In this document: one piece after another, positions 1 to 60,254 of the stretch | Layout of the letters: the number at the start of each line of letters is the position of its first letter | How positions within the stretch are numbered: position 1 is the first letter of the stretch | Virus record (IMG/VR): IMGVR_UViG_3300045747_000144 | Span: 1-60,254 of that record | Length of the DNA stretch: 60,254 bases | Reading direction: 5' to 3' (one strand) | Source of the DNA: a virus | The notes under the pieces: model-generated | What the model saw: only the letters and a program-made list of their open reading frames with translations | Databases searched by the model: none | What the model was told of the DNA's origin: nothing | Made by a program: the position numbers and the translations under genes

Positions 1-1
1 T

Positions 2-313
2 AGGATTGGTGTGGCCTCTAAAAAGGATAAAAAACTATATCAGTCTTGTCATGTGTTACATAAGCGTGGAAAGTATTACATAACCCATTTTAAAGAAATG
101 TTTATGCTTGATGGTAAGGACTCAACCCTATCTGAGGATGATGTTCTAAGACGAAATACCATAGCTAATCTATTAGAAGAATGGGGTTTGTTGAGGGTTT
201 TAGATACAAGTAAGATTGCAGACAGAATGAATTTGTCTAATATCAAGGTGCTTGCATTTAAAGAAAAGGGGTCTTGGACACTAGAGTCTAAATATAATAT
301 AGGCCGTAAGTAA
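2..313 (+). CDS. regA: RegA-like translational repressor (5' partial)
   Basis: The reading frame is open to the left edge of the window, so the N-terminus is missing. The visible 103 residues match the T4 RegA pattern closely: a GVASKKDKKLYQSCHVLHKRG stretch aligns with the T4 region KDKVLYQSCHILQKKG, followed by YYITHFKEMF, then LRRNTIANLLEEWGLL. RegA binds the translation-initiation region of early phage mRNAs and represses their translation. In T4 it lies directly before gene 43; here about 7.5 kb of other genes separates them. About 20 N-terminal residues are judged to be outside the window. A GTG at position 11 is a less likely start, because homology continues upstream of it. Confidence 0.88.
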   Translation, partial: RIGVASKKDKKLYQSCHVLHKRGKYYITHFKEMFMLDGKDSTLSEDDVLRRNTIANLLEEWGLLRVLDTSKIADRMNLSNIKVLAFKEKGSWTLESKYNIGRK

Positions 314-339
314 TTGAATTTAACAATGAAGGAAAAGAA

Positions 340-507
340 ATGAACGAAAAATTGAAATTTGAATTTAGCGTAGAAGAAGCAAATACTGTTCTTAATGCGC
401 TAGCACAACTTCCATATACACAAGTTAGTGCACTCATTGACAATATCCGCACACAAGCTGCACCACAAGTGCAACCAGTTGAAAAAGTGGCAGCGGAACC
501 TGTCTAA
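340..507 (+). CDS. small conserved phage protein, function unknown
   Basis: A 55-residue ORF starts at ATG 340 with an AAGGAAAAG ribosome-binding site just upstream, 26 bases after regA. It begins MNEKLKFEFSVEEANTVLNAL and continues with a helix-rich stretch LPYTQVSALIDNIRTQA and a Pro/Ala/Gln-rich tail. Small proteins of this pattern, with a predicted amphipathic helical core, are frequent beside replication genes in T4-like phages of aquatic bacteria. No function is known to me. It is followed by two hairpins, which suggests it ends the regA transcript. Confidence 0.7.
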   Translation: MNEKLKFEFSVEEANTVLNALAQLPYTQVSALIDNIRTQAAPQVQPVEKVAAEPV

Positions 508-513
508 AAAGAA

Positions 514-560
514 TTTGGGGTGGTCCCAAATAGTTGATGCCTTCGGGGTCAACTTAATTT
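514..560 (+). terminator. double hairpin after regA unit, probable terminator
   Basis: Two stem-loops are adjacent. TTTGGG (514-519) pairs with CCCAAA (525-530). AGTTGA (532-537) pairs with TCAACT (549-554), with a TTCG tetraloop closed by two C-G pairs. A T-rich stretch follows. UUCG-loop hairpins are typical of T4-type intrinsic terminators. Confidence 0.6.
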
Positions 561-586
561 AAATCTTGCTTTAATTAGGAGATAAT

Positions 587-1057
587 ATGACATTAAAAGA
601 TCGTTTTACAACTAAAGATCTTCCACAACTTACATCATGGGTTGGTTTTGACCGCATGTGGGATGAATTGGAGAAAATCCAAACTCGTGCCACAAAGATG
701 ATCACTTACCCACCATATAATGTAAAGAAGGTAGATGAAAACCATTTTGTGATTGAGATGGCATTGGCCGGATTCGGCCCCAGTGACATTGATATTACTA
801 CCAAAGATGACCGATTGGTTATTAAGGGTGAAGTTAAACCAGATGATAAGGCACAGTACCTATATAAGGGAATTGCCGAAAGAGCATTTGAGCATAGTTT
901 CACATTGGCGGATTCTGTTGTAGTTAGAGAGGCCACCATGATCAACGGCATGTTGAAATTGTGGTTAGAACATTTTGTACCTGAAGAGAAGAAATCTAAA
1001 AAGATTCAAATAAATGCACAAAGCAGCGCAGGCACAAAACAGTTTATCCAGGACTGA
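587..1057 (+). CDS. Hsp20 / alpha-crystallin small heat shock protein
   Basis: A 156-residue ATP-independent chaperone of the Hsp20 family. The alpha-crystallin domain spans roughly residues 40-140. It contains the hallmark A-L-A-G-F block, the ITTKDDRLVIKGE strand pair and the R-A-F-E-H-S-F-T-L motif, followed by ATMINGMLKLWLEH, which corresponds to the family's A-x-x-x-N-G-x-L-x-I signature. A GGAG ribosome-binding site precedes the ATG. Small heat shock proteins are common in aquatic T4-like phages, where they are thought to stabilise folding of virion or replication proteins; that role is inferred. Hairpins lie on both sides, so it may be its own transcription unit. Confidence 0.92.
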   Translation: MTLKDRFTTKDLPQLTSWVGFDRMWDELEKIQTRATKMITYPPYNVKKVDENHFVIEMALAGFGPSDIDITTKDDRLVIKGEVKPDDKAQYLYKGIAERAFEHSFTLADSVVVREATMINGMLKLWLEHFVPEEKKSKKIQINAQSSAGTKQFIQD

Positions 1058-1063
1058 TAACAA

Positions 1064-1090
1064 GTGGGGTCTATGACCCCATTTCTGTCT
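1064..1090 (+). terminator. probable intrinsic terminator after hsp20
   Basis: TGGGGTC (1065-1071) and GACCCCA (1075-1081) form a perfect 7 bp stem with a TAT loop. The T-rich run TTTCTGTCT follows directly. Confidence 0.75.
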
Positions 1091-1092
1091 AT

Positions 1093-1305
1093 ATGATAGT
1101 CCTAAGCTTACCACACTTTAGTAGAGGCGGCTGGGGATTCAATATATCAGTAGTGGGTGGGGTCATTTTAATTGTTGCACATAATGAAGTTTTCTTTTAT
1201 ACTCAATGCATGTATTTCAAGACACGGGAAACCGCAAGTAATTGGATAAATTCGTTGATTATAGCAGAAAAGATTGGAGATAAACATGATGATGAGACTA
1301 GGTGA
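1093..1305 (+). CDS. possible small protein, weakly supported
   Basis: A 70-residue ORF between hsp20 and queE that overlaps the start of queE. It has a hydrophobic centre (GGVILIVAHNEVFFY), then FKTRETASNWINSL, which reads like coding sequence. There is no clear ribosome-binding site before ATG 1093, and it starts right after a terminator. An internal ATG at 1210 is an alternative start. No family recognised; it may be spurious. Confidence 0.35.
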   Translation: MIVLSLPHFSRGGWGFNISVVGGVILIVAHNEVFFYTQCMYFKTRETASNWINSLIIAEKIGDKHDDETR

Positions 1306-2176
1306 ACCGATATTCCGTTCGGTACAAGGTGAAGGTAATAGAGCAGGTGTATTGAGTATTTGGGTCCGTCTATTCGGATGTAATCTCACTTGCGGTGGGT
1401 TTTTTCAGAAGGACCCAACATCACCAACAACATGGGAAGTACCTGTTGCACTAAATAATGGCAAGATATACAAGAACATCAATGATGTTCCCATCCTTCA
1501 TACAGGATGCGATTCTGGGTACAGTTGGCACCCCAATTTTAAACATCTGGCAATAGACACTGAGATGCATGATGCAGTCAATACAATTGACTCACTATTG
1601 TATGAGGGGCAGTGGCAGCACCCGTTGACACATAATTGGATTGACTTGTGCATTACTGGTGGTGAACCAATGATGCAACAACGTAAAATTATGGGGCTAA
1701 TCGCTGAATTGGAAGAACGCTATCATGTATTCTTTGGTGATTCAGGTGCTCCTACAGTCATTCAAATTGAAACCAATGGTACACGGTTACTTGAACCTGG
1801 ATTCCGCAAGTTTATTCGTGATAACTACATTGATATAAACTGGAACATATCACCAAAACTGTTTAATGTTTCGGGTGAGGTGGATAAAGTTGATTATGCA
1901 AACATTCGAGAATATCAAGACACTACACAATTAGGTCATCTTAAGTTTGTAGTTAATGATCGTGATGAGACATGGGATGAATTGAATAAGCATGTTGACA
2001 ATCTAAGGGATGCAGGTGTTCATCTTCCTGTTTATATAATGCCTGTGGGTGCAACTTATGAGCAACAGTCGGATACTAAAACGCTGTCAGCTATTGCAAA
2101 CCGAGCTATAGCGAACGGGTATCATGTTAGTGGCAGGCTTCACGCAATCCTATTTGGGAACGGAATCGGTACCTAA
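1286..2176 (+). CDS. queE: QueE-like 7-carboxy-7-deazaguanine synthase (radical SAM)
   Basis: A 296-residue radical SAM enzyme of the QueE family, which ring-contracts carboxy-tetrahydropterin to 7-carboxy-7-deazaguanine, a precursor of queuosine and of modified phage DNA bases. The N-terminal GEPIFRSVQGEG substrate motif, the iron-sulfur cysteines in GCNLTC (C31, C35), the ITGGEP SAM motif and the C-terminal GRLHAILFGNGIGT are visible. The canonical third cluster cysteine (C-x3-C-x2-C) is absent (CNLTCGGF). The best candidate is Cys74 in TGCDSGYSW, after an insertion, as in the long phage-type QueE. Start chosen at ATG 1286, because GGAG lies 6 bases upstream. No QueC/D or deazaguanine-inserting enzyme is in this window, so the product's use is unknown. 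Confidence 0.88.
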   Translation: MMMRLGEPIFRSVQGEGNRAGVLSIWVRLFGCNLTCGGFFQKDPTSPTTWEVPVALNNGKIYKNINDVPILHTGCDSGYSWHPNFKHLAIDTEMHDAVNTIDSLLYEGQWQHPLTHNWIDLCITGGEPMMQQRKIMGLIAELEERYHVFFGDSGAPTVIQIETNGTRLLEPGFRKFIRDNYIDINWNISPKLFNVSGEVDKVDYANIREYQDTTQLGHLKFVVNDRDETWDELNKHVDNLRDAGVHLPVYIMPVGATYEQQSDTKTLSAIANRAIANGYHVSGRLHAILFGNGIGT

Positions 2177-2207
2177 CAGTGTAAAATCAACAGGTTACAT
2201 GCGCGTT

Positions 2208-2236
2208 TTGACATCAAAGTCCCCATAGTGCATAAT
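2208..2236 (+). promoter_or_regulatory. early sigma70 promoter
   Basis: TTGACA, 17 bp spacer, CATAAT, with the shared spacer text TCAAAGTCCCCATAGTG and the downstream ACATCATA block found in the 16-23 kb promoter array. It drives the 2267 gene. Confidence 0.85.
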
Positions 2237-2266
2237 ACATCATAAATTGAAATTTTAGGAGTTTGA

Positions 2267-3520
2267 ATGAATGATGTTGTGACAAAGGAAGAGATGAAAA
2301 CAAGAGTTTTCAAAGTTCCTGTGGGTTACGTGCAATATCTAGAGGTCAAGATCGCTGAATTGAATAAGAAGGCGGTTAAACTCGGAACAACCGAGAATCG
2401 CATTGTGCTTGGTGATGTTGTCACTATCAAAAACAAAAAAGAGCACGCTAATTCACCTGATACATTTACTGAATATCAGTTGTTGACAGTTGAGGGTGCT
2501 GCTCCCATGTTATCAGGATGGTCATTTATGGGTAAATTAGAACCCCATGAAGCAGGAACCATTGTGAAATCAATTCCCGGCCAAACTATCCCTCACAAGT
2601 TTTTCACATCGAACCCAATGCATTGTGAGCATTGCAAAACTAATCGTTACCGTAAGGAAACCTTTGTAGTTAAAAAGGGTAGTGATTATCTTCAAGTTGG
2701 TCGTGCGTGTCTCAAAGATTTTATGGGTCATGCATCACCTGAAAAGTTTGCAGCATGGGCAGAGATTCTGCAAAACCTCGAAGCTACAATCAGTGATTAT
2801 GAAAATGATAACTGGGGTGGTTCTCGTGTAGATTGGGTAGCAAATACAGTTGAAACAGTTGCATCAGCATTTTCAGCAATTCAACGTGATGGTTTTGTGG
2901 GAACTAATTATGAAGGTAATAAGGAGCCCACAAAGTATACTATGTCAAAGCATTTTAATCCCCCAACAGGATTAGATGCAAAGTATCATACACCATTGGT
3001 CGTAACTGATTCTCATACAGCCAGTGCAAAGTTGTGCATTGTGTGGATTCAGGATAAAGCAAAATCAAATAATGATGAGTTTTGGCAGAATCTTAACAAG
3101 TTTGTTTCTGTGCAAAACAATACTCATAAGGCATTCGGTTATCTTGCAGCAGCAGTTATGATGTATGAAAAGGAACAAGGTAATATTGCAGTTAAAGCAA
3201 AGATAACAGACGGTATTGTTGATTCTGTAATTGCTCCCGAGGGAACTAAAGTTACATTAGATGTGGAAATCATCAGTGCACATAAGTATCAACGCCAGGC
3301 ATATCATTACAATGATTCTGGGGTGAGTCAGATTTTGACAATGAAAACAAAAGGTGGCAATCTTATCAAAATGTTCACCACAAACCTGGTAGTTAAGGTC
3401 GGTGATGTTGTTGGGTTATCTGGAAAATTGGGGCGGTGCGAGAAAGAATCATTTGACAAGTCACCATTTAAAGGGATCTTCATTACAATGATGGCACCCA
3501 GAGCAAGATTACTTGCATAA
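2267..3520 (+). CDS. conserved zinc-ribbon-like protein, function unknown
   Basis: A 417-residue protein with its own strong early promoter and an AGGAG ribosome-binding site. Around residues 120-150 a C-x2-C motif (HCEHCKTNRYRKETF) and a following VGRACLKDFMGH segment suggest a small zinc-binding domain. The flanking regions look like beta-rich binding domains; the C-terminal part (VTLDVEIISAHKY... to VGDVVGLSGKLGRCEK) resembles an OB-like fold. Proteins with the same Cys motif occur in varied phages and plasmids without assigned function. Nucleic-acid binding is a guess. Confidence 0.8.
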   Translation: MNDVVTKEEMKTRVFKVPVGYVQYLEVKIAELNKKAVKLGTTENRIVLGDVVTIKNKKEHANSPDTFTEYQLLTVEGAAPMLSGWSFMGKLEPHEAGTIVKSIPGQTIPHKFFTSNPMHCEHCKTNRYRKETFVVKKGSDYLQVGRACLKDFMGHASPEKFAAWAEILQNLEATISDYENDNWGGSRVDWVANTVETVASAFSAIQRDGFVGTNYEGNKEPTKYTMSKHFNPPTGLDAKYHTPLVVTDSHTASAKLCIVWIQDKAKSNNDEFWQNLNKFVSVQNNTHKAFGYLAAAVMMYEKEQGNIAVKAKITDGIVDSVIAPEGTKVTLDVEIISAHKYQRQAYHYNDSGVSQILTMKTKGGNLIKMFTTNLVVKVGDVVGLSGKLGRCEKESFDKSPFKGIFITMMAPRARLLA

Positions 3521-3568
3521 TAAGGTTAGTTGTGCAATAATTGATTTATACAATGATAGGAATTTATA

Positions 3569-4828
3569 ATGAGCATTTTGCGTATTTTGAATGAGTTGGC
3601 ATCGGATAATTCACGATTAGCCAAAGAGGCTATTCTGAAAAGAGAACAGAATAACAAACTGTTACAGCGAGTAATCAAGGCAGCGTTTGACCCATTCATT
3701 AACTATTATGTCTTGAATGCAGAACCCGTTTCAAGTGCAAGTTCGGACTTATCTCTCGATGATATGTTCGACATTCTTCGTCGATTGTCAACCCGTGAGA
3801 TTACAGGCAATAAGGCTCGGGCACTAATCTGCAATACCAAAACACAATTGTCAGATTCAGATGGTGAAGTATTCTACCGAATCTTGCAACATGATCTTCG
3901 CTGTGGTATTGCAACAGCAACAATCAATAAGATTTGGCCAGGCACCATTCCAGTGTTTGATGTATGTTTGGCGCACAAAGATACGTCAGGGATTAAGTAT
4001 CCTGCATACGCACAAATCAAATATGATGGCGGACGATGCCATTTACATTTCGATGGTGTAAAAGCAACCGCATGGTCTAGGAATGGTAAGCAGATTGAAT
4101 TACATGGTGCATTAGATAATGATGCCAAAACGATCATGTCTACAGGTGATACATGGGATGGTGAGATTGTTTTCCGCAAATCTAATGGTTCATTACATGA
4201 TCGCAAAACCAGTAATGGTTTGTTCAATAAGGGAGTTAAAAACTCCATATCAGAATCAGAAGCAGCATTCGCAACATTCTTTGTGTGGGATAATGTAGAT
4301 TTCACAGAAACTATTCCATACGATAAGCGCCTTGAATCTATGGGTGATGTATCAACAACGACAATTAGAATTGCGGGTACTATCATTGTAAAGAATGAAC
4401 AAGAGGGATTAGATTTTTATGCCAAATGTTTAAGTGAGGGTGAGGAAGGTGCCATTCTAAAGAATAAGACATTTAAATGGCAACCTAAACGGATTAAAGA
4501 TATTGGTAAGATGAAAGCAGAAGAAGAGGCTGATGTTCTAGTTACCGGATGGTTTGCAGGTAAACCAGGTACCAAATATGAAGATGGTTTGGGTGGATTA
4601 GAATACACCACATCAGATAAGGTTATTGAGGGTAATGTGGGTAGTGGGTTTTCAGATGATATTAGGTTCGCAGGTGATTACGATTCATGGGTGGGAAAGA
4701 TTATAACAATTCGATATAATCAACGCATCAAATCATCTACAGATAAGAAAGAATCATTATTCCTGGCAAGGTATATTGAAACACGGTTAGATAAGGATAT
4801 TGCAAATAGTTCGGACGAATTAAAATGA
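3569..4828 (+). CDS. 30: ATP-dependent DNA ligase (T4 gp30-like)
   Basis: A 419-residue ATP-dependent DNA ligase that seals nicks during replication and recombination. The N-terminal helical DNA-binding region (about residues 1-120, ending LRCGIATATINKIW) is followed by nucleotidyltransferase motif I, K-Y-D-G-G-R, with catalytic Lys151. Then come the SRNGKQIE motif, WDGEIVF (motif III), EGAILKN (motif IV) and W-Q-P-K-R-I-K-D-I-G-K-M-K (motif V region). The C-terminal part is an OB-fold with the expected EADVLVTGW start. T4 ligase is a little longer. The ATG has a GATAGGAATT ribosome-binding site. Its stop overlaps the next gene. Confidence 0.95.
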   Translation: MSILRILNELASDNSRLAKEAILKREQNNKLLQRVIKAAFDPFINYYVLNAEPVSSASSDLSLDDMFDILRRLSTREITGNKARALICNTKTQLSDSDGEVFYRILQHDLRCGIATATINKIWPGTIPVFDVCLAHKDTSGIKYPAYAQIKYDGGRCHLHFDGVKATAWSRNGKQIELHGALDNDAKTIMSTGDTWDGEIVFRKSNGSLHDRKTSNGLFNKGVKNSISESEAAFATFFVWDNVDFTETIPYDKRLESMGDVSTTTIRIAGTIIVKNEQEGLDFYAKCLSEGEEGAILKNKTFKWQPKRIKDIGKMKAEEEADVLVTGWFAGKPGTKYEDGLGGLEYTTSDKVIEGNVGSGFSDDIRFAGDYDSWVGKIITIRYNQRIKSSTDKKESLFLARYIETRLDKDIANSSDELK

Positions 4829-5055
4829 AGTGTAAACAGGGACAACTGGCATTCATTAATAAGTCGTTGAGGACATCTAATATAGGTAAGATAGTTACCT
4901 GCATTAGGCACATGGGGCACTATTCCATTGGTGATAGGATTGTACTCAATGGTGAGACATGGTTGGCATATGATACTTATGACCATTGGTTAATTGGTGG
5001 CAACATCGAGACACAATATGGTATGTCTAAGGAGGCATATATTATGGATTCTTGA
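4825..5055 (+). CDS. small protein, function unknown
   Basis: A 76-residue protein whose ATG overlaps the ligase stop codon (ATGA), implying translational coupling. It contains a basic N-terminus and a segment SIGDRIVLNGETWLAYDTYD that reads like a small beta-barrel. No family recognised. Confidence 0.6.
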   Translation: MKCKQGQLAFINKSLRTSNIGKIVTCIRHMGHYSIGDRIVLNGETWLAYDTYDHWLIGGNIETQYGMSKEAYIMDS

Positions 5056-5129
5056 TTAACCCCTATTGATCCTGGTGTGTTAGATGAGGAAGATTCGCAT
5101 AGTTTAACCGATGAATTGGAGACTGCATA

Positions 5130-5345
5130 ATGGAAGTTAGTATTAATGGATTTACAGAGAATCAGGCAAAGCATGCCGATATTATATGGGCAATAGAATC
5201 ACAAGAAGAAGTTCAAGTGTATCTAAATGCTCTAGATGGTATAGATTGGATTGATGCAAACATTGCACTCAATATGATTTGTGCAGAGGCAATGGATTCT
5301 GTGGATAATTTAGAAGATGCCTCTGAGTTATTGGCAAAGTATTGA
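5130..5345 (+). CDS. small acidic protein, function unknown
   Basis: A 71-residue acidic helical protein (EVSINGFTENQAKHADIIWA...) with GGAG nine bases before the ATG. It sits in a run of small genes between the ligase and SPFH genes. The 74 bases before it hold no gene. No family recognised. Confidence 0.65.
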   Translation: MEVSINGFTENQAKHADIIWAIESQEEVQVYLNALDGIDWIDANIALNMICAEAMDSVDNLEDASELLAKY

Positions 5346-5357
5346 AAAGGAGAAAGT

Positions 5358-5612
5358 ATGAAACAGATTTTAGTCATTGCGTCTATTTTGTTATTGACCG
5401 CTTGTGGTAAAGTAGATAATTTTGTAAACGGTGTAAAATCAGCAACGGGTAACTTAGATCGAACAGTTACTCTGTATAATGAAACTGGTGGTGTAATTAA
5501 GTCATGGAAGACATCCAATACTGTTGAGTATGTGGGTCCAGTTGCTGGGTTTATTGATAAAGACGGGACTAATGTCCGTGTATCTGGCACATTCATTATT
5601 GAAGGTAAGTAA
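5358..5612 (+). CDS. small lipoprotein
   Basis: An 84-residue protein with a lipoprotein signal peptide: MKQILVIASILLLTAC, with lipobox L-L-T-A-C and the lipidated cysteine at residue 16. The mature part is a small beta-rich domain (LYNETGGVIKSWKTSN ... VRVSGTFIIEGK). A strong AAAAGGAG ribosome-binding site lies upstream. Export to the host envelope is predicted. Such phage lipoproteins can act in superinfection exclusion or lysis control, but nothing here decides between them. Confidence 0.75.
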   Translation: MKQILVIASILLLTACGKVDNFVNGVKSATGNLDRTVTLYNETGGVIKSWKTSNTVEYVGPVAGFIDKDGTNVRVSGTFIIEGK

Positions 5613-5854
5613 TGGCATACGAAGATATTGTCGTCAAAGTTCAGGAAGAGGTCGATTACATTCTTCCTGCTATTTGTGTTAATGGTATGATGACTATCAT
5701 GTCTGATATTGGTGCAATTTATATCACCAAAGAGCAGGCAATGCAATTCTTTGATCTTGTTGAAAATTCAAAGTATATTGAACAGCAAATGATGATTAGG
5801 ACATTATCTAGGGCTGCTACGATGAATTGGGAAAAGACAGTGCCAATGCATTAA
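5612..5854 (+). CDS. small protein, function unknown
   Basis: An 80-residue protein overlapping the lipoprotein stop (TAATG). It contains two beta-like strands (ICVNGMMTIMSDIGAIYITKEQ) followed by helices. Coupled to the lipoprotein and upstream of the SPFH gene, so possibly related to the same membrane function; that is a guess. Confidence 0.6.
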   Translation: MAYEDIVVKVQEEVDYILPAICVNGMMTIMSDIGAIYITKEQAMQFFDLVENSKYIEQQMMIRTLSRAATMNWEKTVPMH

Positions 5855-5907
5855 AAGCTAAGATTATCAATTTTATTAAAACGGTTAGTTAACTTAAAGA
5901 GGTATAT

Positions 5908-6747
5908 ATGGGATTTTTGTTTATGACGATTGTGGTAGTTCTTATTGTGAGTGCATCACTATGGGTTATGGTTAATAGGAAATTCGGTGTGATTTCACTT
6001 GGTGTGGGAACAGTATTGGCAATTTTATTGAATTCCCTTACTATTATTAGTGCAGGGCATATTGGTGTACAATCAACATTCGGTGAAGTTAATATGGTGC
6101 CCATTCAAGAGGGTATTCATCTAGTTAATCCAATCAGTGCAATTAAGAATGTAGATGTTCGACTTGCAACAGCAACATTAGCTGCAGCTAATGCAGGAAC
6201 TAAAGATTTGCAAGTTGTGCATACTGATATTGTAGTTAACTACCGATTGGATCCTATTAGAGTTCCTTTCATCCTAAAGGAGTTTGGTATTGACGTAGAT
6301 GCAAAGATCCTAGGTCCGTCAATGAATGAGGCATTTAAGTCAGTTACTGGGCATTACAATTCAGAGGAACTAATCACCAAACGTGATGAAGTATCAGCCT
6401 CTATTCTAGAGCATGTTAAGGAAAAGGTTGCCCCATATAGTATCACAATCAATTCAGTTAGTTTAGTTAATTTTGCATTCTCACCAGAGTATCAAAAGGC
6501 AATTGAGTCTAAGGTTATTGCAACCCAGGCTGCATTGAAAGCAGAGCAGGACTTGCGTCGTGTTGAAATCGAAGCAAAGTCACGCATTGCCCAAGCAAAG
6601 GGTGAGGCAGAGGCTATCTCTATACAAGCACAGGCTATTCAAAGCTCAGGTGGGGCGCAGTATGTACAGTTGCAGGCAATTGAGAAGTGGAACGGTGCAT
6701 TGCCCACAATGATGAGTGGTGCAGTTCCATTCGTGAATGTTAAGTAG
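5908..6747 (+). CDS. SPFH/band 7 (prohibitin-like) membrane protein
   Basis: A 279-residue membrane-anchored SPFH protein. Two hydrophobic N-terminal segments (about residues 2-21 and 26-50) are followed by the band 7 domain: AGHIGVQSTFGEVNMVPIQEG, the DLQVVHTDIVVNYRLDP strand and the ITINSVSLVNFAFSPEYQKAIESKVIATQAAL segment. A long Ala/Glu-rich coiled coil and a QAIEKWNGALPTMM terminus of prohibitin type come next. Such proteins form membrane scaffolds and bind membrane proteases such as FtsH. In phages they are often proposed to protect phage factors or modulate superinfection and lysis timing; that role is inferred. An AGAGG ribosome-binding site supports ATG 5908. Confidence 0.9.
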   Translation: MGFLFMTIVVVLIVSASLWVMVNRKFGVISLGVGTVLAILLNSLTIISAGHIGVQSTFGEVNMVPIQEGIHLVNPISAIKNVDVRLATATLAAANAGTKDLQVVHTDIVVNYRLDPIRVPFILKEFGIDVDAKILGPSMNEAFKSVTGHYNSEELITKRDEVSASILEHVKEKVAPYSITINSVSLVNFAFSPEYQKAIESKVIATQAALKAEQDLRRVEIEAKSRIAQAKGEAEAISIQAQAIQSSGGAQYVQLQAIEKWNGALPTMMSGAVPFVNVK

Positions 6748-6755
6748 GATTTAAT

Positions 6756-6971
6756 ATGATGTTATGTAAAGATTGTGCTCATTTTAGAATGAATGATAAG
6801 TCGCTATATGCGTCAACTTGTACTCACCCAATATCTATCATTAGAATTGATGTTATCGACGGAAGGAAAGAATATGCCTTTTGTTATGACATGCGAGCAG
6901 AGGGCGGGCATTGTGACATTCCAGCAAAATTGTTTTTAGTAGATAAAGGAGTAAATATCCATGAACTATAG
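6756..6971 (+). CDS. Cys-rich small protein, possible zinc binder
   Basis: A 71-residue protein with a C-x2-C (LCKDCAHF) near the N-terminus, C27, and a C-terminal pair (FCYDMRAEGGHC). The four to five cysteines are arranged like a small zinc-binding domain. Proteins with the CKDCxHF...C...C...G-x-x-C pattern are widespread small phage proteins of unknown role. It overlaps the next gene by 11 bases. Confidence 0.7.
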   Translation: MMLCKDCAHFRMNDKSLYASTCTHPISIIRIDVIDGRKEYAFCYDMRAEGGHCDIPAKLFLVDKGVNIHEL

Positions 6972-7275
6972 TATAGAACTAGCAGGTGAAACTTATATCA
7001 GTCTTATGGACATGGATAACGGTGTAGATATCCATTTTTCATTATATCTTGGTGATGCAGAAGATCCTGCAGTATCAGAGTCCATGAGTTTTGGTGAGTT
7101 CCTAGATAAGTGGATTGAGGATACATCTATTCCAAGTAATCCAAGGACAATGAGGCAGATTCATAAAGATGAGGCATCTGCACCTTTATTGAAAATGATT
7201 GAGATCATTAATGAAAAATTGAAACTGATTGAGGATACACCATTGTGGGGAGGTTCGGATGAACAGGCACTATGA
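6961..7275 (+). CDS. hypothetical protein, acidic
   Basis: A 104-residue acidic protein starting at an ATG inside the end of the preceding gene. A GGAG lies upstream (AAAGGAGTAAATATCC). Its last 17 bases overlap the start of the next gene. No family recognised. Confidence 0.65.
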   Translation: MNYSIELAGETYISLMDMDNGVDIHFSLYLGDAEDPAVSESMSFGEFLDKWIEDTSIPSNPRTMRQIHKDEASAPLLKMIEIINEKLKLIEDTPLWGGSDEQAL

Positions 7276-7759
7276 CAGATACTTAACTAGAAAGTATGCC
7301 CCTTTGTATAAGGATAGGCATGCGAGTATGTCTCAAACTTGTATGTGTTGGGGATTCTCTTGTGGTGATGGGTGGTTTAATATCATCAATACTTTGAGTG
7401 CTTCCCTATGTAACGACTGGTTAAATGCAAAAGATGCATATGATCTTATCAAAGATAAAGTGGGTGAAGTTAAAAGTCAGTGGTCAAAAGAGATAGTCAC
7501 AACAGAGATGATTGAGGCTGCTAAACTCAAGATGGACACTGAATATGATTTAGTTCCAACTGCAGTACAGGTTAAGGAAAAGTTTGGTGGTCTAAGGTTC
7601 TATACTAATGGAGCCACAGATATTCAGGATGCTTATATTACCTTTGCAGAGATGATTAGTGTTAGAACTTGTGAAGTATGTGGTAAACCAGGTAAGAGAA
7701 CTTCAGATGGCTGGATTAGGACATTGTGCAAAGAGCACATGGTGGGCAATACTGATTGA
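7259..7759 (+). CDS. conserved phage protein with Cys motif, function unknown
   Basis: A 166-residue protein. Start chosen at ATG 7259 because GGGGAGG lies 5 bases before it and the protein then begins MNRHYDRYLTRKY. It shows SQTCMCWGFSCGDGWFNIINTLS, then VKEKFGGLRFY and a terminal C-x2-C / C pattern (TCEVCGKPG ... LCKEH) that looks like a zinc ribbon. This architecture recurs in many unrelated tailed phages as a hypothetical protein. Nucleic-acid binding is plausible but unproven. Confidence 0.75.
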   Translation: MNRHYDRYLTRKYAPLYKDRHASMSQTCMCWGFSCGDGWFNIINTLSASLCNDWLNAKDAYDLIKDKVGEVKSQWSKEIVTTEMIEAAKLKMDTEYDLVPTAVQVKEKFGGLRFYTNGATDIQDAYITFAEMISVRTCEVCGKPGKRTSDGWIRTLCKEHMVGNTD

Positions 7760-7784
7760 CAATAATAGTGTTTTTACTTATACT
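7756..7784 (+). promoter_or_regulatory. sigma70 promoter for polymerase fragment A
   Basis: TTGACA (7756-7761), a 17 bp spacer and TATACT (7779-7784) lie just upstream of the polymerase N-terminal gene. The -35 overlaps the stop codon of the preceding gene. The spacer differs from the repeated early-promoter family. Confidence 0.75.
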
Positions 7785-7809
7785 GTAATTACACAATGAA
7801 GGAGTGATA

Positions 7810-8805
7810 TTGAAATTTTATACTAGTTGCCTGCCTTGGGGGAATAATATCCTATATCGAGGGATTGAAAATGGACGACATGTTCAGATGAAAGTCCCTT
7901 TCGCACCCACACTGTTTCTTAAATCTAATGACAAGAAATCAGAATGGAAATCATTAGACGGTACTGCAGTTGAACCCATGAGATTCGCTGAGATTCGTGA
8001 AGCCAAAGATTTTATCAAAAGATATGATGGTATTCAGGGATTTGAAGTATATGGTATGAATCAATGGCAATATCAATATCTGGGTGATGAATTCCCAGGT
8101 GATATTGATTATGACCTATCTGCCATGCGTATATGGTCTCTCGATATTGAAACTTGCGTATCTCAAGGATTTCCTGATATTGCAACTGCATCCGAAGAGA
8201 TACTTCTAATCTCAATTCAAGATAAAGCATCAAAAGAATTGATTGTTTTTGGTTCTAGGTCATACGAGAAAACAGAATCAGACAATTTCACATACCGTCT
8301 ATTTAAAGACGAAACTACAATGCTCAAGGCATTTATTGATTATTGGCACGACAATTACCCAGATATTGTTACAGGTTGGAATGTAGATCAGTTTGACTTC
8401 CCTTATATCATCAATAGGGTGATGAGGGTATTGGATGAAGATTGGGTAAAGAGATTGTCACCATGGGGTTTCATTAATGAAAGAAAGATAGAGATTCGTG
8501 GTAAAGATGTGCAAACCTATGACATCATGGGAATTGTTATTCTTGACTATATGGAACTCTATAAGAAGTTTACTCAGGGAACCAAGGAGAGTTATTCCCT
8601 TAAGTTTATATCAGCTGAGGAACTTCCCGCAGAGTCACAAAAACATGAATTATGGGGGTCGTTTAAGGAAAGTTATAATGGGGAATTCAGAGCATCCGCA
8701 GAGATATTTGATAAAAATAAAAATGATGAAATAGTCAAAGAATCATTTGAACGTGAAAAGATAATAAAGGAAATGGAACGTCGTGGTATTAAGTGGAATT
8801 TTTAG
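7810..8805 (+). CDS. 43: family B DNA polymerase, N-terminal/exonuclease half (gp43A)
   Basis: A 331-residue protein corresponding to the N-terminal and 3'-5' exonuclease domains of T4 gp43. Exo I is D-I-E-T in WSLDIETCV. Exo II is N-x3-F-D in WNVDQFDFPY. The SYSLKFI region leads towards Exo III. The protein stops at ...RRGIKWNF, before the palm domain, which is encoded separately at 9563. TTG 7810 is preferred as start (AAGGAG five bases upstream, giving MKFYTSCLPWGNN as in relatives); GTG 7804 would overlap the ribosome-binding site. The break falls in the linker between exonuclease and palm, so the halves probably associate in trans, as known for split gp43 of Aeromonas T4-like phages. Confidence 0.9.
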   Translation: MKFYTSCLPWGNNILYRGIENGRHVQMKVPFAPTLFLKSNDKKSEWKSLDGTAVEPMRFAEIREAKDFIKRYDGIQGFEVYGMNQWQYQYLGDEFPGDIDYDLSAMRIWSLDIETCVSQGFPDIATASEEILLISIQDKASKELIVFGSRSYEKTESDNFTYRLFKDETTMLKAFIDYWHDNYPDIVTGWNVDQFDFPYIINRVMRVLDEDWVKRLSPWGFINERKIEIRGKDVQTYDIMGIVILDYMELYKKFTQGTKESYSLKFISAEELPAESQKHELWGSFKESYNGEFRASAEIFDKNKNDEIVKESFEREKIIKEMERRGIKWNF

Positions 8806-9550
8806 GAACTAATTTCGACCGCATACCAACGTATAAAACACCTTTGTTCATTTTGAACTCTGCAGATGTGACCAGTTCATATGTGTTTTCTATTATGTTA
8901 TAAACGGTCATTGTACCTTTTTTGGATAAACTTATTGCTTTTCTGACGGACTCACGCTTACAATGGTGCGCGTCACCCTTAGACAACATAGTTAATTGAC
9001 GTTTTCTGATGACTTCTTTAGATTTTAGAATAGTAGAAGAAATTAGTTTTCCCTGGTCTGATAATTTTTGTTTATGTGTATCCGATCGGGTCAAACTTAG
9101 TGCTGATACTGACATTTTTTGTTTGGTCTTGTCACTATGCGTTCTTGTACCAACAGATAATTTTCTGGCAACTGAACACATTTTTCTGCCATAATCATAA
9201 AGATGAGAAGTTACTCTATATTGTTTTTCTCTATGATGATTTTTATTTGACATTTGATAAAAAGCATAGTTTGCTTTCATCTTATATAGTTTGTCTTCAA
9301 ACATTTTGGTTAGAAGTAGGTGACATAAGAAATGTTCTTTGGCTGTAAGTTTAACAATATTGTTTTTGTCTGTTTCACCACCCATGTGGAACGATTTAGG
9401 TAATATGTGGTGTAATTCACCGTACCCGTCTTTATATTTTGAATTTTGACATATATTTAAGTACCACTTATAATACTTGTTGTGGGTAGAGATGGAATCT
9501 AGTATAGTTTTGTATTTTGCATGATTTATTAAAATTGTGTTATTGATTAT
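8789..9550 (-). CDS. HNH homing endonuclease inserted between polymerase halves
   Basis: Reading on the minus strand, the frame is open from 9550 down to a stop at 8789-8791, which lies inside the 3' end of gp43A. The HNH core YGELHHILPKSFHMGG, then DKNNIVKLTAKEHFLCHLLL, is typical of free-standing phage HNH enzymes. It is followed by NUMOD3-like DNA-binding repeats (THSDKTKQKMSVSA, THKQKLSDQGK, HHCKRESVRKAIS) and a C-terminal helical domain. Such enzymes cut related genomes lacking the insertion and promote their own spread. The first ATG (9385) is inside the HNH motif; no ATG, GTG, TTG or CTG lies upstream in frame. The true start is therefore unclear: a rare AUU/AUA start, a frameshift, or decay. 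Confidence 0.75.
   Translation of the reverse strand: MINNTILINHAKYKTILDSISTHNKYYKWYLNICQNSKYKDGYGELHHILPKSFHMGGETDKNNIVKLTAKEHFLCHLLLTKMFEDKLYKMKANYAFYQMSNKNHHREKQYRVTSHLYDYGRKMCSVARKLSVGTRTHSDKTKQKMSVSALSLTRSDTHKQKLSDQGKLISSTILKSKEVIRKRQLTMLSKGDAHHCKRESVRKAISLSKKGTMTVYNIIENTYELVTSAEFKMNKGVLYVGMRSKLVPKNST
9446..9474 (+). promoter_or_regulatory. perfect consensus sigma70 promoter for gp43B
   Basis: TTGACA (9446-9451), an exact 17 bp spacer and TATAAT (9469-9474): a full consensus promoter. It lies inside the HNH gene, on the opposite strand, 89 bases before the gp43B start. It would transcribe the downstream polymerase half independently. Confidence 0.8.
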
Positions 9551-9555
9551 TTATA
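9548..9555 (-). promoter_or_regulatory. T4-type late promoter for the HNH gene
   Basis: The minus strand reads TATAAATA, the exact T4 late -10 box, immediately upstream of the open frame of the antisense HNH gene. Transcription would begin near 9541, leaving almost no leader. Confidence 0.55.
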
Positions 9556-9562
9556 AAGGTCT

Positions 9563-11272
9563 ATGATGGAATATACACATCTTAGTGATGATGAGTTAAA
9601 AATAGTTTTTCATAAACAAAATGAGAAGGTTAAGGTGTTGGTGTGGCAAACCTTTGTGCAATATAATGCCCGAGATACAGAAGTTGTTGATAAGATGGAC
9701 GATAAGTTGAAGTTCATTGAATTGGTAATGACCATTGCTTATTTGTCAAAGTGCAATTTCAAAGACGTTTATGGTCAAGTTAAAGTATGGGATGTGTTCA
9801 TTTACAATTACCTATTGCATAAGAAGATTGCTGTTCCACAGGCAAAGGGTCATGTAGGTGGGTCTATTGAGGGTGCTTACGTTAAGGCACCATTAATGGG
9901 TATGAAAGGATGGGTTGTGTCATTCGATTATGCATCACTGTATCCTACAATCATGCGGCAATGGAATATCTCACCTGAGATGTTAATGGATAAGGTGCCT
10001 ATGGGAGTTGCCAATATGGTTGACCCCACAGATGCGGAAGAATTATTGTTTAAGTATGCAAAAGAACAAAATTGTACTATTGCAGCTAATGGTACAATGT
10101 TCAAACGGGATAGACAAGGTATTCTACCTGAAGTAGTTGAAGTTATGGTTAATGGACGAAAGTCTATTAAGAAGCATATGTTGGAAATGGAGAAGAAGTA
10201 TCAAGAGACGCATGATGAATCATTAGTTCCTAAGATTGCTGCAGCCAACGGAAAACAACTTGCCTATAAAATTATGGCTAATGCATTGTACGGTGCTGCC
10301 GGTAATGCAGGGTTTAGGTATTATGATTTGAGAATCGCTGAGGCAATTACATTAACAGGTCAAGCATGCGATAAGATGGTTGAGAAGCATGTTAATGTGT
10401 TTATGAATAAGGTTCTCAAAACAGAAGGTAAAGATTATGTATTATACATGGATACTGACTCTTGTTACCTAGATTGCTCTGGTGTGGTTGATTCAGTTTG
10501 TCCAGATAAGACAGATGAAGAAAAGATGAAATTCCTCATTAAGTTCTCTGAGGAGGTGCAGAATAGGCCTATTAAAGGTGCAGATGATATTATGTTTGAT
10601 AGATGCAACTGTTTCCAGATGCATATGAATATGAAGCATGAGGGTATATTCTCTAGGGGATTCTGGACAAGTAAGAAACGATATGCATTGAAAATGATGT
10701 ATTCTGAGGGTGTCACTTATGATCCTCCCAAGATTAAAGTTATGGGATTGGATATCGTCAAGAGTTCTACCCCACAGGTTGTTCGTAAAATGTTGAAAGA
10801 GACACTGCCTGTTATGTTTGATTCTGATGAGGTTACATTGCGTGCTTATGTTACAAAGTGTAGAGAAAAGTATTTCACATTGACACCAGAAGATATTGCA
10901 TTCCCAAGGGGAGTTAATAACCTAATTAAGTACACAGACAAACAATCTGGTAATTATATCAAGGGTACACCAATGCATGTTAGGTCTGCTATTCTATACA
11001 ATAGGCACACAAAACCAATTCGTGAACAGTATCAAGAGATTGGTCATGGGGATAAGATTAAGTTCATTGCATTAATGGTGCCCAATCCAATTCGAGAGGA
11101 TGTTATTGGGTTTCTCAGTTCAGGTAAGTTTCCTAGGGAATTGAATCTAGAGAAATATGTGGATAAAGATATGATGTGGGAAAAATCATTCTTAGTTCCT
11201 TTGCGTGGAATTACTGATGCAATTGGGTGGCAAGTGGAAGAGAAATCGTCATTGGAGTCGTTCTTTGGATAA
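9563..11272 (+). CDS. 43: family B DNA polymerase, palm/fingers/thumb half (gp43B)
   Basis: A 569-residue protein with the catalytic polymerase core of T4 gp43. It opens with YTHLSDDELKIVF, then the VQYNARDTEVVDKMDDKLKFIEL region that carries Exo III. Motif A is F-D-Y-A-S-L-Y-P-T, motif B is K-Q-L-A-Y-K-I-M-A-N-A-L-Y-G-A, and motif C is Y-M-D-T-D-S with the metal-binding aspartates. The end, KSSLESFFG, resembles the sliding-clamp-binding tail of gp43 (T4 ends in a similar LDFLF-type peptide). It has its own AAAGG ribosome-binding site and promoter. Exo III lies on this fragment while Exo I and II are on gp43A, so proofreading requires the two halves to assemble. Confidence 0.93.
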   Translation: MMEYTHLSDDELKIVFHKQNEKVKVLVWQTFVQYNARDTEVVDKMDDKLKFIELVMTIAYLSKCNFKDVYGQVKVWDVFIYNYLLHKKIAVPQAKGHVGGSIEGAYVKAPLMGMKGWVVSFDYASLYPTIMRQWNISPEMLMDKVPMGVANMVDPTDAEELLFKYAKEQNCTIAANGTMFKRDRQGILPEVVEVMVNGRKSIKKHMLEMEKKYQETHDESLVPKIAAANGKQLAYKIMANALYGAAGNAGFRYYDLRIAEAITLTGQACDKMVEKHVNVFMNKVLKTEGKDYVLYMDTDSCYLDCSGVVDSVCPDKTDEEKMKFLIKFSEEVQNRPIKGADDIMFDRCNCFQMHMNMKHEGIFSRGFWTSKKRYALKMMYSEGVTYDPPKIKVMGLDIVKSSTPQVVRKMLKETLPVMFDSDEVTLRAYVTKCREKYFTLTPEDIAFPRGVNNLIKYTDKQSGNYIKGTPMHVRSAILYNRHTKPIREQYQEIGHGDKIKFIALMVPNPIREDVIGFLSSGKFPRELNLEKYVDKDMMWEKSFLVPLRGITDAIGWQVEEKSSLESFFG

Positions 11273-11282
11273 GGTAATATCA

Positions 11283-11645
11283 ATGAGTTACCTACTCTCT
11301 TTAATGGAGAGGCGTAATGGTAAGACATCTGAACTGATTGACACATTAGTTTCACTATTGTATAATGAATCTAATGCTAGATATGCTGTGGTTGTTCCCA
11401 CAAGGGTAGTCGCAGAGATGATAATGGGTGTGGTTTATACTGATGCATTGGTATTAGGTGCAACTTTAACTCATTATACCAATAAGGTATTTAGGTCGAA
11501 AAACGGCATTGAAATTCGGTTCTATTTGGATACGGAGCTAGATTGCCTAAGAGGAATAACCTTTAATGACATATTCTTTGATGACCCAATAAGTTTTATT
11601 AAACCAGAGGTTATGCGCAATTTAATACATAGGATTAAACAATGA
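11283..11645 (+). CDS. miniature P-loop NTPase-like protein
   Basis: A 120-residue protein starting at ATG 11283 (AAGG upstream), 10 bases after gp43B. A short Walker A-like stretch RRNGKTSELIDTL (about residues 10-22) is followed by a helix. A strand VVVPTRVVAEMI and a Walker B-like hydrophobic-D-D pair (DIFFDDP) lie near the C-terminus. The order fits a truncated helicase- or terminase-type ATPase lacking its second half. No specific family is recognised. It overlaps the following gene by 4 bases. Confidence 0.65.
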   Translation: MSYLLSLMERRNGKTSELIDTLVSLLYNESNARYAVVVPTRVVAEMIMGVVYTDALVLGATLTHYTNKVFRSKNGIEIRFYLDTELDCLRGITFNDIFFDDPISFIKPEVMRNLIHRIKQ

Positions 11646-12127
11646 AGATATTTTTAGACGTGGACGGAGTATTCGCAGACTTCAATAAGAGATTAAGCGA
11701 GATACTAACTATAGGTGATAACAGGCATTCAACAAAGATATGGTCACCCATATCAAGAGAATATAGGTTCTTTTGGCATCTTGAACTTATACCAGATTCT
11801 CTCAGGTTGATACATGTATTGGAAAAGGCAGGGCATGACCTGGAATTCTTAACTGCATTGCCATTACCTTCAGGTGGGTTAGTAACTGCAGATGAAGATA
11901 AACGTGAATGGTTAAATTATCATGTTTCTAAAACAATCCCAGTCAACACTATAATCGGTGGCAAGAACAAACCATTATGGTTAAAGAAACACCCAGGGGC
12001 TGTCCTTATTGATGACACCCATCGTAATATTGAACTGTGGAATGCTGCTGGGGGCGTGGGTATACTGCATGAGCAAGGCAATGTTGACGGTACATTGTCA
12101 TACTTAACGGCACTCAGGATTATTTGA
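11642..12127 (+). CDS. HAD-family 5'(3')-deoxyribonucleotidase-like phosphatase
   Basis: A 161-residue HAD-superfamily hydrolase. Motif I is F-L-D-V-D-G-V-F-A-D-F near the N-terminus (nucleophile Asp6, acid-base Asp8). Motif II is E-F-L-T-A-L-P in the middle. Lys residues precede a C-terminal VLIDDTHRNIELW motif IV. The length and motifs fit the NT5C-type deoxyribonucleotidase subfamily, which dephosphorylates nucleoside monophosphates, so a role in balancing nucleotide pools is likely. It is coupled (ATGA) to the preceding small NTPase and lies in the gp43-uvsX replication block. Confidence 0.85.
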   Translation: MKIFLDVDGVFADFNKRLSEILTIGDNRHSTKIWSPISREYRFFWHLELIPDSLRLIHVLEKAGHDLEFLTALPLPSGGLVTADEDKREWLNYHVSKTIPVNTIIGGKNKPLWLKKHPGAVLIDDTHRNIELWNAAGGVGILHEQGNVDGTLSYLTALRII

Positions 12128-12152
12128 TCATAAATAAACAGTTGTGTATAAT
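12124..12152 (+). promoter_or_regulatory. sigma70 promoter for the uvsX operon
   Basis: TTGATC (12124-12129), 17 bp spacer, TATAAT (12147-12152). The spacer also contains an ATAAATA late-type box (12130-12136), so this site may serve more than one polymerase form. Confidence 0.65.
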
Positions 12153-12172
12153 TGAACAATGATGCACAATAA

Positions 12173-12192
12173 ACCATGGATTTCCCCATGGT
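12173..12192. other. perfect inverted repeat in uvsX leader
   Basis: ACCATGG (12173-12179) and CCATGGT (12186-12192) form a 7 bp stem with a six-base loop in the leader, 21 bases before the ATG of the next gene. It could be an operator or an mRNA hairpin; no T run follows, so termination is unlikely. Confidence 0.5.
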
Positions 12193-12212
12193 AAATCAAT
12201 CAAAGGAATCAA

Positions 12213-12563
12213 ATGGCAACGAGAAAAGTAACTATTCCCAATTGGACACAATTCGGAGTCATGGTAGCTGGAGTAACACTATTCCGGTTTGATGATGAAG
12301 AAAAAACATCCTATCAAGCAGCATTCACTCTTTTCCTAGATGACGGAGAAGAGGTAGATGAAGAAAAGCAAAGAGTAATCACCATTATCACAGAATTAAT
12401 ATCTGATGATAAGATTGAACTCGCCACAATCGCATTCCAACATGCAAGTGATCTATTCACACAAGTAACCTCAACGGTACCCATTATTGATGAAGATGGT
12501 AAAATCTTCGACTCAATTGATCTAAATGACCTAGAACAGGTCAAACCCATTTCCATTCACTAA
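12213..12563 (+). CDS. hypothetical protein upstream of uvsX
   Basis: A 116-residue acidic protein with AAAGGAA upstream of the ATG. After a short beta-rich part (VTIPNWTQFGVMVAGVTLFRF) come acidic helices and a VPIIDEDGKIFDSIDLNDLEQVKP tail. It is 10 bases before uvsX and certainly co-transcribed. A recombination accessory role can be imagined from position only. Confidence 0.65.
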   Translation: MATRKVTIPNWTQFGVMVAGVTLFRFDDEEKTSYQAAFTLFLDDGEEVDEEKQRVITIITELISDDKIELATIAFQHASDLFTQVTSTVPIIDEDGKIFDSIDLNDLEQVKPISIH

Positions 12564-12573
12564 GGGAGAAATA

Positions 12574-13617
12574 ATGTCACTATTAGACAAACTAAAGGCC
12601 TCAGGCTCTATTAAATCAGCAACGATATTGTCAGAATCAGTATTGTTCAATGAAAAGGAATTAACACCAGTTGATATTCCTATTCTGAATGTAGCATATT
12701 CAGGTAAGTTAAATGGTGGTATAGCACCTGGGTTAACTGTTGTGGCGGGCCCCAGTAAACATTTTAAATCAAATATTGGATTGGTTTCGGTCAAATCATA
12801 TCTAAACGCACATAAGGATGCAATCTGTTTATTCTATGATTCTGAGTTTGGTATTACACCAGAATACATTGCAGCGCACGGTATTGATGCAGATAGGGTA
12901 TTACATATACCAGTAGAACACGTAGAGCAATTAAAATTTGATATTGCAAAGAGATTAGAATCTATTGTTCGTGGTGATAAGGTATTCATTTTCCTAGATT
13001 CATTAGGTAATCTTGCTTCAAAGAAAGAAGTTGAAGATGCTTTAGATGAGAAGTCAGTCGCCGATATGACCCGTGCTAAGCAAATAAAATCACTTTTTCG
13101 GATTGTAACACCACATCTGACAACTAAAGATATTCCAATGTGTGTTGTCAATCATACTTATGAAGAAACAGGTATGTTCCCTAAACAGATTGTATCTGGT
13201 GGAACAGGGGTATACTATTCTGCATCAACTATTTGGATTGTGGGTAGGTCACAAGAGAAAACTGCAGACGGTATCGTGGGATGGAATTTTAATATCAACA
13301 TTGAGAAGTCTCGGTTTGTCAAAGAAAAGTCAAAACTTACATTCCAGGTTACTTATAATGGTGGTATTAACAAATGGTCTGGACTATTGGATTTAGGTAT
13401 TGACTTAGGATTTGTAGTTAAACCCTCGAATGGTTGGTACGCACATAAGGATTCTGATAAGAAATACCGTTTGGATGCCACCAATAGTAAAGAGTTCTGG
13501 ATGCCTATTTTGACTAATGTGGAGTTCCAAGAGGCAGTTGCAGATAAGTATCAACTGGGTTATAGGACATTACTTAACACAGATTTTGATGAGACGGAAG
13601 ATGTTATCGCTGAATAA
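12574..13617 (+). CDS. uvsX: UvsX RecA-like recombinase
   Basis: A 347-residue strand-exchange ATPase of the UvsX/RecA family, which loads on single-stranded DNA with UvsY and drives recombination-dependent replication. The N-terminal part, IPILNVAYSGKLNGGIAPGLTVVAG, leads into the Walker A variant G-P-S-K-H-F-K-S-N (about residues 63-71), matching the T4 UvsX type. LFYDSEFGITPEY carries the catalytic Glu, KVFIFLDSLGNLASKKEVEDAL is Walker B, and MCVVNHTYEETGMFPKQIVSGGTGVYYSA includes the DNA-binding L2 region. A GGGAG ribosome-binding site lies upstream. The order gp43, uvsX, gp41 parallels T4. Confidence 0.94.
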   Translation: MSLLDKLKASGSIKSATILSESVLFNEKELTPVDIPILNVAYSGKLNGGIAPGLTVVAGPSKHFKSNIGLVSVKSYLNAHKDAICLFYDSEFGITPEYIAAHGIDADRVLHIPVEHVEQLKFDIAKRLESIVRGDKVFIFLDSLGNLASKKEVEDALDEKSVADMTRAKQIKSLFRIVTPHLTTKDIPMCVVNHTYEETGMFPKQIVSGGTGVYYSASTIWIVGRSQEKTADGIVGWNFNINIEKSRFVKEKSKLTFQVTYNGGINKWSGLLDLGIDLGFVVKPSNGWYAHKDSDKKYRLDATNSKEFWMPILTNVEFQEAVADKYQLGYRTLLNTDFDETEDVIAE

Positions 13618-13861
13618 GTTATCATTAAGGTGGGCAAAATTCAAATTTGCCCTCAAATTTGCTTATCAACAATTCATCTGGGCATATACGGATGATGTTG
13701 AAAAGGTTAAGGATTTCCTTGACAATCACAAGTTTGAACCTACAATGGAACAGCAGTTTATGCACTGTTGGAGAGTAGATACAGACTATGTTATCTCTTT
13801 ACAAAGAGAACTAATGGCCAAAGAGGGCTTAAACTTAAACGATTATAAGGTGACAAAATGA
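13601..13861 (+). CDS. small basic protein downstream of uvsX
   Basis: An 86-residue protein starting at ATG 13601, inside the last codons of uvsX in another frame. It has a basic N-terminal helix (LSLRWAKFKFALKFAYQQF) and an acidic/aromatic middle (AYTDDVEKVKDFLDNH). No family recognised. Its stop overlaps the next ATG (ATGA). Confidence 0.6.
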   Translation: MLSLNKLSLRWAKFKFALKFAYQQFIWAYTDDVEKVKDFLDNHKFEPTMEQQFMHCWRVDTDYVISLQRELMAKEGLNLNDYKVTK

Positions 13862-14214
13862 TCAATAATGAACCAGTAGGATTCTTCAAACAACCCCTAA
13901 AAGAGGGTGACCATGTGGTTATGATGTTAAGATCGGGTCAATCCCATTATCTTAGGGACTGTCATATTCACTCAATAACCTATAACATCACACAGAAAAG
14001 ACTCTGGGATTCAGTCAATCAGAAGTATATGAAGACGAAGACGGGTCAGGACTATTATGTGGATCACAAGTATCCTGTAGTTAAAATTTCGTATGATAAG
14101 GAGTTTAAATCTTTTAAATACGATGAAATAGAGAAAAAGGGGAGTTTCGTTAGTTTAGGAATAAAAAAAAGAATTTCGAGGGTCTATAATTGGGAATCTT
14201 CGATAACTATCTAG
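13858..14214 (+). CDS. hypothetical protein
   Basis: A 118-residue protein coupled to the preceding gene by ATGA. The N-terminal half (PLKEGDHVVMMLRSGQSHYLRDCHIHSITYN) looks like a small beta-barrel, and the C-terminal half is Lys-rich. No family recognised. Confidence 0.6.
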   Translation: MINNEPVGFFKQPLKEGDHVVMMLRSGQSHYLRDCHIHSITYNITQKRLWDSVNQKYMKTKTGQDYYVDHKYPVVKISYDKEFKSFKYDEIEKKGSFVSLGIKKRISRVYNWESSITI

Positions 14215-14223
14215 GAGTTTATT

Positions 14224-14517
14224 ATGGAAAAGGTTAAGTCAACAGGAAAAGTAATCAATGATGTTCATTATGTGTTGGAATGCACAGAGAAACCATTCGA
14301 GGGAATACAGTTTTACTATGAAGGAATGAAGTTTGCTGATGAAGAAAACCCAGATGGTTCTATTATGATGAAGTTTGAGTATACTTTAGTAGAAAGTGGC
14401 AGAGAAAAGATTTCTGTAAAAGAATTTGAACAATATATCGGAGATGCCTTAATATCAATACTTGATGATCAAATGAAGTCAAACGAATTGGTATACAAAG
14501 GAGGATCAGTTGAATGA
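14224..14517 (+). CDS. hypothetical protein
   Basis: A 97-residue acidic protein with an AGGAG ribosome-binding site. It shows a predicted beta sheet (VHYVLECTEKPFEGIQFYYEGMKF) and a C-terminal helix (FEQYIGDALISILDDQM). It overlaps the start of the next gene. In T4, gene 40 and small genes lie at this position between uvsX and 41, but I see no clear match. Confidence 0.6.
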   Translation: MEKVKSTGKVINDVHYVLECTEKPFEGIQFYYEGMKFADEENPDGSIMMKFEYTLVESGREKISVKEFEQYIGDALISILDDQMKSNELVYKGGSVE

Positions 14518-14773
14518 CATAAAAGAAGCATTAGAATTGATGGTTGAGGACATCAAGAGGAACAATATGGTAGTAGTTAAGACAAGGGGAGGCACCCCAG
14601 CTATCATATTCACAAGGGAATCAGGTGGTGAGAATCCCTTACTTGGTGCATACTACACTGGAATAGAGTGGATACCAGTTAAATGGACAATAGAAGGTAA
14701 GTTCCCAAGTGTCAATGAAAGCGCACCCCAATCAGGTCTTGATATAGACATAGTCACAAAAAAGGAAGCATAA
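14510..14773 (+). CDS. hypothetical protein with TTG start
   Basis: An 87-residue protein using TTG 14510 as start, with AGGAG seven bases upstream; no in-frame ATG gives a sensible product. It contains DIKRNNMVVVKTRGGTPAIIF and GAYYTGIEWIPVKWTIEGKFP, which looks like a small beta-rich domain. It lies immediately before the gp41 helicase gene. Confidence 0.6.
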   Translation: MNDIKEALELMVEDIKRNNMVVVKTRGGTPAIIFTRESGGENPLLGAYYTGIEWIPVKWTIEGKFPSVNESAPQSGLDIDIVTKKEA

Positions 14774-14774
14774 A

Positions 14775-16169
14775 GTGTCAGATCGTATAGAAGAAGTCAT
14801 CCTAGAAAACTTATTAACTAATGATGAATATGCAAGAAAAACAGTACCATTCATAGATGAGACATACTTTCAAGACAAAATAGACAAGACAGTATTCAGT
14901 TGCATCAAACAGTTCTACGACCAGTATAATGCAGCCCCAACAAAGGCAGCGCTTAAATTAGCAATAGACGACTCAAAGTCATTAAGACAACAAGAGTATG
15001 AATTAGCGAATACTTTAGTAGACAAACTGGGTCAGTCGGATAAGAATACACAATGGTTATATGACGCAACAGAGAACTTTTGCAAGGACAAAGCAGTCTA
15101 TAACGCTATTATGACATCAATAGGGATACTAGACGGAGGCAATACCAAGTATGACAAGGGAGCAATACCATCAATCCTGAGTGAAGCATTAGCGATATCC
15201 TTTGACAAGACAATAGGACATGATTACTTTGAAGAGTCCGCCCGTAGATATGATTATTATCATTTAAAGGAAGACAGGGTCGCGTTTGACCTAGAGCTGT
15301 TTAACAAGATTACTAAGGGAGGTATTCCGAAGAAGACCTTGAATATAGTGTTAGCAGGCACGAATGTAGGTAAGTCCTTATTCCTGTGCCATCATGCAGC
15401 ATCAGTACTAAAGCAAGGGAAGAACGCTCTCTATATTACGATGGAGATGGCAGAAGAAAGAATAGCAGAGAGGATCGACTGTAACTTACTCGATATTACG
15501 GTCAACGACCTGTATAAGACAGGCAAGAAGGAGTTCACGAGTAAGTTCGAAGATTTGAAAGCAAAGACCCAGGGTAAGTTAGTGGTAAAGGAGTATCCGA
15601 CATCTAGTGCATCAGTGCAGCATTTTAAGTCACTATTGGATGAGTTGAAGTTAAAGAAGAATTTTGTACCAGACATCATTTACGTGGATTATATCAATAT
15701 CTGTTGTTCAGCAAGATTGAAGGGAGATTCTAACTCATACTTCCTAATTAAAGCAATAGCAGAAGAGTTAAGGGGTATGGCAGTGGAGTACGATGTGCCA
15801 GTATTCAGTGCAACTCAAACTACCAGAGGTGGTTTCGATAATACGGATGTCTCATTAACGGATACGTCTGAAAGTTTCGGATTACCAGCAACAGCAGATT
15901 TTATGTTCGCTATGATGCGTACAGAAGAATTAGATAAGATGGGGCAACTTATAGTGAAGCAGTTGAAGTCACGGTATAATGACGTAAACTATTATAAGAG
16001 ATTTGTTATAGGGATAGACATTCAGAAGTTCAAACTGTATGATGTAGAACAGTCAGCACAGGATGACATAGTGGATAAGGGCAAGACGGATGACGATATA
16101 CCACTATTTGATAAGAGCAAGTTTGGCAATAAGCAAAGAGGAGACTTCCAACAGTTGGATTTTACATAG
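14775..16169 (+). CDS. 41: DnaB-family replicative helicase (T4 gp41-like)
   Basis: A 464-residue hexameric 5'-3' helicase of the phage fork. The N-terminal helical domain (about residues 1-150) resembles DnaB-type primase-interacting regions. The RecA-like core carries Walker A G-T-N-V-G-K-S, the YITMEMAEERIAERIDCNLL segment, Walker B DIIYVDYINI, and the VFSATQTTRGGFDNTDVSLTDTSESFGLPATADFMF motif with the sensor Gln and arginine-finger region. GTG 14775 is the start. Length matches T4 gp41 (about 475). No primase gene (61) is visible in the window. Confidence 0.93.
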   Translation: MSDRIEEVILENLLTNDEYARKTVPFIDETYFQDKIDKTVFSCIKQFYDQYNAAPTKAALKLAIDDSKSLRQQEYELANTLVDKLGQSDKNTQWLYDATENFCKDKAVYNAIMTSIGILDGGNTKYDKGAIPSILSEALAISFDKTIGHDYFEESARRYDYYHLKEDRVAFDLELFNKITKGGIPKKTLNIVLAGTNVGKSLFLCHHAASVLKQGKNALYITMEMAEERIAERIDCNLLDITVNDLYKTGKKEFTSKFEDLKAKTQGKLVVKEYPTSSASVQHFKSLLDELKLKKNFVPDIIYVDYINICCSARLKGDSNSYFLIKAIAEELRGMAVEYDVPVFSATQTTRGGFDNTDVSLTDTSESFGLPATADFMFAMMRTEELDKMGQLIVKQLKSRYNDVNYYKRFVIGIDIQKFKLYDVEQSAQDDIVDKGKTDDDIPLFDKSKFGNKQRGDFQQLDFT

Positions 16170-16170
16170 T

Positions 16171-16356
16171 ATGAAAGATACACTATTACTCATATCAGAA
16201 ACAGTAGGGGATATTGAAGTGGCTATACTTAAAGGTGTATTACGTGAAGCATCAGAGTATATAGGAGAACTAGAAGGGGAAGTGCAGCGCTTGCAAGCAA
16301 TGTTTGCTAGTGTACAATGTGTGCTGTATGAAGGTGTCGAACCAGTGCGTGGGTAG
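16171..16356 (+). CDS. small helical protein
   Basis: A 61-residue mostly helical protein (EASEYIGELEGEVQRLQAMFASVQ forms a short coiled coil) that begins one base after the helicase stop. No family recognised. Confidence 0.55.
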   Translation: MKDTLLLISETVGDIEVAILKGVLREASEYIGELEGEVQRLQAMFASVQCVLYEGVEPVRG

Positions 16357-16577
16357 TGCTGCATGTTGCTGATGGTGTCCCTGTGTCATGACTCAGCAAA
16401 TTTCCCACAGAGAAAATTCACGGTTTTTTGACAGTTTAAAATCAACTACATAGGAGACCGAATTTCACGTTATAAGCGCCCGTTGCTACCTATGTACACC
16501 AGATGATTTCTTAGTCTGCAAGTACTTGCCTTATTTTTCTAGACTATAGTGCCTGCTAGTTGTGTTCCCCAGAGTGC
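16357..16577. other. intergenic region with inverted repeats
   Basis: About 220 bases with no gene before the first promoter of the small-gene array. It contains a perfect 12 bp palindrome, GCAAGTACTTGC (16518-16529), and an 8 bp inverted pair, TACATAGG (16447-16454) and CCTATGTA (16489-16496). A stretch ACAGTTTAAAATCAAC (from about 16430) nearly matches ACAGTGTAAAATCAAC upstream of the 2267 gene. Operator, terminator or replication-start roles are all possible; none is shown. Confidence 0.45.
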
Positions 16578-16606
16578 TTGACATCATAGTGCCTATGGTG
16601 CATAAT
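16578..16606 (+). promoter_or_regulatory. early sigma70 promoter
   Basis: TTGACA, 17 bp spacer (TCATAGTGCCTATGGTG), CATAAT. First member of the repeated early-promoter array. Confidence 0.85.
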
Positions 16607-16635
16607 CATTACATGGAATCAAAGAAAAGGCACAT

Positions 16636-16992
16636 ATGAAGACGCTGTCAAGCACCCCAGTCGTTGATGAGTATTTGGATAATGCTGATACAGTATCCAT
16701 ACTAGGTAAGTATGAAGTGAAAGTTAAGACTTATAGTAAGAGTAGCAGTTCGGGTACATGGGCAACCGGATTTAAATTCAGTGACAATACTTATGGGTAT
16801 CTGGTACGGACATTGAGGGGTACTAATTATTATAAACCCTCACGGTATAGCGCTGATCATGGTGTTACTTGGTATGATACATTAATGGAAGCAACTAAAC
16901 AGCGTGGTGGTAAGGTGAATATTAGTTCCATTAAGTCTAAAGAGTTCGCATATGATGCTATTCAGAAGATTAACAGTGAGTATGCATACTAG
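16636..16992 (+). CDS. hypothetical early protein
   Basis: A 118-residue Ser/Thr/Tyr-rich basic protein with an AAAGGCACAT leader and a dedicated early promoter. It contains KYEVKVKTYSKSSSSGTW and TYGYLVRTLRGTNYYKPSRY, suggesting a small beta domain, and a C-terminal helix. No family recognised. A strong promoter immediately upstream suggests expression at the start of infection. Confidence 0.7.
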   Translation: MKTLSSTPVVDEYLDNADTVSILGKYEVKVKTYSKSSSSGTWATGFKFSDNTYGYLVRTLRGTNYYKPSRYSADHGVTWYDTLMEATKQRGGKVNISSIKSKEFAYDAIQKINSEYAY

Positions 16993-17041
16993 TGATGAAA
17001 GATTGTCGTCGCCTGGTGTGTCTGAATGACAAAGTCAGGAT

Positions 17042-17070
17042 TTGACATCAAAGTGCCGATGGTGCATAAT
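17042..17070 (+). promoter_or_regulatory. early sigma70 promoter
   Basis: TTGACA, 17 bp spacer (TCAAAGTGCCGATGGTG), CATAAT, followed by the shared leader AATCAATCATAGACTCAAAA. Confidence 0.87.
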
Positions 17071-17106
17071 CAATCATAGACTCAAAAATCATCAATAGGA
17101 TCAATC

Positions 17107-17991
17107 ATGTTTAAAGTAGAATTCAACAAGACCCTGGGCAAGTGGGATGGCATCGTTAATGGCAAGGTTGTGTCCCGTGCCTCCAGTAAGGACCGTGTTG
17201 TCTCTACATTACAAAGTAAGTATGGTATGCCTCAGAATGGTATGAGCAATAATCAAGTGCAAGCAGTGTTTGAGGCACCAAAGTGTGAGTTCTCGGTTGA
17301 GGAAAGATTCGATTTCATTCAGGATTTTGTTAAGATGGTGGCTAAGAAATCCATTACATCATTGATTCTGACAGGTGACGGTGGCATTGGCAAGACATAT
17401 ACAGTTATCAATACCCTGAAGAAATTGGGCATGATTGAAGAAGAGATTGGTGATTACGCTCCGGATGCAGATTTTGTTACTATTAAGGGTTTCAGTACCG
17501 CTAAAGCATTATATCGTACATTGTGGGAAAACAATGGTAAGATCATTATATTTGATGATGCAGATTCAGTACACAAAGACCCAATTGGTGCTAATATCCT
17601 GAAAGGTGCATTGGATTCGGATCCTAAACGTGTTATCAGTTGGGGTGCAGATTTCAGTGATAAGGAAGAGTTACCCAATAAGTTTGAGTTCACAGGCCGT
17701 GTTATTTTCATTAGTAACCTCCCATTATCAAAGTTTCCCCAGCCCTTGTTATCTCGTGCTATGAAGGTTGATTTGACTCTTAATGCAGATGAAAAGGTTG
17801 ACCGTATTGCTCATGTATTCAAGGAAGATAATAACAACAAAGAAGAGAAAGCAGAAGTGTTGTCATTTATTAAGAAGAACCTGGATAAGATCACTGATTT
17901 GAATATCCGTTCAGCATTCAGTATCCTTAAACTCAAAATGACAATGGGTGACAAGTGGGAACGAATCAGTTTGTACACAGCCATGGCATGA
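17107..17991 (+). CDS. AAA+ ATPase
   Basis: A 294-residue protein with a small N-terminal domain (about residues 1-60, basic, KWDGIVNGKVVSRASSKDR) and an AAA+ core. Walker A is G-D-G-G-I-G-K-T (about residues 96-103) and Walker B is I-I-I-F-D-D-A-D. Sensor 1 is VIFISNLPLSKFPQPLLSRAMKV with the SRA arginine. A C-terminal helical lid ends FSILKLKM. Similar stand-alone ATPases occur in phages with large early regions; their substrate is unknown to me. An early promoter and leader like the neighbours' precede it. Confidence 0.85.
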   Translation: MFKVEFNKTLGKWDGIVNGKVVSRASSKDRVVSTLQSKYGMPQNGMSNNQVQAVFEAPKCEFSVEERFDFIQDFVKMVAKKSITSLILTGDGGIGKTYTVINTLKKLGMIEEEIGDYAPDADFVTIKGFSTAKALYRTLWENNGKIIIFDDADSVHKDPIGANILKGALDSDPKRVISWGADFSDKEELPNKFEFTGRVIFISNLPLSKFPQPLLSRAMKVDLTLNADEKVDRIAHVFKEDNNNKEEKAEVLSFIKKNLDKITDLNIRSAFSILKLKMTMGDKWERISLYTAMA

Positions 17992-17993
17992 GG

Positions 17994-18022
17994 TTGACAT
18001 CAAAGTGTGGATCCTCAATAAT
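17994..18022 (+). promoter_or_regulatory. early sigma70 promoter (CTCAATAAT type)
   Basis: TTGACA, 17 bp spacer (TCAAAGTGTGGATCCTC), AATAAT. It lies just after the AAA+ gene, whose TGA stop ends at 17991. Confidence 0.83.
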
Positions 18023-18046
18023 TGTTTAACAAGTTAGGAACACATC

Positions 18047-18244
18047 ATGCAAATTTTCACAAACACCCCAGTCCAAACGACCTTCCGCTTTGCAGATGAT
18101 TTCACAGTGATGCAATTGTTGGGGTGTGGCATCATCCTCATTCATTCTGATTTTGCATTGCTTGCAGCAAAGAATTTGGGATGCAAGGTCCGTACATTGT
18201 GTGGTAAGCGTTTTGGTTTGTCAGTGTTCACGAAGGCAGTATGA
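18047..18244 (+). CDS. small early protein, function unknown
   Basis: A 65-residue protein in a promoter-led cassette. It has a hydrophobic middle (LLGCGIILIHSDFALLAAKNLGC) and a basic C-terminal half. It overlaps the next gene at ATGATG. No family recognised. Confidence 0.6.
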   Translation: MQIFTNTPVQTTFRFADDFTVMQLLGCGIILIHSDFALLAAKNLGCKVRTLCGKRFGLSVFTKAV

Positions 18245-18441
18245 TGTTTACAGTTATCCGTGTGTACAGCAAGACAGAAGACGACAAAGTGTGCGTGGTG
18301 TCAGGCAACGCGTTGCTCCGTACATACTTCAATATGAGTGAGTTTGTGGTGGCAGACATCATGCAGCTCACTGGCACTGATGTGGTCATTGGGTCATCTT
18401 TGTCAAAGACACAGTTCAACCGTACGTACAAACGTGCTTGA
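18241..18441 (+). CDS. small early protein, function unknown
   Basis: A 66-residue protein (MMFTVIRVYSKTEDDKVCVV...) overlapping the previous stop. Its own TGA stop is embedded in the TTGACA of the next promoter. No family recognised. Confidence 0.6.
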   Translation: MMFTVIRVYSKTEDDKVCVVSGNALLRTYFNMSEFVVADIMQLTGTDVVIGSSLSKTQFNRTYKRA

Positions 18442-18466
18442 CATCAAAGTCCCTATAGTGCATAAT
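18438..18466 (+). promoter_or_regulatory. early sigma70 promoter
   Basis: TTGACA, 17 bp spacer (TCAAAGTCCCTATAGTG), CATAAT, shared leader AATCAATCATAGACTCAAAA. The -35 contains the upstream gene's stop. Confidence 0.88.
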
Positions 18467-18502
18467 CAATCATAGACTCAAAAATCATCAAAAGGAATCA
18501 AA

Positions 18503-18769
18503 ATGGCTAAAGCAACAACTCTTCAGGTTCGTAGTATCATGCGTGAATCGTTGGGACGCAACGCGACAATCTATACTAATAAGACAACAGGTGACACTTC
18601 TCGCAATCGCCGTGTCAAAGCATATTACAATGGTGATAAGAAATTGGTTAAGAAGTTGCAGAAACTTGCAGGTAAAGATAATGTTTATATCCTGGGTGAG
18701 GGTGTAAAGAATTGTTATGGTCGCTTAATCGAGGCCAGTTTGATTGTGAAGTGTAAGTTGGCTAAGTAG
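18503..18769 (+). CDS. small basic early protein
   Basis: An 88-residue strongly basic protein with an AAAGGAATC ribosome-binding site. The composition (KATTLQVRSIMRESLGRNATIYTNK, NRRVKAYYNGDKKLVKKLQKL) suggests nucleic-acid binding. Small basic early proteins of T4-like phages often bind host RNA polymerase or nucleic acid; here that is inference only. Confidence 0.65.
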   Translation: MAKATTLQVRSIMRESLGRNATIYTNKTTGDTSRNRRVKAYYNGDKKLVKKLQKLAGKDNVYILGEGVKNCYGRLIEASLIVKCKLAK

Positions 18770-18779
18770 GTTGCGAAGC

Positions 18780-18808
18780 TTGACCTCAAAGTCCCTATAG
18801 TGCATAAT
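18780..18808 (+). promoter_or_regulatory. early sigma70 promoter
   Basis: TTGACC, 17 bp spacer (TCAAAGTCCCTATAGTG), CATAAT. One mismatch to the -35 consensus, same spacer as the 18438 copy. Confidence 0.82.
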
Positions 18809-18838
18809 CAATCATAGACAATCAACAAAGGAATGAAA

Positions 18839-19060
18839 ATGGATAAGGCTCAAGTGTTTTTGGTTCTCGGTGATAATGGTGGAGGCAACAGTGGCAATTC
18901 AGTGTTCGGTGTGTATCCCACACAAGAGCTTGCAGAGGCACGCGTGGCTAAGCTGGAAGCATTGTATAAAGCAGGTGAAGACGGGTGTGAGTGCATGTGG
19001 GTGGATATGGTCTCAGTGGGTGCAGAAGGTGCTGATTGTCGCATCCCAGTAGAAGGTTGA
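18839..19060 (+). CDS. small early protein, function unknown
   Basis: A 73-residue protein. ATG 18839 is preferred over ATG 18833 because AAAGGA ends directly before 18833. It begins MDKAQVFLVLGDNGGGNSGNSVFGVYPT, followed by TQELAEARVAKLEALY, a pattern of small proteins that report field or argument values in many phages. Its stop lies within the next promoter's TTGACA. Confidence 0.62.
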   Translation: MDKAQVFLVLGDNGGGNSGNSVFGVYPTQELAEARVAKLEALYKAGEDGCECMWVDMVSVGAEGADCRIPVEG

Positions 19061-19085
19061 CATTAAAGTCCCCATCCTCAATAAT
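19057..19085 (+). promoter_or_regulatory. early sigma70 promoter (CTCAATAAT type)
   Basis: TTGACA, 17 bp spacer (TTAAAGTCCCCATCCTC), AATAAT. Confidence 0.85.
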
Positions 19086-19110
19086 TGATCATCAAATAAG
19101 GAAATCAATC

Positions 19111-19416
19111 ATGCAAGCAGCTAAAAAGATCACAAAGGCAACATTCAAAAGTTTCTTGAAGAAGAACCCTGGCAAGATCTATGTCAAGACGAGGACTCGC
19201 TTTGACGGTATGACGGATGGCATTGAGGATTGTCAAGACCAGGGATGGAGCCTTGCACGTGCAGCAGACCACACGTTTGAGAACAACCTGGGGATCGCTG
19301 GTGTCTGGCTGGTGGGTGGATCAAGGAATTATTTCAGAGAAGTCAAGGAAGAGAACTTCACTGGCATCGACGTCTACAATTGTTGTGGTCATTTCATGGT
19401 TGGGGTTCGTGTTTGA
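19111..19416 (+). CDS. hypothetical early protein
   Basis: A 101-residue basic protein beginning MQAAKKITKATFKSFLKKN, with a beta-rich second half (IYVKTRTRFDG ... AGVWLVGGSRNYFREV). Its start is the first ATG after the promoter leader. The TGA stop is embedded in the following promoter. No family recognised. Confidence 0.65.
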   Translation: MQAAKKITKATFKSFLKKNPGKIYVKTRTRFDGMTDGIEDCQDQGWSLARAADHTFENNLGIAGVWLVGGSRNYFREVKEENFTGIDVYNCCGHFMVGVRV

Positions 19417-19441
19417 CATTTAAGTGCCGATGGGTTATCAT
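19413..19441 (+). promoter_or_regulatory. early sigma70 promoter
   Basis: TTGACA, 17 bp spacer (TTTAAGTGCCGATGGGT), TATCAT, a divergent member of the family. Confidence 0.75.
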
Positions 19442-19471
19442 ACATCATAGACAATCAAAAAGGAACATGAA

Positions 19472-19534
19472 ATGACAGAAGCAATGAAGACCCTGGCCCT
19501 TGCATATGCACAATCGCTGGTTGAGTCCATGTGA
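19472..19534 (+). CDS. very short peptide gene (20 residues)
   Basis: AAAAAGGAACATGAA leads to ATG 19472, encoding MTEAMKTLALAYAQSLVESM. The TGA overlaps the next ATG (TGATG). Either a leader peptide that couples translation of the next gene or a real micro-protein. Confidence 0.4.
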   Translation: MTEAMKTLALAYAQSLVESM

Positions 19535-19659
19535 TGAGTGTGCAGAGTGAAACAAGCAACCTCCAAGAAGACAAGGTTGCATTAAAGCAAGCTCGCAACG
19601 CAATGTATGACCTCCAGTATGCATTGGATCAAGAAGCGTGCAAACAGGCAGCGCTTTGA
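19534..19659 (+). CDS. small helical protein
   Basis: A 41-residue helical protein (NLQEDKVALKQARNAMYDLQYAL) coupled to the preceding peptide by TGATG. Its stop lies in the next TTGACA. Confidence 0.5.
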   Translation: MSVQSETSNLQEDKVALKQARNAMYDLQYALDQEACKQAAL

Positions 19660-19684
19660 CAGTTAAGTCCCTATGGTGCATAAT
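19656..19684 (+). promoter_or_regulatory. early sigma70 promoter
   Basis: TTGACA, 17 bp spacer (GTTAAGTCCCTATGGTG), CATAAT, then ACATCATGGACTC. Confidence 0.85.
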
Positions 19685-19713
19685 ACATCATGGACTCAAA
19701 AATGGAACACAAA

Positions 19714-19848
19714 ATGAATGATTACATCATAAGCGAAATGAATGGCAACTACTGGGACGAGATCCTCAATCAATCATTCTATGCAGGTGTTGGTATGTCC
19801 GACAATGCTACATTTTATGATTTTGTTTATATGTACTGTGGAGCATAA
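19714..19848 (+). CDS. small early protein
   Basis: A 44-residue acidic protein (MNDYIISEMNGNYWDEILNQ...), first ATG of the cassette, after a weak GGAAC ribosome-binding site. No family recognised. Confidence 0.5.
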   Translation: MNDYIISEMNGNYWDEILNQSFYAGVGMSDNATFYDFVYMYCGA

Positions 19849-19849
19849 G

Positions 19850-19930
19850 ATGATTATATCTGTTCTGATTGGTGTGGCGGTTATTGGCGCTATTATGCAT
19901 TTTCAACGTATTGATGGTGAGTGGCTATGA
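19850..19930 (+). CDS. single-span membrane micro-protein
   Basis: A 26-residue protein, MIISVLIGVAVIGAIMHFQR followed by six residues, that is almost entirely one membrane segment. It overlaps the next gene (ATGA). Tiny phage membrane peptides may affect the host membrane or proteases; this is unproven here. Confidence 0.5.
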   Translation: MIISVLIGVAVIGAIMHFQRIDGEWL

Positions 19931-20124
19931 AAAGTGTTATTATGATTGAGCATGGTCGCAGGACCTGTGCAGTTCGTCCTGGTGAGCATTGCATCATGTT
20001 GGGGGAAAGAGCCCTGGGCACTATCCCGGTGTGCCTGATGTTCCCAGGGACTGACCTTAAGGAAGAAGCAGGGTGGCTCATCCGTTGTGATGCCTGCATT
20101 AAGATGTTCGTACCAGTGCCTTGA
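19927..20124 (+). CDS. Cys-containing small protein
   Basis: A 65-residue protein with cysteines in RTCAVRPGEHC, PVCLMF and RCDACIKMF, which could form a zinc site. Start at ATG 19927, coupled to the membrane peptide. Confidence 0.58.
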   Translation: MKSVIMIEHGRRTCAVRPGEHCIMLGERALGTIPVCLMFPGTDLKEEAGWLIRCDACIKMFVPVP

Positions 20125-20130
20125 CGCAGT

Positions 20131-20159
20131 TTGACATTAAAGTTCCTATCCTCAATAAT
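20131..20159 (+). promoter_or_regulatory. early sigma70 promoter (CTCAATAAT type)
   Basis: TTGACA, 17 bp spacer (TTAAAGTTCCTATCCTC), AATAAT, followed by ACATCATAGAG. Confidence 0.86.
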
Positions 20160-20186
20160 ACATCATAGAGTGAAAAGGAACACAAA

Positions 20187-20330
20187 ATGTTAGTAAAAGA
20201 GTTGATAGAGGTTTTGAAGTCAATGGATCAGGACAAAGACGTGGTGTTGTGGAATGAAGAGTATGATTGTAAGGAGTCCATCCAGCAGATCGAAGAATTG
20301 ACAGAAGACGAAGTGGTAATGATCTGGTAA
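20187..20330 (+). CDS. small acidic early protein
   Basis: A 47-residue acidic protein (MLVKELIEVLKSMDQDKDVVLW...) with an AAAGGAACAC leader. The pattern LxxLKxMDQDxxVV is common in short phage proteins of unknown role. Confidence 0.55.
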   Translation: MLVKELIEVLKSMDQDKDVVLWNEEYDCKESIQQIEELTEDEVVMIW

Positions 20331-20339
20331 CAAAGGAAC

Positions 20340-20504
20340 ATGATGAGAACATACAAAGCATTCTACCGCGGCAAGACATGCATTGTCATTGCCGAGACAT
20401 CCTACTCTGCACAGGAACAAGCAGCATCCTTCTTCAAAGCGAAGAAGTCATATGATGTTGCCATTGTGTTGGCAGACGTCCCAGTGGATACGGCATCACT
20501 ATGA
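20340..20504 (+). CDS. conserved small phage protein, function unknown
   Basis: A 54-residue protein containing RTYKAFYRGKTCIVIAETS, then YSAQEQAASFFKAKKSYDV and ADVPVD. This exact architecture is widespread in unrelated tailed phages. AAAGGAAC precedes ATG 20340. No function is known to me. Confidence 0.68.
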   Translation: MMRTYKAFYRGKTCIVIAETSYSAQEQAASFFKAKKSYDVAIVLADVPVDTASL

Positions 20505-20682
20505 GGCCCGTCAATACACCAACCTGCTCTTAGAGATGATTGAGGAAGGTTGCCTCAGTAAGGATGTGGTCATCGCTGCATGTTTGGACTATATGAGTGA
20601 GATTGATGTCCAGGTTATGATGGAAGACAATGAGTTTGTGGAGGATGAGGAGGACATGTTCTTTCGTGAGGCTACACGATGA
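20488..20682 (+). CDS. conserved small phage protein with unusual start
   Basis: The segment YEARQYTNLLLEMIEEGCLSK, then AACLDYMSEIDVQVMMEDNEF, matches a small family frequent in phages, usually about 55-60 residues starting a few residues before YEARQYTN. In frame there is no ATG, GTG or TTG at that position. The candidates are ATA 20488 or the internal ATG 20536, which would delete the conserved head. The gene overlaps the previous one and is coupled (ATGA) to the next. Confidence 0.5.
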   Translation: MRHHYEARQYTNLLLEMIEEGCLSKDVVIAACLDYMSEIDVQVMMEDNEFVEDEEDMFFREATR

Positions 20683-20900
20683 GTAAGTACACACTGAAAC
20701 GTCCTACCCGTGCATCAGGTGACTATGGGCCTTACGAACAGGGATATGACCATGGTGCCGCTGGTGATGCATACGAGAATATCTATGACCAGCCTGGCGA
20801 AGAGTGTGATCACGCATCATACCAATATGGGTGGATAGACGGCTCAGTGGCTATGTTCAGGGCATGGGAGGCAGTCAATTTGACATCAAAGTCCCTATAG
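20679..20900 (+). CDS. small early protein, function unknown
   Basis: A 73-residue protein, Gly/Tyr/Asp-rich (DYGPYEQGYDHGAAGDAYEN), resembling the RSGxYPxYAxxGYDQGSRGDxYDN pattern of common small phage proteins. Its coding sequence runs through the next promoter's -35 and most of its spacer (stop 20898-20900). Confidence 0.6.
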   Translation: MSKYTLKRPTRASGDYGPYEQGYDHGAAGDAYENIYDQPGEECDHASYQYGWIDGSVAMFRAWEAVNLTSKSL

Positions 20901-20908
20901 TGCATAAT
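20880..20908 (+). promoter_or_regulatory. early sigma70 promoter
   Basis: TTGACA, 17 bp spacer (TCAAAGTCCCTATAGTG), CATAAT, then ACATCATAGCATC. It overlaps the end of the upstream coding sequence. Confidence 0.87.
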
Positions 20909-20935
20909 ACATCATAGCATCAAAAAAGGAACAGT

Positions 20936-21274
20936 ATGTCAATGAACCTAAACATCCAGGCAGTCCGTAAGGTCATGGTTATCAAGACGGGCAAAGTCCG
21001 TAACCAATCATTGGATTTTGACTGTGTGCAGACCCCTACTAGGGTGTCATATGAGATCATGGAGATGGCAGACAAGATCGCTGGGTATAAGGCATACGTC
21101 ATGAGCATCAGTCAGGATGAGGAAGAAGAATTGTACGCAGATGATGACTATATGTGTGAGGAACCAATTGGTACACGCACAGTCAATCGTGGTGCAGATC
21201 ATTGCAGGGACCTAGACATGTTCCTTTCAACATGCGCTGACGAAGGGTACGACATTGAAGTTTATGTAATGTAA
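20936..21274 (+). CDS. hypothetical acidic early protein
   Basis: A 112-residue protein with a basic start (SMNLNIQAVRKVMVIKTGKVR) and an acidic second half (EEEELYADDDYMCEEPIG). An AAAAGGAACAGT ribosome-binding site supports ATG 20936. No family recognised. Confidence 0.62.
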   Translation: MSMNLNIQAVRKVMVIKTGKVRNQSLDFDCVQTPTRVSYEIMEMADKIAGYKAYVMSISQDEEEELYADDDYMCEEPIGTRTVNRGADHCRDLDMFLSTCADEGYDIEVYVM

Positions 21275-21283
21275 GGAACCACC

Positions 21284-21481
21284 ATGTATTGTATTGTAGA
21301 GAAGATCACCGTGGACAACGTGTCCTGGACTGAGTGTATTGAGAAGTGCGAGTCTATCAAGGAAGCCAATGTGTTGTATGAGAAGTATGATGCAATGGGT
21401 AAACACTGTTGGGTAGAGTCAATCCGTGACCCTCTGGAGACCTTAGAGGACGTTGATGATGAGTTAGGATGCTGCCCTTGA
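21284..21481 (+). CDS. small acidic early protein
   Basis: A 65-residue protein (MYCIVEKITVDNVSWTECIEKCESI...) with AAGGAACC upstream. The TGA stop lies inside the next promoter's TTGACA. No family recognised. Confidence 0.58.
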   Translation: MYCIVEKITVDNVSWTECIEKCESIKEANVLYEKYDAMGKHCWVESIRDPLETLEDVDDELGCCP

Positions 21482-21506
21482 CATTAAAGTGCCTATCCTC
21501 AATAAT
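21478..21506 (+). promoter_or_regulatory. early sigma70 promoter (CTCAATAAT type)
   Basis: TTGACA, 17 bp spacer (TTAAAGTGCCTATCCTC), AATAAT. Confidence 0.86.
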
Positions 21507-21529
21507 TAATCATCAAAAAGGAACACATC

Positions 21530-21736
21530 ATGCCGAGAATCAATGCCCCTCAAGTCGCTTACCGTGTTGACATCATCGAATCTGAACGTGGATGGGGTCA
21601 AAAGGTTGATGAAACCATATACTTTGACAATGAAGCAGAAGCAAAGGAATATGTCCGTGCTTATAACTTGCAGCATAATACAGCAGATAGTGCACCTGAT
21701 TGGTACATGCGTGCTGACTATGTGGGGAAGAGATAA
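21530..21736 (+). CDS. small early protein
   Basis: A 68-residue protein (INAPQVAYRVDIIESERGWG ... EAKEYVRAYN). The pattern of a short sheet followed by EAxxYVxxYN is common in small phage proteins. It overlaps the metalloprotease gene by one base (TAATG). Confidence 0.6.
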   Translation: MPRINAPQVAYRVDIIESERGWGQKVDETIYFDNEAEAKEYVRAYNLQHNTADSAPDWYMRADYVGKR

Positions 21737-22140
21737 TGGACTTCACTATTGCAGGCTATAGCAAACGTGACAAGTTCATTGCTAGCATGCTCCCTTCTAT
21801 GTTGTCACAGTTGAAGTTGGGCAGTAGCAAACGTTCCCTCATGGTTAAGGTCACCGTGGAATGTGAACATGAGGGTAGCACCACTTGTGTGCCAGAGATC
21901 AACGCATACTTGGTCCTACTGAAACCTGCTACCTATGTGCAAATGGCGCTCACCCTAGCGCATGAACTAGTGCATGTTAAACAGTTCGCTACAGGCAAAC
22001 TCAAGGCCTATGATGGAGGGCACGTGTGGAGTGGTTCGACATACCCGGACTCTACTCCCTACTTGGATCAACCATGGGAAGTGCAAGCCTATGCTAAACA
22101 AGAGATTATCATGCGAAGGTCATTCGAGCTTGACACTTAA
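21736..22140 (+). CDS. SprT-like zinc metalloprotease
   Basis: A 134-residue predicted metallopeptidase. The zinc motif H-E-L-V-H is in ALTLAHELVHVKQFATGK (about residues 75-92), with the catalytic Glu between the two His. The downstream PWEVQAYAKQ supplies the likely third ligand Glu, as in SprT/M48-type minimal phage proteases. No signal peptide, so a cytoplasmic target is expected. The partner or substrate is unknown. Its C-terminus overlaps the following promoter. Confidence 0.78.
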   Translation: MDFTIAGYSKRDKFIASMLPSMLSQLKLGSSKRSLMVKVTVECEHEGSTTCVPEINAYLVLLKPATYVQMALTLAHELVHVKQFATGKLKAYDGGHVWSGSTYPDSTPYLDQPWEVQAYAKQEIIMRRSFELDT

Positions 22141-22158
22141 GTCCCCATAGTGCATAAT
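22130..22158 (+). promoter_or_regulatory. early sigma70 promoter
   Basis: TTGACA, 17 bp spacer (CTTAAGTCCCCATAGTG), CATAAT, then ACATCATAGAG. It overlaps the stop of the metalloprotease gene. Confidence 0.86.
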
Positions 22159-22183
22159 ACATCATAGAGAATCAAAAAGGAAC

Positions 22184-22483
22184 ATGATGTCAAAACGTAA
22201 AACAGTGAATGTGACCGACATGGTTACCATAGTGAATGATATGTGCAAACGGTCTGGCGCTGATGCCTCTGGTATCCGTCAGGGTATGATGTTTATGTTG
22301 GAGCACTTCTTGCATGATACCTGGAACTATAAAGGGTATCGCTACTTGCTAGCGAATGAAGTAGAGGATGGACTTCCTGGGGTTAACTATGATGTGAACA
22401 TGGATGGTGTGATGATACCCCACCCTGATTATGAGAAACGATTCGCTAACACCGACAAGACACGAGTGGAGTATTTTAAATGA
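22184..22483 (+). CDS. hypothetical early protein
   Basis: A 99-residue protein starting ATGATG after AAAAAGGAAC. It begins MMSKRKTVNVTDMVTIVNDM and contains a central segment GYRYLLANEVEDGLPGVNYD, typical of a conserved small family in T4-like and other phages. Function unknown. Overlaps the next gene by ATGA. Confidence 0.62.
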   Translation: MMSKRKTVNVTDMVTIVNDMCKRSGADASGIRQGMMFMLEHFLHDTWNYKGYRYLLANEVEDGLPGVNYDVNMDGVMIPHPDYEKRFANTDKTRVEYFK

Positions 22484-22752
22484 AACGATTTGAACTTGAC
22501 TGTTATGAGGTCCGTGAGTCTGACGGTGGAGGTATGTCTGATTATCATATAGCATACTGCAGCACATTGATGCTTGCACAGAAGCTCGCTGATCAGGTTA
22601 AAGGGTGGCGTAATGTGCATCCGTATAAGAAGGTGTTCACTGTGTTTGATGATATGGAAGAAGTGGAAGCCAATAGTAAGGCAAATCTCCGTAAATCCGG
22701 ACTAGCTAAACTAAGTGCCGCAGAGAAGGGTGCGTTAGGTATTAAGGAGTGA
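22480..22752 (+). CDS. hypothetical protein
   Basis: A 90-residue protein coupled by ATGA to the preceding gene, with a C-terminal KSGLAKLSAAEKGALGI segment. No family recognised. Confidence 0.58.
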   Translation: MKRFELDCYEVRESDGGGMSDYHIAYCSTLMLAQKLADQVKGWRNVHPYKKVFTVFDDMEEVEANSKANLRKSGLAKLSAAEKGALGIKE

Positions 22753-22755
22753 ATC

Positions 22756-23007
22756 ATGGAACCGGAAATCAAAGTAACAAAAATTAATGACCGTTGGCAT
22801 GCACGTCTGACCGTTGAGGGTAAAGTGTATGGTGAGATGGCATGCTCCGCTAGGGTTGATGTGGGATACATCTGCAGGCAACTAATGCGATGGCATGATA
22901 AGTGCGGGTGGGAGGGTATTGTTGCTCATCACTCTAGGAACCGTCTTAACATGAAGGAAACCAATCACCGTGGCCCTATGGGAACAGTGTGGTATATAAA
23001 CAAATGA
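22756..23007 (+). CDS. hypothetical protein
   Basis: An 83-residue protein with GGAGTGAATC before the ATG. A beta-rich start (EIKVTKINDRWHARLTVEGKVYGEMAC) is followed by DVGYICRQLMRWHDKCG, which recalls DNA-transfer-type small phage proteins. Function unknown. It overlaps the next gene by ATGA. Confidence 0.6.
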   Translation: MEPEIKVTKINDRWHARLTVEGKVYGEMACSARVDVGYICRQLMRWHDKCGWEGIVAHHSRNRLNMKETNHRGPMGTVWYINK

Positions 23008-23207
23008 TCAAAGCATTAGTGAAACGTGTTGACCGTATCTCTGACCTATATGATGTAGGTCCAGCGCACCGAGCAGCAGTTGAAGACTTCGTGGACATTG
23101 TATTGAGTGAATGTTGCCAAGTGGTGTATGAGCATGCTGACACCTATGCTAATGCTGAATTGATTACAACTGCAATAAGGAAACGCTTTGAATATCCGAA
23201 TGAATAG
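23004..23207 (+). CDS. small helical protein
   Basis: A 67-residue helical protein starting at ATG 23004 (coupled). It contains HRAAVEDFVDIVLSECCQVV and ends KRFEYPNE. It may be a distant relative of the FAELIIKEC family further downstream. Overlaps the next gene. Confidence 0.58.
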   Translation: MIKALVKRVDRISDLYDVGPAHRAAVEDFVDIVLSECCQVVYEHADTYANAELITTAIRKRFEYPNE

Positions 23208-23367
23208 TTATGAACGCATTGCCCAAGGGCTGTTGAGGGAACACAAGTCCCGTCCCTTTGCAATGTTCCGTCATGGGAAGTTGCATACGGGCATTGCCAG
23301 TTCACACCGTCTCCCTGATGCCCGTATGTGGAGAACATTCTGGCGCATCAAGAATGTGGGACGCTAG
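23200..23367 (+). CDS. small basic protein
   Basis: A 55-residue basic protein (MNSYERIAQGLLREHKSRPF...) starting inside the previous gene. No family recognised. Confidence 0.5.
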   Translation: MNSYERIAQGLLREHKSRPFAMFRHGKLHTGIASSHRLPDARMWRTFWRIKNVGR

Positions 23368-23377
23368 TTGGTGTAGG

Positions 23378-23406
23378 TTGACATTAAAGTTGCCGTGATG
23401 TATCAT
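23378..23406 (+). promoter_or_regulatory. early sigma70 promoter (last of array)
   Basis: TTGACA, 17 bp spacer (TTAAAGTTGCCGTGATG), TATCAT. Confidence 0.8.
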
Positions 23407-23439
23407 TGATGCATGAAGAATGAAAAAGGAAATCAGTCA

Positions 23440-23721
23440 ATGTATACAGAATCACAAATAAACCTCATTCGAGACGCACAGGCAATGCAGATCAGTAATC
23501 CGAACCGTGCAGTTGTCAATTCAGAGAGTTCATTCGCGGCACAGAGGATTCGTTCTGTTGATGCAGAATTAGCAGATGAATATTGGTCGTGGGCCCGTTC
23601 ATTCTCACCTGATTGGAAGAATGCGGGGAAGTATGGTGATGTTGTAAAGGAACAACAAATCAAGATGAATGAGATTGATCAAGAGCAAACAATGCCTTCT
23701 TGGGGCTATGCGGGAACCTAA
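23440..23721 (+). CDS. hypothetical protein
   Basis: A 93-residue acidic, Ser/Gln-rich protein. ATG 23440 is chosen because ATG 23413 would sit at the transcription start with no leader, while AAAGGAAA lies upstream of 23440. No family recognised. Confidence 0.6.
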   Translation: MYTESQINLIRDAQAMQISNPNRAVVNSESSFAAQRIRSVDAELADEYWSWARSFSPDWKNAGKYGDVVKEQQIKMNEIDQEQTMPSWGYAGT

Positions 23722-23722
23722 C

Positions 23723-23881
23723 ATGAATGAACATATACACGAAGATCTATTGCGGCTTAGGGATGAATTGGTGCCGCGCGCATTCTTTGCAGATAATACA
23801 GTGAAGAATGCAGAGCTTGCAGAAGTGGTGTGGAAAATAAACAGTTGCTTGTTTAGGGGATATCCTAGGAGAGCACAATGA
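23723..23881 (+). CDS. small helical protein
   Basis: A 52-residue protein (MNEHIHEDLLRLRDELVPRA...) one base after the previous stop. Overlaps the next gene by ATGA. No family recognised. Confidence 0.52.
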   Translation: MNEHIHEDLLRLRDELVPRAFFADNTVKNAELAEVVWKINSCLFRGYPRRAQ

Positions 23882-24012
23882 TACATAACATTACTATAGG
23901 GTACTTAACTGTTCTAGGCCTTATTTTCACAATATACGGATCTAATGTAAGATCCCGAATCGTTGGGTTATTGTCCCTTATTATAGCAATTCTAAACTTT
24001 GGTGTCTTATGA
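23878..24012 (+). CDS. small membrane protein, two spans
   Basis: A 44-residue hydrophobic protein, ITIGYLTVLGLIFTIYG and RIVGLLSLIIAILNFGVL forming two membrane helices separated by a short basic turn. It is coupled on both sides. Role unknown; a small holin-like or exclusion protein is possible. Confidence 0.55.
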   Translation: MIHNITIGYLTVLGLIFTIYGSNVRSRIVGLLSLIIAILNFGVL

Positions 24013-24134
24013 TTAAATTACAAAAAATCGCTGTTGGTGTATTCATTGTGGTGCAAATATTGGTTATTGTGTATTTTGCGTTAGAATGGTTTAAGGAACC
24101 ATTTATGATTGAGGTGATGGAACATGCAGGATAA
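24009..24134 (+). CDS. small single-span membrane protein
   Basis: A 41-residue protein with one membrane helix (IAVGVFIVVQILVIVYFALEW) and a short acidic tail. Overlaps the upstream stop (ATGA) and the next start. Confidence 0.55.
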   Translation: MIKLQKIAVGVFIVVQILVIVYFALEWFKEPFMIEVMEHAG

Positions 24135-24309
24135 GGATGACATAATCTTTGAGCAGAGTCAGCAGATAAACCGTCTTAGTTCTCGTATAACATATTTGCA
24201 AGAGGAACTTGCCTCTGCAGAAGATGAAATTGATTCTCAGCGCGTTAAGTATGAACAAACTATATCTATGTTAGAGCATGATCTTGGGGAAGCATTATAT
24301 GGACACTAA
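24124..24309 (+). CDS. short coiled-coil protein
   Basis: A 61-residue, almost entirely coiled-coil protein (QQINRLSSRITYLQEELASA). It starts within the previous membrane protein gene, so the two may act together. Confidence 0.55.
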   Translation: MQDKDDIIFEQSQQINRLSSRITYLQEELASAEDEIDSQRVKYEQTISMLEHDLGEALYGH

Positions 24310-24694
24310 AGAAAAACGTATCGAACTGAACATCGCTGCTATTAAGATACCTGCAGTTGGTGACTATTGGCATGAGATGTACTGTCCCTATTTTGTCATT
24401 GTGAATATTCAGGATGACAAGTACACAATATTGTGTGCCGTAACAATTGAGGGTGCCACTAATGCTATTGTTCGGCACCGTGATTATTGTGAGTTTGATT
24501 ACTCTAAACACTCAGTAGTGTCTATAGAGTGGATTAAGGATATAGTATCTTATAAGAATGCACCCGGATTTGTTGCAGATGTCCGTAGAGGGTGGCGCCC
24601 TTCTCTTATCAATGAATGGCAGGCAGCTAATCCGAACTATGTTGCAGAATGGGCAAAGAAACCTTTGTATGAAGATTGGTTCCTAGGAGTATGA
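24299..24694 (+). CDS. hypothetical protein
   Basis: A 131-residue protein starting at ATG 24299 (GGGGA upstream). The start chosen gives MDTKEKRIELNIAAIKIPAVG. The domain is beta-rich with a C-terminal WQAANPNYVAEWAKKP helix. No family recognised. Confidence 0.58.
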   Translation: MDTKEKRIELNIAAIKIPAVGDYWHEMYCPYFVIVNIQDDKYTILCAVTIEGATNAIVRHRDYCEFDYSKHSVVSIEWIKDIVSYKNAPGFVADVRRGWRPSLINEWQAANPNYVAEWAKKPLYEDWFLGV

Positions 24695-24879
24695 ACCCTT
24701 GGTCACATTACCGGTGGGGTGCGTTGATGCGTATGAATCATTATGTTAAATGGAAACAGCGAGTGGCTGATGACATTAAGCTTATGAAACTCAATAATAT
24801 GCATAAACGCATGAAACGAAACTATAGCATGTTGTGTTTACCCGAATTTAAATTGGAAGTTAAAAATGTTAAAAGATAG
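24691..24879 (+). CDS. small basic protein
   Basis: A 62-residue Met/Lys/Arg-rich protein (NPWSHYRWGALMRMNHYVKWKQR) coupled by ATGA to the preceding gene. Its basic character suggests nucleic-acid contact; family not recognised. Confidence 0.52.
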   Translation: MNPWSHYRWGALMRMNHYVKWKQRVADDIKLMKLNNMHKRMKRNYSMLCLPEFKLEVKNVKR

Positions 24880-25078
24880 ACTAGTGTTGGTTGAGGAAGA
24901 TATTGTTAAATTGAAAACAAGGTGTAGTAAACTGTACGGGCAGATTGCCTTTAGTGGTGACCACTTCGCGCAAGAGCACATTAAACGATTAGAGTATGAC
25001 AACGTGTTGCAGGAATTACAAACGAGACTCACTGAAAAGATGCTGATTGACGAAATGATAGCGAATGGACATCCTTGA
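24866..25078 (+). CDS. small coiled-coil protein
   Basis: A 70-residue helical protein (LVLVEEDIVKLKTRCSKLY ... LQELQTRLTEKM) overlapping the previous gene by 14 bases. No family recognised. Confidence 0.55.
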   Translation: MLKDRLVLVEEDIVKLKTRCSKLYGQIAFSGDHFAQEHIKRLEYDNVLQELQTRLTEKMLIDEMIANGHP

Positions 25079-25090
25079 GGAAATGATGAT

Positions 25091-25315
25091 ATGAAAGAAC
25101 GAATTGAAGAACTTGCAGAGCTAGCCGGATATCAACCAGAAGTATTTGAAATTTGCAAGCTATGCATGGAAAAATTTGCCGAATTGATTATCAAAGAATG
25201 TGCAAACGTTTGCAAAGAAACAGCAGAAAAACAATTTAGCCCACTATACTCTCGTGAGAGTGATGGTGCTATCGTATGTTTTTCCAATATTAATAAACAT
25301 TTCGGAATTAAATAA
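25091..25315 (+). CDS. FAELIIKEC-family small protein, copy 1
   Basis: A 74-residue member of a tandem family: MKERIEELAELAG at the start, KFAELIIKECANVC in the middle and INKHFGIK at the end. The family is common in T4-like and other large phages, function unknown to me. GAGG lies upstream of the ATG. The stop overlaps the next start. Confidence 0.7.
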   Translation: MKERIEELAELAGYQPEVFEICKLCMEKFAELIIKECANVCKETAEKQFSPLYSRESDGAIVCFSNINKHFGIK

Positions 25316-25539
25316 TGAACAAACGAATTAAAGAACTTGCCGAACAAGCAACTAACATAGTGATTGAACAGGCTAAAACAGTTGAAAGTGTTGATTGGCA
25401 ATGTGTTTTTGCCGAGTTAATTATCAAGGAATGCCTTACAGCAGTACGTGAGGAAATTGGGTCTGACTATAATTGGGACCTAGCTGGTGACATATTAAAT
25501 GAACGAATATTTAAACATTTTGGGGTAGAGAATGAATAA
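25315..25539 (+). CDS. FAELIIKEC-family small protein, copy 2
   Basis: A 74-residue paralogue of the preceding gene: MNKRIKELAEQA, VFAELIIKECLTAV and IFKHFGVENE. The loop between the conserved ends differs completely from copy 1. Confidence 0.7.
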   Translation: MNKRIKELAEQATNIVIEQAKTVESVDWQCVFAELIIKECLTAVREEIGSDYNWDLAGDILNERIFKHFGVENE

Positions 25540-25885
25540 ATTTGGACAACTACGAGACAAGTGGAGTGATGCTGTGCAACAGGCAGATGATGCCCGTACA
25601 GAACTTGAGAATTTTGTATACCCTATTATTAGAATACTTGAGGGTATTGACTACTGTTATACAATTACAAGTATCTCTCGTGGTAAAACCTCGTATCGCA
25701 TTGAGACAGTTGGTGAAGATCGTGATGCGTGGAGAGATCACCATATTCCAACTTGGATTATTGAGGCAGATGATCCACTGCTTGCTGCAACAAATCATGT
25801 TAAAACTGAACAAGCGGAAAAAGAAAAAGTTAGGCAGCACCAAATTCGTGCAGAAATTGAGCGATTACAGGGTTTGGTAAAATGA
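25532..25885 (+). CDS. hypothetical protein inserted in the tandem family
   Basis: A 117-residue protein with helical ends and a central sheet (YCYTITSISRGKTSYRIETV). It lies between copies 2 and 3, overlapping both neighbours, and does not share their motifs. No family recognised. Confidence 0.58.
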   Translation: MNKFGQLRDKWSDAVQQADDARTELENFVYPIIRILEGIDYCYTITSISRGKTSYRIETVGEDRDAWRDHHIPTWIIEADDPLLAATNHVKTEQAEKEKVRQHQIRAEIERLQGLVK

Positions 25886-26118
25886 ACACACGAATTAGAA
25901 AATTAGCACAAGATGCTGGCATCAAGATGGCGCATGATGATACTCTGGCACTAGGATACTTAGACACAGCACACAAAAAGTTCGCTGAGTTAATTATTAA
26001 TGAGTGCATTGGGGTTATTCACAAAGAACACGACCAAGGCGTGAACAGACATGATGATTACTGCCTGGCGCTATACGAGGTGTATCGTGAGATCAAGCAA
26101 CACTTTGGGGTAGAATAA
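25882..26118 (+). CDS. FAELIIKEC-family small protein, copy 3
   Basis: A 78-residue paralogue: MNTRIRKLAQDAG, KFAELIINECIGVI and IKQHFGVE. Coupled to the preceding gene by ATGA. Confidence 0.7.
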   Translation: MNTRIRKLAQDAGIKMAHDDTLALGYLDTAHKKFAELIINECIGVIHKEHDQGVNRHDDYCLALYEVYREIKQHFGVE

Positions 26119-26336
26119 TGAACAAGTTGCTCGAGCAACTAGCATTAATGTCAGATTTTGGATACATTGATGACAATCACCATGGTGGAATAGAAAATGA
26201 TGATCAAGAGAGACTCACCGGATTCGCTCACCGTATCATAAAAGAATGCTTGAATGAATGTTGGTATGATGCGACACCGAAAGAAATTGCGGATAATATA
26301 AGAATGAAATTTAGTATTACAGAATTGGACCTATAA
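26118..26336 (+). CDS. FAELIIKEC-family small protein, diverged copy 4
   Basis: A 72-residue divergent paralogue: MNKLLEQLALMSDFG at the start, FAHRIIKECLNEC in the middle, and a terminus that has lost the HFGVE ending. It overlaps the next gene by one base. Confidence 0.62.
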   Translation: MNKLLEQLALMSDFGYIDDNHHGGIENDDQERLTGFAHRIIKECLNECWYDATPKEIADNIRMKFSITELDL

Positions 26337-26593
26337 TGGCAAAAGATCACTACTCTTGGGAATACCTATTGTGGCGAAGGTGGAAATTAAAATTCATAAA
26401 TTGGACTAGGAAGAGCTCCACGCACGATGAGTTTGAATTGTGGTATGCCACCCGTCGATATAAAGAGAATTGTCTCTGGCATCCAGAATTGAATAGGTAC
26501 ACAGTATTAACTGATAAACAGAATCTGTGGGAATGTTGGAATGCTGCTAGAGGAATTAAATACGTCTACATTACAGGATATCCAACGGCATAA
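26336..26593 (+). CDS. small Trp-rich protein
   Basis: An 85-residue protein rich in Trp and Arg (WEYLLWRRWKLKFINW), with FELWYATRRYKENCLW and NLWECWNAAR. The pattern F-x-x-W-Y-x-x-R ... W-x-x-W-x-A-A-R is typical of a common phage protein family of unknown function. Confidence 0.6.
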   Translation: MAKDHYSWEYLLWRRWKLKFINWTRKSSTHDEFELWYATRRYKENCLWHPELNRYTVLTDKQNLWECWNAARGIKYVYITGYPTA

Positions 26594-26594
26594 T

Positions 26595-26936
26595 ATGAGT
26601 AAGTATACACCAGATAAGTGGGCAATCGTCAAAGTGGTTACTGAGGACTACACTGTACTTAGAATTATAGCGTCGTGGTATGGAGGTTTTGCTGGATCTA
26701 ATTCTTGGAAATTGAGTTCTGGAATAACAGGTATGACAATCAATGGAGATTGGTATGAGTTCACCAATGAGTCCGGATCGTTGTATTTTTGCAACAAGAA
26801 CTGTTATGGTATGTCGTCATATACTACTTCAATATACGGTGGGTTCCAGCGTGATTTTGATTCTATTCCGGGTTCTTCTATAGAGTTTTTAAACTGTGAA
26901 GATATTGAATCAGAGGTGGCTAAATGGACGACCTAA
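26595..26936 (+). CDS. hypothetical protein
   Basis: A 113-residue beta-rich protein from ATG 26595, with VLRIIASWYGGFAGSNSWK and SGSLYFCNKNCYGMSSYT segments. Small phage proteins of this pattern are common, function unknown. Overlaps the next gene. Confidence 0.6.
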   Translation: MSKYTPDKWAIVKVVTEDYTVLRIIASWYGGFAGSNSWKLSSGITGMTINGDWYEFTNESGSLYFCNKNCYGMSSYTTSIYGGFQRDFDSIPGSSIEFLNCEDIESEVAKWTT

Positions 26937-27253
26937 TATATAGGTTGCGGAAGAGAGCAGAAATACGTCGGCAGATTAAAACAAGAAAGAGTGTGCAAGA
27001 AGGAGCACCAGATCGTATTTCAGATCTTCTAGAGGAAGCTGCAAATGAAATATCACTATTGCGTGCAGTAGGACCAAGTATGCTGCGTGGCACTAGCACT
27101 GACGGTTCAGAGTGGTGGGGAACAATGCTTGATGTCCTGAACGATTATAAAGATGCTGCTGATTGTGAGGCCGCAGAGGTAGACAGAATTAACAAGAGTA
27201 TCGACGAGTTTTACAAAGCCATATCTTATATTATGTCCAAGTATCATAAATAA
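26924..27253 (+). CDS. hypothetical helical protein
   Basis: A 109-residue protein with a basic N-terminus (LIYRLRKRAEIRRQIKTRK), then RISDLLEEAANEISLLRA, a motif seen in many phage proteins that begin with an L-R-x-R-A helix. Its stop codon lies in a late-type ATAAATA box. Confidence 0.58.
   Translation: MDDLIYRLRKRAEIRRQIKTRKSVQEGAPDRISDLLEEAANEISLLRAVGPSMLRGTSTDGSEWWGTMLDVLNDYKDAADCEAAEVDRINKSIDEFYKAISYIMSKYHK
27246..27252 (+). promoter_or_regulatory. late-type promoter box
   Basis: CATAAATAA overlaps the stop of the upstream gene. ATAAATA matches the T4 late -10 core and lies 20 bases before the next ATG. Confidence 0.5.
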
Positions 27254-27271
27254 TCCAATAATGGAGGATTT

Positions 27272-27583
27272 ATGAAAAAAGACATATTAGGCTTAATCCC
27301 AAAGGAACTAAAGGGGAACGAGAAGCTAGAAATGTATAGAGATGGGCGTCTGGGTAAAGAGGGTAATGTCGGTATCCACAAAATTGATATTCATAATGGA
27401 AAACGACACTATTCCATTTCCCACCTAACCACTATTAACACCAAGTATAATATGGCGGGTGAATTGGTTGACGAACAGGGCAACACTATTGACCAGCTTC
27501 GTCATAAATATGACATCAAACGCACACCAAAGGCAATGCGCGAATCTAAAATAATGTCGTTTAAGGAATACTTAGAACAATGA
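27272..27583 (+). CDS. hypothetical protein, late operon start
   Basis: A 103-residue basic protein with GGAGG before the ATG. It is beta-rich, and its C-terminus, MSFKEYLEQ, echoes the FKEF tags that begin the following genes. It is the first gene after a late-type promoter and may belong to the head-cargo block. Confidence 0.58.
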   Translation: MKKDILGLIPKELKGNEKLEMYRDGRLGKEGNVGIHKIDIHNGKRHYSISHLTTINTKYNMAGELVDEQGNTIDQLRHKYDIKRTPKAMRESKIMSFKEYLEQ

Positions 27584-27601
27584 AGAGGCAAATCATTTCC
27601 T

Positions 27602-27609
27602 TATAAATA
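27602..27609 (+). promoter_or_regulatory. T4-type late promoter
   Basis: Exact TATAAATA, 32 bases upstream of the 27641 gene, with the shared leader text ATTGATGG downstream. Confidence 0.8.
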
Positions 27610-27640
27610 TATCATCATTGATGGTTTATATGGGGAAAAT

Positions 27641-29002
27641 ATGCAGCATTCGTTTAAAAATTGGTTGTTGGAGAATTTTGGGTCTGATTATGACTACTCT
27701 AGTTTGACTCCACATCACACGTACAAAACAAAAGACGGGCATGAAGTCAATATTCATGTATTCAACAACCCAAACGGCAAGCACGCAGTATTTCACAATA
27801 AATCCCTTGGTGGCGTTGTGACAAAAATAGTTCACTGGAACCACACTGCAGAGAGACCTTCCATGGAAGAGTTGGTCGCTATGGGTAAGGAAGACGAAGA
27901 ATTAAATGAGGAAGCCAAAGCGCTTACTGGCGATTCAGCAGGCAGAATAACAGAACATTCTGCCATTATTCATATGATTGGGCATAAGCATGCTCAAAAT
28001 AAAACCCACGGATCACCAGAGCATCAAGCTGAAATTGCTCACCATGAGGAAGCAATTAAAAAATTAGGTGGAGGCGCACATCCGCATCAAGTTGAAACAC
28101 GAGTAGAGCACGGCAAGGCGGCAGCAGCTGCAGCATTGGCATCAATCAAGTCAATACATGGGCCTCACGCAAAAATAGAATCGGTTGCTCATACATCAAA
28201 ACGTGGTGATATAGAAAAATTCACAAAGGGTGTTCACAAAGACACCCAAGAAAACCCATCAGATATGGGTGTTGAAGTATCAAACTCCGATAACCATAAA
28301 AATAAAAATAAGAGATTCTATCACGGTTATTCACTTAAGTCATCTGCCAAGGCCAGTAACATCACAGCGAAAAATCCAGGTATTCATATGCATGGTATTT
28401 TGGATGTTCCAAGTCGCAAATTGAATGCAGAAAAAGTATCCAGAGATGGTATCAAAGATGTGGTCAAAAAAATGGGGCATGAAGGTGTATCCGCTGCAGA
28501 TCGAGGCAGGATGATATCCAAATCCAGGGAAGAAGAGGGGACACACCCCAAACACGCAGATGCAAATAAAAGACTAACAAAAATTGAAGCAGAAGCAAAC
28601 GTCCATGGTAGAACAGCCAGAGAAAATGTTGCGACTGAATTACACGACCATATTCACCATCTAGTGAAGAATGGTCATCACGATAAGATATCTGGTATGC
28701 TTAAGTCGCACCTAACAGCAGAAACTAGTATGCGTTGGGATAAGATTCATGTTAAAGGTGACAACCCAGCTAAGGTTAAGGCTAGTGTTACCCCAGGAAG
28801 CGAATCCCCTCTATCCAAAATATTCAATGACCCTAAATCTAAATACGCAGTATCACGCAAAGGGTCCAGAGTGACTGTTCACCATGTCGATCCCACTACA
28901 GGTGATCATACAGACTTGGCGCACTATAGTCCAAAGACGAAAAGCAACATATTTAAGTCAGATGTTCATAATTGGAATGTTATGCCTGGGCATACGCACT
29001 AA
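27641..29002 (+). CDS. putative His-rich internal head protein
   Basis: A 453-residue, basic, His-rich protein driven by a perfect late promoter. The N-terminus MQHSFKNWLLEN resembles a capsid-targeting tag with an L-L-E cleavage pattern. The middle includes HSAIIHMIGHKHAQNKTHG and HHEEAIKKLGGGAH. Next come HKDTQENPSDMGVEV, FYHGYSLKSSAKASN and NPGIHMHGILD, which recall a nuclease-like fold (a P-S-D then S-L-K pattern). The last third ends in SPLSKIFNDPKSKYAVSRKG and HYSPKTKSNIFKSDVHNW. Similar large proteins occur beside head genes in aquatic T4-like phages, without known function. Head localisation and nuclease activity are inferences; the coding call itself is secure. Confidence 0.75.
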   Translation: MQHSFKNWLLENFGSDYDYSSLTPHHTYKTKDGHEVNIHVFNNPNGKHAVFHNKSLGGVVTKIVHWNHTAERPSMEELVAMGKEDEELNEEAKALTGDSAGRITEHSAIIHMIGHKHAQNKTHGSPEHQAEIAHHEEAIKKLGGGAHPHQVETRVEHGKAAAAAALASIKSIHGPHAKIESVAHTSKRGDIEKFTKGVHKDTQENPSDMGVEVSNSDNHKNKNKRFYHGYSLKSSAKASNITAKNPGIHMHGILDVPSRKLNAEKVSRDGIKDVVKKMGHEGVSAADRGRMISKSREEEGTHPKHADANKRLTKIEAEANVHGRTARENVATELHDHIHHLVKNGHHDKISGMLKSHLTAETSMRWDKIHVKGDNPAKVKASVTPGSESPLSKIFNDPKSKYAVSRKGSRVTVHHVDPTTGDHTDLAHYSPKTKSNIFKSDVHNWNVMPGHTH

Positions 29003-29008
29003 TAAATA
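29001..29008 (+). promoter_or_regulatory. late promoter (AATAAATA)
   Basis: AATAAATA, 24 bases before the fractured nucleotidyltransferase gene. ATTGATGGG follows, as at 27.6 and 34.5 kb. Confidence 0.65.
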
Positions 29009-29032
29009 CAACATAATATTGATGGGAAACAC

Positions 29033-29632
29033 ATGCTAACATTTAAAGAATTCATAACAGAAGCACCCGCTGGTGACCACGCTCATCAATTGGGGCTAAG
29101 TCATATGGGATATGGGAGATACGGTAGAGATGGTAAAGTATCTCACGTTTCTAGAAACGATAAGTTGACCCATGTATCTAAGGTCAAAGACTTTAGCACA
29201 CTGCACGGTGGGCAATTAAAGCACTTAGAGCACGCTGATGATGAGGTATTTAATCATGGTTCCCATGGTGTCAGAAACATTGTTGACCATGTAAATGCAT
29301 TACGACATGGTGATGATAGAGTTAAAGTGTCCCAAAAGATTGATGGTTGTGTGCACGAAGATACTATTATCATGACTAATATGGGTGAGATTAAGATTAA
29401 GGATGTTACTACACAAACTACTGTTATGGGGCATGATTTTGGTGACGGGTTGGATAAAATGATTGATATAATAAACAAAACACAATCACCCTCCAATAAA
29501 CAGTGGGTTGAGGTATTCTTTGAAAATGAACAGTCCGTCAAGGTTACAGAAGATCATGAGATATTCACAACCAATCGTGGGTGGGTAGAGGCAGGACAAT
29601 TAACCGAAGCTGATAACGTACAAACAATGTAG
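29033..29632 (+). CDS. ligase-like nucleotidyltransferase N-terminal part fused to split-intein N half
   Basis: A 199-residue protein. Residues 1-10, MLTFKEFITE, resemble a capsid-targeting sequence with the I-T-E/A cleavage pattern. Residues 11-105 are the N-extein, ending VKVSQKIDG, where Lys102 in K-x-D-G is the probable catalytic lysine of a covalent nucleotidyltransferase. Residues 106-199 are a split-intein N half: Cys106 is the splicing nucleophile, followed by VHEDTIIMTNMGEIKIKDV (block A) and KVTEDHEIFTTNRGWVEAG (block B with its conserved His). It stops at NVQTM, where a full intein would continue. Splicing in trans with the 30427 product would restore a protein of about 426 residues. 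Confidence 0.85.
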   Translation: MLTFKEFITEAPAGDHAHQLGLSHMGYGRYGRDGKVSHVSRNDKLTHVSKVKDFSTLHGGQLKHLEHADDEVFNHGSHGVRNIVDHVNALRHGDDRVKVSQKIDGCVHEDTIIMTNMGEIKIKDVTTQTTVMGHDFGDGLDKMIDIINKTQSPSNKQWVEVFFENEQSVKVTEDHEIFTTNRGWVEAGQLTEADNVQTM

Positions 29633-29653
29633 ATGGGGTAAGGTGTCTTATTT

Positions 29654-29661
29654 GATAAATA
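29654..29661 (+). promoter_or_regulatory. late promoter for the intein-associated HNH gene
   Basis: GATAAATA upstream of the HNH gene, between the two halves of the fractured gene, 23 bases before the ATG. Confidence 0.6.
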
Positions 29662-29684
29662 CATGTATAATCAAGGAGACGATG

Positions 29685-30449
29685 ATGAAATGCCCATATT
29701 GTAATATAGAAACAAGAAACCTAGGTAATCACACTAAGGGGTGCAACAACTACAAAAATCAAATTATAGCTGTTACATCATTCATGGATAAAAATATAGA
29801 AGAAATAAAACATCTATATATTGACGATGAATTTTCAGTTTCAGAAGTTGGAAACTGGATAAATGAAAAGTTAGGTACATCACTGACTGCCACATTCTTC
29901 TTTGATGAAAAAAGGGGGATTAAGTGGTGGATGACGAAACATAGTATATATCGCGGGGTAAGATTCACGAAACGTAGGTCCAAAAAAACTCGTGATACCA
30001 CATTAGAACGACATGGTGTAATGAATATTGGTTGCACCAAACAATATGGATGGAATAATACAAATAAAATAGAGTACGACAAGATATCGTACTTGACAGA
30101 CAAATTTTATGAATATGAAAATCTAGTAAAACGATTTACCAATAGGTCAGCAAAATTAAAAGATAAACCAGCTTATTGTGAATATACTGGTATCATGTTC
30201 ATTGATACAGAATTAGGTAGAGAAGTTAACCCAAATGACCCAAGGAAAAGGTCTATAGACCATAAGATACCTACTATATGGGGATATTTAAATCATATTT
30301 CACCTGAAGTTATAGGTGGAATAAATAACTTAGCATATGTGTTACGTTATGTCAATACAATTAAAGCAAATACTTTGTATGAATCTTTCATACCTATGGC
30401 AATTAAAATGAGGGAAGTTTTCAAAAATGAAGGTTACAAAAGTAATTAA
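29685..30449 (+). CDS. free-standing HNH-like endonuclease inside fractured gene
   Basis: A 254-residue protein encoded between the two halves of a split-intein gene. It begins KCPYCNIETRNLGNHTKGC, a zinc-finger-like C-x2-C...H...C. Basic helical DNA-binding regions follow (KRRSKKTRDTTLERHG). The nuclease part is RKRSIDHKIPTIWGYLNHIS, with the HNH-type D-H-K-I-P and the distal GGINNLAYVLRYVNTIK. ATG 29685 is chosen (AGGAG six bases upstream); ATG 29682 is possible. It ends inside the start of the next gene. Its position fits the known arrangement in phage metagenomes where a free-standing homing enzyme gene separates the halves of a gene broken at a split intein. Confidence 0.8.
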   Translation: MKCPYCNIETRNLGNHTKGCNNYKNQIIAVTSFMDKNIEEIKHLYIDDEFSVSEVGNWINEKLGTSLTATFFFDEKRGIKWWMTKHSIYRGVRFTKRRSKKTRDTTLERHGVMNIGCTKQYGWNNTNKIEYDKISYLTDKFYEYENLVKRFTNRSAKLKDKPAYCEYTGIMFIDTELGREVNPNDPRKRSIDHKIPTIWGYLNHISPEVIGGINNLAYVLRYVNTIKANTLYESFIPMAIKMREVFKNEGYKSN

Positions 30450-31506
30450 ACTCGACTGTGGATATGATCAACATGACATATCCACAGCAACGGAGAACTT
30501 CTATACTAAAGTGGGAGATTCATGGGTTCTCATTCATAATTCACCATCAGTGGTTCTTGGAACTCACCCAGAAACTAAAAAATTCTTTGTTGCATCTAAA
30601 TCTGCTTTCAACAAAGACCCAAAAATCAATTACACCGATGAAGATATTGACCGCAACCATGGTCATGCTCCTGGTCTAGCTAAGAAACTAAAATCACTTC
30701 TAAAACACGGACACAAGCTGGGTATTAAAGGTGTTGCGCAGGGTGATATGCTTTATGATGAATCAGATAAGCACGAACACGAAGGCAAGATTCATTTTAA
30801 ACCAAACACTATCAAGTATTCTATTGATAAGAAGCATCCTGAGGGCAAGAAGGTAGCTAGATCAAAAATCGGTGTTGCGTTGCATACAGAGTATGATGAA
30901 AAGGGTAATGCTGTACTAAACCCACACATTAAAGTTAAAGAACATCCAGATGTTTATAATATGCCAGTGGCTGTGCATAAAGATAAGATGAAATTTGATC
31001 ATGCTAAACTGAAACATCATGCTTCTGAAATTGGTAAGAAGATGAAGGAAATTCCTAAAGAGGGATGGGATGCAGTATCACACCCTGCAGCGGCAGAGCA
31101 TGTCAAGACTTACATCAACCAAAAAGTCCGTAAAGGTGAAACGGATTATAATGTAGATGAACTCCAGAAGCACATTCATGGTAAGTATCAGAAAGAAATT
31201 GATAAAGTAAAATCTGATAAAGCGAAGAGTGCTAAGGCCCAAGAAAGAGATACCATATCAGGTCATGTTAATATCCATGCTCACCATTACAAGAAAGCAT
31301 TTGAAATTCAACATCACATTAACGCGGCAAAGCACCATGTTATTGATAGTTTAAACCACAACCAGACATTTGATCATCACTATGAAAATGGTGAAAAGGC
31401 ATCACCAGAAGGTTATGTAAGCATTGGTCACCACGGTCCAGTTAAATTTGTCAATCGTGGTGATTTTAGTCGTGCCAATTTTGCGATGTCAGCAAACAGG
31501 AAATAA
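30427..31506 (+). CDS. split-intein C half fused to nucleotidyltransferase C-terminal part
   Basis: A 359-residue protein. Residues 1-38 are a split-intein C half: VIKLDCGYDQHDISTATENFYTKV (block F), ending VLIHN at Asn38. Ser39 is the +1 nucleophile that begins the C-extein SPSVVLGTHPETKKFFVASK. Joined to the upstream part this restores KIDG-SPSVV, motif I of ligase-like nucleotidyltransferases. The segments NYTDEDIDRNHGHAPGLAKKL, GIKGVAQGDMLYDE and FKPNTIKYSID match the conserved body of a protein family frequent in T4-like phages of aquatic bacteria (usually annotated DUF6267). The last 120 residues are His/Lys-rich. GAGGGAAG precedes the ATG. Confidence 0.85.
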   Translation: MKVTKVIKLDCGYDQHDISTATENFYTKVGDSWVLIHNSPSVVLGTHPETKKFFVASKSAFNKDPKINYTDEDIDRNHGHAPGLAKKLKSLLKHGHKLGIKGVAQGDMLYDESDKHEHEGKIHFKPNTIKYSIDKKHPEGKKVARSKIGVALHTEYDEKGNAVLNPHIKVKEHPDVYNMPVAVHKDKMKFDHAKLKHHASEIGKKMKEIPKEGWDAVSHPAAAEHVKTYINQKVRKGETDYNVDELQKHIHGKYQKEIDKVKSDKAKSAKAQERDTISGHVNIHAHHYKKAFEIQHHINAAKHHVIDSLNHNQTFDHHYENGEKASPEGYVSIGHHGPVKFVNRGDFSRANFAMSANRK

Positions 31507-31507
31507 T

Positions 31508-32104
31508 ATGCTATCATTTAAAGAATTCATCTCAGAGTCGGAAAAAGAGAAACATTTTGCAATGACATACATGCGGGCTAATCCGCCGACTGTGGGTCAT
31601 TCTAAGGTAATTGCTGCAGTGGCAAAACATCCCGGAACACATAGGATTGTTGTTTCGCATTCTCAGGATGCAAAGAAGAACCCTTTGACTGGGGAGGAGA
31701 AGGCCACGTTTTTGCGGGTAGCACACCCAGAACACCATGACAATATACAAGCAGCAAGTACTGAGTCGCCCACCATACTTCACCACTTGGCAAAGTTGCA
31801 TTCTGAAGGTCACACCCACGGAAAGGTGATTGTTGGAGAGGATAGAATTAAGGAAATGAGTTCTCTGGTTAGCAAATATAATGGCGTCAAGGCAGGTCAT
31901 GGATATTACAACTTTAAGAAAGTAGATGTGGAATCTGCTGGGCACCGTGATCCTGATGCAGAAGGTGTTGAAGGCATGAGCGCAACCAAGATGAGAGATG
32001 CTGCTAAGACCGGTGACACCGAGAAGTTCAAATCTGGGTTACATCCAAACCTACACAAACATGCCACAGAAATCATGAGTAAAATTAAAGACAGATTAAA
32101 ATGA
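31508..32104 (+). CDS. TxGH nucleotidylyltransferase with head-targeting-like tag
   Basis: A 198-residue protein. Residues 1-10, MLSFKEFISE, form the tag with an I-S-E/S cleavage pattern. The rest is a Rossmann-type nucleotidylyltransferase: the MRANPPTVGHSKVI signature (T28-V-G-H31), a central VIVGEDRIKEM and the C-terminal GMSATKMRDAA, equivalent to the I-S-S-T-x-x-R motif. Family members transfer AMP or CMP to substrates such as nicotinamide mononucleotide, pantetheine phosphate or glycerol phosphate; the substrate here cannot be told. It follows the fractured nucleotidyltransferase by one base, so they are very likely co-expressed. Confidence 0.82.
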   Translation: MLSFKEFISESEKEKHFAMTYMRANPPTVGHSKVIAAVAKHPGTHRIVVSHSQDAKKNPLTGEEKATFLRVAHPEHHDNIQAASTESPTILHHLAKLHSEGHTHGKVIVGEDRIKEMSSLVSKYNGVKAGHGYYNFKKVDVESAGHRDPDAEGVEGMSATKMRDAAKTGDTEKFKSGLHPNLHKHATEIMSKIKDRLK

Positions 32105-32631
32105 TAACATTCAAAGAGTTTATATCTTCGACAACCGTTCGAAGATATACAGGTAAGAATGGGTTCTACGCATGGTTAAATGTTGCTCAAGACTCTTTAG
32201 AGGATATTCTAAAATATTTTTCTGATATAAAATTCACAACTGAGCAACTAGTTGACCTACATGTAACAGTCATGTATAGCAACACTCCCATTCCAGTATC
32301 TTGTGTGAACGAGAATAAAAAGATGCCGGATGCTACATTTATTCAATCGGTGCGGGCAAAAGAACTTGAATTTTGGGGTGGGCATTCCGGAAAGGGGTTC
32401 CTTGTTCTTAAATTGGATGCCAGTTATATCAAGCATTTGCACGAAAAATGGGTCAAATGTGGTGCAAAACCGACATTTCCTGAGTACACACCACATATGA
32501 CAATGATCACACCTTGCGATGATACATCAACATTGAAGAAGTTAATTGAGAAGTACAACGAGAAGTTAAATAAAGAACCGTTGCAGATTACATTGATACA
32601 AGAACAATGTGAAGATGTGAACGAAGATTAA
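32101..32631 (+). CDS. 2H phosphoesterase, Acb1 (anti-CBASS)-like, with tag
   Basis: A 176-residue protein. Residues 1-10, MITFKEFISS, resemble the neighbours' tags, but the glutamate of the I-x-E cleavage pattern is absent. The remainder is a 2H phosphoesterase: H-V-T at 54-56 in DLHVTVMYSN and H-M-T at 132-134 in YTPHMTMIT, preceded by GAKPTFPEY. The order Y-A-W ... LH-x-T-x-MYS ... LVLKLDASYI ... G-A-x-x-x-F-x-x-Y-x-P-H-x-T matches the T4 57B/Acb1 pattern. Acb1 cleaves cyclic nucleotide signals of CBASS defence. An alternative is another LigT/2H RNA-processing enzyme. The ATG overlaps the previous stop. Confidence 0.75.
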   Translation: MITFKEFISSTTVRRYTGKNGFYAWLNVAQDSLEDILKYFSDIKFTTEQLVDLHVTVMYSNTPIPVSCVNENKKMPDATFIQSVRAKELEFWGGHSGKGFLVLKLDASYIKHLHEKWVKCGAKPTFPEYTPHMTMITPCDDTSTLKKLIEKYNEKLNKEPLQITLIQEQCEDVNED

Positions 32632-32637
32632 TAAATA
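32630..32637 (+). promoter_or_regulatory. late promoter (AATAAATA)
   Basis: AATAAATA overlapping the stop codon of the 2H gene, 23 bases before the next ATG. Confidence 0.65.
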
Positions 32638-32660
32638 CAATAAACACATAGGAATTAGCC

Positions 32661-34448
32661 ATGACCATTAAATCTCTCATCTCTGCAGACTTGTTGAATA
32701 CAGTTGAATCATACAATGAAACATTGCCTCAGCCGGAAGAACCTAATACTGATTATTCATACATTAAAACCGAGGGGTTGAATACATTAGCTGCATGGGG
32801 CGATAAAGAAGTAAATGAAGCAACTGGTCTAAGCCCAGCGCTACTATCAAGATATAAAAAAGGTGCGGGTGAATATGCATCATCTGCCGATAGTTTATCT
32901 AGCACATTCCACAAAATCGGTGACCATGAAACAGCCAAAAAATTTACAGACAAGTCCAACAAGAGATTTAGTGGTATTCTAAAAGCAACAAGAAAGCAAT
33001 TTGATAACGATAGTAACGGTATCAAAGAAGGTTTAGCAGATGACTTTTTATCTATGGCTAAGGGCATGAAGAATCCAAACGGTTCCCCGCGGTTCGCAAA
33101 TGCTAGAATTGTGACGCCAGAAGAGAAGATTAAAGAACGCCAAGCATTGGACGCTAAACGTGCTGAAGAGTTAAAAAATAACCCCCCAAAACCTAGAGTG
33201 TATGCAGATGATGAAAAAGATGACAATTCCAGAGGATATGGCAAGGGCCGTTATATGGGTGATTCTGTTGAATACGCAGGATTGGATAGTATAATTGAAG
33301 GTAGAATGGTTCCCACGCACAACGCATCAGGCAAACCAAATCCAAACCACCCTGCATACTCTAAACACAAAGCTGCTTATGATTCAGAACAAGCTGAAGT
33401 TGAGGCATCAACATTTTCACTCAAAAATCAAGATGCACGCAACAAAGCCGCCAAAAAACCAACAGAGAATCCAGTCAAGATGTCTCATATTGATGATGCT
33501 ATTGGTTCATCATATCCAGATGTAGAACCATATGATCATCTATCAAGGCAGTTTCCAGAATTACATAAACAGAATAAGTTGTCAGATATGGCAGACAAAG
33601 CAATACGTGCAAATACAAAACACAAGTCATTCTCACATTATACTGACGATATGTATAAGCAATTTAAAGCTGACTCTGATCACGACGAGAAAATGATGGG
33701 TGAAGACACAGTCCTAGATGAACAATCCGCACAAGAATTCATGGCTAATGCAATGAATAGCATTGATCCTCAACACAGGTCTGCAGCGAGAAAGACATAC
33801 CGCGATGCCAGAAACCGGGGAATGACACACGCATCAGCATTGACAAATATGTACAATAAGCATAGAAAGGTAAATGAATCTGTATCACAATTAGATGAAG
33901 TTCGCATGCCGCTGCAAGGTCATCCTTATCACGACAAAACAGATGACCAACTTAAGTATATTATTAAGGATGCAGGAGAGGCAGCTAGAGCACAAAAGGG
34001 TATGTCCTCAGAGGGAAAGTATTTAGACCAAGTTAATGATGCCACAACTGTATTGTATCATAGAAAAAAACAACAAGTTAAAGAAGCATTCCAGGCAGTT
34101 ATGCCACAACCTCAACGTGGTCCAACACAAGTAGAGATGGACAAAGCCCAAGCTCATGTCAAGAAGGCACACCCAGGAATGAAGTTAAATGGTGTGGCTA
34201 TTGGAATGGATGGCAAGGTTAATGTAAAGGCAGTTAAAACAGCAAGTTCAGTGGTCGAAGAATCTGAACTGACAGAACTAGACACTTCAACATACAAAGA
34301 ATATTTGCAAGGAAGAAAACAGTCGGGCAAACCAAACTCCATCCACAAGGCAGTTAAACAGGCTCTTGGCGTCAGAATTGCAAAAGAAAAACTCCAAGCT
34401 AAAGAGGCCAAGGCAAAAGCTGATTCAATGGGCAAAGTTTATCAATAA
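32661..34448 (+). CDS. putative modular head core/internal protein
   Basis: A 595-residue, hydrophilic, Lys/Ala/Asp-rich protein beginning MTIKSLISADLLNTVESYNE. It looks like a string of short modules: VNEATGLSPALLSRYKKGAG, then AMNSIDPQHRSAARKTYRDA, GHPYHDKTDDQLKYIIKDAG and ELDTSTYKEYLQGRKQS. These modules recur singly or combined in internal or scaffold-like proteins of aquatic phages. Many (I/L)-x-E or V-x-E sites (for example SIIE before GR) could be cut by a gp21-type prohead protease. Scaffold or packaged cargo is the likely role, by context. Confidence 0.68.
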   Translation: MTIKSLISADLLNTVESYNETLPQPEEPNTDYSYIKTEGLNTLAAWGDKEVNEATGLSPALLSRYKKGAGEYASSADSLSSTFHKIGDHETAKKFTDKSNKRFSGILKATRKQFDNDSNGIKEGLADDFLSMAKGMKNPNGSPRFANARIVTPEEKIKERQALDAKRAEELKNNPPKPRVYADDEKDDNSRGYGKGRYMGDSVEYAGLDSIIEGRMVPTHNASGKPNPNHPAYSKHKAAYDSEQAEVEASTFSLKNQDARNKAAKKPTENPVKMSHIDDAIGSSYPDVEPYDHLSRQFPELHKQNKLSDMADKAIRANTKHKSFSHYTDDMYKQFKADSDHDEKMMGEDTVLDEQSAQEFMANAMNSIDPQHRSAARKTYRDARNRGMTHASALTNMYNKHRKVNESVSQLDEVRMPLQGHPYHDKTDDQLKYIIKDAGEAARAQKGMSSEGKYLDQVNDATTVLYHRKKQQVKEAFQAVMPQPQRGPTQVEMDKAQAHVKKAHPGMKLNGVAIGMDGKVNVKAVKTASSVVEESELTELDTSTYKEYLQGRKQSGKPNSIHKAVKQALGVRIAKEKLQAKEAKAKADSMGKVYQ

Positions 34449-34456
34449 TATTTCCT

Positions 34457-34464
34457 GATAAATA
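34457..34464 (+). promoter_or_regulatory. late promoter (GATAAATA)
   Basis: GATAAATA, 24 bases before ATG 34489, with the ATTGATGGG leader shared with 27.6 and 29.0 kb. Confidence 0.65.
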
Positions 34465-34488
34465 TATCACAAAACATTGATGGGCACC

Positions 34489-35286
34489 ATGAAGAAATTT
34501 ACACAACTATTGAACGAAGTCAAAACTGCTCCTGAGCAGCTTAATGGGGCAACTGCCCTGCGAGAATCTTACGTTAACGGTGATATATTTCAAATTGGTG
34601 CGCTTGTCAAAACCAACAAAGGTATTGCTGAAATTATAAACCGTGGCCCTAATTATGTAACATTAGTTAAAGAGGGTGCAATATTCAAACGGTGGATAAC
34701 AGACATTTCAGAGACAGATTCCCAGTCTACCAAACAATCCAAAATATACAAAGAGTCATTTGTAGTTAATGGATATAAAACGGTCAACTTCTCAAAACAA
34801 TTAGCAGAAAAATTCAATGAGGTTGCCAAAGTGCACCCAGACAAATTTGCACTTTTCACCTGCGCAGTATGCTGTGATAAATTACTTGGTGCGTCTGCAG
34901 AAGAATTAGTAGAGAACTTCGACAAGTTTAGAATTGAATTTGATAGGGCAAGTAAATATCTATCAAAATTTGATATAGTGGTTGAGGAAATGGGCGCTAT
35001 AGAAGACAAGCTACTAGAATATGCTCTATTTGAAGGTGTTAAATTTTCAGCCACAAACAAACACAAAGTGGCCACCATTATTTCTGGGGCTGTTGGTCAC
35101 AAGTCAACAAGTAGAGACCCAACAGATATCATTCACGGTTCAATAGATCATGTTAAGAAGAACAGATACTCTGAAGAGCAATGGAAAATATTAGGCAAGA
35201 TGCTAAATAAAGCAACTGAGGCTGGTATTAAATGGGACAAGGCCAGGTTACACGCAATCACACAACAATTTATGGGGTTAAAATAA
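34489..35286 (+). CDS. putative head core protein
   Basis: A 265-residue protein from ATG 34489 (ATG 34480 is possible). The N-terminus MKKFTQLLNEV is tag-like, with an L-N-E site. Residues 35-75 (NGDIFQIGALVKTNKG, AEIINRGPNYVTLVKE) match a small barrel module frequent in prohead-associated proteins of T4-like phages. The remainder is helical, containing CAVCC and a long C-terminal helical bundle. Function unknown; head assembly or internal protein by context. Confidence 0.65.
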   Translation: MKKFTQLLNEVKTAPEQLNGATALRESYVNGDIFQIGALVKTNKGIAEIINRGPNYVTLVKEGAIFKRWITDISETDSQSTKQSKIYKESFVVNGYKTVNFSKQLAEKFNEVAKVHPDKFALFTCAVCCDKLLGASAEELVENFDKFRIEFDRASKYLSKFDIVVEEMGAIEDKLLEYALFEGVKFSATNKHKVATIISGAVGHKSTSRDPTDIIHGSIDHVKKNRYSEEQWKILGKMLNKATEAGIKWDKARLHAITQQFMGLK

Positions 35287-35546
35287 TGTCAGATCAAATC
35301 AAACGTGCTGCTGAATTAATGATCAGCGAAGGTGTTTTAGATACCATCAAAGGTGCATATATTGTCGAATCAAAAGATACAGTCACTATTCATCATCCAG
35401 GTCACAGACTACACGGTAAAAGCGCCAGTGTTTTCTTTAGACATCCTGATGGTGCAGTAAACTCTCAAGTTACCAATTCATCCAGAAAAGGTGACGTGAC
35501 AAATTTGACATTGAAACCTGGTCAATTTAAAGAATCAGCAGAATAA
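35286..35546 (+). CDS. small putative internal protein
   Basis: An 86-residue protein beginning MSDQIKRAAELMISEGVLD, where I-S-E/G is a gp21-like cleavage pattern, followed by a beta domain (DTVTIHHPGHRLHGKSASVFF). It overlaps the stop of the previous gene (TAATG). Function unknown. Confidence 0.58.
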   Translation: MSDQIKRAAELMISEGVLDTIKGAYIVESKDTVTIHHPGHRLHGKSASVFFRHPDGAVNSQVTNSSRKGDVTNLTLKPGQFKESAE

Positions 35547-35561
35547 TAAGAAGGAAATATA

Positions 35562-35843
35562 ATGGATCATAAAGAAAAAGCAGCGACAAAATGGGCAGCG
35601 TATAAGAACGGTGGATGGAACGTCACCGACGTTGTAAGCACAGAAGATAACTCCGTATTCTTCTCTGAAAAAGATAATGTGTATAGGAAACATGAATTTA
35701 CATTTAACGACGCAGTTGTTACATTGTCTGCTCCTATTAATTTCAAAGTACCTGTAGTAATTATTGCAGAAGTTGAACCGGAACCTATTGTAGTCGTTCA
35801 ACAACCAGTCACCAAAGTATCAAAGAAAAAGGGAGCAAAATAA
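35562..35843 (+). CDS. small hypothetical protein in head block
   Basis: A 93-residue protein with AGAAGGAAA upstream of the ATG. The N-terminus (HKEKAATKWAAYKNGGWNV) is followed by a beta-rich middle and a Lys-rich tail (KVSKKKGAK). It overlaps the next start by one base. Confidence 0.58.
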   Translation: MDHKEKAATKWAAYKNGGWNVTDVVSTEDNSVFFSEKDNVYRKHEFTFNDAVVTLSAPINFKVPVVIIAEVEPEPIVVVQQPVTKVSKKKGAK

Positions 35844-37009
35844 TGGGTCTAAAATCAGTAATCACTAGCGAATTGTTAGAATCGGTATTGGCATACAATT
35901 CTATACAAGAGTCGTTTGAAGTTAAGAACTCCGAAGGTAAGGTTGTTCATACTGCGTTCTCGCAATCAGCGGCAGAGAAAAAGGCAGCTGAACTAACTAC
36001 AGAAGGCAATAAACATTCTGTGGCATTCAATAGAACAGCTGCAGTGACAGAGGGTACCATGCACCCGGCCGGCGCAACTCTGTTAAAACATATCAAACCA
36101 GAGCATCACGAGAAGTACAAGAAATTTTTGCAAAAAGGCACATTCAATGGGTCTTACAGTGATCGTGCATCAGTATTGAATGCAGCTAAAAGCGCAGGAC
36201 ACCTTATCTCTGAAAGTGTAGAAGAAGATGATGCTACACCTACAGGATATTCTGGTAGCCGTCACACACCTGAAGAGATTGAAAATGGCAAGAAGAGAAA
36301 GAAAGAGAACGAGCGAAATGAATGGGCAGCAAAGAATGGTCGCAAAGTTCAAGGAAATTATGGTAAAGCATTTGACACGAATATCGAAGGTGATGAGATC
36401 AAACCCCGTGCAAAGGTTGACCCAAATAGACGCCGTGGACGTCCTAGCAAGGCCGAGTCTAATACAGGCGAAACATTTGACTCCACAGGATTGGCAAAGG
36501 TATCCTGGTTGAATATGGGTAAGACTACTTTACCTAAAGGTAAGGGTAGAAAAATTACACCAATGGCAACTGGTGACAAAAATGAATTGCCAGAAGCAGT
36601 TAAAATGGGTGGTGCTGAACTAGACGGTTCCGCCGATAACGCTAGACAATTTGCCAAAAAGGGAACAGGCGACACCAAAGTGTCAGCAGCATCTAAATTT
36701 TATCAGATGCAAACATCAATAAGTGATGAGGACATTAATAAGTTGCAAGCAACTCTAGGTGCAGGCGCAACCAATATCCCTCAGCATTCTAAACATGGTG
36801 TGTCATTGTGTATGCAAAAAGAAGGATACCAATACTCTTATGATATTTCTGTTGCAGGTAATATCCTAAAAGAAGGCGTTGGTATCACAGAATCAGGTAT
36901 TCTAGCAGAAGCAACAAGATTCATGGAATCTGTACTAGCAGAAGCAGAGAGAATTGATAGTCAATCCGATCGTATCAAAGATATTATTAGAACAGCTGTC
37001 AATAAATAA
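35843..37009 (+). CDS. putative internal head protein with AT-hook
   Basis: A 388-residue hydrophilic protein beginning MGLKSVITSELLESVLAYN, related in pattern to the start of the 32661 protein. A module SFEVKNSEGKVVHTAFSQSA follows. Around residue 195 an AT-hook-like DNA-binding core, RRRGRPSK, is present. The C-terminal part (residues 280-388) is helical, with MQTSISDEDINKLQATLG and EATRFMESVLAEAERI. DNA contact inside the capsid or in the injected host is a plausible role; not shown. Confidence 0.65.
   Translation: MGLKSVITSELLESVLAYNSIQESFEVKNSEGKVVHTAFSQSAAEKKAAELTTEGNKHSVAFNRTAAVTEGTMHPAGATLLKHIKPEHHEKYKKFLQKGTFNGSYSDRASVLNAAKSAGHLISESVEEDDATPTGYSGSRHTPEEIENGKKRKKENERNEWAAKNGRKVQGNYGKAFDTNIEGDEIKPRAKVDPNRRRGRPSKAESNTGETFDSTGLAKVSWLNMGKTTLPKGKGRKITPMATGDKNELPEAVKMGGAELDGSADNARQFAKKGTGDTKVSAASKFYQMQTSISDEDINKLQATLGAGATNIPQHSKHGVSLCMQKEGYQYSYDISVAGNILKEGVGITESGILAEATRFMESVLAEAERIDSQSDRIKDIIRTAVNK
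37001..37008 (+). promoter_or_regulatory. late promoter (AATAAATA)
   Basis: AATAAATAATAA overlaps the previous stop, 25 bases before the 37034 gene, which has AGGAGAAGG as ribosome-binding site. Confidence 0.6.
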
Positions 37010-37033
37010 TAAAGAACATTCAAGGAGAAGGTA

Positions 37034-38098
37034 ATGTCAAATTTAGGTTTTCAAACAGCCAATTTAAAATTGGTCCCAGTGTCGACAGCGGATTTCGGTG
37101 TATTGACATTCGCATCTGGCACACTTACGGGTTTCAAGACAGGTGAAAAGATTTCTGGCGGCACTTCAGGTGCTACAGCAAGAGTATCCGGTGTCATTTC
37201 AGCAACAGAACTTCGTATCAAGGCCGTTAAGCCAAATGGTACTACGGGTGCGTTGTTTGTAGCAGGTGAAACAATTACTGGCGCAACAAGCACAGTAACA
37301 GGTATTCTGAATGCAACACAAGCAACAGCTTATGCACAAAAACGTAAGCAGTTGCGTTATGACAGCACAGCGCCAACATTGGCAACGGGCAATGTGACTT
37401 TTGCATTGACTGGCAATCATATCACATTTACCACAGCAAATTCAACTGGCACAACTGGGATGGCTCCTGGTGCACAATTTATTGTATCCGGTGCGAATGC
37501 TGCAAACAATCAAGTTTATACTGTATTGTCAGTGGTTTCAGGTGTTGCTCTGACCGTCACACCTGCTCCAGGTGCTGCCGAGGGTCCTATTGCAGCGGTT
37601 GCTAAGGGATTGCGATATTTGGTTTCGTTTAATTCTGTGTCCGCAGATGACAAGGGATTGAGCAAAACTGGTTCTCATGGTTTGCAAGAAGTTACAGTTG
37701 CAGCAAGAATGATGATGTCTAAGTCACAAGTGACAGATACGTCAGTTGCTCCAGTATACGCATGGACTATCCCAGCGGCAGGTAACTATTCTGTTGCAGG
37801 TGCAGGTACAATGAGATTTACAATGGCATTAAATGAGTCAGTTACAGTAGTGGGTGCACCGAGAGTAGCGATCGTAGACGTAGGTTCAGCACACACTGTA
37901 TATGCTACATATAACCCAATTGCATCTGATGCAGACACACTAGTGTTTGATTATGTGTTAGGTTCATCGTTGACATCAGCTGGCCAAATTGTGTCAGTTG
38001 CATACAACGCAAACGGTGCAACAATTACAGATATCGGCGGTGCAGCTCTAGTGCCAACAATCTCCAACTCTGTAACTGGTATCCTGATTACAGCGTAA
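37034..38098 (+). CDS. structural protein (head/tail decoration type)
   Basis: A 354-residue Gly/Thr/Ala-rich, beta-sheet protein with low charge, typical of virion surface proteins. The N-terminal part (LTFASGTLTGFKTGEKISGG) contains two related repeats with GEKISGGTSGATARVSG and GETITGATSTVTGIL. A strong AAGGAGAAGG ribosome-binding site indicates high expression. No specific T4 counterpart is recognised. Confidence 0.65.
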   Translation: MSNLGFQTANLKLVPVSTADFGVLTFASGTLTGFKTGEKISGGTSGATARVSGVISATELRIKAVKPNGTTGALFVAGETITGATSTVTGILNATQATAYAQKRKQLRYDSTAPTLATGNVTFALTGNHITFTTANSTGTTGMAPGAQFIVSGANAANNQVYTVLSVVSGVALTVTPAPGAAEGPIAAVAKGLRYLVSFNSVSADDKGLSKTGSHGLQEVTVAARMMMSKSQVTDTSVAPVYAWTIPAAGNYSVAGAGTMRFTMALNESVTVVGAPRVAIVDVGSAHTVYATYNPIASDADTLVFDYVLGSSLTSAGQIVSVAYNANGATITDIGGAALVPTISNSVTGILITA

Positions 38099-38105
38099 TT
38101 GAATA

Positions 38106-38552
38106 ATGGCTGATAAAAAAATATCAGGACTAACAGTAGTAACATCCGTCACACCGACGGATGTTTTGCCTATTGTCCAAAGTTCAAACACCAAAAAGGT
38201 TTCAATAACTACGTTGTTTGGTGACATCCCAGTTGATATGAAATATAGTGGATTGTTGCAGTCATCTGTTCAACCAGAGACTATTACTTCAGGTAATCTA
38301 TCTGTTCTTGTACCAATATCATTTATAGTTAATCAGACAGGTGCGGATTCAAGTTTAATCTTGCCAGCAGGATCATTGAATTTAGAGAAAACTATATTGG
38401 CCACAGATTTAACAACCAATAAAGTTGTAGTTAGTATTACCGGTCAATCATTCACTGCTTTAACTTTTAATTCAACTGGGTCTAGTGCTAGGTTGATATA
38501 TACAAACAATAAATGGTTTATATTATCCCTATATAATGTAACTGCATCGTAA
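38106..38552 (+). CDS. structural protein with KISxL N-terminal motif
   Basis: A 148-residue beta-rich protein. Its start, KKISGLTVVTSVTPTDVLPI, followed by VQSSNTKKVSITTLF, is an N-terminal attachment motif seen in many phage fibre and structural proteins. It is shared with the next gene. Close spacing indicates the same operon. Confidence 0.62.
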   Translation: MADKKISGLTVVTSVTPTDVLPIVQSSNTKKVSITTLFGDIPVDMKYSGLLQSSVQPETITSGNLSVLVPISFIVNQTGADSSLILPAGSLNLEKTILATDLTTNKVVVSITGQSFTALTFNSTGSSARLIYTNNKWFILSLYNVTAS

Positions 38553-38562
38553 AGAGAAAACT

Positions 38563-39465
38563 ATGTCAAATCTTAAAATTAGTCAGCTCCAAGAGGCAAC
38601 AACCACAAATGCTGCTGACTCATTTATGGTCATTCAGGGAAATTCAAACAAGAGGTTGACTCTAGCTTCATTGCTTGGTCATATGGATTCCCCAGTAACT
38701 GTCAACAGCAAATTACTAAATTTAAATTTTGCAGTAAATGGTGTTAGCCCTAATCTATTGTGTACCGATGCACAATCAAACACAGTGGGAATTCGGACAA
38801 ATATTGCAGAGAATGCTGCTCTACAAGTGGTTGGTGACATTAGGGTAGGTGGTACTAAGGTTGTCAATAAAATCATTTCTGCTGTTACAATGGGTGCAGT
38901 GGGTTCTGGCGGTTCTGGCAAAAAATTGGTCACAATAACAGTTTCAGAAAATCACGGGTTTGTTGCTGGTGATAATATCAATATAACTGGTGTAGTTAAT
39001 GTGGTGTCATTAAATGGTCTTAAGAAGATATCCGTCCCATCTCTTAATGAATTTACATTTACTGTGGTAGATGACACAACCGGCACCCCTGCTCTCGGGG
39101 TTACCCCAAGGGCAACAAGAACAACGTATTATCCTGGTGTCTATAAGGGGTCATACGAAGGATATTTAGTTCCTCCTGATGAGGTAAGTTCTACCCATGC
39201 GCTAGATGCATCATATGCTATTACTGCACTTTTGGTGTCAGGTTCTTGCAATTTCATTTTATCATCAGGATCACAAGGTCAAGAGAAGTACATTTACCTT
39301 AAGAGTATAGTCAACACGGGTGACAAAGCAACAATTAGGGTCGGCGGTGGTCTTGGGTTCAATAGAATTCAATTTCAAAGGGTTGGAGACGGTGTTCAGA
39401 TGGTGTTCGATGGAGATGTTTGGATTGTAACTGGCGTGAATGGCGCAATTGTTTCGACAATATGA
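38563..39465 (+). CDS. structural protein with KISxL N-terminal motif
   Basis: A 300-residue protein starting with KISQLQEATTTNAADSFMVI and NSNKRLTLASLLG, paralogous in its first 45 residues to the preceding gene. The rest is beta-rich (ITVSENHGFVAGDNINITGV, as in fibre-type proteins). Its stop overlaps the next ATG. Confidence 0.62.
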   Translation: MSNLKISQLQEATTTNAADSFMVIQGNSNKRLTLASLLGHMDSPVTVNSKLLNLNFAVNGVSPNLLCTDAQSNTVGIRTNIAENAALQVVGDIRVGGTKVVNKIISAVTMGAVGSGGSGKKLVTITVSENHGFVAGDNINITGVVNVVSLNGLKKISVPSLNEFTFTVVDDTTGTPALGVTPRATRTTYYPGVYKGSYEGYLVPPDEVSSTHALDASYAITALLVSGSCNFILSSGSQGQEKYIYLKSIVNTGDKATIRVGGGLGFNRIQFQRVGDGVQMVFDGDVWIVTGVNGAIVSTI

Positions 39466-39827
39466 TAGATAACTTTACGTCGTATGCTATGAAGGCATAT
39501 GATAACCCATCATGTACTACTATCAATGATTTTAGACATGATATGACTAGAATAACCCACTTAAATAGGTTATTCAATAGGTATTATGAGAAAGATGATC
39601 TGCAGGTTAGGCTTATACTAAATCACATGATTGTGATGTATAATGTATTTAAACCAGACATGTTAACAGAGATGCTTTTCTCCAAAGTTAAGCCTGAGTA
39701 TTGGTCTGGGGTTAAAACTATTTTGACATACTTAAGTTATATGCCAGAAAAGGTATCATCTATCAATAAATTAGATTCTGATATTGCAGTAGATACAAAC
39801 ATAGCAAAAGAATTGAGGCAAATTTAA
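39462..39827 (+). CDS. conserved T4-like protein upstream of neck genes
   Basis: A 121-residue helical protein starting at ATG 39462 (ATGA overlap). The pattern T-I-N-D-F-x-H-D-M-x-R-I-x-x-L-x-R-L-F-x-R-Y and VRLILNHMIVMYNVFKPDML is conserved at this position in aquatic T4-like phages. No assigned function. Overlaps the next start by one base. Confidence 0.7.
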   Translation: MIDNFTSYAMKAYDNPSCTTINDFRHDMTRITHLNRLFNRYYEKDDLQVRLILNHMIVMYNVFKPDMLTEMLFSKVKPEYWSGVKTILTYLSYMPEKVSSINKLDSDIAVDTNIAKELRQI

Positions 39828-40357
39828 TGGGACAGATTGTTGATAACGCTATAGCATTGAGAATAATATATCTATTGGTTAGAGACTTCAAAAAATGGGA
39901 CTCTTACAAATTAGGTATGATGGACGCTGATGGTAAGGCCACAGACAAACGTGCATCAAATCAAGATGAGAGAGATTCATGGACAATGCTACACAGACTA
40001 GTCGCCAGATTAAAGCGCATAATAGGTCTGGCCCCAGGAGGAAAGACTCTACTGGGTAGATTAACTGCTTCATATCTATTAGTTAGAGAAAGTTATAACT
40101 TGGAATATGAATTGACAGACGATCAACTAACAGAATGTTTCATTTCTATACTGGAAACAATAACAGATTCTGACGTGGATAATGTGATGCATATTTTTGA
40201 AGAAATTGCCAACACAACTGTCGCTATACCAGTATCTAGAGACAATCAACCGTCAACACTTCTCGGTGGCAATAAGCCAAAAAAGAAAAAATCATATCGT
40301 GAACTAAATTTGAGTATGGTTCGTAGACCTCAACTGGACAATTTCACTGGTGTATAA
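39827..40357 (+). CDS. conserved T4-like protein upstream of gp14
   Basis: A 176-residue protein with conserved text YKLGMMDADGKATDKR, then ERDSWTMLHRLVARLKRII. It is helical, with a Lys-rich tail. Always near the neck/terminase genes in related phages as I recall them; probably a head assembly factor. Overlaps gp14 by one base. Confidence 0.68.
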   Translation: MGQIVDNAIALRIIYLLVRDFKKWDSYKLGMMDADGKATDKRASNQDERDSWTMLHRLVARLKRIIGLAPGGKTLLGRLTASYLLVRESYNLEYELTDDQLTECFISILETITDSDVDNVMHIFEEIANTTVAIPVSRDNQPSTLLGGNKPKKKKSYRELNLSMVRRPQLDNFTGV

Positions 40358-41100
40358 TGACAGCTAGCAATTCATACTCTGTTGCATCTAATGCAGTAAA
40401 CCCATATTTTCAAAAGGGCATAGCATCCGAGATTAACTTATTTCAGGGGTTAGTGTCCGAATCTATACAAGTTATAGGGCACAATATACACTATCTTCCT
40501 AGGAAACTCCAGAAGTTAGATTTGATATTGGGTGAGGATACATTAAGCAAGTTCGACCTGGCTATTCCAATTGAGATGTATCTTAAGAAGGATCAGTGGG
40601 TTGATGATAAAGATATAATGAGTAAGTTTGGTCTTATGGCAGACGACAACGTAAAGTTTAGCGTTTCAAAAGCCAGATGGGAAACTGTAATATCAAAATA
40701 CCCAGGTAGAGTGATGTATTTCAATCGACCTCAAGAGGGTGATTTGATTTATGAATCTATCAATAAGAATCTTTACGAAATAACATTCGTGGATAGGGAT
40801 GCTCCATACTACCAGATGGGCACAAATCTTATGTATGTTTTGTCTTGCAGGCCGTATGTGTATTCATCCGAGAGAATTAATACTGGCATCACTGAAATTG
40901 ATGACGTGGGATTTGAGGAAGTTACCGCAGATCTATTTGAGTATCAGGTCGTTCAGGAAGATGGAACTGGATTGTTGCAGGAAAATGGGTCATCTATCAT
41001 AATAGATGGTGATCAAGCGAACGACAATTTCGACAAAACAGAAGCATTCAACGCTGCAGCTATAGCAGAAGAGTGGGATAAAAGTAACCCTTTCGGGTGA
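40357..41100 (+). CDS. 14: head completion/neck protein gp14
   Basis: A 247-residue homologue of T4 gp14, which forms the neck connecting the filled head to the tail. The diagnostic segments are NPYFQKGIASEINLFQGLV, HYLPRKLQKLDLILGED and FDLAIPIEMYLKKDQWVDD, then KFGLMADDNVKFSVSKARWE and RPQEGDLIYES. T4 gp14 is about 256 residues. It precedes gp15, as in T4. Confidence 0.88.
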   Translation: MTASNSYSVASNAVNPYFQKGIASEINLFQGLVSESIQVIGHNIHYLPRKLQKLDLILGEDTLSKFDLAIPIEMYLKKDQWVDDKDIMSKFGLMADDNVKFSVSKARWETVISKYPGRVMYFNRPQEGDLIYESINKNLYEITFVDRDAPYYQMGTNLMYVLSCRPYVYSSERINTGITEIDDVGFEEVTADLFEYQVVQEDGTGLLQENGSSIIIDGDQANDNFDKTEAFNAAAIAEEWDKSNPFG

Positions 41101-41115
41101 TAATAGGAGTATGTA

Positions 41116-41835
41116 ATGGCACTAGGTGATCCGTATTATCATGGTATAATAAGAAAAACAATTGTTGCATTTGGTGAATTGTTCTCAGATGTACGAATTG
41201 AAAGAAAAGATTCTGTTGGTGTAACTCAGCAATTGGTTAGGGTTCCAATTGGATATGGGCCCAAAGAAAAGTGGTTAAGAAGAGTTCAAGAAAATCCAGA
41301 CTTGCAAAAAAGCGTCAAGATAACCGTGCCCCGCATGGCGTTTGAAATAACCGGTTATCAATATGACCCCTCAAGAAGGATGTCTAGTGGTTATGTGTCG
41401 ACTGAAGGGCATGATAAAGTAAACACCCCAGTCCCATATACATTAACTATAAATCTATATGTTATAACTAGGACCCAAGAAGATTCTCTTAATATTCTAG
41501 AGCAGATACTCCCTTATTTTGCCCCTAATATAGATTTAAGTATAGTTGTGTTAGATGACCCAAAGCTAACATCGTCGTTTCCAGTGTCTTTATCCACAGT
41601 TAGTCAGAATGACAATTACGACACAGATTTAGATGATAATAGAATGATCATAAACACACTTTCATTCACTGCTAAGATTAATCTGTATGGCCCAATGATT
41701 AAACCTAAGGTCATCAAGACATCTATAGCGAATATAAACACCGGTGCATTGGTATACACTGCTGCAGTTAACCCACAAGAGGCAACGGTTGCAGATACAT
41801 ATACTATATTGGACAACTGGGAAATTGGTGCATGA
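41116..41835 (+). CDS. 15: tail sheath terminator/stabiliser gp15
   Basis: A 239-residue homologue of T4 gp15, which caps the contractile tail and joins it to the head. The start DPYYHGIIRKTIVAFGELFSD, then IGYGPKEKWLRRVQENPDL and KITVPRMAFEITGYQYDPS, are conserved across T4-like phages. T4 gp15 is about 272 residues. AGGAG precedes the ATG. Its stop overlaps gp16. Confidence 0.9.
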   Translation: MALGDPYYHGIIRKTIVAFGELFSDVRIERKDSVGVTQQLVRVPIGYGPKEKWLRRVQENPDLQKSVKITVPRMAFEITGYQYDPSRRMSSGYVSTEGHDKVNTPVPYTLTINLYVITRTQEDSLNILEQILPYFAPNIDLSIVVLDDPKLTSSFPVSLSTVSQNDNYDTDLDDNRMIINTLSFTAKINLYGPMIKPKVIKTSIANINTGALVYTAAVNPQEATVADTYTILDNWEIGA

Positions 41836-42272
41836 ACAAACTAAATGATGTATTTGATATTGAGGACGTTTCTCCTCCTTTGACGTTGGATGTAATATCT
41901 ACGCCAGTAATTGATAAGGTTGAAAACTCAGAAGATGTGGATTTTGAAGCAGCAAGAACTAATGTGTATCAAATCATTGATCAGTTCAAAGCTGCCATAG
42001 AAACTGGAATGCTAATCGCCTCAGAAACACAAAACCCAAGAGCACTAGAGGTATTAAGCGGCCTATTGAAAAATGCTGCAGATACAAACAAGCAGTTGAT
42101 ACAGATGTCTAAGGATAAGCAAGACGTCAAAGTAACAAAGATTCAAGCATCAGTCAAGGGTGCAGTTCAACAAGCGCCAACAATAGGCACACAACAGAAT
42201 GTGACATTCGTCGGGTCATCATCACAACTTAATCAACTGATCGCTGACAGACTAGCATCAATGAACACATGA
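41832..42272 (+). CDS. 16: terminase small subunit gp16
   Basis: A 146-residue mostly helical protein with a central coiled coil (NVYQIIDQFKAAIETGMLI, then VLSGLLKNAADTNKQLIQMS) and a Thr/Gln-rich tail, matching T4 gp16 (about 164 residues). gp16 regulates the packaging motor and recognises DNA. It is coupled on both sides by ATGA overlaps and lies directly before the large terminase. Confidence 0.85.
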   Translation: MNKLNDVFDIEDVSPPLTLDVISTPVIDKVENSEDVDFEAARTNVYQIIDQFKAAIETGMLIASETQNPRALEVLSGLLKNAADTNKQLIQMSKDKQDVKVTKIQASVKGAVQQAPTIGTQQNVTFVGSSSQLNQLIADRLASMNT

Positions 42273-43876
42273 ATCCTGTAGACGTCGTTGACTATTTGCA
42301 GGGCCTAACCTTTAGGTCTAATCCGAACCTTCGCCCAAAAGGAGCACAGATAACATATACTGAGGACATGATATCCGAGTATATTAAGTGTAAGGCAGAC
42401 CCAGTATACTTCATCAGTAACTATGTTAAGGTTGTGCATCCTGACCGTGGTATCGTTCTTATGGAATTATACGATTATCAGAAACGAATGGTTAGGGCAT
42501 ATCACGAAAACCGTAGGGTTATTTTCCTAACTGCCAGGCAACAAGGAAAAACTACTGTATCAGCAGCGTACTTTGTTTGGTATGTACTGTTCAATGATCA
42601 AAAGTCAGTTGCTATCATGGCAAACAAACAAGCAACAGCTTATGAAATCATGGATAGGTTCCGTCTTGCATATGAGAACTTACCAAAGTGGATGCAACAG
42701 GGTGTGGATGTATGGAATAGAGGATCTGTCACTCTAGAGAATGGGTCAAAGGTATTTGGGTCAGCAACAACAGCATCTGGTACCCGTGGTAAAACAGTTA
42801 ATATTTTGTACTTAGATGAATTTGCATTCGTTGAGAACAACCTGGCCGAGGCATTCTTTACCGCTGTATACCCAACAATTACCGCTGGTAAAGACACAAA
42901 AGTTCTTATGACATCCACCCCAAATGGGTTTAACCACTTCTATAAATTCTGGAATGAGGCAGTTAAAGGTGTTAATGGTTTTCATCATCTAAGAGTGCAT
43001 TGGTATGAAACACCAGGTAGAGATCAAAAATGGTACGATGAACAGAAAGCTGTTTTGGGAGAATTGAAATCTGCTCAAGAATTGGACGCAGAGTTCTTAG
43101 GGTCAAGTTTGCAACTATTAACATCTGCAACTATGGCAAGACTGACATACAGTACACCAATAAAAGAATACACGGATGAATACAAGGGCCTCAGCGTATA
43201 TGAAGGCCCGGTAGAAAATCGAGCGTATATTATGACAGTTGACGTGTCCCGTGGACGGCATCTGGACTCATCTGCTTTTATTATTTTTGATGTCACACAA
43301 CCACCATTTAGAATAGTTGCCACTTATAATAATAATGAAGTTGCGCCAATGATGTATGGTGGTATTTGCCACAAGATGGCGTCTAACTATAATAATGCAT
43401 TTATATTAGTCGAAATTAATGATGTTGGTGCTCAGGTGGCTGACAACTTATATTATGAGTTTGAATATGAAAACTTATTTTGGACAAAGGGTGGCGAGGA
43501 ACTTGGTAAAAAGGGAACAGACCCATTCCCTGGAATTAGAACGACTAAAAAAACAAAACGAATAGGTTGTGCTAATCTTAAGGATGTTGTGGAAAAACAA
43601 CAACTATTAATCAACGACTTTAAACTAATAACAGAACTTAGTACATTCGTTCAATCCAAAGCTGGGTCTTATGAGGCTGATGAAGGTTTCCATGACGATA
43701 TGGTAATGTGCGCTGTGATGTTCGCATGGCTATTAACTCAGTCTTGGTTTAAAGACTTGACTGACGTAGACATAAGAAATAAAATGTATGCTCAGAAATT
43801 GATAGAGATGGACGATGAATTGACACCATTCGGATTTATGCCGGACTATTATGAAACCGTAGATGAGGCATTATGA
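42269..43876 (+). CDS. 17: terminase large subunit gp17 (packaging ATPase/nuclease)
   Basis: A 535-residue two-domain motor protein. The ATPase domain carries Walker A T-A-R-Q-Q-G-K-T-T, the Q-motif region YDYQKRMVRAYHENR upstream, and Walker B V-N-I-L-Y-L-D-E-F-A-F-V. The coupling motif MTSTPNGFN (motif III) follows. The C-terminal RNase H-like nuclease shows IMTVDVSRGRHLD (first Asp) and VLVEINDVG-type text, here ILVEINDVGAQVADN, and ends in HDDMVMCAVMF. T4 gp17 is 610 residues. Confidence 0.96.
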   Translation: MNPVDVVDYLQGLTFRSNPNLRPKGAQITYTEDMISEYIKCKADPVYFISNYVKVVHPDRGIVLMELYDYQKRMVRAYHENRRVIFLTARQQGKTTVSAAYFVWYVLFNDQKSVAIMANKQATAYEIMDRFRLAYENLPKWMQQGVDVWNRGSVTLENGSKVFGSATTASGTRGKTVNILYLDEFAFVENNLAEAFFTAVYPTITAGKDTKVLMTSTPNGFNHFYKFWNEAVKGVNGFHHLRVHWYETPGRDQKWYDEQKAVLGELKSAQELDAEFLGSSLQLLTSATMARLTYSTPIKEYTDEYKGLSVYEGPVENRAYIMTVDVSRGRHLDSSAFIIFDVTQPPFRIVATYNNNEVAPMMYGGICHKMASNYNNAFILVEINDVGAQVADNLYYEFEYENLFWTKGGEELGKKGTDPFPGIRTTKKTKRIGCANLKDVVEKQQLLINDFKLITELSTFVQSKAGSYEADEGFHDDMVMCAVMFAWLLTQSWFKDLTDVDIRNKMYAQKLIEMDDELTPFGFMPDYYETVDEAL

Positions 43877-44319
43877 TAAATATTAGATTTGGTGATATGT
43901 TTTATAAATTAGCTAGTATTTTTTTCACTTCAGATCTGCATGGGACTAGAGTTATTCTATCCATATCAGAAATGGTGTGGGCATTAACACTATTTTGGCC
44001 AGGTGTGACGTTTGATAGGCCAACATATAAAATTATGGCAGAGATTTGCTCCGAGGAATATTGGGCATTTGCATTCTTAGTGTCGTCAATTATACAATTT
44101 TACTTGGTTATCAAAAATAAATATCACAGCAAGTTCGCTCAAATATTCGCAGGTGCAAACTCCCTATTTTGGTGGTTTGTTGTTATAGCCATGTATAATT
44201 CTGTCAGTCCTCCTCCAGCTGCAATATCTGGAGAATTGGGATTGGCTATTGGTGCGTCTTGGATATTCATTAGGTCTGGTTACAAAACAAGAATAATAAG
44301 AGGCAACGAATATGTTTGA
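43873..44319 (+). CDS. multi-span membrane protein
   Basis: A 148-residue protein with about four hydrophobic segments (WALTLFWPGVTF, AFAFLVSSIIQFYLVI, ANSLFWWFVVIAMY and LGLAIGASWIFI). It begins at ATG 43873, overlapping the terminase stop, and its first codons include an ATAAATA box (43876-43882). Similar membrane proteins occur next to structural genes in T4-like and T7-like aquatic phages. A holin-like role is possible but unsupported by an adjacent endolysin. Confidence 0.6.
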   Translation: MINIRFGDMFYKLASIFFTSDLHGTRVILSISEMVWALTLFWPGVTFDRPTYKIMAEICSEEYWAFAFLVSSIIQFYLVIKNKYHSKFAQIFAGANSLFWWFVVIAMYNSVSPPPAAISGELGLAIGASWIFIRSGYKTRIIRGNEYV

Positions 44320-44554
44320 TTGGGGCTCACTGACCTTTGCAACACTAGTTGCATCACTTGCAACTTTTTTGTTTTTGTGGCTATTGCAAGTTACAATAAA
44401 AACATTGTTTATAAACTACACAAACAATCTGGTTGATGAGAGAAACTATACCTGTTTGCGGTGTGTAGATATAGAAATGATAAAAACAGATATTAGGTTA
44501 TTAAAAACCGAAGTTATCGTTATACAAGAAATAATTGATCGTGGGAGTATATGA
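44312..44554 (+). CDS. small membrane protein with helical tail
   Basis: An 80-residue protein with one membrane segment (TFATLVASLATFLFLWLLQV) and a hydrophilic tail with coiled-coil character (DIRLLKTEVIVIQEII). Coupled to both neighbours. Possible lysis or envelope function, unassigned. Confidence 0.6.
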   Translation: MFDWGSLTFATLVASLATFLFLWLLQVTIKTLFINYTNNLVDERNYTCLRCVDIEMIKTDIRLLKTEVIVIQEIIDRGSI

Positions 44555-44976
44555 TGAAATCATGGTTCATTAAAATAGTAGGTGTTTTGGTGTTCATGTT
44601 ATCTTTTATGATAGGCATGATAATATATCAGTCGGCAATTCCTACTCACCCACCCATAAAAGACAATCTTATATCTTATAATGTTACCAAAACCTCTGAA
44701 TTTATTATGGTTGAGGTGTCAGTGGATGCCATTGTGGAAAGTTCGTTCTCTGCTAAATTGAGTAGGTTATTGGTTCACGAATCTGGGTATCAACTGGAAA
44801 TTCAGGCAGTTGATGTAAATTATTCTGAAGGTGCGAATGATGTCCATAGAATATTTTACTTACCTAAAAATATGAGACCAGGTAAATATTGTGTTAGTAC
44901 TATACTAGAATGGCGTCCGATGTTTTCTCTTACCGATAAGATAAACACAATAGATCAGGGGTGCTTCGAACTATGA
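44551..44976 (+). CDS. membrane-anchored extracytoplasmic protein
   Basis: A 141-residue protein with an N-terminal membrane anchor (IVGVLVFMLSFMIGMIIYQS) and a beta-rich outer domain with two cysteines near the end (YCVSTILEW ... GCFEL). Coupled upstream and downstream by overlaps. Function unknown; its position with other membrane proteins suggests envelope action. Confidence 0.6.
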   Translation: MMKSWFIKIVGVLVFMLSFMIGMIIYQSAIPTHPPIKDNLISYNVTKTSEFIMVEVSVDAIVESSFSAKLSRLLVHESGYQLEIQAVDVNYSEGANDVHRIFYLPKNMRPGKYCVSTILEWRPMFSLTDKINTIDQGCFEL

Positions 44977-45491
44977 GCAACAATAACATACACATACCTG
45001 CTGCGCCGGCAACGCGCAATATTTGGCAAGGTGAGGAAAGAAGGGGGACTCCACTTAACCCGTCAGATCACACTTTGTATCTGCATCTAAAGGACGAAAT
45101 TAAAAGCCATCAAGAAATTATATTCAATGAACTCCGTGAGCATACGGTAGATGAGATGGGTAGGTTTAAGGACATATTAGATGAAATCAGAGCAACGTCA
45201 GACCACACCCGGATTCAGCATTCTAAATTGTCAGAAATGATCTCTGAAACTATAAAAGAAATAAACAAGCTTTCTGATGTTCAAAAGACTATTGTGTCTG
45301 CTTTCCCTAGGGGCATCGAGGGGTTACAAACACACAGTTTGTATCATCAGGAGGAAGAGGATGCAAAAAAGGGAAAAATAGAGATAATCAATGAGATAAA
45401 GAAGAAAGTTATGGCAGGTGCAGTTTGGGCAGCAATAAGTTTATTTGGATATGTTATAATAGATTGGTTCAAGACCCAGTTGCATAAATAA
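44973..45491 (+). CDS. coiled-coil protein with C-terminal membrane span
   Basis: A 172-residue protein from ATG 44973. After a polar N-terminus come coiled-coil stretches (HLKDEIKSHQEIIFNELREH, KLSEMISETIKEINKLSDV), then basic helices and one C-terminal membrane span (VWAAISLFGYVIIDWF). The topology resembles XhlA-type haemolysin or holin-associated proteins. Assignment tentative. Confidence 0.58.
   Translation: MSNNNIHIPAAPATRNIWQGEERRGTPLNPSDHTLYLHLKDEIKSHQEIIFNELREHTVDEMGRFKDILDEIRATSDHTRIQHSKLSEMISETIKEINKLSDVQKTIVSAFPRGIEGLQTHSLYHQEEEDAKKGKIEIINEIKKKVMAGAVWAAISLFGYVIIDWFKTQLHK
45483..45490 (+). promoter_or_regulatory. late promoter (CATAAATA)
   Basis: CATAAATA overlaps the stop of the upstream gene, 27 bases before the 45517 ATG. 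Confidence 0.6.
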
Positions 45492-45516
45492 TACTAACAT
45501 TTAGATTGGATTAATA

Positions 45517-45897
45517 ATGTCTTGGTATATTTTGCATAAAAATGGTGAACTTGTAGGTGTAGTTAATACCCCTACATGGGTATCCCTCGAAGGTGTTTCA
45601 GTTATATCTAAAGAAGGAAGTATCCCTGATTTAAATAACTATATATGGGATACCGAAGCCATGGATCTATTACCCTCTAGTAATAGGTTATCTAGACTAG
45701 AATTTATGTCTAGATTTACTCCTGAAGAGCGTATAGGTATTAGATCATCTAGTAATCCAGTAGTACAGGATATTATGAAACTATTAGAATTAGCAGAATT
45801 TGTTAGTACAAGCGATCCTGCTACCCAACAAGGTGTGGGGTACTTAGTATACTCGGGTATTCTTACTAATGCAAGAGCAGCGGAGGTACTTCAATAA
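45517..45897 (+). CDS. small tail-associated protein
   Basis: A 126-residue protein. The C-terminal segment RLEFMSRFTPEERIGIRSSS, then AEFVSTSDPATQQGVGYLV, is a motif of small proteins encoded next to tail fibres in many phages. It overlaps the next large gene by one base. A structural or assembly role is inferred. Confidence 0.6.
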   Translation: MSWYILHKNGELVGVVNTPTWVSLEGVSVISKEGSIPDLNNYIWDTEAMDLLPSSNRLSRLEFMSRFTPEERIGIRSSSNPVVQDIMKLLELAEFVSTSDPATQQGVGYLVYSGILTNARAAEVLQ

Positions 45898-48800
45898 TGC
45901 CTGCAATTCGTGACTGGTCATATAATTATCTATCTACCGCAGCTACCTCAGTAATATGTGACGCTCCTGAAACACAAGCTGGTGACTTAATTATAGCAGC
46001 TCTTACATGTAAGACTGCTCCAAATACCGCTGCTGCTCCTGCTGCAGCGTTTGATGATTTTAATTCAATTCAAACATATTGGCAAGAGACAGGTTTTGGT
46101 GCAGTTACAATGTACCTTAATCCGTCTTCCGGTATATCTACAGGCACCGCAGATGGTGCGACAAATCTTCCTTCTGGTGTCCCTTCTGCTACCACTACAT
46201 TCCCAGTAAAGAGTTTGATGGGTTTCATCAATGGTGCAACTGGTTCTTATTACGCTCCGGCTACTCTTACGGTAGCAACAACAATTATTATTAAGTCATA
46301 TTCAAAGACATATATAACTGCAACAGATTTGTCAGCTATCACCTTCAGTATGGGTGCTAGACTTTATAATGCAACTGACCAATGGCAAGTATCTCTTTAC
46401 TCGCATGATCCAGTAGGAGCTGCAGGTAACAAAACTATTGTAGCTACTGGTATTGCTAAGTTCTCGGGTACTGTTGTAGCTGGTGCTGGTACAACTTCTG
46501 CTATTACTCAGGTTCAGACTCAGTGGTTAGCAGCAGACTTTACTATTACGGGTACTGGTAGAATTCCTGCTGGCAATAAAATATTAGCTGAAGTATCTAT
46601 TATCCGTGTAGGTGCAACAACTACTGCACCTCGTATCTATTTTGACACAACTGGTGTCACTACTTCTACAACACTCATATTTACTTCCACTGCTGTTGGA
46701 ACACCCGGGTTGATATATGATAATATTACTGCCGCAGCTATCAATGCTACTGCTTCTGACTGGTGGCCAATTTCTGCTTTAACTCCAACAATACAAGAAT
46801 GTATATATTTTGGTAAGACTACAACATTCACTAATTTTGCTTTTACTGTTGCTACTGCCGGTGCTGGTGGTACTGCTGTTGCTACGTGGGAATATTGGAA
46901 CGGAACAGCTTGGGCAACACTTACAACTTTAACTGATACTACAGTTAGCTGGAGAACACCTACTGGTGCTCAGTCTGCAACTTGGACTGCTCCTGCTAAT
47001 TGGGCTACTACTGCGGTTAATGGTTCAACATACTACTGGATAAGAATAAGAGTATCTACTGTAGGTACATTTACTACTAGACCAGTATTCACTAGAGTTA
47101 CTCAAGGTACTTCTGTTTCATGGACTCAGCTATATAACGTAGTTAATACAACTACACCTGCTCAAATAGTGTTCTATAGATACGCTAGAGCAACAGAAGA
47201 CGCTACATTTACATTTACTATAACGTCATCTATTATGTCTATGGCGATTATATCTATAAGAGATGTACATCCAACAACACCGTTTAATAATGGTACTGGG
47301 TACGCTACAGCACTTAATGCTTTGATCAAAGCAAATATGCCTACTAGAACTACGACGGTTAACAACTGTCTAAATCTTCACTTAGTTTCTACATCCGTTG
47401 CTACTGTTCCTTCTATCATTGAAGGTCCTGTAACCATGCTATATGCTAAAGACGGGGGTACGTGCTCTGATGGTTGCGGATGGTCAATTACTCCTATTGC
47501 TGGAACTACACCTACTGTAGGTATGTCTCGTATCGCTGCATCAGCAGACGTACTGGCAACTATATCTATTCAGCCACCTACAGAAGGTGCTTCTGTAGTT
47601 CCTACCTATTGTGCATCAGATCTATCACAATATTTGGACCCAATCAACGGCACAACTGCATATAATGGTAATACTGCTTTTGCCGCAACCGCAGTTACTC
47701 ACTACGGCACACTTCTAAATACTAAGACTCTGGCTAATGGAACTGCGGCTGCATATGCTGACTCGGGTATTAACTCATACCACTCAATGGGTCAAGTTAC
47801 GTCAGGTACTACAAAAGGTACTTGGTCAGGCAATACTTTAGTATTTGCAGTAGCTAATAAACCAAATGTTACTGGTGAGAATATTCTTATTCATGCAAAG
47901 CCCATGTTGGCAGTTGATTTGCAAACAACCGTTGGTATTGGTGGTACTGGTGTATGTGGTGTTGCTATTGGACTTGGTTCTACTGCAAATGTTGATTATA
48001 AAGTCTATCACGTATCTGGTGGTGGAACACCATGGGGTGCAAATTATCAGCCCACTATTATTAATACTAACTATACAGGTGCAGGGCTAATACAGAACAC
48101 TGGGACGCTGAATCCAGCGTCCATAAACTCAATTGGTTTCTTTGTTGCAGGATTCTTGACAGCAGCGGATTGGATTTTTGGTTCTGCGTGGTCATTAGAT
48201 GTAACTACGGTTGCTGGTGGAAATGCTGCAGAGCCTGTAACACCAGCCGAAGTAGCTAGGGCTGCAGCAGATGGACATGAAAGAATGTCTATTACTCGGC
48301 AGGGTACTAACCAGATCTTGGTTTTTCAACCAATTCAGTTTGGTAATGGCGGTACTAATCCAATCTATCTAGACTTCACTAATGCTGCTACCGAGTTCCC
48401 TAAGCAGTACGATCAAGCATCAAAAACTACTAACTACTGTGCTCCTGATGACGTTTGTGGTTATACATTCTACCCAGGTGCTGGTGATGTAATTAATATA
48501 TCAGGTGCTTCATTCTCATCACCTTCTAAGTTTCACTGGAAATTCCACGCTTCTTCAAATGTATCAACATCAGTAATTACAACTACTGGGGCTGCAGTAA
48601 CAGGAGCAGGAACTGTTCAATTAATACCTGGTATTACTTTTAGTAACATTGCATTTTCTAAGTGTAATGAAATAGCCTCTAATGGGGCTACTATTACGGG
48701 TACATCATTTACTAGTACTGTAGGTACAGGAGCCCTATCTATTGCATCCTCTGCCCACATGACCCTAGTATCGAACTGTAGTTTTAGTAGTAATAGTACC

Positions 48801-49313
48801 TATGGTATACTCCTTACAAATACTACAGCTGAGTCTTATAACTTTGTAGGTATTAAGTTCTCTGGTAATACAAAAGATATCTATGTGGCAGCAACAACCG
48901 GAACTGTGACCATCAATATCTCCGGTGGAGGTGGAGTACCAACATACACATCTGCTGGTGCTACAGTTGTTTCTAGTCAATCGAATAGTTTCTCTATATC
49001 CAATATAGTGTATAATTCGGAAGTTCGGATTTTCAACTCTGCAGATTCTGTTGAAATTGCAGGTGTAGAAAATATTGGTGTAACCGCTGCTACAGGTGGC
49101 ACTGTATCTGGTCCTGATGCTAATGGTCGGTATACATTCACAATTTCGCATCCATACTCGAGTAACCCAGTATTCATAGTTGTGAATTGTATCACAGATT
49201 TGGCAACCGTACCCAATAGATACAATTTCCTAAGACAAGACTATACGATCAATAACTCTACACAGAATCTTCCTGTCGTACAAATTCTAGATCGTAATTT
49301 CAGTAACCCTTAA
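45897..49313 (+). CDS. large virion/tail surface protein (1138 aa)
   Basis: A Thr/Ala/Gly/Ser-rich, low-Lys, beta-sheet protein of 1138 residues, typical of a tail or fibre-like surface protein. It contains several domains, for example a repeated GTAVATWEYWNGTAWATLTT carbohydrate-binding-like segment. Near residues 860-1030 there are short right-handed-helix-like repeats (SNIAFSKCNEIASNGATITG). The C-terminus ends NLPVVQILDRNFSNP. The next large protein (49354) ends similarly, RNYTNP, hinting at a shared assembly signal. No T4 counterpart. Confidence 0.68.
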   Translation: MPAIRDWSYNYLSTAATSVICDAPETQAGDLIIAALTCKTAPNTAAAPAAAFDDFNSIQTYWQETGFGAVTMYLNPSSGISTGTADGATNLPSGVPSATTTFPVKSLMGFINGATGSYYAPATLTVATTIIIKSYSKTYITATDLSAITFSMGARLYNATDQWQVSLYSHDPVGAAGNKTIVATGIAKFSGTVVAGAGTTSAITQVQTQWLAADFTITGTGRIPAGNKILAEVSIIRVGATTTAPRIYFDTTGVTTSTTLIFTSTAVGTPGLIYDNITAAAINATASDWWPISALTPTIQECIYFGKTTTFTNFAFTVATAGAGGTAVATWEYWNGTAWATLTTLTDTTVSWRTPTGAQSATWTAPANWATTAVNGSTYYWIRIRVSTVGTFTTRPVFTRVTQGTSVSWTQLYNVVNTTTPAQIVFYRYARATEDATFTFTITSSIMSMAIISIRDVHPTTPFNNGTGYATALNALIKANMPTRTTTVNNCLNLHLVSTSVATVPSIIEGPVTMLYAKDGGTCSDGCGWSITPIAGTTPTVGMSRIAASADVLATISIQPPTEGASVVPTYCASDLSQYLDPINGTTAYNGNTAFAATAVTHYGTLLNTKTLANGTAAAYADSGINSYHSMGQVTSGTTKGTWSGNTLVFAVANKPNVTGENILIHAKPMLAVDLQTTVGIGGTGVCGVAIGLGSTANVDYKVYHVSGGGTPWGANYQPTIINTNYTGAGLIQNTGTLNPASINSIGFFVAGFLTAADWIFGSAWSLDVTTVAGGNAAEPVTPAEVARAAADGHERMSITRQGTNQILVFQPIQFGNGGTNPIYLDFTNAATEFPKQYDQASKTTNYCAPDDVCGYTFYPGAGDVINISGASFSSPSKFHWKFHASSNVSTSVITTTGAAVTGAGTVQLIPGITFSNIAFSKCNEIASNGATITGTSFTSTVGTGALSIASSAHMTLVSNCSFSSNSTYGILLTNTTAESYNFVGIKFSGNTKDIYVAATTGTVTINISGGGGVPTYTSAGATVVSSQSNSFSISNIVYNSEVRIFNSADSVEIAGVENIGVTAATGGTVSGPDANGRYTFTISHPYSSNPVFIVVNCITDLATVPNRYNFLRQDYTINNSTQNLPVVQILDRNFSNP

Positions 49314-49316
49314 AAA

Positions 49317-49324
49317 CATAAATA
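49317..49324 (+). promoter_or_regulatory. late promoter (CATAAATA)
   Basis: CATAAATA, 29 bases before the 49354 gene, which also has ACAGGAG as ribosome-binding site. Confidence 0.6.
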
Positions 49325-49353
49325 ATCAATAGACCTAATAAACAGGAGTTCAA

Positions 49354-51300
49354 ATGGCAATTATTATAGACCCAACAACGCTAATATCTGGTGGTGATAC
49401 CGGAACTGCTTTTGCAGCACCGATTTCATTAGATACAACGCTAAAGACAATTACAATTACACCAGGATCAGGTATCCTTGCAACGGCAGCCGATGGTGTA
49501 ACAGGTCAAGCACTTTATTCTGCACTTAAACTGTTGTGGAAAAACAACGCCACATATATTAAATTTCCATTCCCAATGGAAGCTATCACCCCAGAAGAGT
49601 TTGAATTTATTAATGGTTGGCAATTAGCTAATAACATTACTAGAAAATCGCTTAGAACATGCGGATTCGTTGAACGTGATGCTTCTGGGGTAATCGTTCG
49701 TACATATGCTGGTATTGTGTCATTGGGTTCATTGGGTGCAACAGATCAACCATATTACCAACAAGTGTCAACAACTGGTGCACCCGTTAACTTCAGTTTT
49801 CAGGGACCAGTTAATGAACCAGTATCGGTTAAAGTAGTAGCGGATATTACTGCAGCTAATGTTAATGCCACATCGGATACATTTACACTACTAAATAACG
49901 GTTTGGTAAACGGTGACTATGTTAAGTACACACAGGGTGGTATTGCTCTTACTGGTTTGACCAATAATTCTTACTACTATGTTGTGAACGCAGTTGAAGC
50001 TACTGGTGTATTCCAAGTATCTGCAACTCTAGGTGGTTCTCCTATTCTATGGACAGAAACTGCTACAGGAACTACAACATTCACCAAGGATTCGACGACT
50101 TACATGAAGTTGTTTGCCCGTGAATATCAAAAGACATATTCGGCCGCTCAGTTAAGTGACATCGGTGTATCGGTTATGACATACATTGTATATCGGTTCC
50201 CATTGGCCAATGCAGACGATTCGATTAAGGTAACTGCTTCTGGTACCGGTGGTAATTACAATTTGGTTCAGATCTCTTATCTAAGAGATACAGTTAACAA
50301 CGCTGGTGCATTCTTTAATGTTCGCGGTGCATATTCTACTGGTGCAGTTGCATATGCTTTATCTGATGTTGTTATGGCTACAAATAACCGTTGGTATCAG
50401 TGTAAACTGGCTTATACATCAAATGCAACTCAGCCAAGTGCTAATGTGACCAATTGGTCAGCATTCATTGGTGAACGTACATTGGATGGCGGCGCAACAT
50501 ATTATCCATATACAGTTATTATTGATGGTGATAATACAGTAGTTGCTACAGCATCTGGTATTAATACAACCACCAAATTATATGAACGCATTCAGTATCA
50601 ATTACGTCAAAACGTGGATATTGATGATGGTACTTATGGTTCTGGTGTTATGATTGGTAAAACAGCGGATTCATTATTGAAATTCGTTGGTGACACATTA
50701 GTTACATCAACTGGTGTTTTCATCGAATCTGTTAACGCTAATGACAAGAATAGTATTGATTTCTATGATGGTATTATCACAAAACGTACGTACCCATACA
50801 CAGCTGGTGGTGAATTCAATTTCAACCCTAACTTGGTGTCAGATGCATCCTCTATCTACAGAATGTATTTTACACAGTTACAAGGTGCCGCTGTTAAATT
50901 TGGTGCATCTGGCGCGGTTCTAGTTAAAGATGATTCGCTTGCTGATCTATCCGGTACTGTTTCAGGTGCAACAGTAGGTTGGTCATTTGCATATGACGGT
51001 AATACTCAAACAGAAACACAATGGAAAGCAACAACAGCATATGCTATTGGTGATGAGTATAAAAATGGTACAACTTGGTATCGTGTAGCTACTGGGTATA
51101 CATCATTAGGTACCTTTGGCGCAACAGATACTACAAATTCTACCGTATTGAACGGTTCAACGGATGGCCCTTCGGCTACAGTGGTTGCTATTGGTTTGAA
51201 TACAGGTCAGTATGTGTCGGCAACAACAAAGTTACTTCGTGCAACTGGTCAGAAGATTGGTCTTGTTGCTGCATTGGAAAGAAATTACACGAATCCTTAA
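49354..51300 (+). CDS. virion structural protein (648 aa)
   Basis: A 648-residue beta-rich protein. The first 120 residues (IDPTTLISGGDTGTAFAAPI, ITITPGSGILATAADGV, then KSLRTCGFVERDASG) form a distinctive domain found in structural proteins of aquatic T4-like phages. A domain with WKATTAYAIGDEYKNGTTWY, as in chitin-binding-type modules, lies near the C-terminus. The end, ALERNYTNP, resembles the RNFSNP end of the preceding protein. Role in tail or head surface is inferred. A hairpin follows the gene. Confidence 0.68.
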   Translation: MAIIIDPTTLISGGDTGTAFAAPISLDTTLKTITITPGSGILATAADGVTGQALYSALKLLWKNNATYIKFPFPMEAITPEEFEFINGWQLANNITRKSLRTCGFVERDASGVIVRTYAGIVSLGSLGATDQPYYQQVSTTGAPVNFSFQGPVNEPVSVKVVADITAANVNATSDTFTLLNNGLVNGDYVKYTQGGIALTGLTNNSYYYVVNAVEATGVFQVSATLGGSPILWTETATGTTTFTKDSTTYMKLFAREYQKTYSAAQLSDIGVSVMTYIVYRFPLANADDSIKVTASGTGGNYNLVQISYLRDTVNNAGAFFNVRGAYSTGAVAYALSDVVMATNNRWYQCKLAYTSNATQPSANVTNWSAFIGERTLDGGATYYPYTVIIDGDNTVVATASGINTTTKLYERIQYQLRQNVDIDDGTYGSGVMIGKTADSLLKFVGDTLVTSTGVFIESVNANDKNSIDFYDGIITKRTYPYTAGGEFNFNPNLVSDASSIYRMYFTQLQGAAVKFGASGAVLVKDDSLADLSGTVSGATVGWSFAYDGNTQTETQWKATTAYAIGDEYKNGTTWYRVATGYTSLGTFGATDTTNSTVLNGSTDGPSATVVAIGLNTGQYVSATTKLLRATGQKIGLVAALERNYTNP

Positions 51301-51315
51301 TTTTATATAAACTCT

Positions 51316-51355
51316 AAATATCCCCTTATAAATATGATACAGGGGATATTTTAAT
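51316..51355 (+). terminator. terminator hairpin with embedded late promoter box
   Basis: AAATATCCCC (51316-51325) and GGGGATATTT (51342-51351) form a perfect 10 bp stem with a 16-base loop, followed by TTAATTT. The loop plus stem base contains TATAAATA at 51327-51334. Confidence 0.7.
51327..51334 (+). promoter_or_regulatory. T4-type late promoter
   Basis: Exact TATAAATA, 34 bases before the 51368 gene, located within the loop of the preceding hairpin. Confidence 0.75.
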
Positions 51356-51367
51356 TTATGGGGAATT

Positions 51368-52435
51368 ATGGCATATACGTTCGATGGGCCTAACAAGTTA
51401 ATAATTCTATCGGCTGGTACCACAGTATTAGACGTTAAGGATTTGTACTCTAGATGGAAAGATTGGGTTGCAGTATCAGACAACTCGAAATATCTGCCTG
51501 CCGTAGTAGTTCTTGGCGGTGACCCATTACCTGGTGGTAGATATCTAGGTACCACATACTTCATCGAAAATGGGTGGAAGATTAGACCATATGAAGGTAA
51601 TCATACACTAGTCGTCTCTGGAAACATGTATTCCAGAGACGGTTCTGATCCATTTGTTAACACAATTGGGTCGTACAATGTAAGAATTATGATTACAGTT
51701 TCCAACCTAGTAGATACAGTGGCAACCGGTGGTGGTGTCGGTACAGTTGCTGAAGTTAGGGATGCAGTGTGGAACGCTACACAGGCATCATACACTGCAG
51801 CAGGCTCTATGGGTGAAGCTGTATCTGCAGCAGGCTCGGCGGGTAATCCATGGATTGGGGATCTGACAACATACAACACCCCAGGTACTGCTGGAAAAAT
51901 TCTAAAAGATATTGGACTGGATGTTGCAACAGTCAAAACACAAACAGATACCGTAGAAACCACTTTATCATCTGTACAAACAGACTTAACAACGATTAAG
52001 AGTTACACAGATACCGTAGAGAGTAGTTTGACTGCAGTTCAGACAGATCTTACAACAATCAAGTCATACACAGATACGTTAGAGACGTCTGCAACATCAC
52101 TACAAACTACAGCAAACACCATAGCTGGCTACACAGACACATTAGAATCCAGTGTCAGCGCAATCCAAACAGTTACAGATACTATGCCAACTGCTGCAAA
52201 TGTAGCATCTGCAGTACGAACAGAATTGACCAACGAATTGGCTCACATATTGACATTAGCAAACAACCCAGGACTAACCACAAATCAAGCAACTATGCTT
52301 CTAGAGATATACAAACTCTATGGTCTAGACCCAACAGCACCGCTAGTTGTGACAAACAATAATAGAACCGCTGGCGCAGGGGTGGTACAAACAGTACAAA
52401 CCAGCGATACACAAACAGTAATAACAAGAGTGTAA
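51368..52435 (+). CDS. tail/fibre structural protein with coiled-coil repeats
   Basis: A 355-residue protein. Residues 1-120 form a conserved virion domain (YTFDGPNKLIILSAGTTVLD, LYSRWKDWV ... YLPAVVVLGGDPLPGGRYLG). It is followed by an Ala/Gly hinge and four to five heptad-like repeats of the form D-T-x-E-x-S-x-x-x-x-Q-T-D-L-T-T-I-K-S-Y-T. The last 60 residues end in QTVQTSDTQTVITRV. Domains of the first type are frequent in baseplate or fibre-base proteins. It probably forms a trimeric stalk. Confidence 0.68.
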   Translation: MAYTFDGPNKLIILSAGTTVLDVKDLYSRWKDWVAVSDNSKYLPAVVVLGGDPLPGGRYLGTTYFIENGWKIRPYEGNHTLVVSGNMYSRDGSDPFVNTIGSYNVRIMITVSNLVDTVATGGGVGTVAEVRDAVWNATQASYTAAGSMGEAVSAAGSAGNPWIGDLTTYNTPGTAGKILKDIGLDVATVKTQTDTVETTLSSVQTDLTTIKSYTDTVESSLTAVQTDLTTIKSYTDTLETSATSLQTTANTIAGYTDTLESSVSAIQTVTDTMPTAANVASAVRTELTNELAHILTLANNPGLTTNQATMLLEIYKLYGLDPTAPLVVTNNNRTAGAGVVQTVQTSDTQTVITRV

Positions 52436-52438
52436 TTT

Positions 52439-52789
52439 ATGTTCAACCATAAAGCACTTGCTCTAGAGGGGGTGGGTTTCGGGCACAGAGTTTTAGCTAT
52501 TCTAGGGACAAGATGGTTTGATGTTCAGGTAATAGTTACCCCTCCGCCACAAACTGGCGGCTCTGTTTGGTATCCCATAGAGGATTATCTAATAACAGTT
52601 AGGGTCACAACAAAATCTGGTAAAACTTACGAGTCATCATATAGAGCAACAGATCATGGATTAAGTAGTATCCTTAGGATAACTGCTGTATTTAATAAGG
52701 TTATAGAGTTCACTGGTGTCATAAATATTGCTATAACATCTAGTGTGTTGAAAGTTAAAAAGATAATAACGTCTGTGTTCGTAAAGTGA
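52439..52789 (+). CDS. small structural protein
   Basis: A 116-residue beta-rich protein (MFNHKALALEGVGFGHRVLA ...), three bases after the previous stop. Its context suggests a tail or fibre assembly component. No family recognised. Confidence 0.58.
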   Translation: MFNHKALALEGVGFGHRVLAILGTRWFDVQVIVTPPPQTGGSVWYPIEDYLITVRVTTKSGKTYESSYRATDHGLSSILRITAVFNKVIEFTGVINIAITSSVLKVKKIITSVFVK

Positions 52790-52795
52790 TAAATA
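52788..52795 (+). promoter_or_regulatory. late promoter (GATAAATA)
   Basis: GATAAATA at the stop of the preceding gene, 28 bases before ATG 52824. Confidence 0.6.
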
Positions 52796-52823
52796 CATAG
52801 ACAAATTGATATTTGGAGATCAA

Positions 52824-53381
52824 ATGATATTAGGTAAAATAGAACTAACAGAACAATCGGACTTGGAATTCGGATTAGAAATCCAAGGGACTATAGAGAA
52901 AACATCATCTATTCGTTTCGTCATTGAAGGCCCAGATTTTGACGTATCTTGTAAATGTAAAGAAAATTCAGGTACAGTTACAGCAATTATTCCTAAATTA
53001 AAAGGGATTTTGCCTTCTGGTGTATATGAGTCTAGATTGGAAATTATCATTGATGGTAAAATTTTCACTCCATTGAGAGAGTCAATCGAGCTAAACCCTC
53101 TAGTCGAATTCGGTTTATCTAAACCTGCACTGACACAAGTAAAAGAGGGAGTAAAGTTCAAGGTCAAGACTCCTATTGTTGCTAAAGAATCACACGTTTC
53201 TTCTAGGGATAAGCAAATTCAATTAGCTATAGCTGAGGGTTTTGAATTAGTTAAAGTCAAGAACTTTGATGTCCTTAAGAAGGATAATATGTATCATGGC
53301 ATAGTTAGTGAATCAAATGTAGTGTTTTCGGATAGAGGGTTTGACTCGTTGAGTTCTCTAGTTGAAGAATTAAGCAAATAA
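52824..53381 (+). CDS. prohead-type or structural protein, unknown
   Basis: A 185-residue protein. ATG 52824 is preferred to ATG 52806 because TTGGAG lies 6 bases upstream. A beta-sandwich N-terminal half (LGKIELTEQSDLEFGLEIQG, SSIRFVIEGPDFDVSCK, EIIIDGKIFTPLRESIEL) is followed by helices. Proteins starting in this way are encoded beside tail or prohead genes in aquatic T4-like phages, without firm function. Confidence 0.62.
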   Translation: MILGKIELTEQSDLEFGLEIQGTIEKTSSIRFVIEGPDFDVSCKCKENSGTVTAIIPKLKGILPSGVYESRLEIIIDGKIFTPLRESIELNPLVEFGLSKPALTQVKEGVKFKVKTPIVAKESHVSSRDKQIQLAIAEGFELVKVKNFDVLKKDNMYHGIVSESNVVFSDRGFDSLSSLVEELSK

Positions 53382-53382
53382 A

Positions 53383-54624
53383 ATGACTAGGACATTCAAA
53401 GAGATAGGCCCAACAGCGGTAGCCAACACCAATGTTGCCGTAAATGAAGTTCTTCGTGGGGCAACCCTCGTAGAGCAGCAAGAAACAATCATCGCACATC
53501 CCAGCAATGATAATGTTCTTCTGCCCAACTCTGACGGTTCTATTAATGTAAACATCAATAATCCTACAGGGACAGTAGAGCTTGGGTCTACATCATTAAA
53601 TGCACTTGAGAATATTACCGTCCATGTAGACAACATTGCCAGTACTGTAACTGTAACAAATTTCACAGACAACGGATTAACTGATACGCAATTAAGGGCG
53701 AGTGCAGTGCCAGTTACGGGAACCGTCATTGCTGACACAGGATTGGTACAACCACTGACTGATACACAATTGCGGGCTACTGCGTTACCTGTGTCAGTTG
53801 CCTCACTTCCATCACATCCAGTAACTGGTACATTCTGGCAGGCAACACAACCAGTTTCCGGAACTGTTACTGTGTCAAATCCGACTGCTGTTGGTCTTAC
53901 CGATACCGAATTAAGAGCAACAGCTGTTCCAGTATCTATTGCTTCTGTACCATCTCATGCTGTAACTAATGCTGGTACATTCTCGGTACAAGTAACTTCT
54001 GCTCCTACCACTACTGTTACGGCAACTGCTTTGCCGCTCCCAACTGGTGCTGCAACAGAAACTACCCTGTCTGCACTAAACACCAAAGTTACTGCTGTAA
54101 ACACAGGTGCTGTCACAATTAGTTCTGCTCTACCTACCGGTGGAAATGTGATCGGTATCGTTCGTTCTGCTGGCCAAACTACACCTGGATTTTCAGTAAC
54201 TGGTCTTTCTCCTGTGCTTACCGGTGGTGCCGATGATGCAGGAAATATGCAAGCACTATCTCTTGATACTTCTGGTAAGCAGAATGTCAATGTAGCTGCT
54301 TCTGTACTTCCCACTGGCGCTTCAACTGATGCAACTCTTGCTGCTCTAAAGTCCGTTCAAGATACTATTCAATCTCAGACTGAAATTATCGAATATGCAC
54401 TGATGGCTCTTCTAGATAAGATTGCTATGCCAGACCGTTTTGATCGGTCCCGTGTTGTAATTGGTGACACAACGGGCAATGAAATAAATGGGCCGTATTA
54501 CGGCGTAAATGTTGCTATAGTTGGAGATTCTAACTTGGGTAAATCTTATGCTCGAGTCAATGAAATCTGGAACATGCATGATGCCGGATCAACTAGAATC
54601 TATAATAATATAACGGTGGTCTAA
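53383..54624 (+). CDS. repeat-containing virion protein
   Basis: A 413-residue Thr/Val/Ala-rich protein. Residues 95-215 hold three imperfect repeats of the type GLTDTQLRA-(S/T)-A-V-P-V, followed by SIASVPSHAVTNAGTF-like units. Similar repeats are common in phage structural proteins of uncertain role. A C-terminal helical part contains SQTEIIEYALMALLDKIAMPD. It overlaps no neighbour and ends one base before the 54625 gene. Confidence 0.65.
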   Translation: MTRTFKEIGPTAVANTNVAVNEVLRGATLVEQQETIIAHPSNDNVLLPNSDGSINVNINNPTGTVELGSTSLNALENITVHVDNIASTVTVTNFTDNGLTDTQLRASAVPVTGTVIADTGLVQPLTDTQLRATALPVSVASLPSHPVTGTFWQATQPVSGTVTVSNPTAVGLTDTELRATAVPVSIASVPSHAVTNAGTFSVQVTSAPTTTVTATALPLPTGAATETTLSALNTKVTAVNTGAVTISSALPTGGNVIGIVRSAGQTTPGFSVTGLSPVLTGGADDAGNMQALSLDTSGKQNVNVAASVLPTGASTDATLAALKSVQDTIQSQTEIIEYALMALLDKIAMPDRFDRSRVVIGDTTGNEINGPYYGVNVAIVGDSNLGKSYARVNEIWNMHDAGSTRIYNNITVV

Positions 54625-57600
54625 ATGGCTTTAAAGCAGATTCTCCATAAGAAGACTTGGGAGCCTACTTCTATACATTATAACAACTCTGTATATGCCG
54701 CAGGCGGCTCTACTATTTGTTGGGATACGTATGATGAAACTGGTGATACCAAGATATTCATGTATCGTGGCGGCAATCAGGTAGCTACATTGTGGATGTA
54801 TGACTCTGTAGAAGATTCTTGGTCAGAATCAAGAGGTACTACAAACCCGAGCGGTAATCAATCTAACGAGTATGCCGGCAATGCTTTAGCATATACTTCT
54901 CTTGGTACTCCCAATGGAACTACTTCTAATTTCTGTACCTCAAACTCTACCACATTTCTTACAACAACTTTAAATCTAGTCAAAGATATTTCTGGTTCTA
55001 AAATTAGAATCATAGGTGGTGAAAATGCTGGCTATGAAGGCACGATAGTATCAAACACACTTGGGTTCAATGCGAGTATTGAGATAGATCCACCAACTGC
55101 ACTTCCAAACTATACAGCTTGGGTAGAAATATTCTCCGGTTCGGTGTATGCAGTCTGGTCTACCAGTTCAACCACAACTCCTTTGTTTAATGTATATGAT
55201 ATTGCAACAAATACTTGGAGCACCAGAACCTCGCCTTCTACGAACACATATGTTCAGTATTCTGTAAAACTTACTAGTCTTCCACAGATCGGTTCAGATT
55301 TAGACACAGGCACAATTAGTTCGGTACTGACAAATTGGCTTCCATCAAATCTAAGATATGGCTCCTGGAATTTTAGAGCAGGTTCAGTTGCCTATACGGA
55401 TGGTACAGTTGCTCAAGGCAGCCCAGATCAGTACTCTACTAGAATAGATTATACTTCTGGGGACGGGTATTGTTGGATCACACCCAATGTTCTAACGGCA
55501 AATACTACCTATACATTTTCTCTCTGGGTAAAAACACCTAGTATTACGAGTACTATTAGGTTCAATGTTTATATGCAAGGTGGTTGGACAACAAGTTTAA
55601 CAGTTCCCACATCTGGTGTTTGGACTAGACAAAGTATGACTTTCACCACAGATGCCGTAAGTACTATAGTTCAAGAAATTGGATTTTTCAATCTAAATCC
55701 CATAGTTTATATAGACACAGTTCAGTTGGAAGAGGCCGCTAGTCCCGGCACTTTTCTAAATACTACATACAACCAAAGATGGGGTACTAGTAATCTTATT
55801 CCCAATACAAATTTATCTACATGGCTACTGCAAACGGGTAACACCATAACACCAAATCAGACTGATCCATTTGGTGGCACCACAGCAGTTTTATATGAAT
55901 CTGGTTCTACAATATATTCATCTATAACGACTACTCTGAGTATTAACATATACAACAAACCCTTGATCTTGTCGGTCTATATGAAAGCCGGCACAACAAC
56001 CGCGGCACAACTTTATATAGAAAATACGACCGCCGGTTCTCCGATGGTTGCTTCACATGCGGTCGTACTAACTACTGAATGGGTAAGATATACATGTGCT
56101 TTTAACACAAACACTTCTACTTCGGGTGTCAAAATCATACTTGATACTGGTATCTATGGTGCAATCAATACTGGCAATATCTATATTTCTTCACCTCAAC
56201 TAGAATATGGCTCAGTTCCAACAGAATTTATTGCAACTACAGGTTCTGGTGCTAAAATTAGACAAATTACTGGTGGCCCACTTTCGCAACTCACATTCAC
56301 GGGTAAAGACTGGTCACCAGGTTCTCTTAAAAACTATAGAATAAAATTCACTCGTCCATCAGTAGTGAATCTATTAGCATACTCTACTAACTTTGCTAAT
56401 AATCTAACTTGGACTACTACTGGTGGAGCAACAAAGACAGGTAATGTTCTTAATTGCGGTACTGATTCTATGAGAGTTGATGTCAGACCACTTGGGCAAT
56501 TGGCATTTCTTAAAGCAGGAACTTACACCTTCTACATAATTGCATCGGGCACTGGTACATTTAGAATGTACTCATATAATCAAATTTCTCTAAGTTCAAA
56601 TGCTGGGGTAGATTATACTCTTACATCTACTCCAACTAGGTTTGTACATACTTTCACATATGCCGTTGATGGAGCGTTCCCAGTTTTCGGAAGAATGGTT
56701 GGAAATACTGCTACTGCTATTACTGTATATGCAGGTCAACTTGAGTACGGTTCGGTTGCTCATGACCTAGTCTATACTGATTCCAATTTAGATTATACTG
56801 CCGGCACACAATATCTTCCAATTATAGACAATGATGCCAATACCATAACGGTTCCCATTACTCTTGGTGATGAGCCAAGAACAGGGGATACTATTACCAT
56901 TGAACCAAATGGCGATGACATCTATCTCTCTGGCAATAATGAGAATGCTTTATATTGTTACAACCAACGAGCAAATACTTGGCTTCCACAAGAAGTGATA
57001 CCCACAAGAAATAGAGGATCGGCGCCAGGCTGGGAACATTCAGCAATTTTTGTGAATAAGATTGACGGTTGGTCCCTACCAAAATCTGTACCACTAAAAC
57101 AGCTCAATACTGCGTATACCTATGGTGACAAAATCCAGCCAAATGTGCCTACCATTTCTTATGACTACATAAAATCTGGTGTGTTTGAGTGTACGGTACC
57201 TGGTACTTCAGCTGGGAGTACTATGACTGGGTGGCAATATGTAATGATCATCAATGTAGAAAATCACGTCGACGGTACTGCTACATTCATGCAAAGATTG
57301 GTGGAACAACCAGGCAGATATATTTACTCTTTTCGTGGTAATAGTACCGCCACACTACACATTTTTGACATCACAACTCAGATGTGGCATTCGTGTGATT
57401 CTACTATCACTTTCAAATATGCGGGCTGTGGTACAGCACTGATGTCGGGCGGCACTTCTTATTGCCAGACTGGAAACTATATATATATTGATGTGCCGAC
57501 TAGCTATCAAGGTGGCAATAGATTTTATAGATTTGACATCAAAAATTATCTAATGGAACCATTCAAAACTTTAAGATCTGCAGCTAATGGCTTGGCACAA

Positions 57601-57711
57601 TCCGGCCAGAGAATTTGGCCGTCTTACAAAACAGTTGGATCTGAGAAGTACACATTCATTAACTCTATGGCTACTAATACTTACAACATAAGACGGTGCC
57701 GAGTGAATTAA
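54625..57711 (+). CDS. large kelch-like virion protein (1028 aa), paralogue of 57734
   Basis: A 1028-residue surface protein. It starts LKQILHKKTWEPTSIHYNN. Kelch-like units are visible (ATLWMYDSVEDSWSESRGTT; NVYDIATNTWSTRTSPS; ALYCYNQRANTWLPQEVI). Between residues about 215 and 740 two or three jelly-roll, carbohydrate-binding-like modules are inserted (for example SNLIPNTNLSTWLLQTGNTI and VNLLAYSTNFANNLTWTTTG). The C-terminus (DIKNYLMEPFKTL ... YNIRRCRVN) matches that of 57734. Host-surface recognition is likely; no direct evidence. Confidence 0.7.
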   Translation: MALKQILHKKTWEPTSIHYNNSVYAAGGSTICWDTYDETGDTKIFMYRGGNQVATLWMYDSVEDSWSESRGTTNPSGNQSNEYAGNALAYTSLGTPNGTTSNFCTSNSTTFLTTTLNLVKDISGSKIRIIGGENAGYEGTIVSNTLGFNASIEIDPPTALPNYTAWVEIFSGSVYAVWSTSSTTTPLFNVYDIATNTWSTRTSPSTNTYVQYSVKLTSLPQIGSDLDTGTISSVLTNWLPSNLRYGSWNFRAGSVAYTDGTVAQGSPDQYSTRIDYTSGDGYCWITPNVLTANTTYTFSLWVKTPSITSTIRFNVYMQGGWTTSLTVPTSGVWTRQSMTFTTDAVSTIVQEIGFFNLNPIVYIDTVQLEEAASPGTFLNTTYNQRWGTSNLIPNTNLSTWLLQTGNTITPNQTDPFGGTTAVLYESGSTIYSSITTTLSINIYNKPLILSVYMKAGTTTAAQLYIENTTAGSPMVASHAVVLTTEWVRYTCAFNTNTSTSGVKIILDTGIYGAINTGNIYISSPQLEYGSVPTEFIATTGSGAKIRQITGGPLSQLTFTGKDWSPGSLKNYRIKFTRPSVVNLLAYSTNFANNLTWTTTGGATKTGNVLNCGTDSMRVDVRPLGQLAFLKAGTYTFYIIASGTGTFRMYSYNQISLSSNAGVDYTLTSTPTRFVHTFTYAVDGAFPVFGRMVGNTATAITVYAGQLEYGSVAHDLVYTDSNLDYTAGTQYLPIIDNDANTITVPITLGDEPRTGDTITIEPNGDDIYLSGNNENALYCYNQRANTWLPQEVIPTRNRGSAPGWEHSAIFVNKIDGWSLPKSVPLKQLNTAYTYGDKIQPNVPTISYDYIKSGVFECTVPGTSAGSTMTGWQYVMIINVENHVDGTATFMQRLVEQPGRYIYSFRGNSTATLHIFDITTQMWHSCDSTITFKYAGCGTALMSGGTSYCQTGNYIYIDVPTSYQGGNRFYRFDIKNYLMEPFKTLRSAANGLAQSGQRIWPSYKTVGSEKYTFINSMATNTYNIRRCRVN

Positions 57712-57733
57712 ATAAGACAAATAGGAAAGAAAC

Positions 57734-59401
57734 ATGACAACAACAGTAAATCTTCGAAAACTTCTCCATCGTAAAGCATGGGAAATGTGCACGCCAAACC
57801 CAGTTGTTACTTGGGGTCAGGGTTCTATTCTTGCTTTTGATGAGAATGCAATTCTTCCAGTATCAGAAAATGCCACCTATATGTTTTCCGGCGGTGGTTT
57901 GGGTGCGCTCTATAACTACAATGCCGAACAAGATTCTTGGCTTCAGGTAATCTCTGGTGGTCCAACACCGGTTAACTCGGCCGGTTCGATGTCCGTGCTG
58001 CATCCACTGGGTATGTGGGGCGGCACAAAAACACAAACTGCTCTTGCTGGAACTACTACTACTCTTATTACTTCTAGAAATTTAGTTCGTAAACTCGCAG
58101 GCCTCAAGATCAGGGTCACTGGTGGTACTGGTGCTGGGTATGAAGGTACTATTTCTGACAATACAGTTGGTCCTAACTCAGTGCTTACAGTAACTCCTGC
58201 TTCCGGTATTGCATTCTCTGCCACTACAACTTTTGAAGTATATTCAGGAACTGTGTGGCTTATGCCTTCAGTCGCCTCTACTACCGGCACAATCTATTAT
58301 TTTGATCGTGCAACAAATGCTTGGGGTACTAAAGCTACTGTTACTCTTGCTGCCAACTTAGCTAACCATGGTAAGTTTGTAATTACCCCAAGTCTTGAGG
58401 CAACATTTGACTCTGGTACAGCTACCGCTGGGGCGGGCAATGGAGCTTTGATCAGTGGAACTAAGAATTGGCTCACAAATTGCTGGACTAATTATCAAGT
58501 CCGTATTATCAGTGGAACTGGAGCAGGCCAATATCGCACTATTTCTTCAAATACTGCAACGACACTCATAGTATCTGCAATATGGACGACGTCTCCAGAC
58601 GCTACATCAACATTTGAAATTACAGGTGATGACGATAAAATTTATCTAATTGGTAATGCTGGTGTCAATATCTATCAATATTCCCTGTCTGCTAATACTT
58701 GGACTGCAGCAATGACAGTGAACGTTGCACGTGCCGCAGTTACTGGGGCAGGCGTTACTGCTAATTGGATTGCTAACGTATCCGGATGGACTGTACCACA
58801 AACTGCTGCGGTGCGAGCCAACTCCACCCCGTATGTTCTTGGTCAAATTATTACTCCCGTTGGTGGCACAGATGTGAATGCATCTTGGTATGAATGTACT
58901 ACGGCTGGTACTACGGCCGTAGCTGAAGTTGCTGTTGCTCTTTGGAGAGTCAACATTGGTGCGGCCGTAACTGACGGTACTGCCGTCTTTACAAGAAGAA
59001 TGGTCCCACAAAATGGTAGATATATCTATTCATTTAGAGGAGCAGCATCTGCAGCTCTAGACATTCTTGATCTTGCTGCAATGTCTTGGAATCAATGTAC
59101 TTCAGGTACCAACTTTGCATACGGCCATGCTGGCGCAGAAACATTCTCCACCGGCACTTCTGCCACAGATGGAAATGGCGCAATTTATATCTATAAAGCA
59201 GGTGATGCACAAAAACTACTTAAATTTGATGTAGCTACACATACACTGTTACCATTGGCACTAGGCACATATTCAGGTTCAACTGTGTACGATGGACAGA
59301 AACTTTGGTCACAATTCTACAAAGATGGTGCAACGACAATTAGATTCTTCTACATTGGTGTGCCCTCCAAATATGAAGTACTTAGAATGATGGAGATCTA
59401 A
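57734..59401 (+). CDS. kelch-like virion protein (555 aa)
   Basis: A 555-residue paralogue of the preceding protein lacking the inserted modules. It starts NLRKLLHRKAWEMCTPNPVV. Kelch-like blades include ALYNYNAEQDSWLQVISGG, TIYYFDRATNAWGTKATVT and NIYQYSLSANTWTAAMTVN. The units SGTKNWLTNCWTNYQVRIIS and LKIRVTGGTGAGYEGTI are typical glycine-rich tail-surface segments. AAGAAAC precedes the ATG. Probably a tail-fibre-related beta-propeller. Confidence 0.7.
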   Translation: MTTTVNLRKLLHRKAWEMCTPNPVVTWGQGSILAFDENAILPVSENATYMFSGGGLGALYNYNAEQDSWLQVISGGPTPVNSAGSMSVLHPLGMWGGTKTQTALAGTTTTLITSRNLVRKLAGLKIRVTGGTGAGYEGTISDNTVGPNSVLTVTPASGIAFSATTTFEVYSGTVWLMPSVASTTGTIYYFDRATNAWGTKATVTLAANLANHGKFVITPSLEATFDSGTATAGAGNGALISGTKNWLTNCWTNYQVRIISGTGAGQYRTISSNTATTLIVSAIWTTSPDATSTFEITGDDDKIYLIGNAGVNIYQYSLSANTWTAAMTVNVARAAVTGAGVTANWIANVSGWTVPQTAAVRANSTPYVLGQIITPVGGTDVNASWYECTTAGTTAVAEVAVALWRVNIGAAVTDGTAVFTRRMVPQNGRYIYSFRGAASAALDILDLAAMSWNQCTSGTNFAYGHAGAETFSTGTSATDGNGAIYIYKAGDAQKLLKFDVATHTLLPLALGTYSGSTVYDGQKLWSQFYKDGATTIRFFYIGVPSKYEVLRMMEI

Positions 59402-59403
59402 AC

Positions 59404-59568
59404 ATGGACTATAGAGTTTTTGAAGTAGCCCCAGGTCGGTGGGCATATGCAATTTCTGGTATCTATCAAGAATGGAAACCAGGTGTCGAAGGTTTCGAGC
59501 CTATGACCGAACAAGAGGCAACAGATTTTGTTCTCAAAGAAAAGTATAGATTAGAAAATGGTGTTTAA
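59404..59568 (+). CDS. small protein after the kelch-like genes
   Basis: A 54-residue acidic protein (MDYRVFEVAPGRWAYAISGI, then QEWKPGVEGFEPMTEQEATD). It begins two bases after the previous stop and resembles small proteins encoded beside tail genes. Function unknown. Confidence 0.6.
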   Translation: MDYRVFEVAPGRWAYAISGIYQEWKPGVEGFEPMTEQEATDFVLKEKYRLENGV

Positions 59569-59570
59569 TC

Positions 59571-59810
59571 ATGTTATTAACATTTTTTAATAACACGATT
59601 AGGCGGATACTTGCTATATCGTCTATTAGTGCAATTTTTTCACGAAACAATGTATCTGATTTTATAAACCAGGCAATAATAAATAATAGTTTTTCCCAAA
59701 ACACACTTATTAACTCGTATGAGCATGGTTATATTGATGTTTCTTTTGATATAAATATTATCACAACATCATTAGGCAGCAATACTTGCACAGCCCAATT
59801 CTTAACATAG
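59571..59810 (+). CDS. small hypothetical protein
   Basis: A 79-residue Asn/Ile-rich protein (NNTIRRILAISSISAIFSRN). It begins two bases after the preceding stop, in the tight tail-gene operon. No family recognised; low information content. Confidence 0.5.
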   Translation: MLLTFFNNTIRRILAISSISAIFSRNNVSDFINQAIINNSFSQNTLINSYEHGYIDVSFDINIITTSLGSNTCTAQFLT

Positions 59811-59820
59811 GCACTCACAT

Positions 59821-60111
59821 ATGGCAACCAAATATATCGAGGGAACGACAATCAGGGCGTATGCCGAATTTAGAAACGATAGTAATGTTCTAGTAGACCC
59901 CTTGACCGTTACTCTCAAATATAAACAACCGGACAACGTCCTGATGACGAAGACGAGCCCATTAGAAGTCCTTAAGGTATCAACCGGTATATATGAGATT
60001 TATTTAATTCTATCCCAGGCAGGAAAGTATGCATTTCGCTGGGAAGGATCTGGTAACAATGGGTCTGTTTCAGAAACAGTTATTACAGTTCAAGCTTCAC
60101 AGGTGCTATAA
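59821..60111 (+). CDS. small Ig-like structural protein
   Basis: A 96-residue beta-sandwich-like protein (YIEGTTIRAYAEFRNDSNVLVD, YAFRWEGSGNNGSVSETVIT), typical of an Ig-like domain found as a virion surface or fibre-attached protein. Overlaps the next start by one base. Confidence 0.65.
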   Translation: MATKYIEGTTIRAYAEFRNDSNVLVDPLTVTLKYKQPDNVLMTKTSPLEVLKVSTGIYEIYLILSQAGKYAFRWEGSGNNGSVSETVITVQASQVL

Positions 60112-60254
60112 TGGGAACTAGACAAGATTTAGCAGACTTTGCACTTAGACAACTTGGCGGCGGTGTCGTTAATGTTGAAATATCAGACGATCAGATTGAA
60201 GACAACATTAAATTGGCAGTTCATTACTACCAAGAATTTCACTTTGATGGGACA
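60111..60254 (+). CDS. conserved structural protein, N-terminal part (3' partial)
   Basis: The window ends after 48 codons. The start, GTRQDLADFALRQLGGGVVN, followed by VEISDDQIEDNIKLAVHYYQ and EFHFDGT, matches the N-terminus of a conserved structural protein of aquatic T4-like phages (R-x-x-L-x-D-Y-x-L-R-x-L-G ... D-D-Q-I-E-D ... Q-E-Y-H-F-D-G). It may relate to neck or baseplate proteins; the full gene lies outside. Confidence 0.72.
   Translation, partial: MGTRQDLADFALRQLGGGVVNVEISDDQIEDNIKLAVHYYQEFHFDGT

What the first reader, a model, noticed from the sequence alone, without database searches (positions are those of the whole stretch)
29033..31506. Ligase-like nucleotidyltransferase fractured by a split intein with an HNH gene between its halves
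The upstream ORF ends in an intein N half (Cys106 after KIDG, blocks A and B). The downstream ORF begins with an intein C half (block F, then VLIHN followed by Ser). Joining the exteins restores KIDG-SPSVV, motif I of covalent nucleotidyltransferases. A free-standing HNH-like gene with its own late promoter lies between. Fractured genes of this kind, with split inteins and homing enzymes, were described from aquatic phage metagenomes (Dassa and colleagues, 2009), mainly in replication and nucleotide-metabolism genes. I do not recall one in this host protein family. Insertion exactly after the catalytic lysine motif fits targeting of the most conserved DNA.
Basis: partly seen in the sequence, partly recalled or inferred. 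Interest (0 to 1): 0.9.

Follow-up and report, generated by a model that had tools for sequence, protein, structure and literature searches.

The report
Phage ligase-like gene split by intein
In this virus of bacteria, a gene for a ligase-like protein is cut in two, each half carries half of a self-splicing intein, and a DNA-cutting enzyme gene sits between them; the same parasite has broken this gene at the same spot in at least fifteen other phages, which makes its life cycle readable.

Summary
A DUF6267 (PHROG 455) gene is broken after KIDG. The upstream ORF (29033-29632) ends in a 94-residue intein N half. The downstream ORF (30427-31506) starts with a 38-residue C half ending HN|S. A free-standing HNH endonuclease gene (29685-30449) lies between, with its own conserved late-promoter-like box. 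The nearest homologue found (L001) runs unbroken through KIDG-SPSVV.

The intein profile matches NrdJ-1 and gp41-1, the split inteins of known 'fractured genes'. "Ligase-like" is also supported: motifs K-x-D-G, EG and K are invariant, and the model's best structural matches are RNA/DNA ligases.

New here: the same site is broken by split inteins in at least 16 distinct phages. Twelve carry HNH genes, two a GIY-YIG-type gene, one a GIY-YIG remnant, and one no endonuclease gene. Intein and extein trees conflict, so the cassette moves between phages. All 25 places holding relatives of this HNH lie in or directly beside a DUF6267 gene; eight stand beside an intact one. N halves usually carry a T4-like capsid-targeting peptide, which the C half lacks.

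Trans-splicing, cleavage and packaging are inferred, not shown. Fractured genes are known. This host gene, the recurrence and the free-standing sister endonucleases appear undescribed.

The parts
29001..29008 (+). late-promoter-like box AATAAATA upstream of the N-half ORF
   Evidence: sequence; NATAAATA occurs 19 times on + and once on - in this window, where nearly all genes are on +
29033..29347 (+). N extein of the DUF6267 protein (105 aa), beginning with T4-like capsid-targeting peptide MLTFKEFITE|A and ending at KIDG (motif I)
   Evidence: Pfam PF19782 positions 2-47; T4 ipII/ipIII begin MKTYQEFIAE|A
29348..29629 (+). intein N half, 94 aa (Cys106 of the ORF = intein Cys1; block B TEDH); stop codon 29630-29632
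   Evidence: TIGR01445 above cut-off; phrog_16259 E 2e-9; profile match to NrdJ-1 intein
29654..29661 (+). late-promoter-like box GATAAATA of the HNH gene
   Evidence: conserved in L011; [TG]ATAAATA between N stop and HNH start in most HNH cassettes
29685..30449 (+). free-standing HNH endonuclease gene (254 aa; D-H ... N ... N signature), SD AAGGAG at 29673
   Evidence: alignment of six homologues, D192 H193 N215 N224 invariant; 25 of 25 homologue loci lie in or next to a DUF6267 gene
30427..30540 (+). intein C half, 38 aa (block F, then VLIHN), overlapping the HNH stop by 23 nt
   Evidence: aligned with eight other C halves; H131 N132 invariant
30541..31503 (+). C extein of the DUF6267 protein (321 aa), begins SPSVV; carries the EG (motif IV) and K (motif V) positions; stop codon 31504-31506
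   Evidence: Pfam PF19782 48-374, E 2e-72; conserved positions

Best explanation
This is a fractured gene: a DUF6267 gene, coding a protein with the fold and motifs of a covalent nucleotidyltransferase/RNA ligase, interrupted after the catalytic-lysine motif KIDG by a mobile cassette of intein N half + free-standing HNH homing endonuclease gene + intein C half. Inferred working: the two precursor proteins meet, the intein halves fold together, Cys106 and Ser+1 carry out class 1 protein trans-splicing, and a 426-residue DUF6267 protein results. Neither half alone holds both the nucleophilic lysine and the other catalytic motifs. The HNH enzyme, made from its own late promoter, cuts the unbroken gene of a co-infecting phage, and repair copies the whole cassette. 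Shown by sequence: break, intein motifs, intact homologues, repeated insertion at one site, discordant trees, HNH lineage tied to this gene, and loci with a decayed or absent endonuclease gene. Inferred: splicing, cleavage, ligase activity. Also inferred: the protein is packaged in the head and injected, because the N half starts with a T4-like capsid-targeting peptide; splicing would then be needed to get the C half into the head.
For: DUF6267 profile split exactly at 47|48. Nearest homologue L001 (71% over 381 columns) uninterrupted. L011 carries the whole cassette with the same layout and 23-nt overlap. Sixteen distinct carriers, several re-assembled from separate samples: L086=L088=L095, L084=L085=L091=L093=L096, L105=L106=L107. 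Invariant intein catalytic residues in nine divergent inteins; solved-intein matches; intein_Nterm matched by 9 of 9 members, Pfam Intein_splicing by 9 of 9. Mobility: carriers do not form a clade in the extein tree (AU p 6e-6); the HNH-type carriers window, L011, L086 and L087 are rejected as one clade (p 1e-43); the intein tree rejects L086+L094 although their exteins are sisters (p 1e-52). Life-cycle stages: intact, HNH, GIY-YIG-type, remnant (L089), none (L090, 32 bp between halves). Ligase-like: K104, D106, G107, E396, G397, K408 invariant in 36 homologues; AlphaFold pLDDT 86, VIA-align best Z 8.4 to an RNA ligase, nearly all of the top 50 rows ligases.
Against: No splicing, cleavage or packaging data. 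Foldseek found no match below E 0.001 (best RNA ligase, 0.08), and Z near 8 is within the range that the tool warns can be a common arrangement. The 14 loci found by DNA pattern were chosen for HN-[SCT]-P, so those residues are invariant there by construction; window, L011, L042 and the six loci first found through the HNH query were not chosen that way. The HNH structure model was poor (pLDDT 62).
Confidence: 0.9

Rival explanations
1. The gene is permanently broken and the two halves work as separate, non-covalently assembled subunits; the intein halves are relics.
For: T4-like phages have genes-in-pieces that work as separate chains (split RNR caused by a homing endonuclease, cited in PMC10448857); polB in this same window is split by an HNH gene without intein.
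Against: All class 1 catalytic residues are intact and invariant in divergent inteins. L090 has lost the endonuclease gene but keeps both intein halves and all splice residues. No DUF6267 homologue split without intein was seen among the loci examined.
Confidence: 0.06
2. The intein halves splice only conditionally and act as a switch that delays the DUF6267 protein until late infection or head assembly.
For: The N half carries the capsid-targeting peptide and the C half does not; late-promoter-like boxes lie before both the N half and the HNH gene.
Against: Most phages encode the protein uninterrupted, so no switch is needed; the scattered distribution fits a parasite better than a regulator.
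Confidence: 0.04
3. Assembly or chimera artefact.
For: The window and most relatives come from metagenomic virus contigs.
Against: The same layout is assembled from separate samples several times, with the same 23-nt HNH/intein overlap in divergent sequences.
Confidence: 0.005

Closest known systems
Fractured genes with split inteins (Dassa et al. 2009, doi 10.1093/nar/gkp095; cited through PMC6892783 and PMC7891396, original not held)
   Same: Host gene in two ORFs, intein N half on the first, C half on the second, free-standing endonuclease gene between; the intein profile's matches include NrdJ-1 and gp41-1, recalled as inteins of that study.
   Different: Host gene here is DUF6267, not a replication or nucleotide-metabolism gene; endonuclease is HNH (or GIY-YIG type), not the new family of that paper; same site broken in at least 16 phages.
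Pseudomonas phage MIJ3 PolB split intein with HNH gene (PMC6892783)
   Same: Split intein halves on two ORFs with an HNH gene between, C half ending HN|S.
   Different: DNA polymerase B host gene; single case.
AceL NrdHF split intein (PMC7891396)
   Same: Fractured gene on a probable phage contig with a GIY-YIG endonuclease gene between; sizes similar (98 + 48 aa).
   Different: Class 3 intein without Cys1; here class 1, 94 + 38 aa; nrdHF host.
Salmonella phage S16 uvsW (gp114 / gp114.1 / gp115)
   Same: N half, interposed ORF, C half in a cultured T4-like phage; the window's intein N half is 36% identical to its N half.
   Different: Helicase gene; interposed ORF not HNH-like by eye; annotated only as two helicase genes and a hypothetical protein.
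F-CphI and the psbA intron of cyanophage S-PM2, collaborative homing (PMC6083498)
   Same: Free-standing endonuclease next to its target gene, partner of a splicing element at the cut site; parallels the HNH genes beside intact DUF6267 genes.
   Different: Group I intron rather than split intein; DHHRN (Endo VII) rather than HNH.

Membership tests
Fractured gene with split intein | one host gene in two separate ORFs that intact homologues carry as one | tested here: met
   profile split 47|48; L001 and 77 other loci uninterrupted; cultured DLP_6, Melnitz, HTVC008M intact
Fractured gene with split intein | intein N half at end of first ORF and C half at start of second | tested here: met
Fractured gene with split intein | free-standing homing endonuclease gene between the halves | tested here: met
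   HNH signature conserved in six homologues; cleavage not tested
Fractured gene with split intein | protein trans-splicing | not testable with these tools
   needs co-expression
Class 1 intein | Cys/Ser1, block B TxxH, C-terminal HN, +1 Cys/Ser/Thr | tested here: met
   C1, T67, H70, H131, N132 invariant in nine inteins; Ser+1 in all carriers tabulated
HNH homing endonuclease | H-N-H/N catalytic signature | tested here: met
   H193, N215, N224 invariant; weak matches to homing endonuclease and endonuclease VII PHROGs (E 0.002)
HNH homing endonuclease | site-specific cleavage of the unbroken gene | not testable with these tools
   25 of 25 homologue loci lie in or beside DUF6267, indirect only
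Covalent nucleotidyltransferase / RNA ligase | motif I KxDG, motif IV EG, motif V K, in order | tested here: met
   invariant K104-x-D106-G107, E396-G397, K408
Covalent nucleotidyltransferase / RNA ligase | ligase catalytic-domain fold | tested here: inconclusive
   VIA-align Z up to 8.4, nearly all rows ligases, but Foldseek E 0.08 and low TM
Covalent nucleotidyltransferase / RNA ligase | lysine-NMP formation and strand joining | not testable with these tools
   needs enzyme assay
T4-type internal (packaged) head protein | N-terminal capsid-targeting peptide ending [LI]xE | tested here: met
   MLTFKEFITE|A against T4 MKTYQEFIAE|A; no such motif among the more than 900 internal Met sites scanned
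T4-type internal (packaged) head protein | presence in virions, cleavage by prohead protease | not testable with these tools
   no virion proteome of a relative found in the held library

The most novel reading that the evidence does not exclude
One lineage of HNH endonucleases is dedicated to the DUF6267 gene of aquatic T4-like phages and exists in two forms: beside an intact gene (seven or eight loci; four upstream types and one divergent type) and inside the gene between split-intein halves. This would be collaborative homing with an intein instead of an intron, and a route by which fractured genes arise. Because the target is a probably packaged ligase-like protein whose C half has no capsid-targeting peptide, trans-splicing would also decide whether the enzyme enters the virion.
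Probability: 0.4. Interest if true: 0.8.

Novelty: new member of a known kind. Interest (0 to 1): 0.66.

Why it matters
How fractured genes arise has been hard to study because known cases are scattered single examples. Here one site in one gene family shows empty alleles, two endonuclease classes, a decaying endonuclease gene, a split intein without endonuclease gene, and free-standing sister endonucleases next to intact alleles. That makes the origin and turnover of split inteins directly testable, supplies at least fifteen complete uncharacterised split inteins (about 90-107 + 38 aa) that may be useful tools, and points to a family of ligase-like proteins probably carried in phage heads.

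Tried and rejected
The first DNA pattern for HN-S/C/T-P + FNK was off by one base and found nothing; the corrected one found 14 stretches, and the one-residue-shorter variant only L011. Window N half and HNH as single-sequence queries found no new loci; the six-row HNH alignment did, and found none in bacterial genomes. tblastn of the window HNH against cultured phages gave nothing. The HNH AlphaFold model was too poor to search (pLDDT 62). Sequence-profile search of PDB with DUF6267 gave no convincing relative. Dassa 2009 could not be read. No paper in the held library names DUF6267. A group I/II intron in the split polB was looked for in Rfam and not found. The claim that Ser at +1 is enriched in carriers was dropped because the pattern search selected for it.

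Full report
Observation. The three ORFs are as described. The first ORF matches DUF6267 (PF19782) at profile positions 2-47 up to KIDG, the third at 48-374 from SPSVV on, so the break is exact. The 94 residues after KIDG pass NCBI's cut-off for the intein N-terminal region. The first 38 residues of the third ORF are a C half ending in VLIHN before Ser. The HNH gene starts at ATG 29685 and its stop overlaps the C-half ATG by 23 nt.

Controls. The nearest homologue found, L001, runs through KIDG-SPSVV without a gap and is 427 aa long, against 426 predicted after splicing. Of the first 80 loci, 78 are uninterrupted and two (L011, L042) have an intein C half at the same place. L011 holds the complete cassette with a homologous HNH gene (56% identical) and the same overlap. 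Three cultured relatives (DLP_6, Melnitz, HTVC008M) carry the gene as a single CDS.

Recurrence. A DNA pattern for HN-[SCT]-P followed by FNK[DN]P found 14 stretches; orienting them gave N half, interposed ORF and C half in most. The HNH alignment found six more fractured loci. Counting near-identical contigs once, at least 16 phages carry the break: twelve with HNH (window, L011, L088, L087, L092, L094, L106, L108, L110, L112, L116, L119), two with a GIY-YIG-type ORF (L093, L042; best relative annotated as GIY-YIG; L042 is cut by its contig end), one with a 139-aa remnant of it (L089) and one with no endonuclease gene and 32 bp between the halves (L090). tabulates fifteen of them: intein N halves of 90-107 aa, C halves of 38-39 aa, Ser at +1 in all.

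Inteins. Nine concatenated inteins align with Cys1, the TxxH of block B, block F positions and HN invariant. Their profile finds the NrdJ-1 intein (E 3e-14), the gp41-1 intein (7e-6) and other inteins among solved structures; all nine match TIGR01445 and Pfam Intein_splicing at the relaxed threshold used.

Mobility. In the extein tree carriers are interleaved with intact homologues: window with L001 (support 100/97), L011 with L077. The data reject all carriers as one clade (AU p 6e-6) and the HNH carriers window, L011, L086, L087 as one (p 1e-43). The intein tree rejects L086+L094, sisters by extein (p 1e-52). Intein and HNH identities run in parallel (76 and 74% for L086/L087; 67 and 74% for L092/L094), extein identities do not (50 and 59%). 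So intein and endonuclease gene travel together. The HNH gene is also poorer in G+C than its surroundings (0.32).

An endonuclease lineage tied to one gene. All 25 loci returned by the HNH alignment have a DUF6267 gene around or directly beside the HNH, by a profile search of the six-frame translations: 16 to 17 loci fractured, the others beside an intact gene. In L113=L114=L115, L118, L121 and L122 the HNH gene overlaps the start of the intact gene by a few bases; in L123, L124 and L125 it is divergent. The residue after KxDG there is Y, A, A, K or S. This resembles the free-standing F-CphI endonuclease beside psbA (collaborative homing, PMC6083498). One of the two search patterns lies at the HNH C terminus, next to the C-half start, and may favour fractured loci; it cannot explain the intact neighbours. 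The HNH tree does not resolve which form is older.

Host protein. Across 36 intact homologues K104, D106, G107, P109, Q174, D176, E396, G397, V399, K408 and R412 are invariant, in the order of the motifs of covalent nucleotidyltransferases (I, then a possible III, then IV and V; assignment from own knowledge). The AlphaFold model (pLDDT 86) is matched best by RNA ligases (Naegleria RNA ligase Z 8.4; Trl1; T4 Rnl1 and Rnl2), and nearly all of the top 50 rows are ligases, although Foldseek alone gives only E 0.08. The break separates motif I from the rest.

Packaging. The N half begins MLTFKEFITE|A, close to the capsid-targeting peptide of T4 internal proteins IPII and IPIII (MKTYQEFIAE|A); ten such residues suffice to bring proteins into the T4 head (PMC9026906). 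A matching motif starts 12 of the 15 tabulated N halves (where the motif was slightly relaxed) and several neighbouring genes, and was absent at all of the more than 900 internal Met sites scanned. The C half has none. That splicing gates packaging is an inference.

Expression. NATAAATA occurs 19 times on the coding strand and once on the other, often just before genes. One box precedes the N half and one the HNH gene; the latter is conserved in L011 and present in most HNH cassettes.

Known and new. Fractured genes with split inteins were described in 2009; HNH and GIY-YIG versions exist in MIJ3 polB and AceL nrdHF (PMC6892783, PMC7891396), and S16 uvsW has the layout too. The window is therefore a new member of a known kind. 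The host family, the repeated use of one catalytic site, the exchange of endonuclease class and the free-standing sister genes are, as far as the held library shows, undescribed. Splicing, cleavage, ligase activity and packaging remain to be tested.

Noticed in passing
window 7804-8802, 8789-9382 (-), 9563-11269: DNA polymerase B is split into two ORFs (PHROG 262 positions 8-306 and 302-852) by an antisense HNH/homing endonuclease gene (phrog_655); no intein or Rfam intron found at the break.
   Followed up: partly
window 32101-32628: Acb1-like (anti-CBASS) gene two genes downstream (Pfam E 2e-18); its start MITFKEFISSTT resembles T4 IPI (MKTFKEFTSTTT), so it may be packaged too.
   Followed up: no
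window 27641-29002, 31508-32104, 34489-35286; L001 5850, 6467, 7162; L072 3579, 5975, 6970: Several unrelated neighbouring proteins, among them a cytidyltransferase-like one, share a capsid-targeting-like N terminus ending [LI]xE: a probable set of packaged, injected proteins.
   Followed up: partly
L011 2-1096: C-terminal part of a contiguous intein (VSSHN|TGVGKS) in the P-loop of a DnaB-like helicase in the same phage as the second complete cassette.
   Followed up: no
L082 2314-5040 (Salmonella phage S16): uvsW of a cultured phage is a split-intein fractured gene annotated only as two helicase genes and a hypothetical protein.
   Followed up: partly
L123 576-1016 and 5343-5708: Two more HNH-like ORFs near the divergent HNH/DUF6267 pair.
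   Followed up: no
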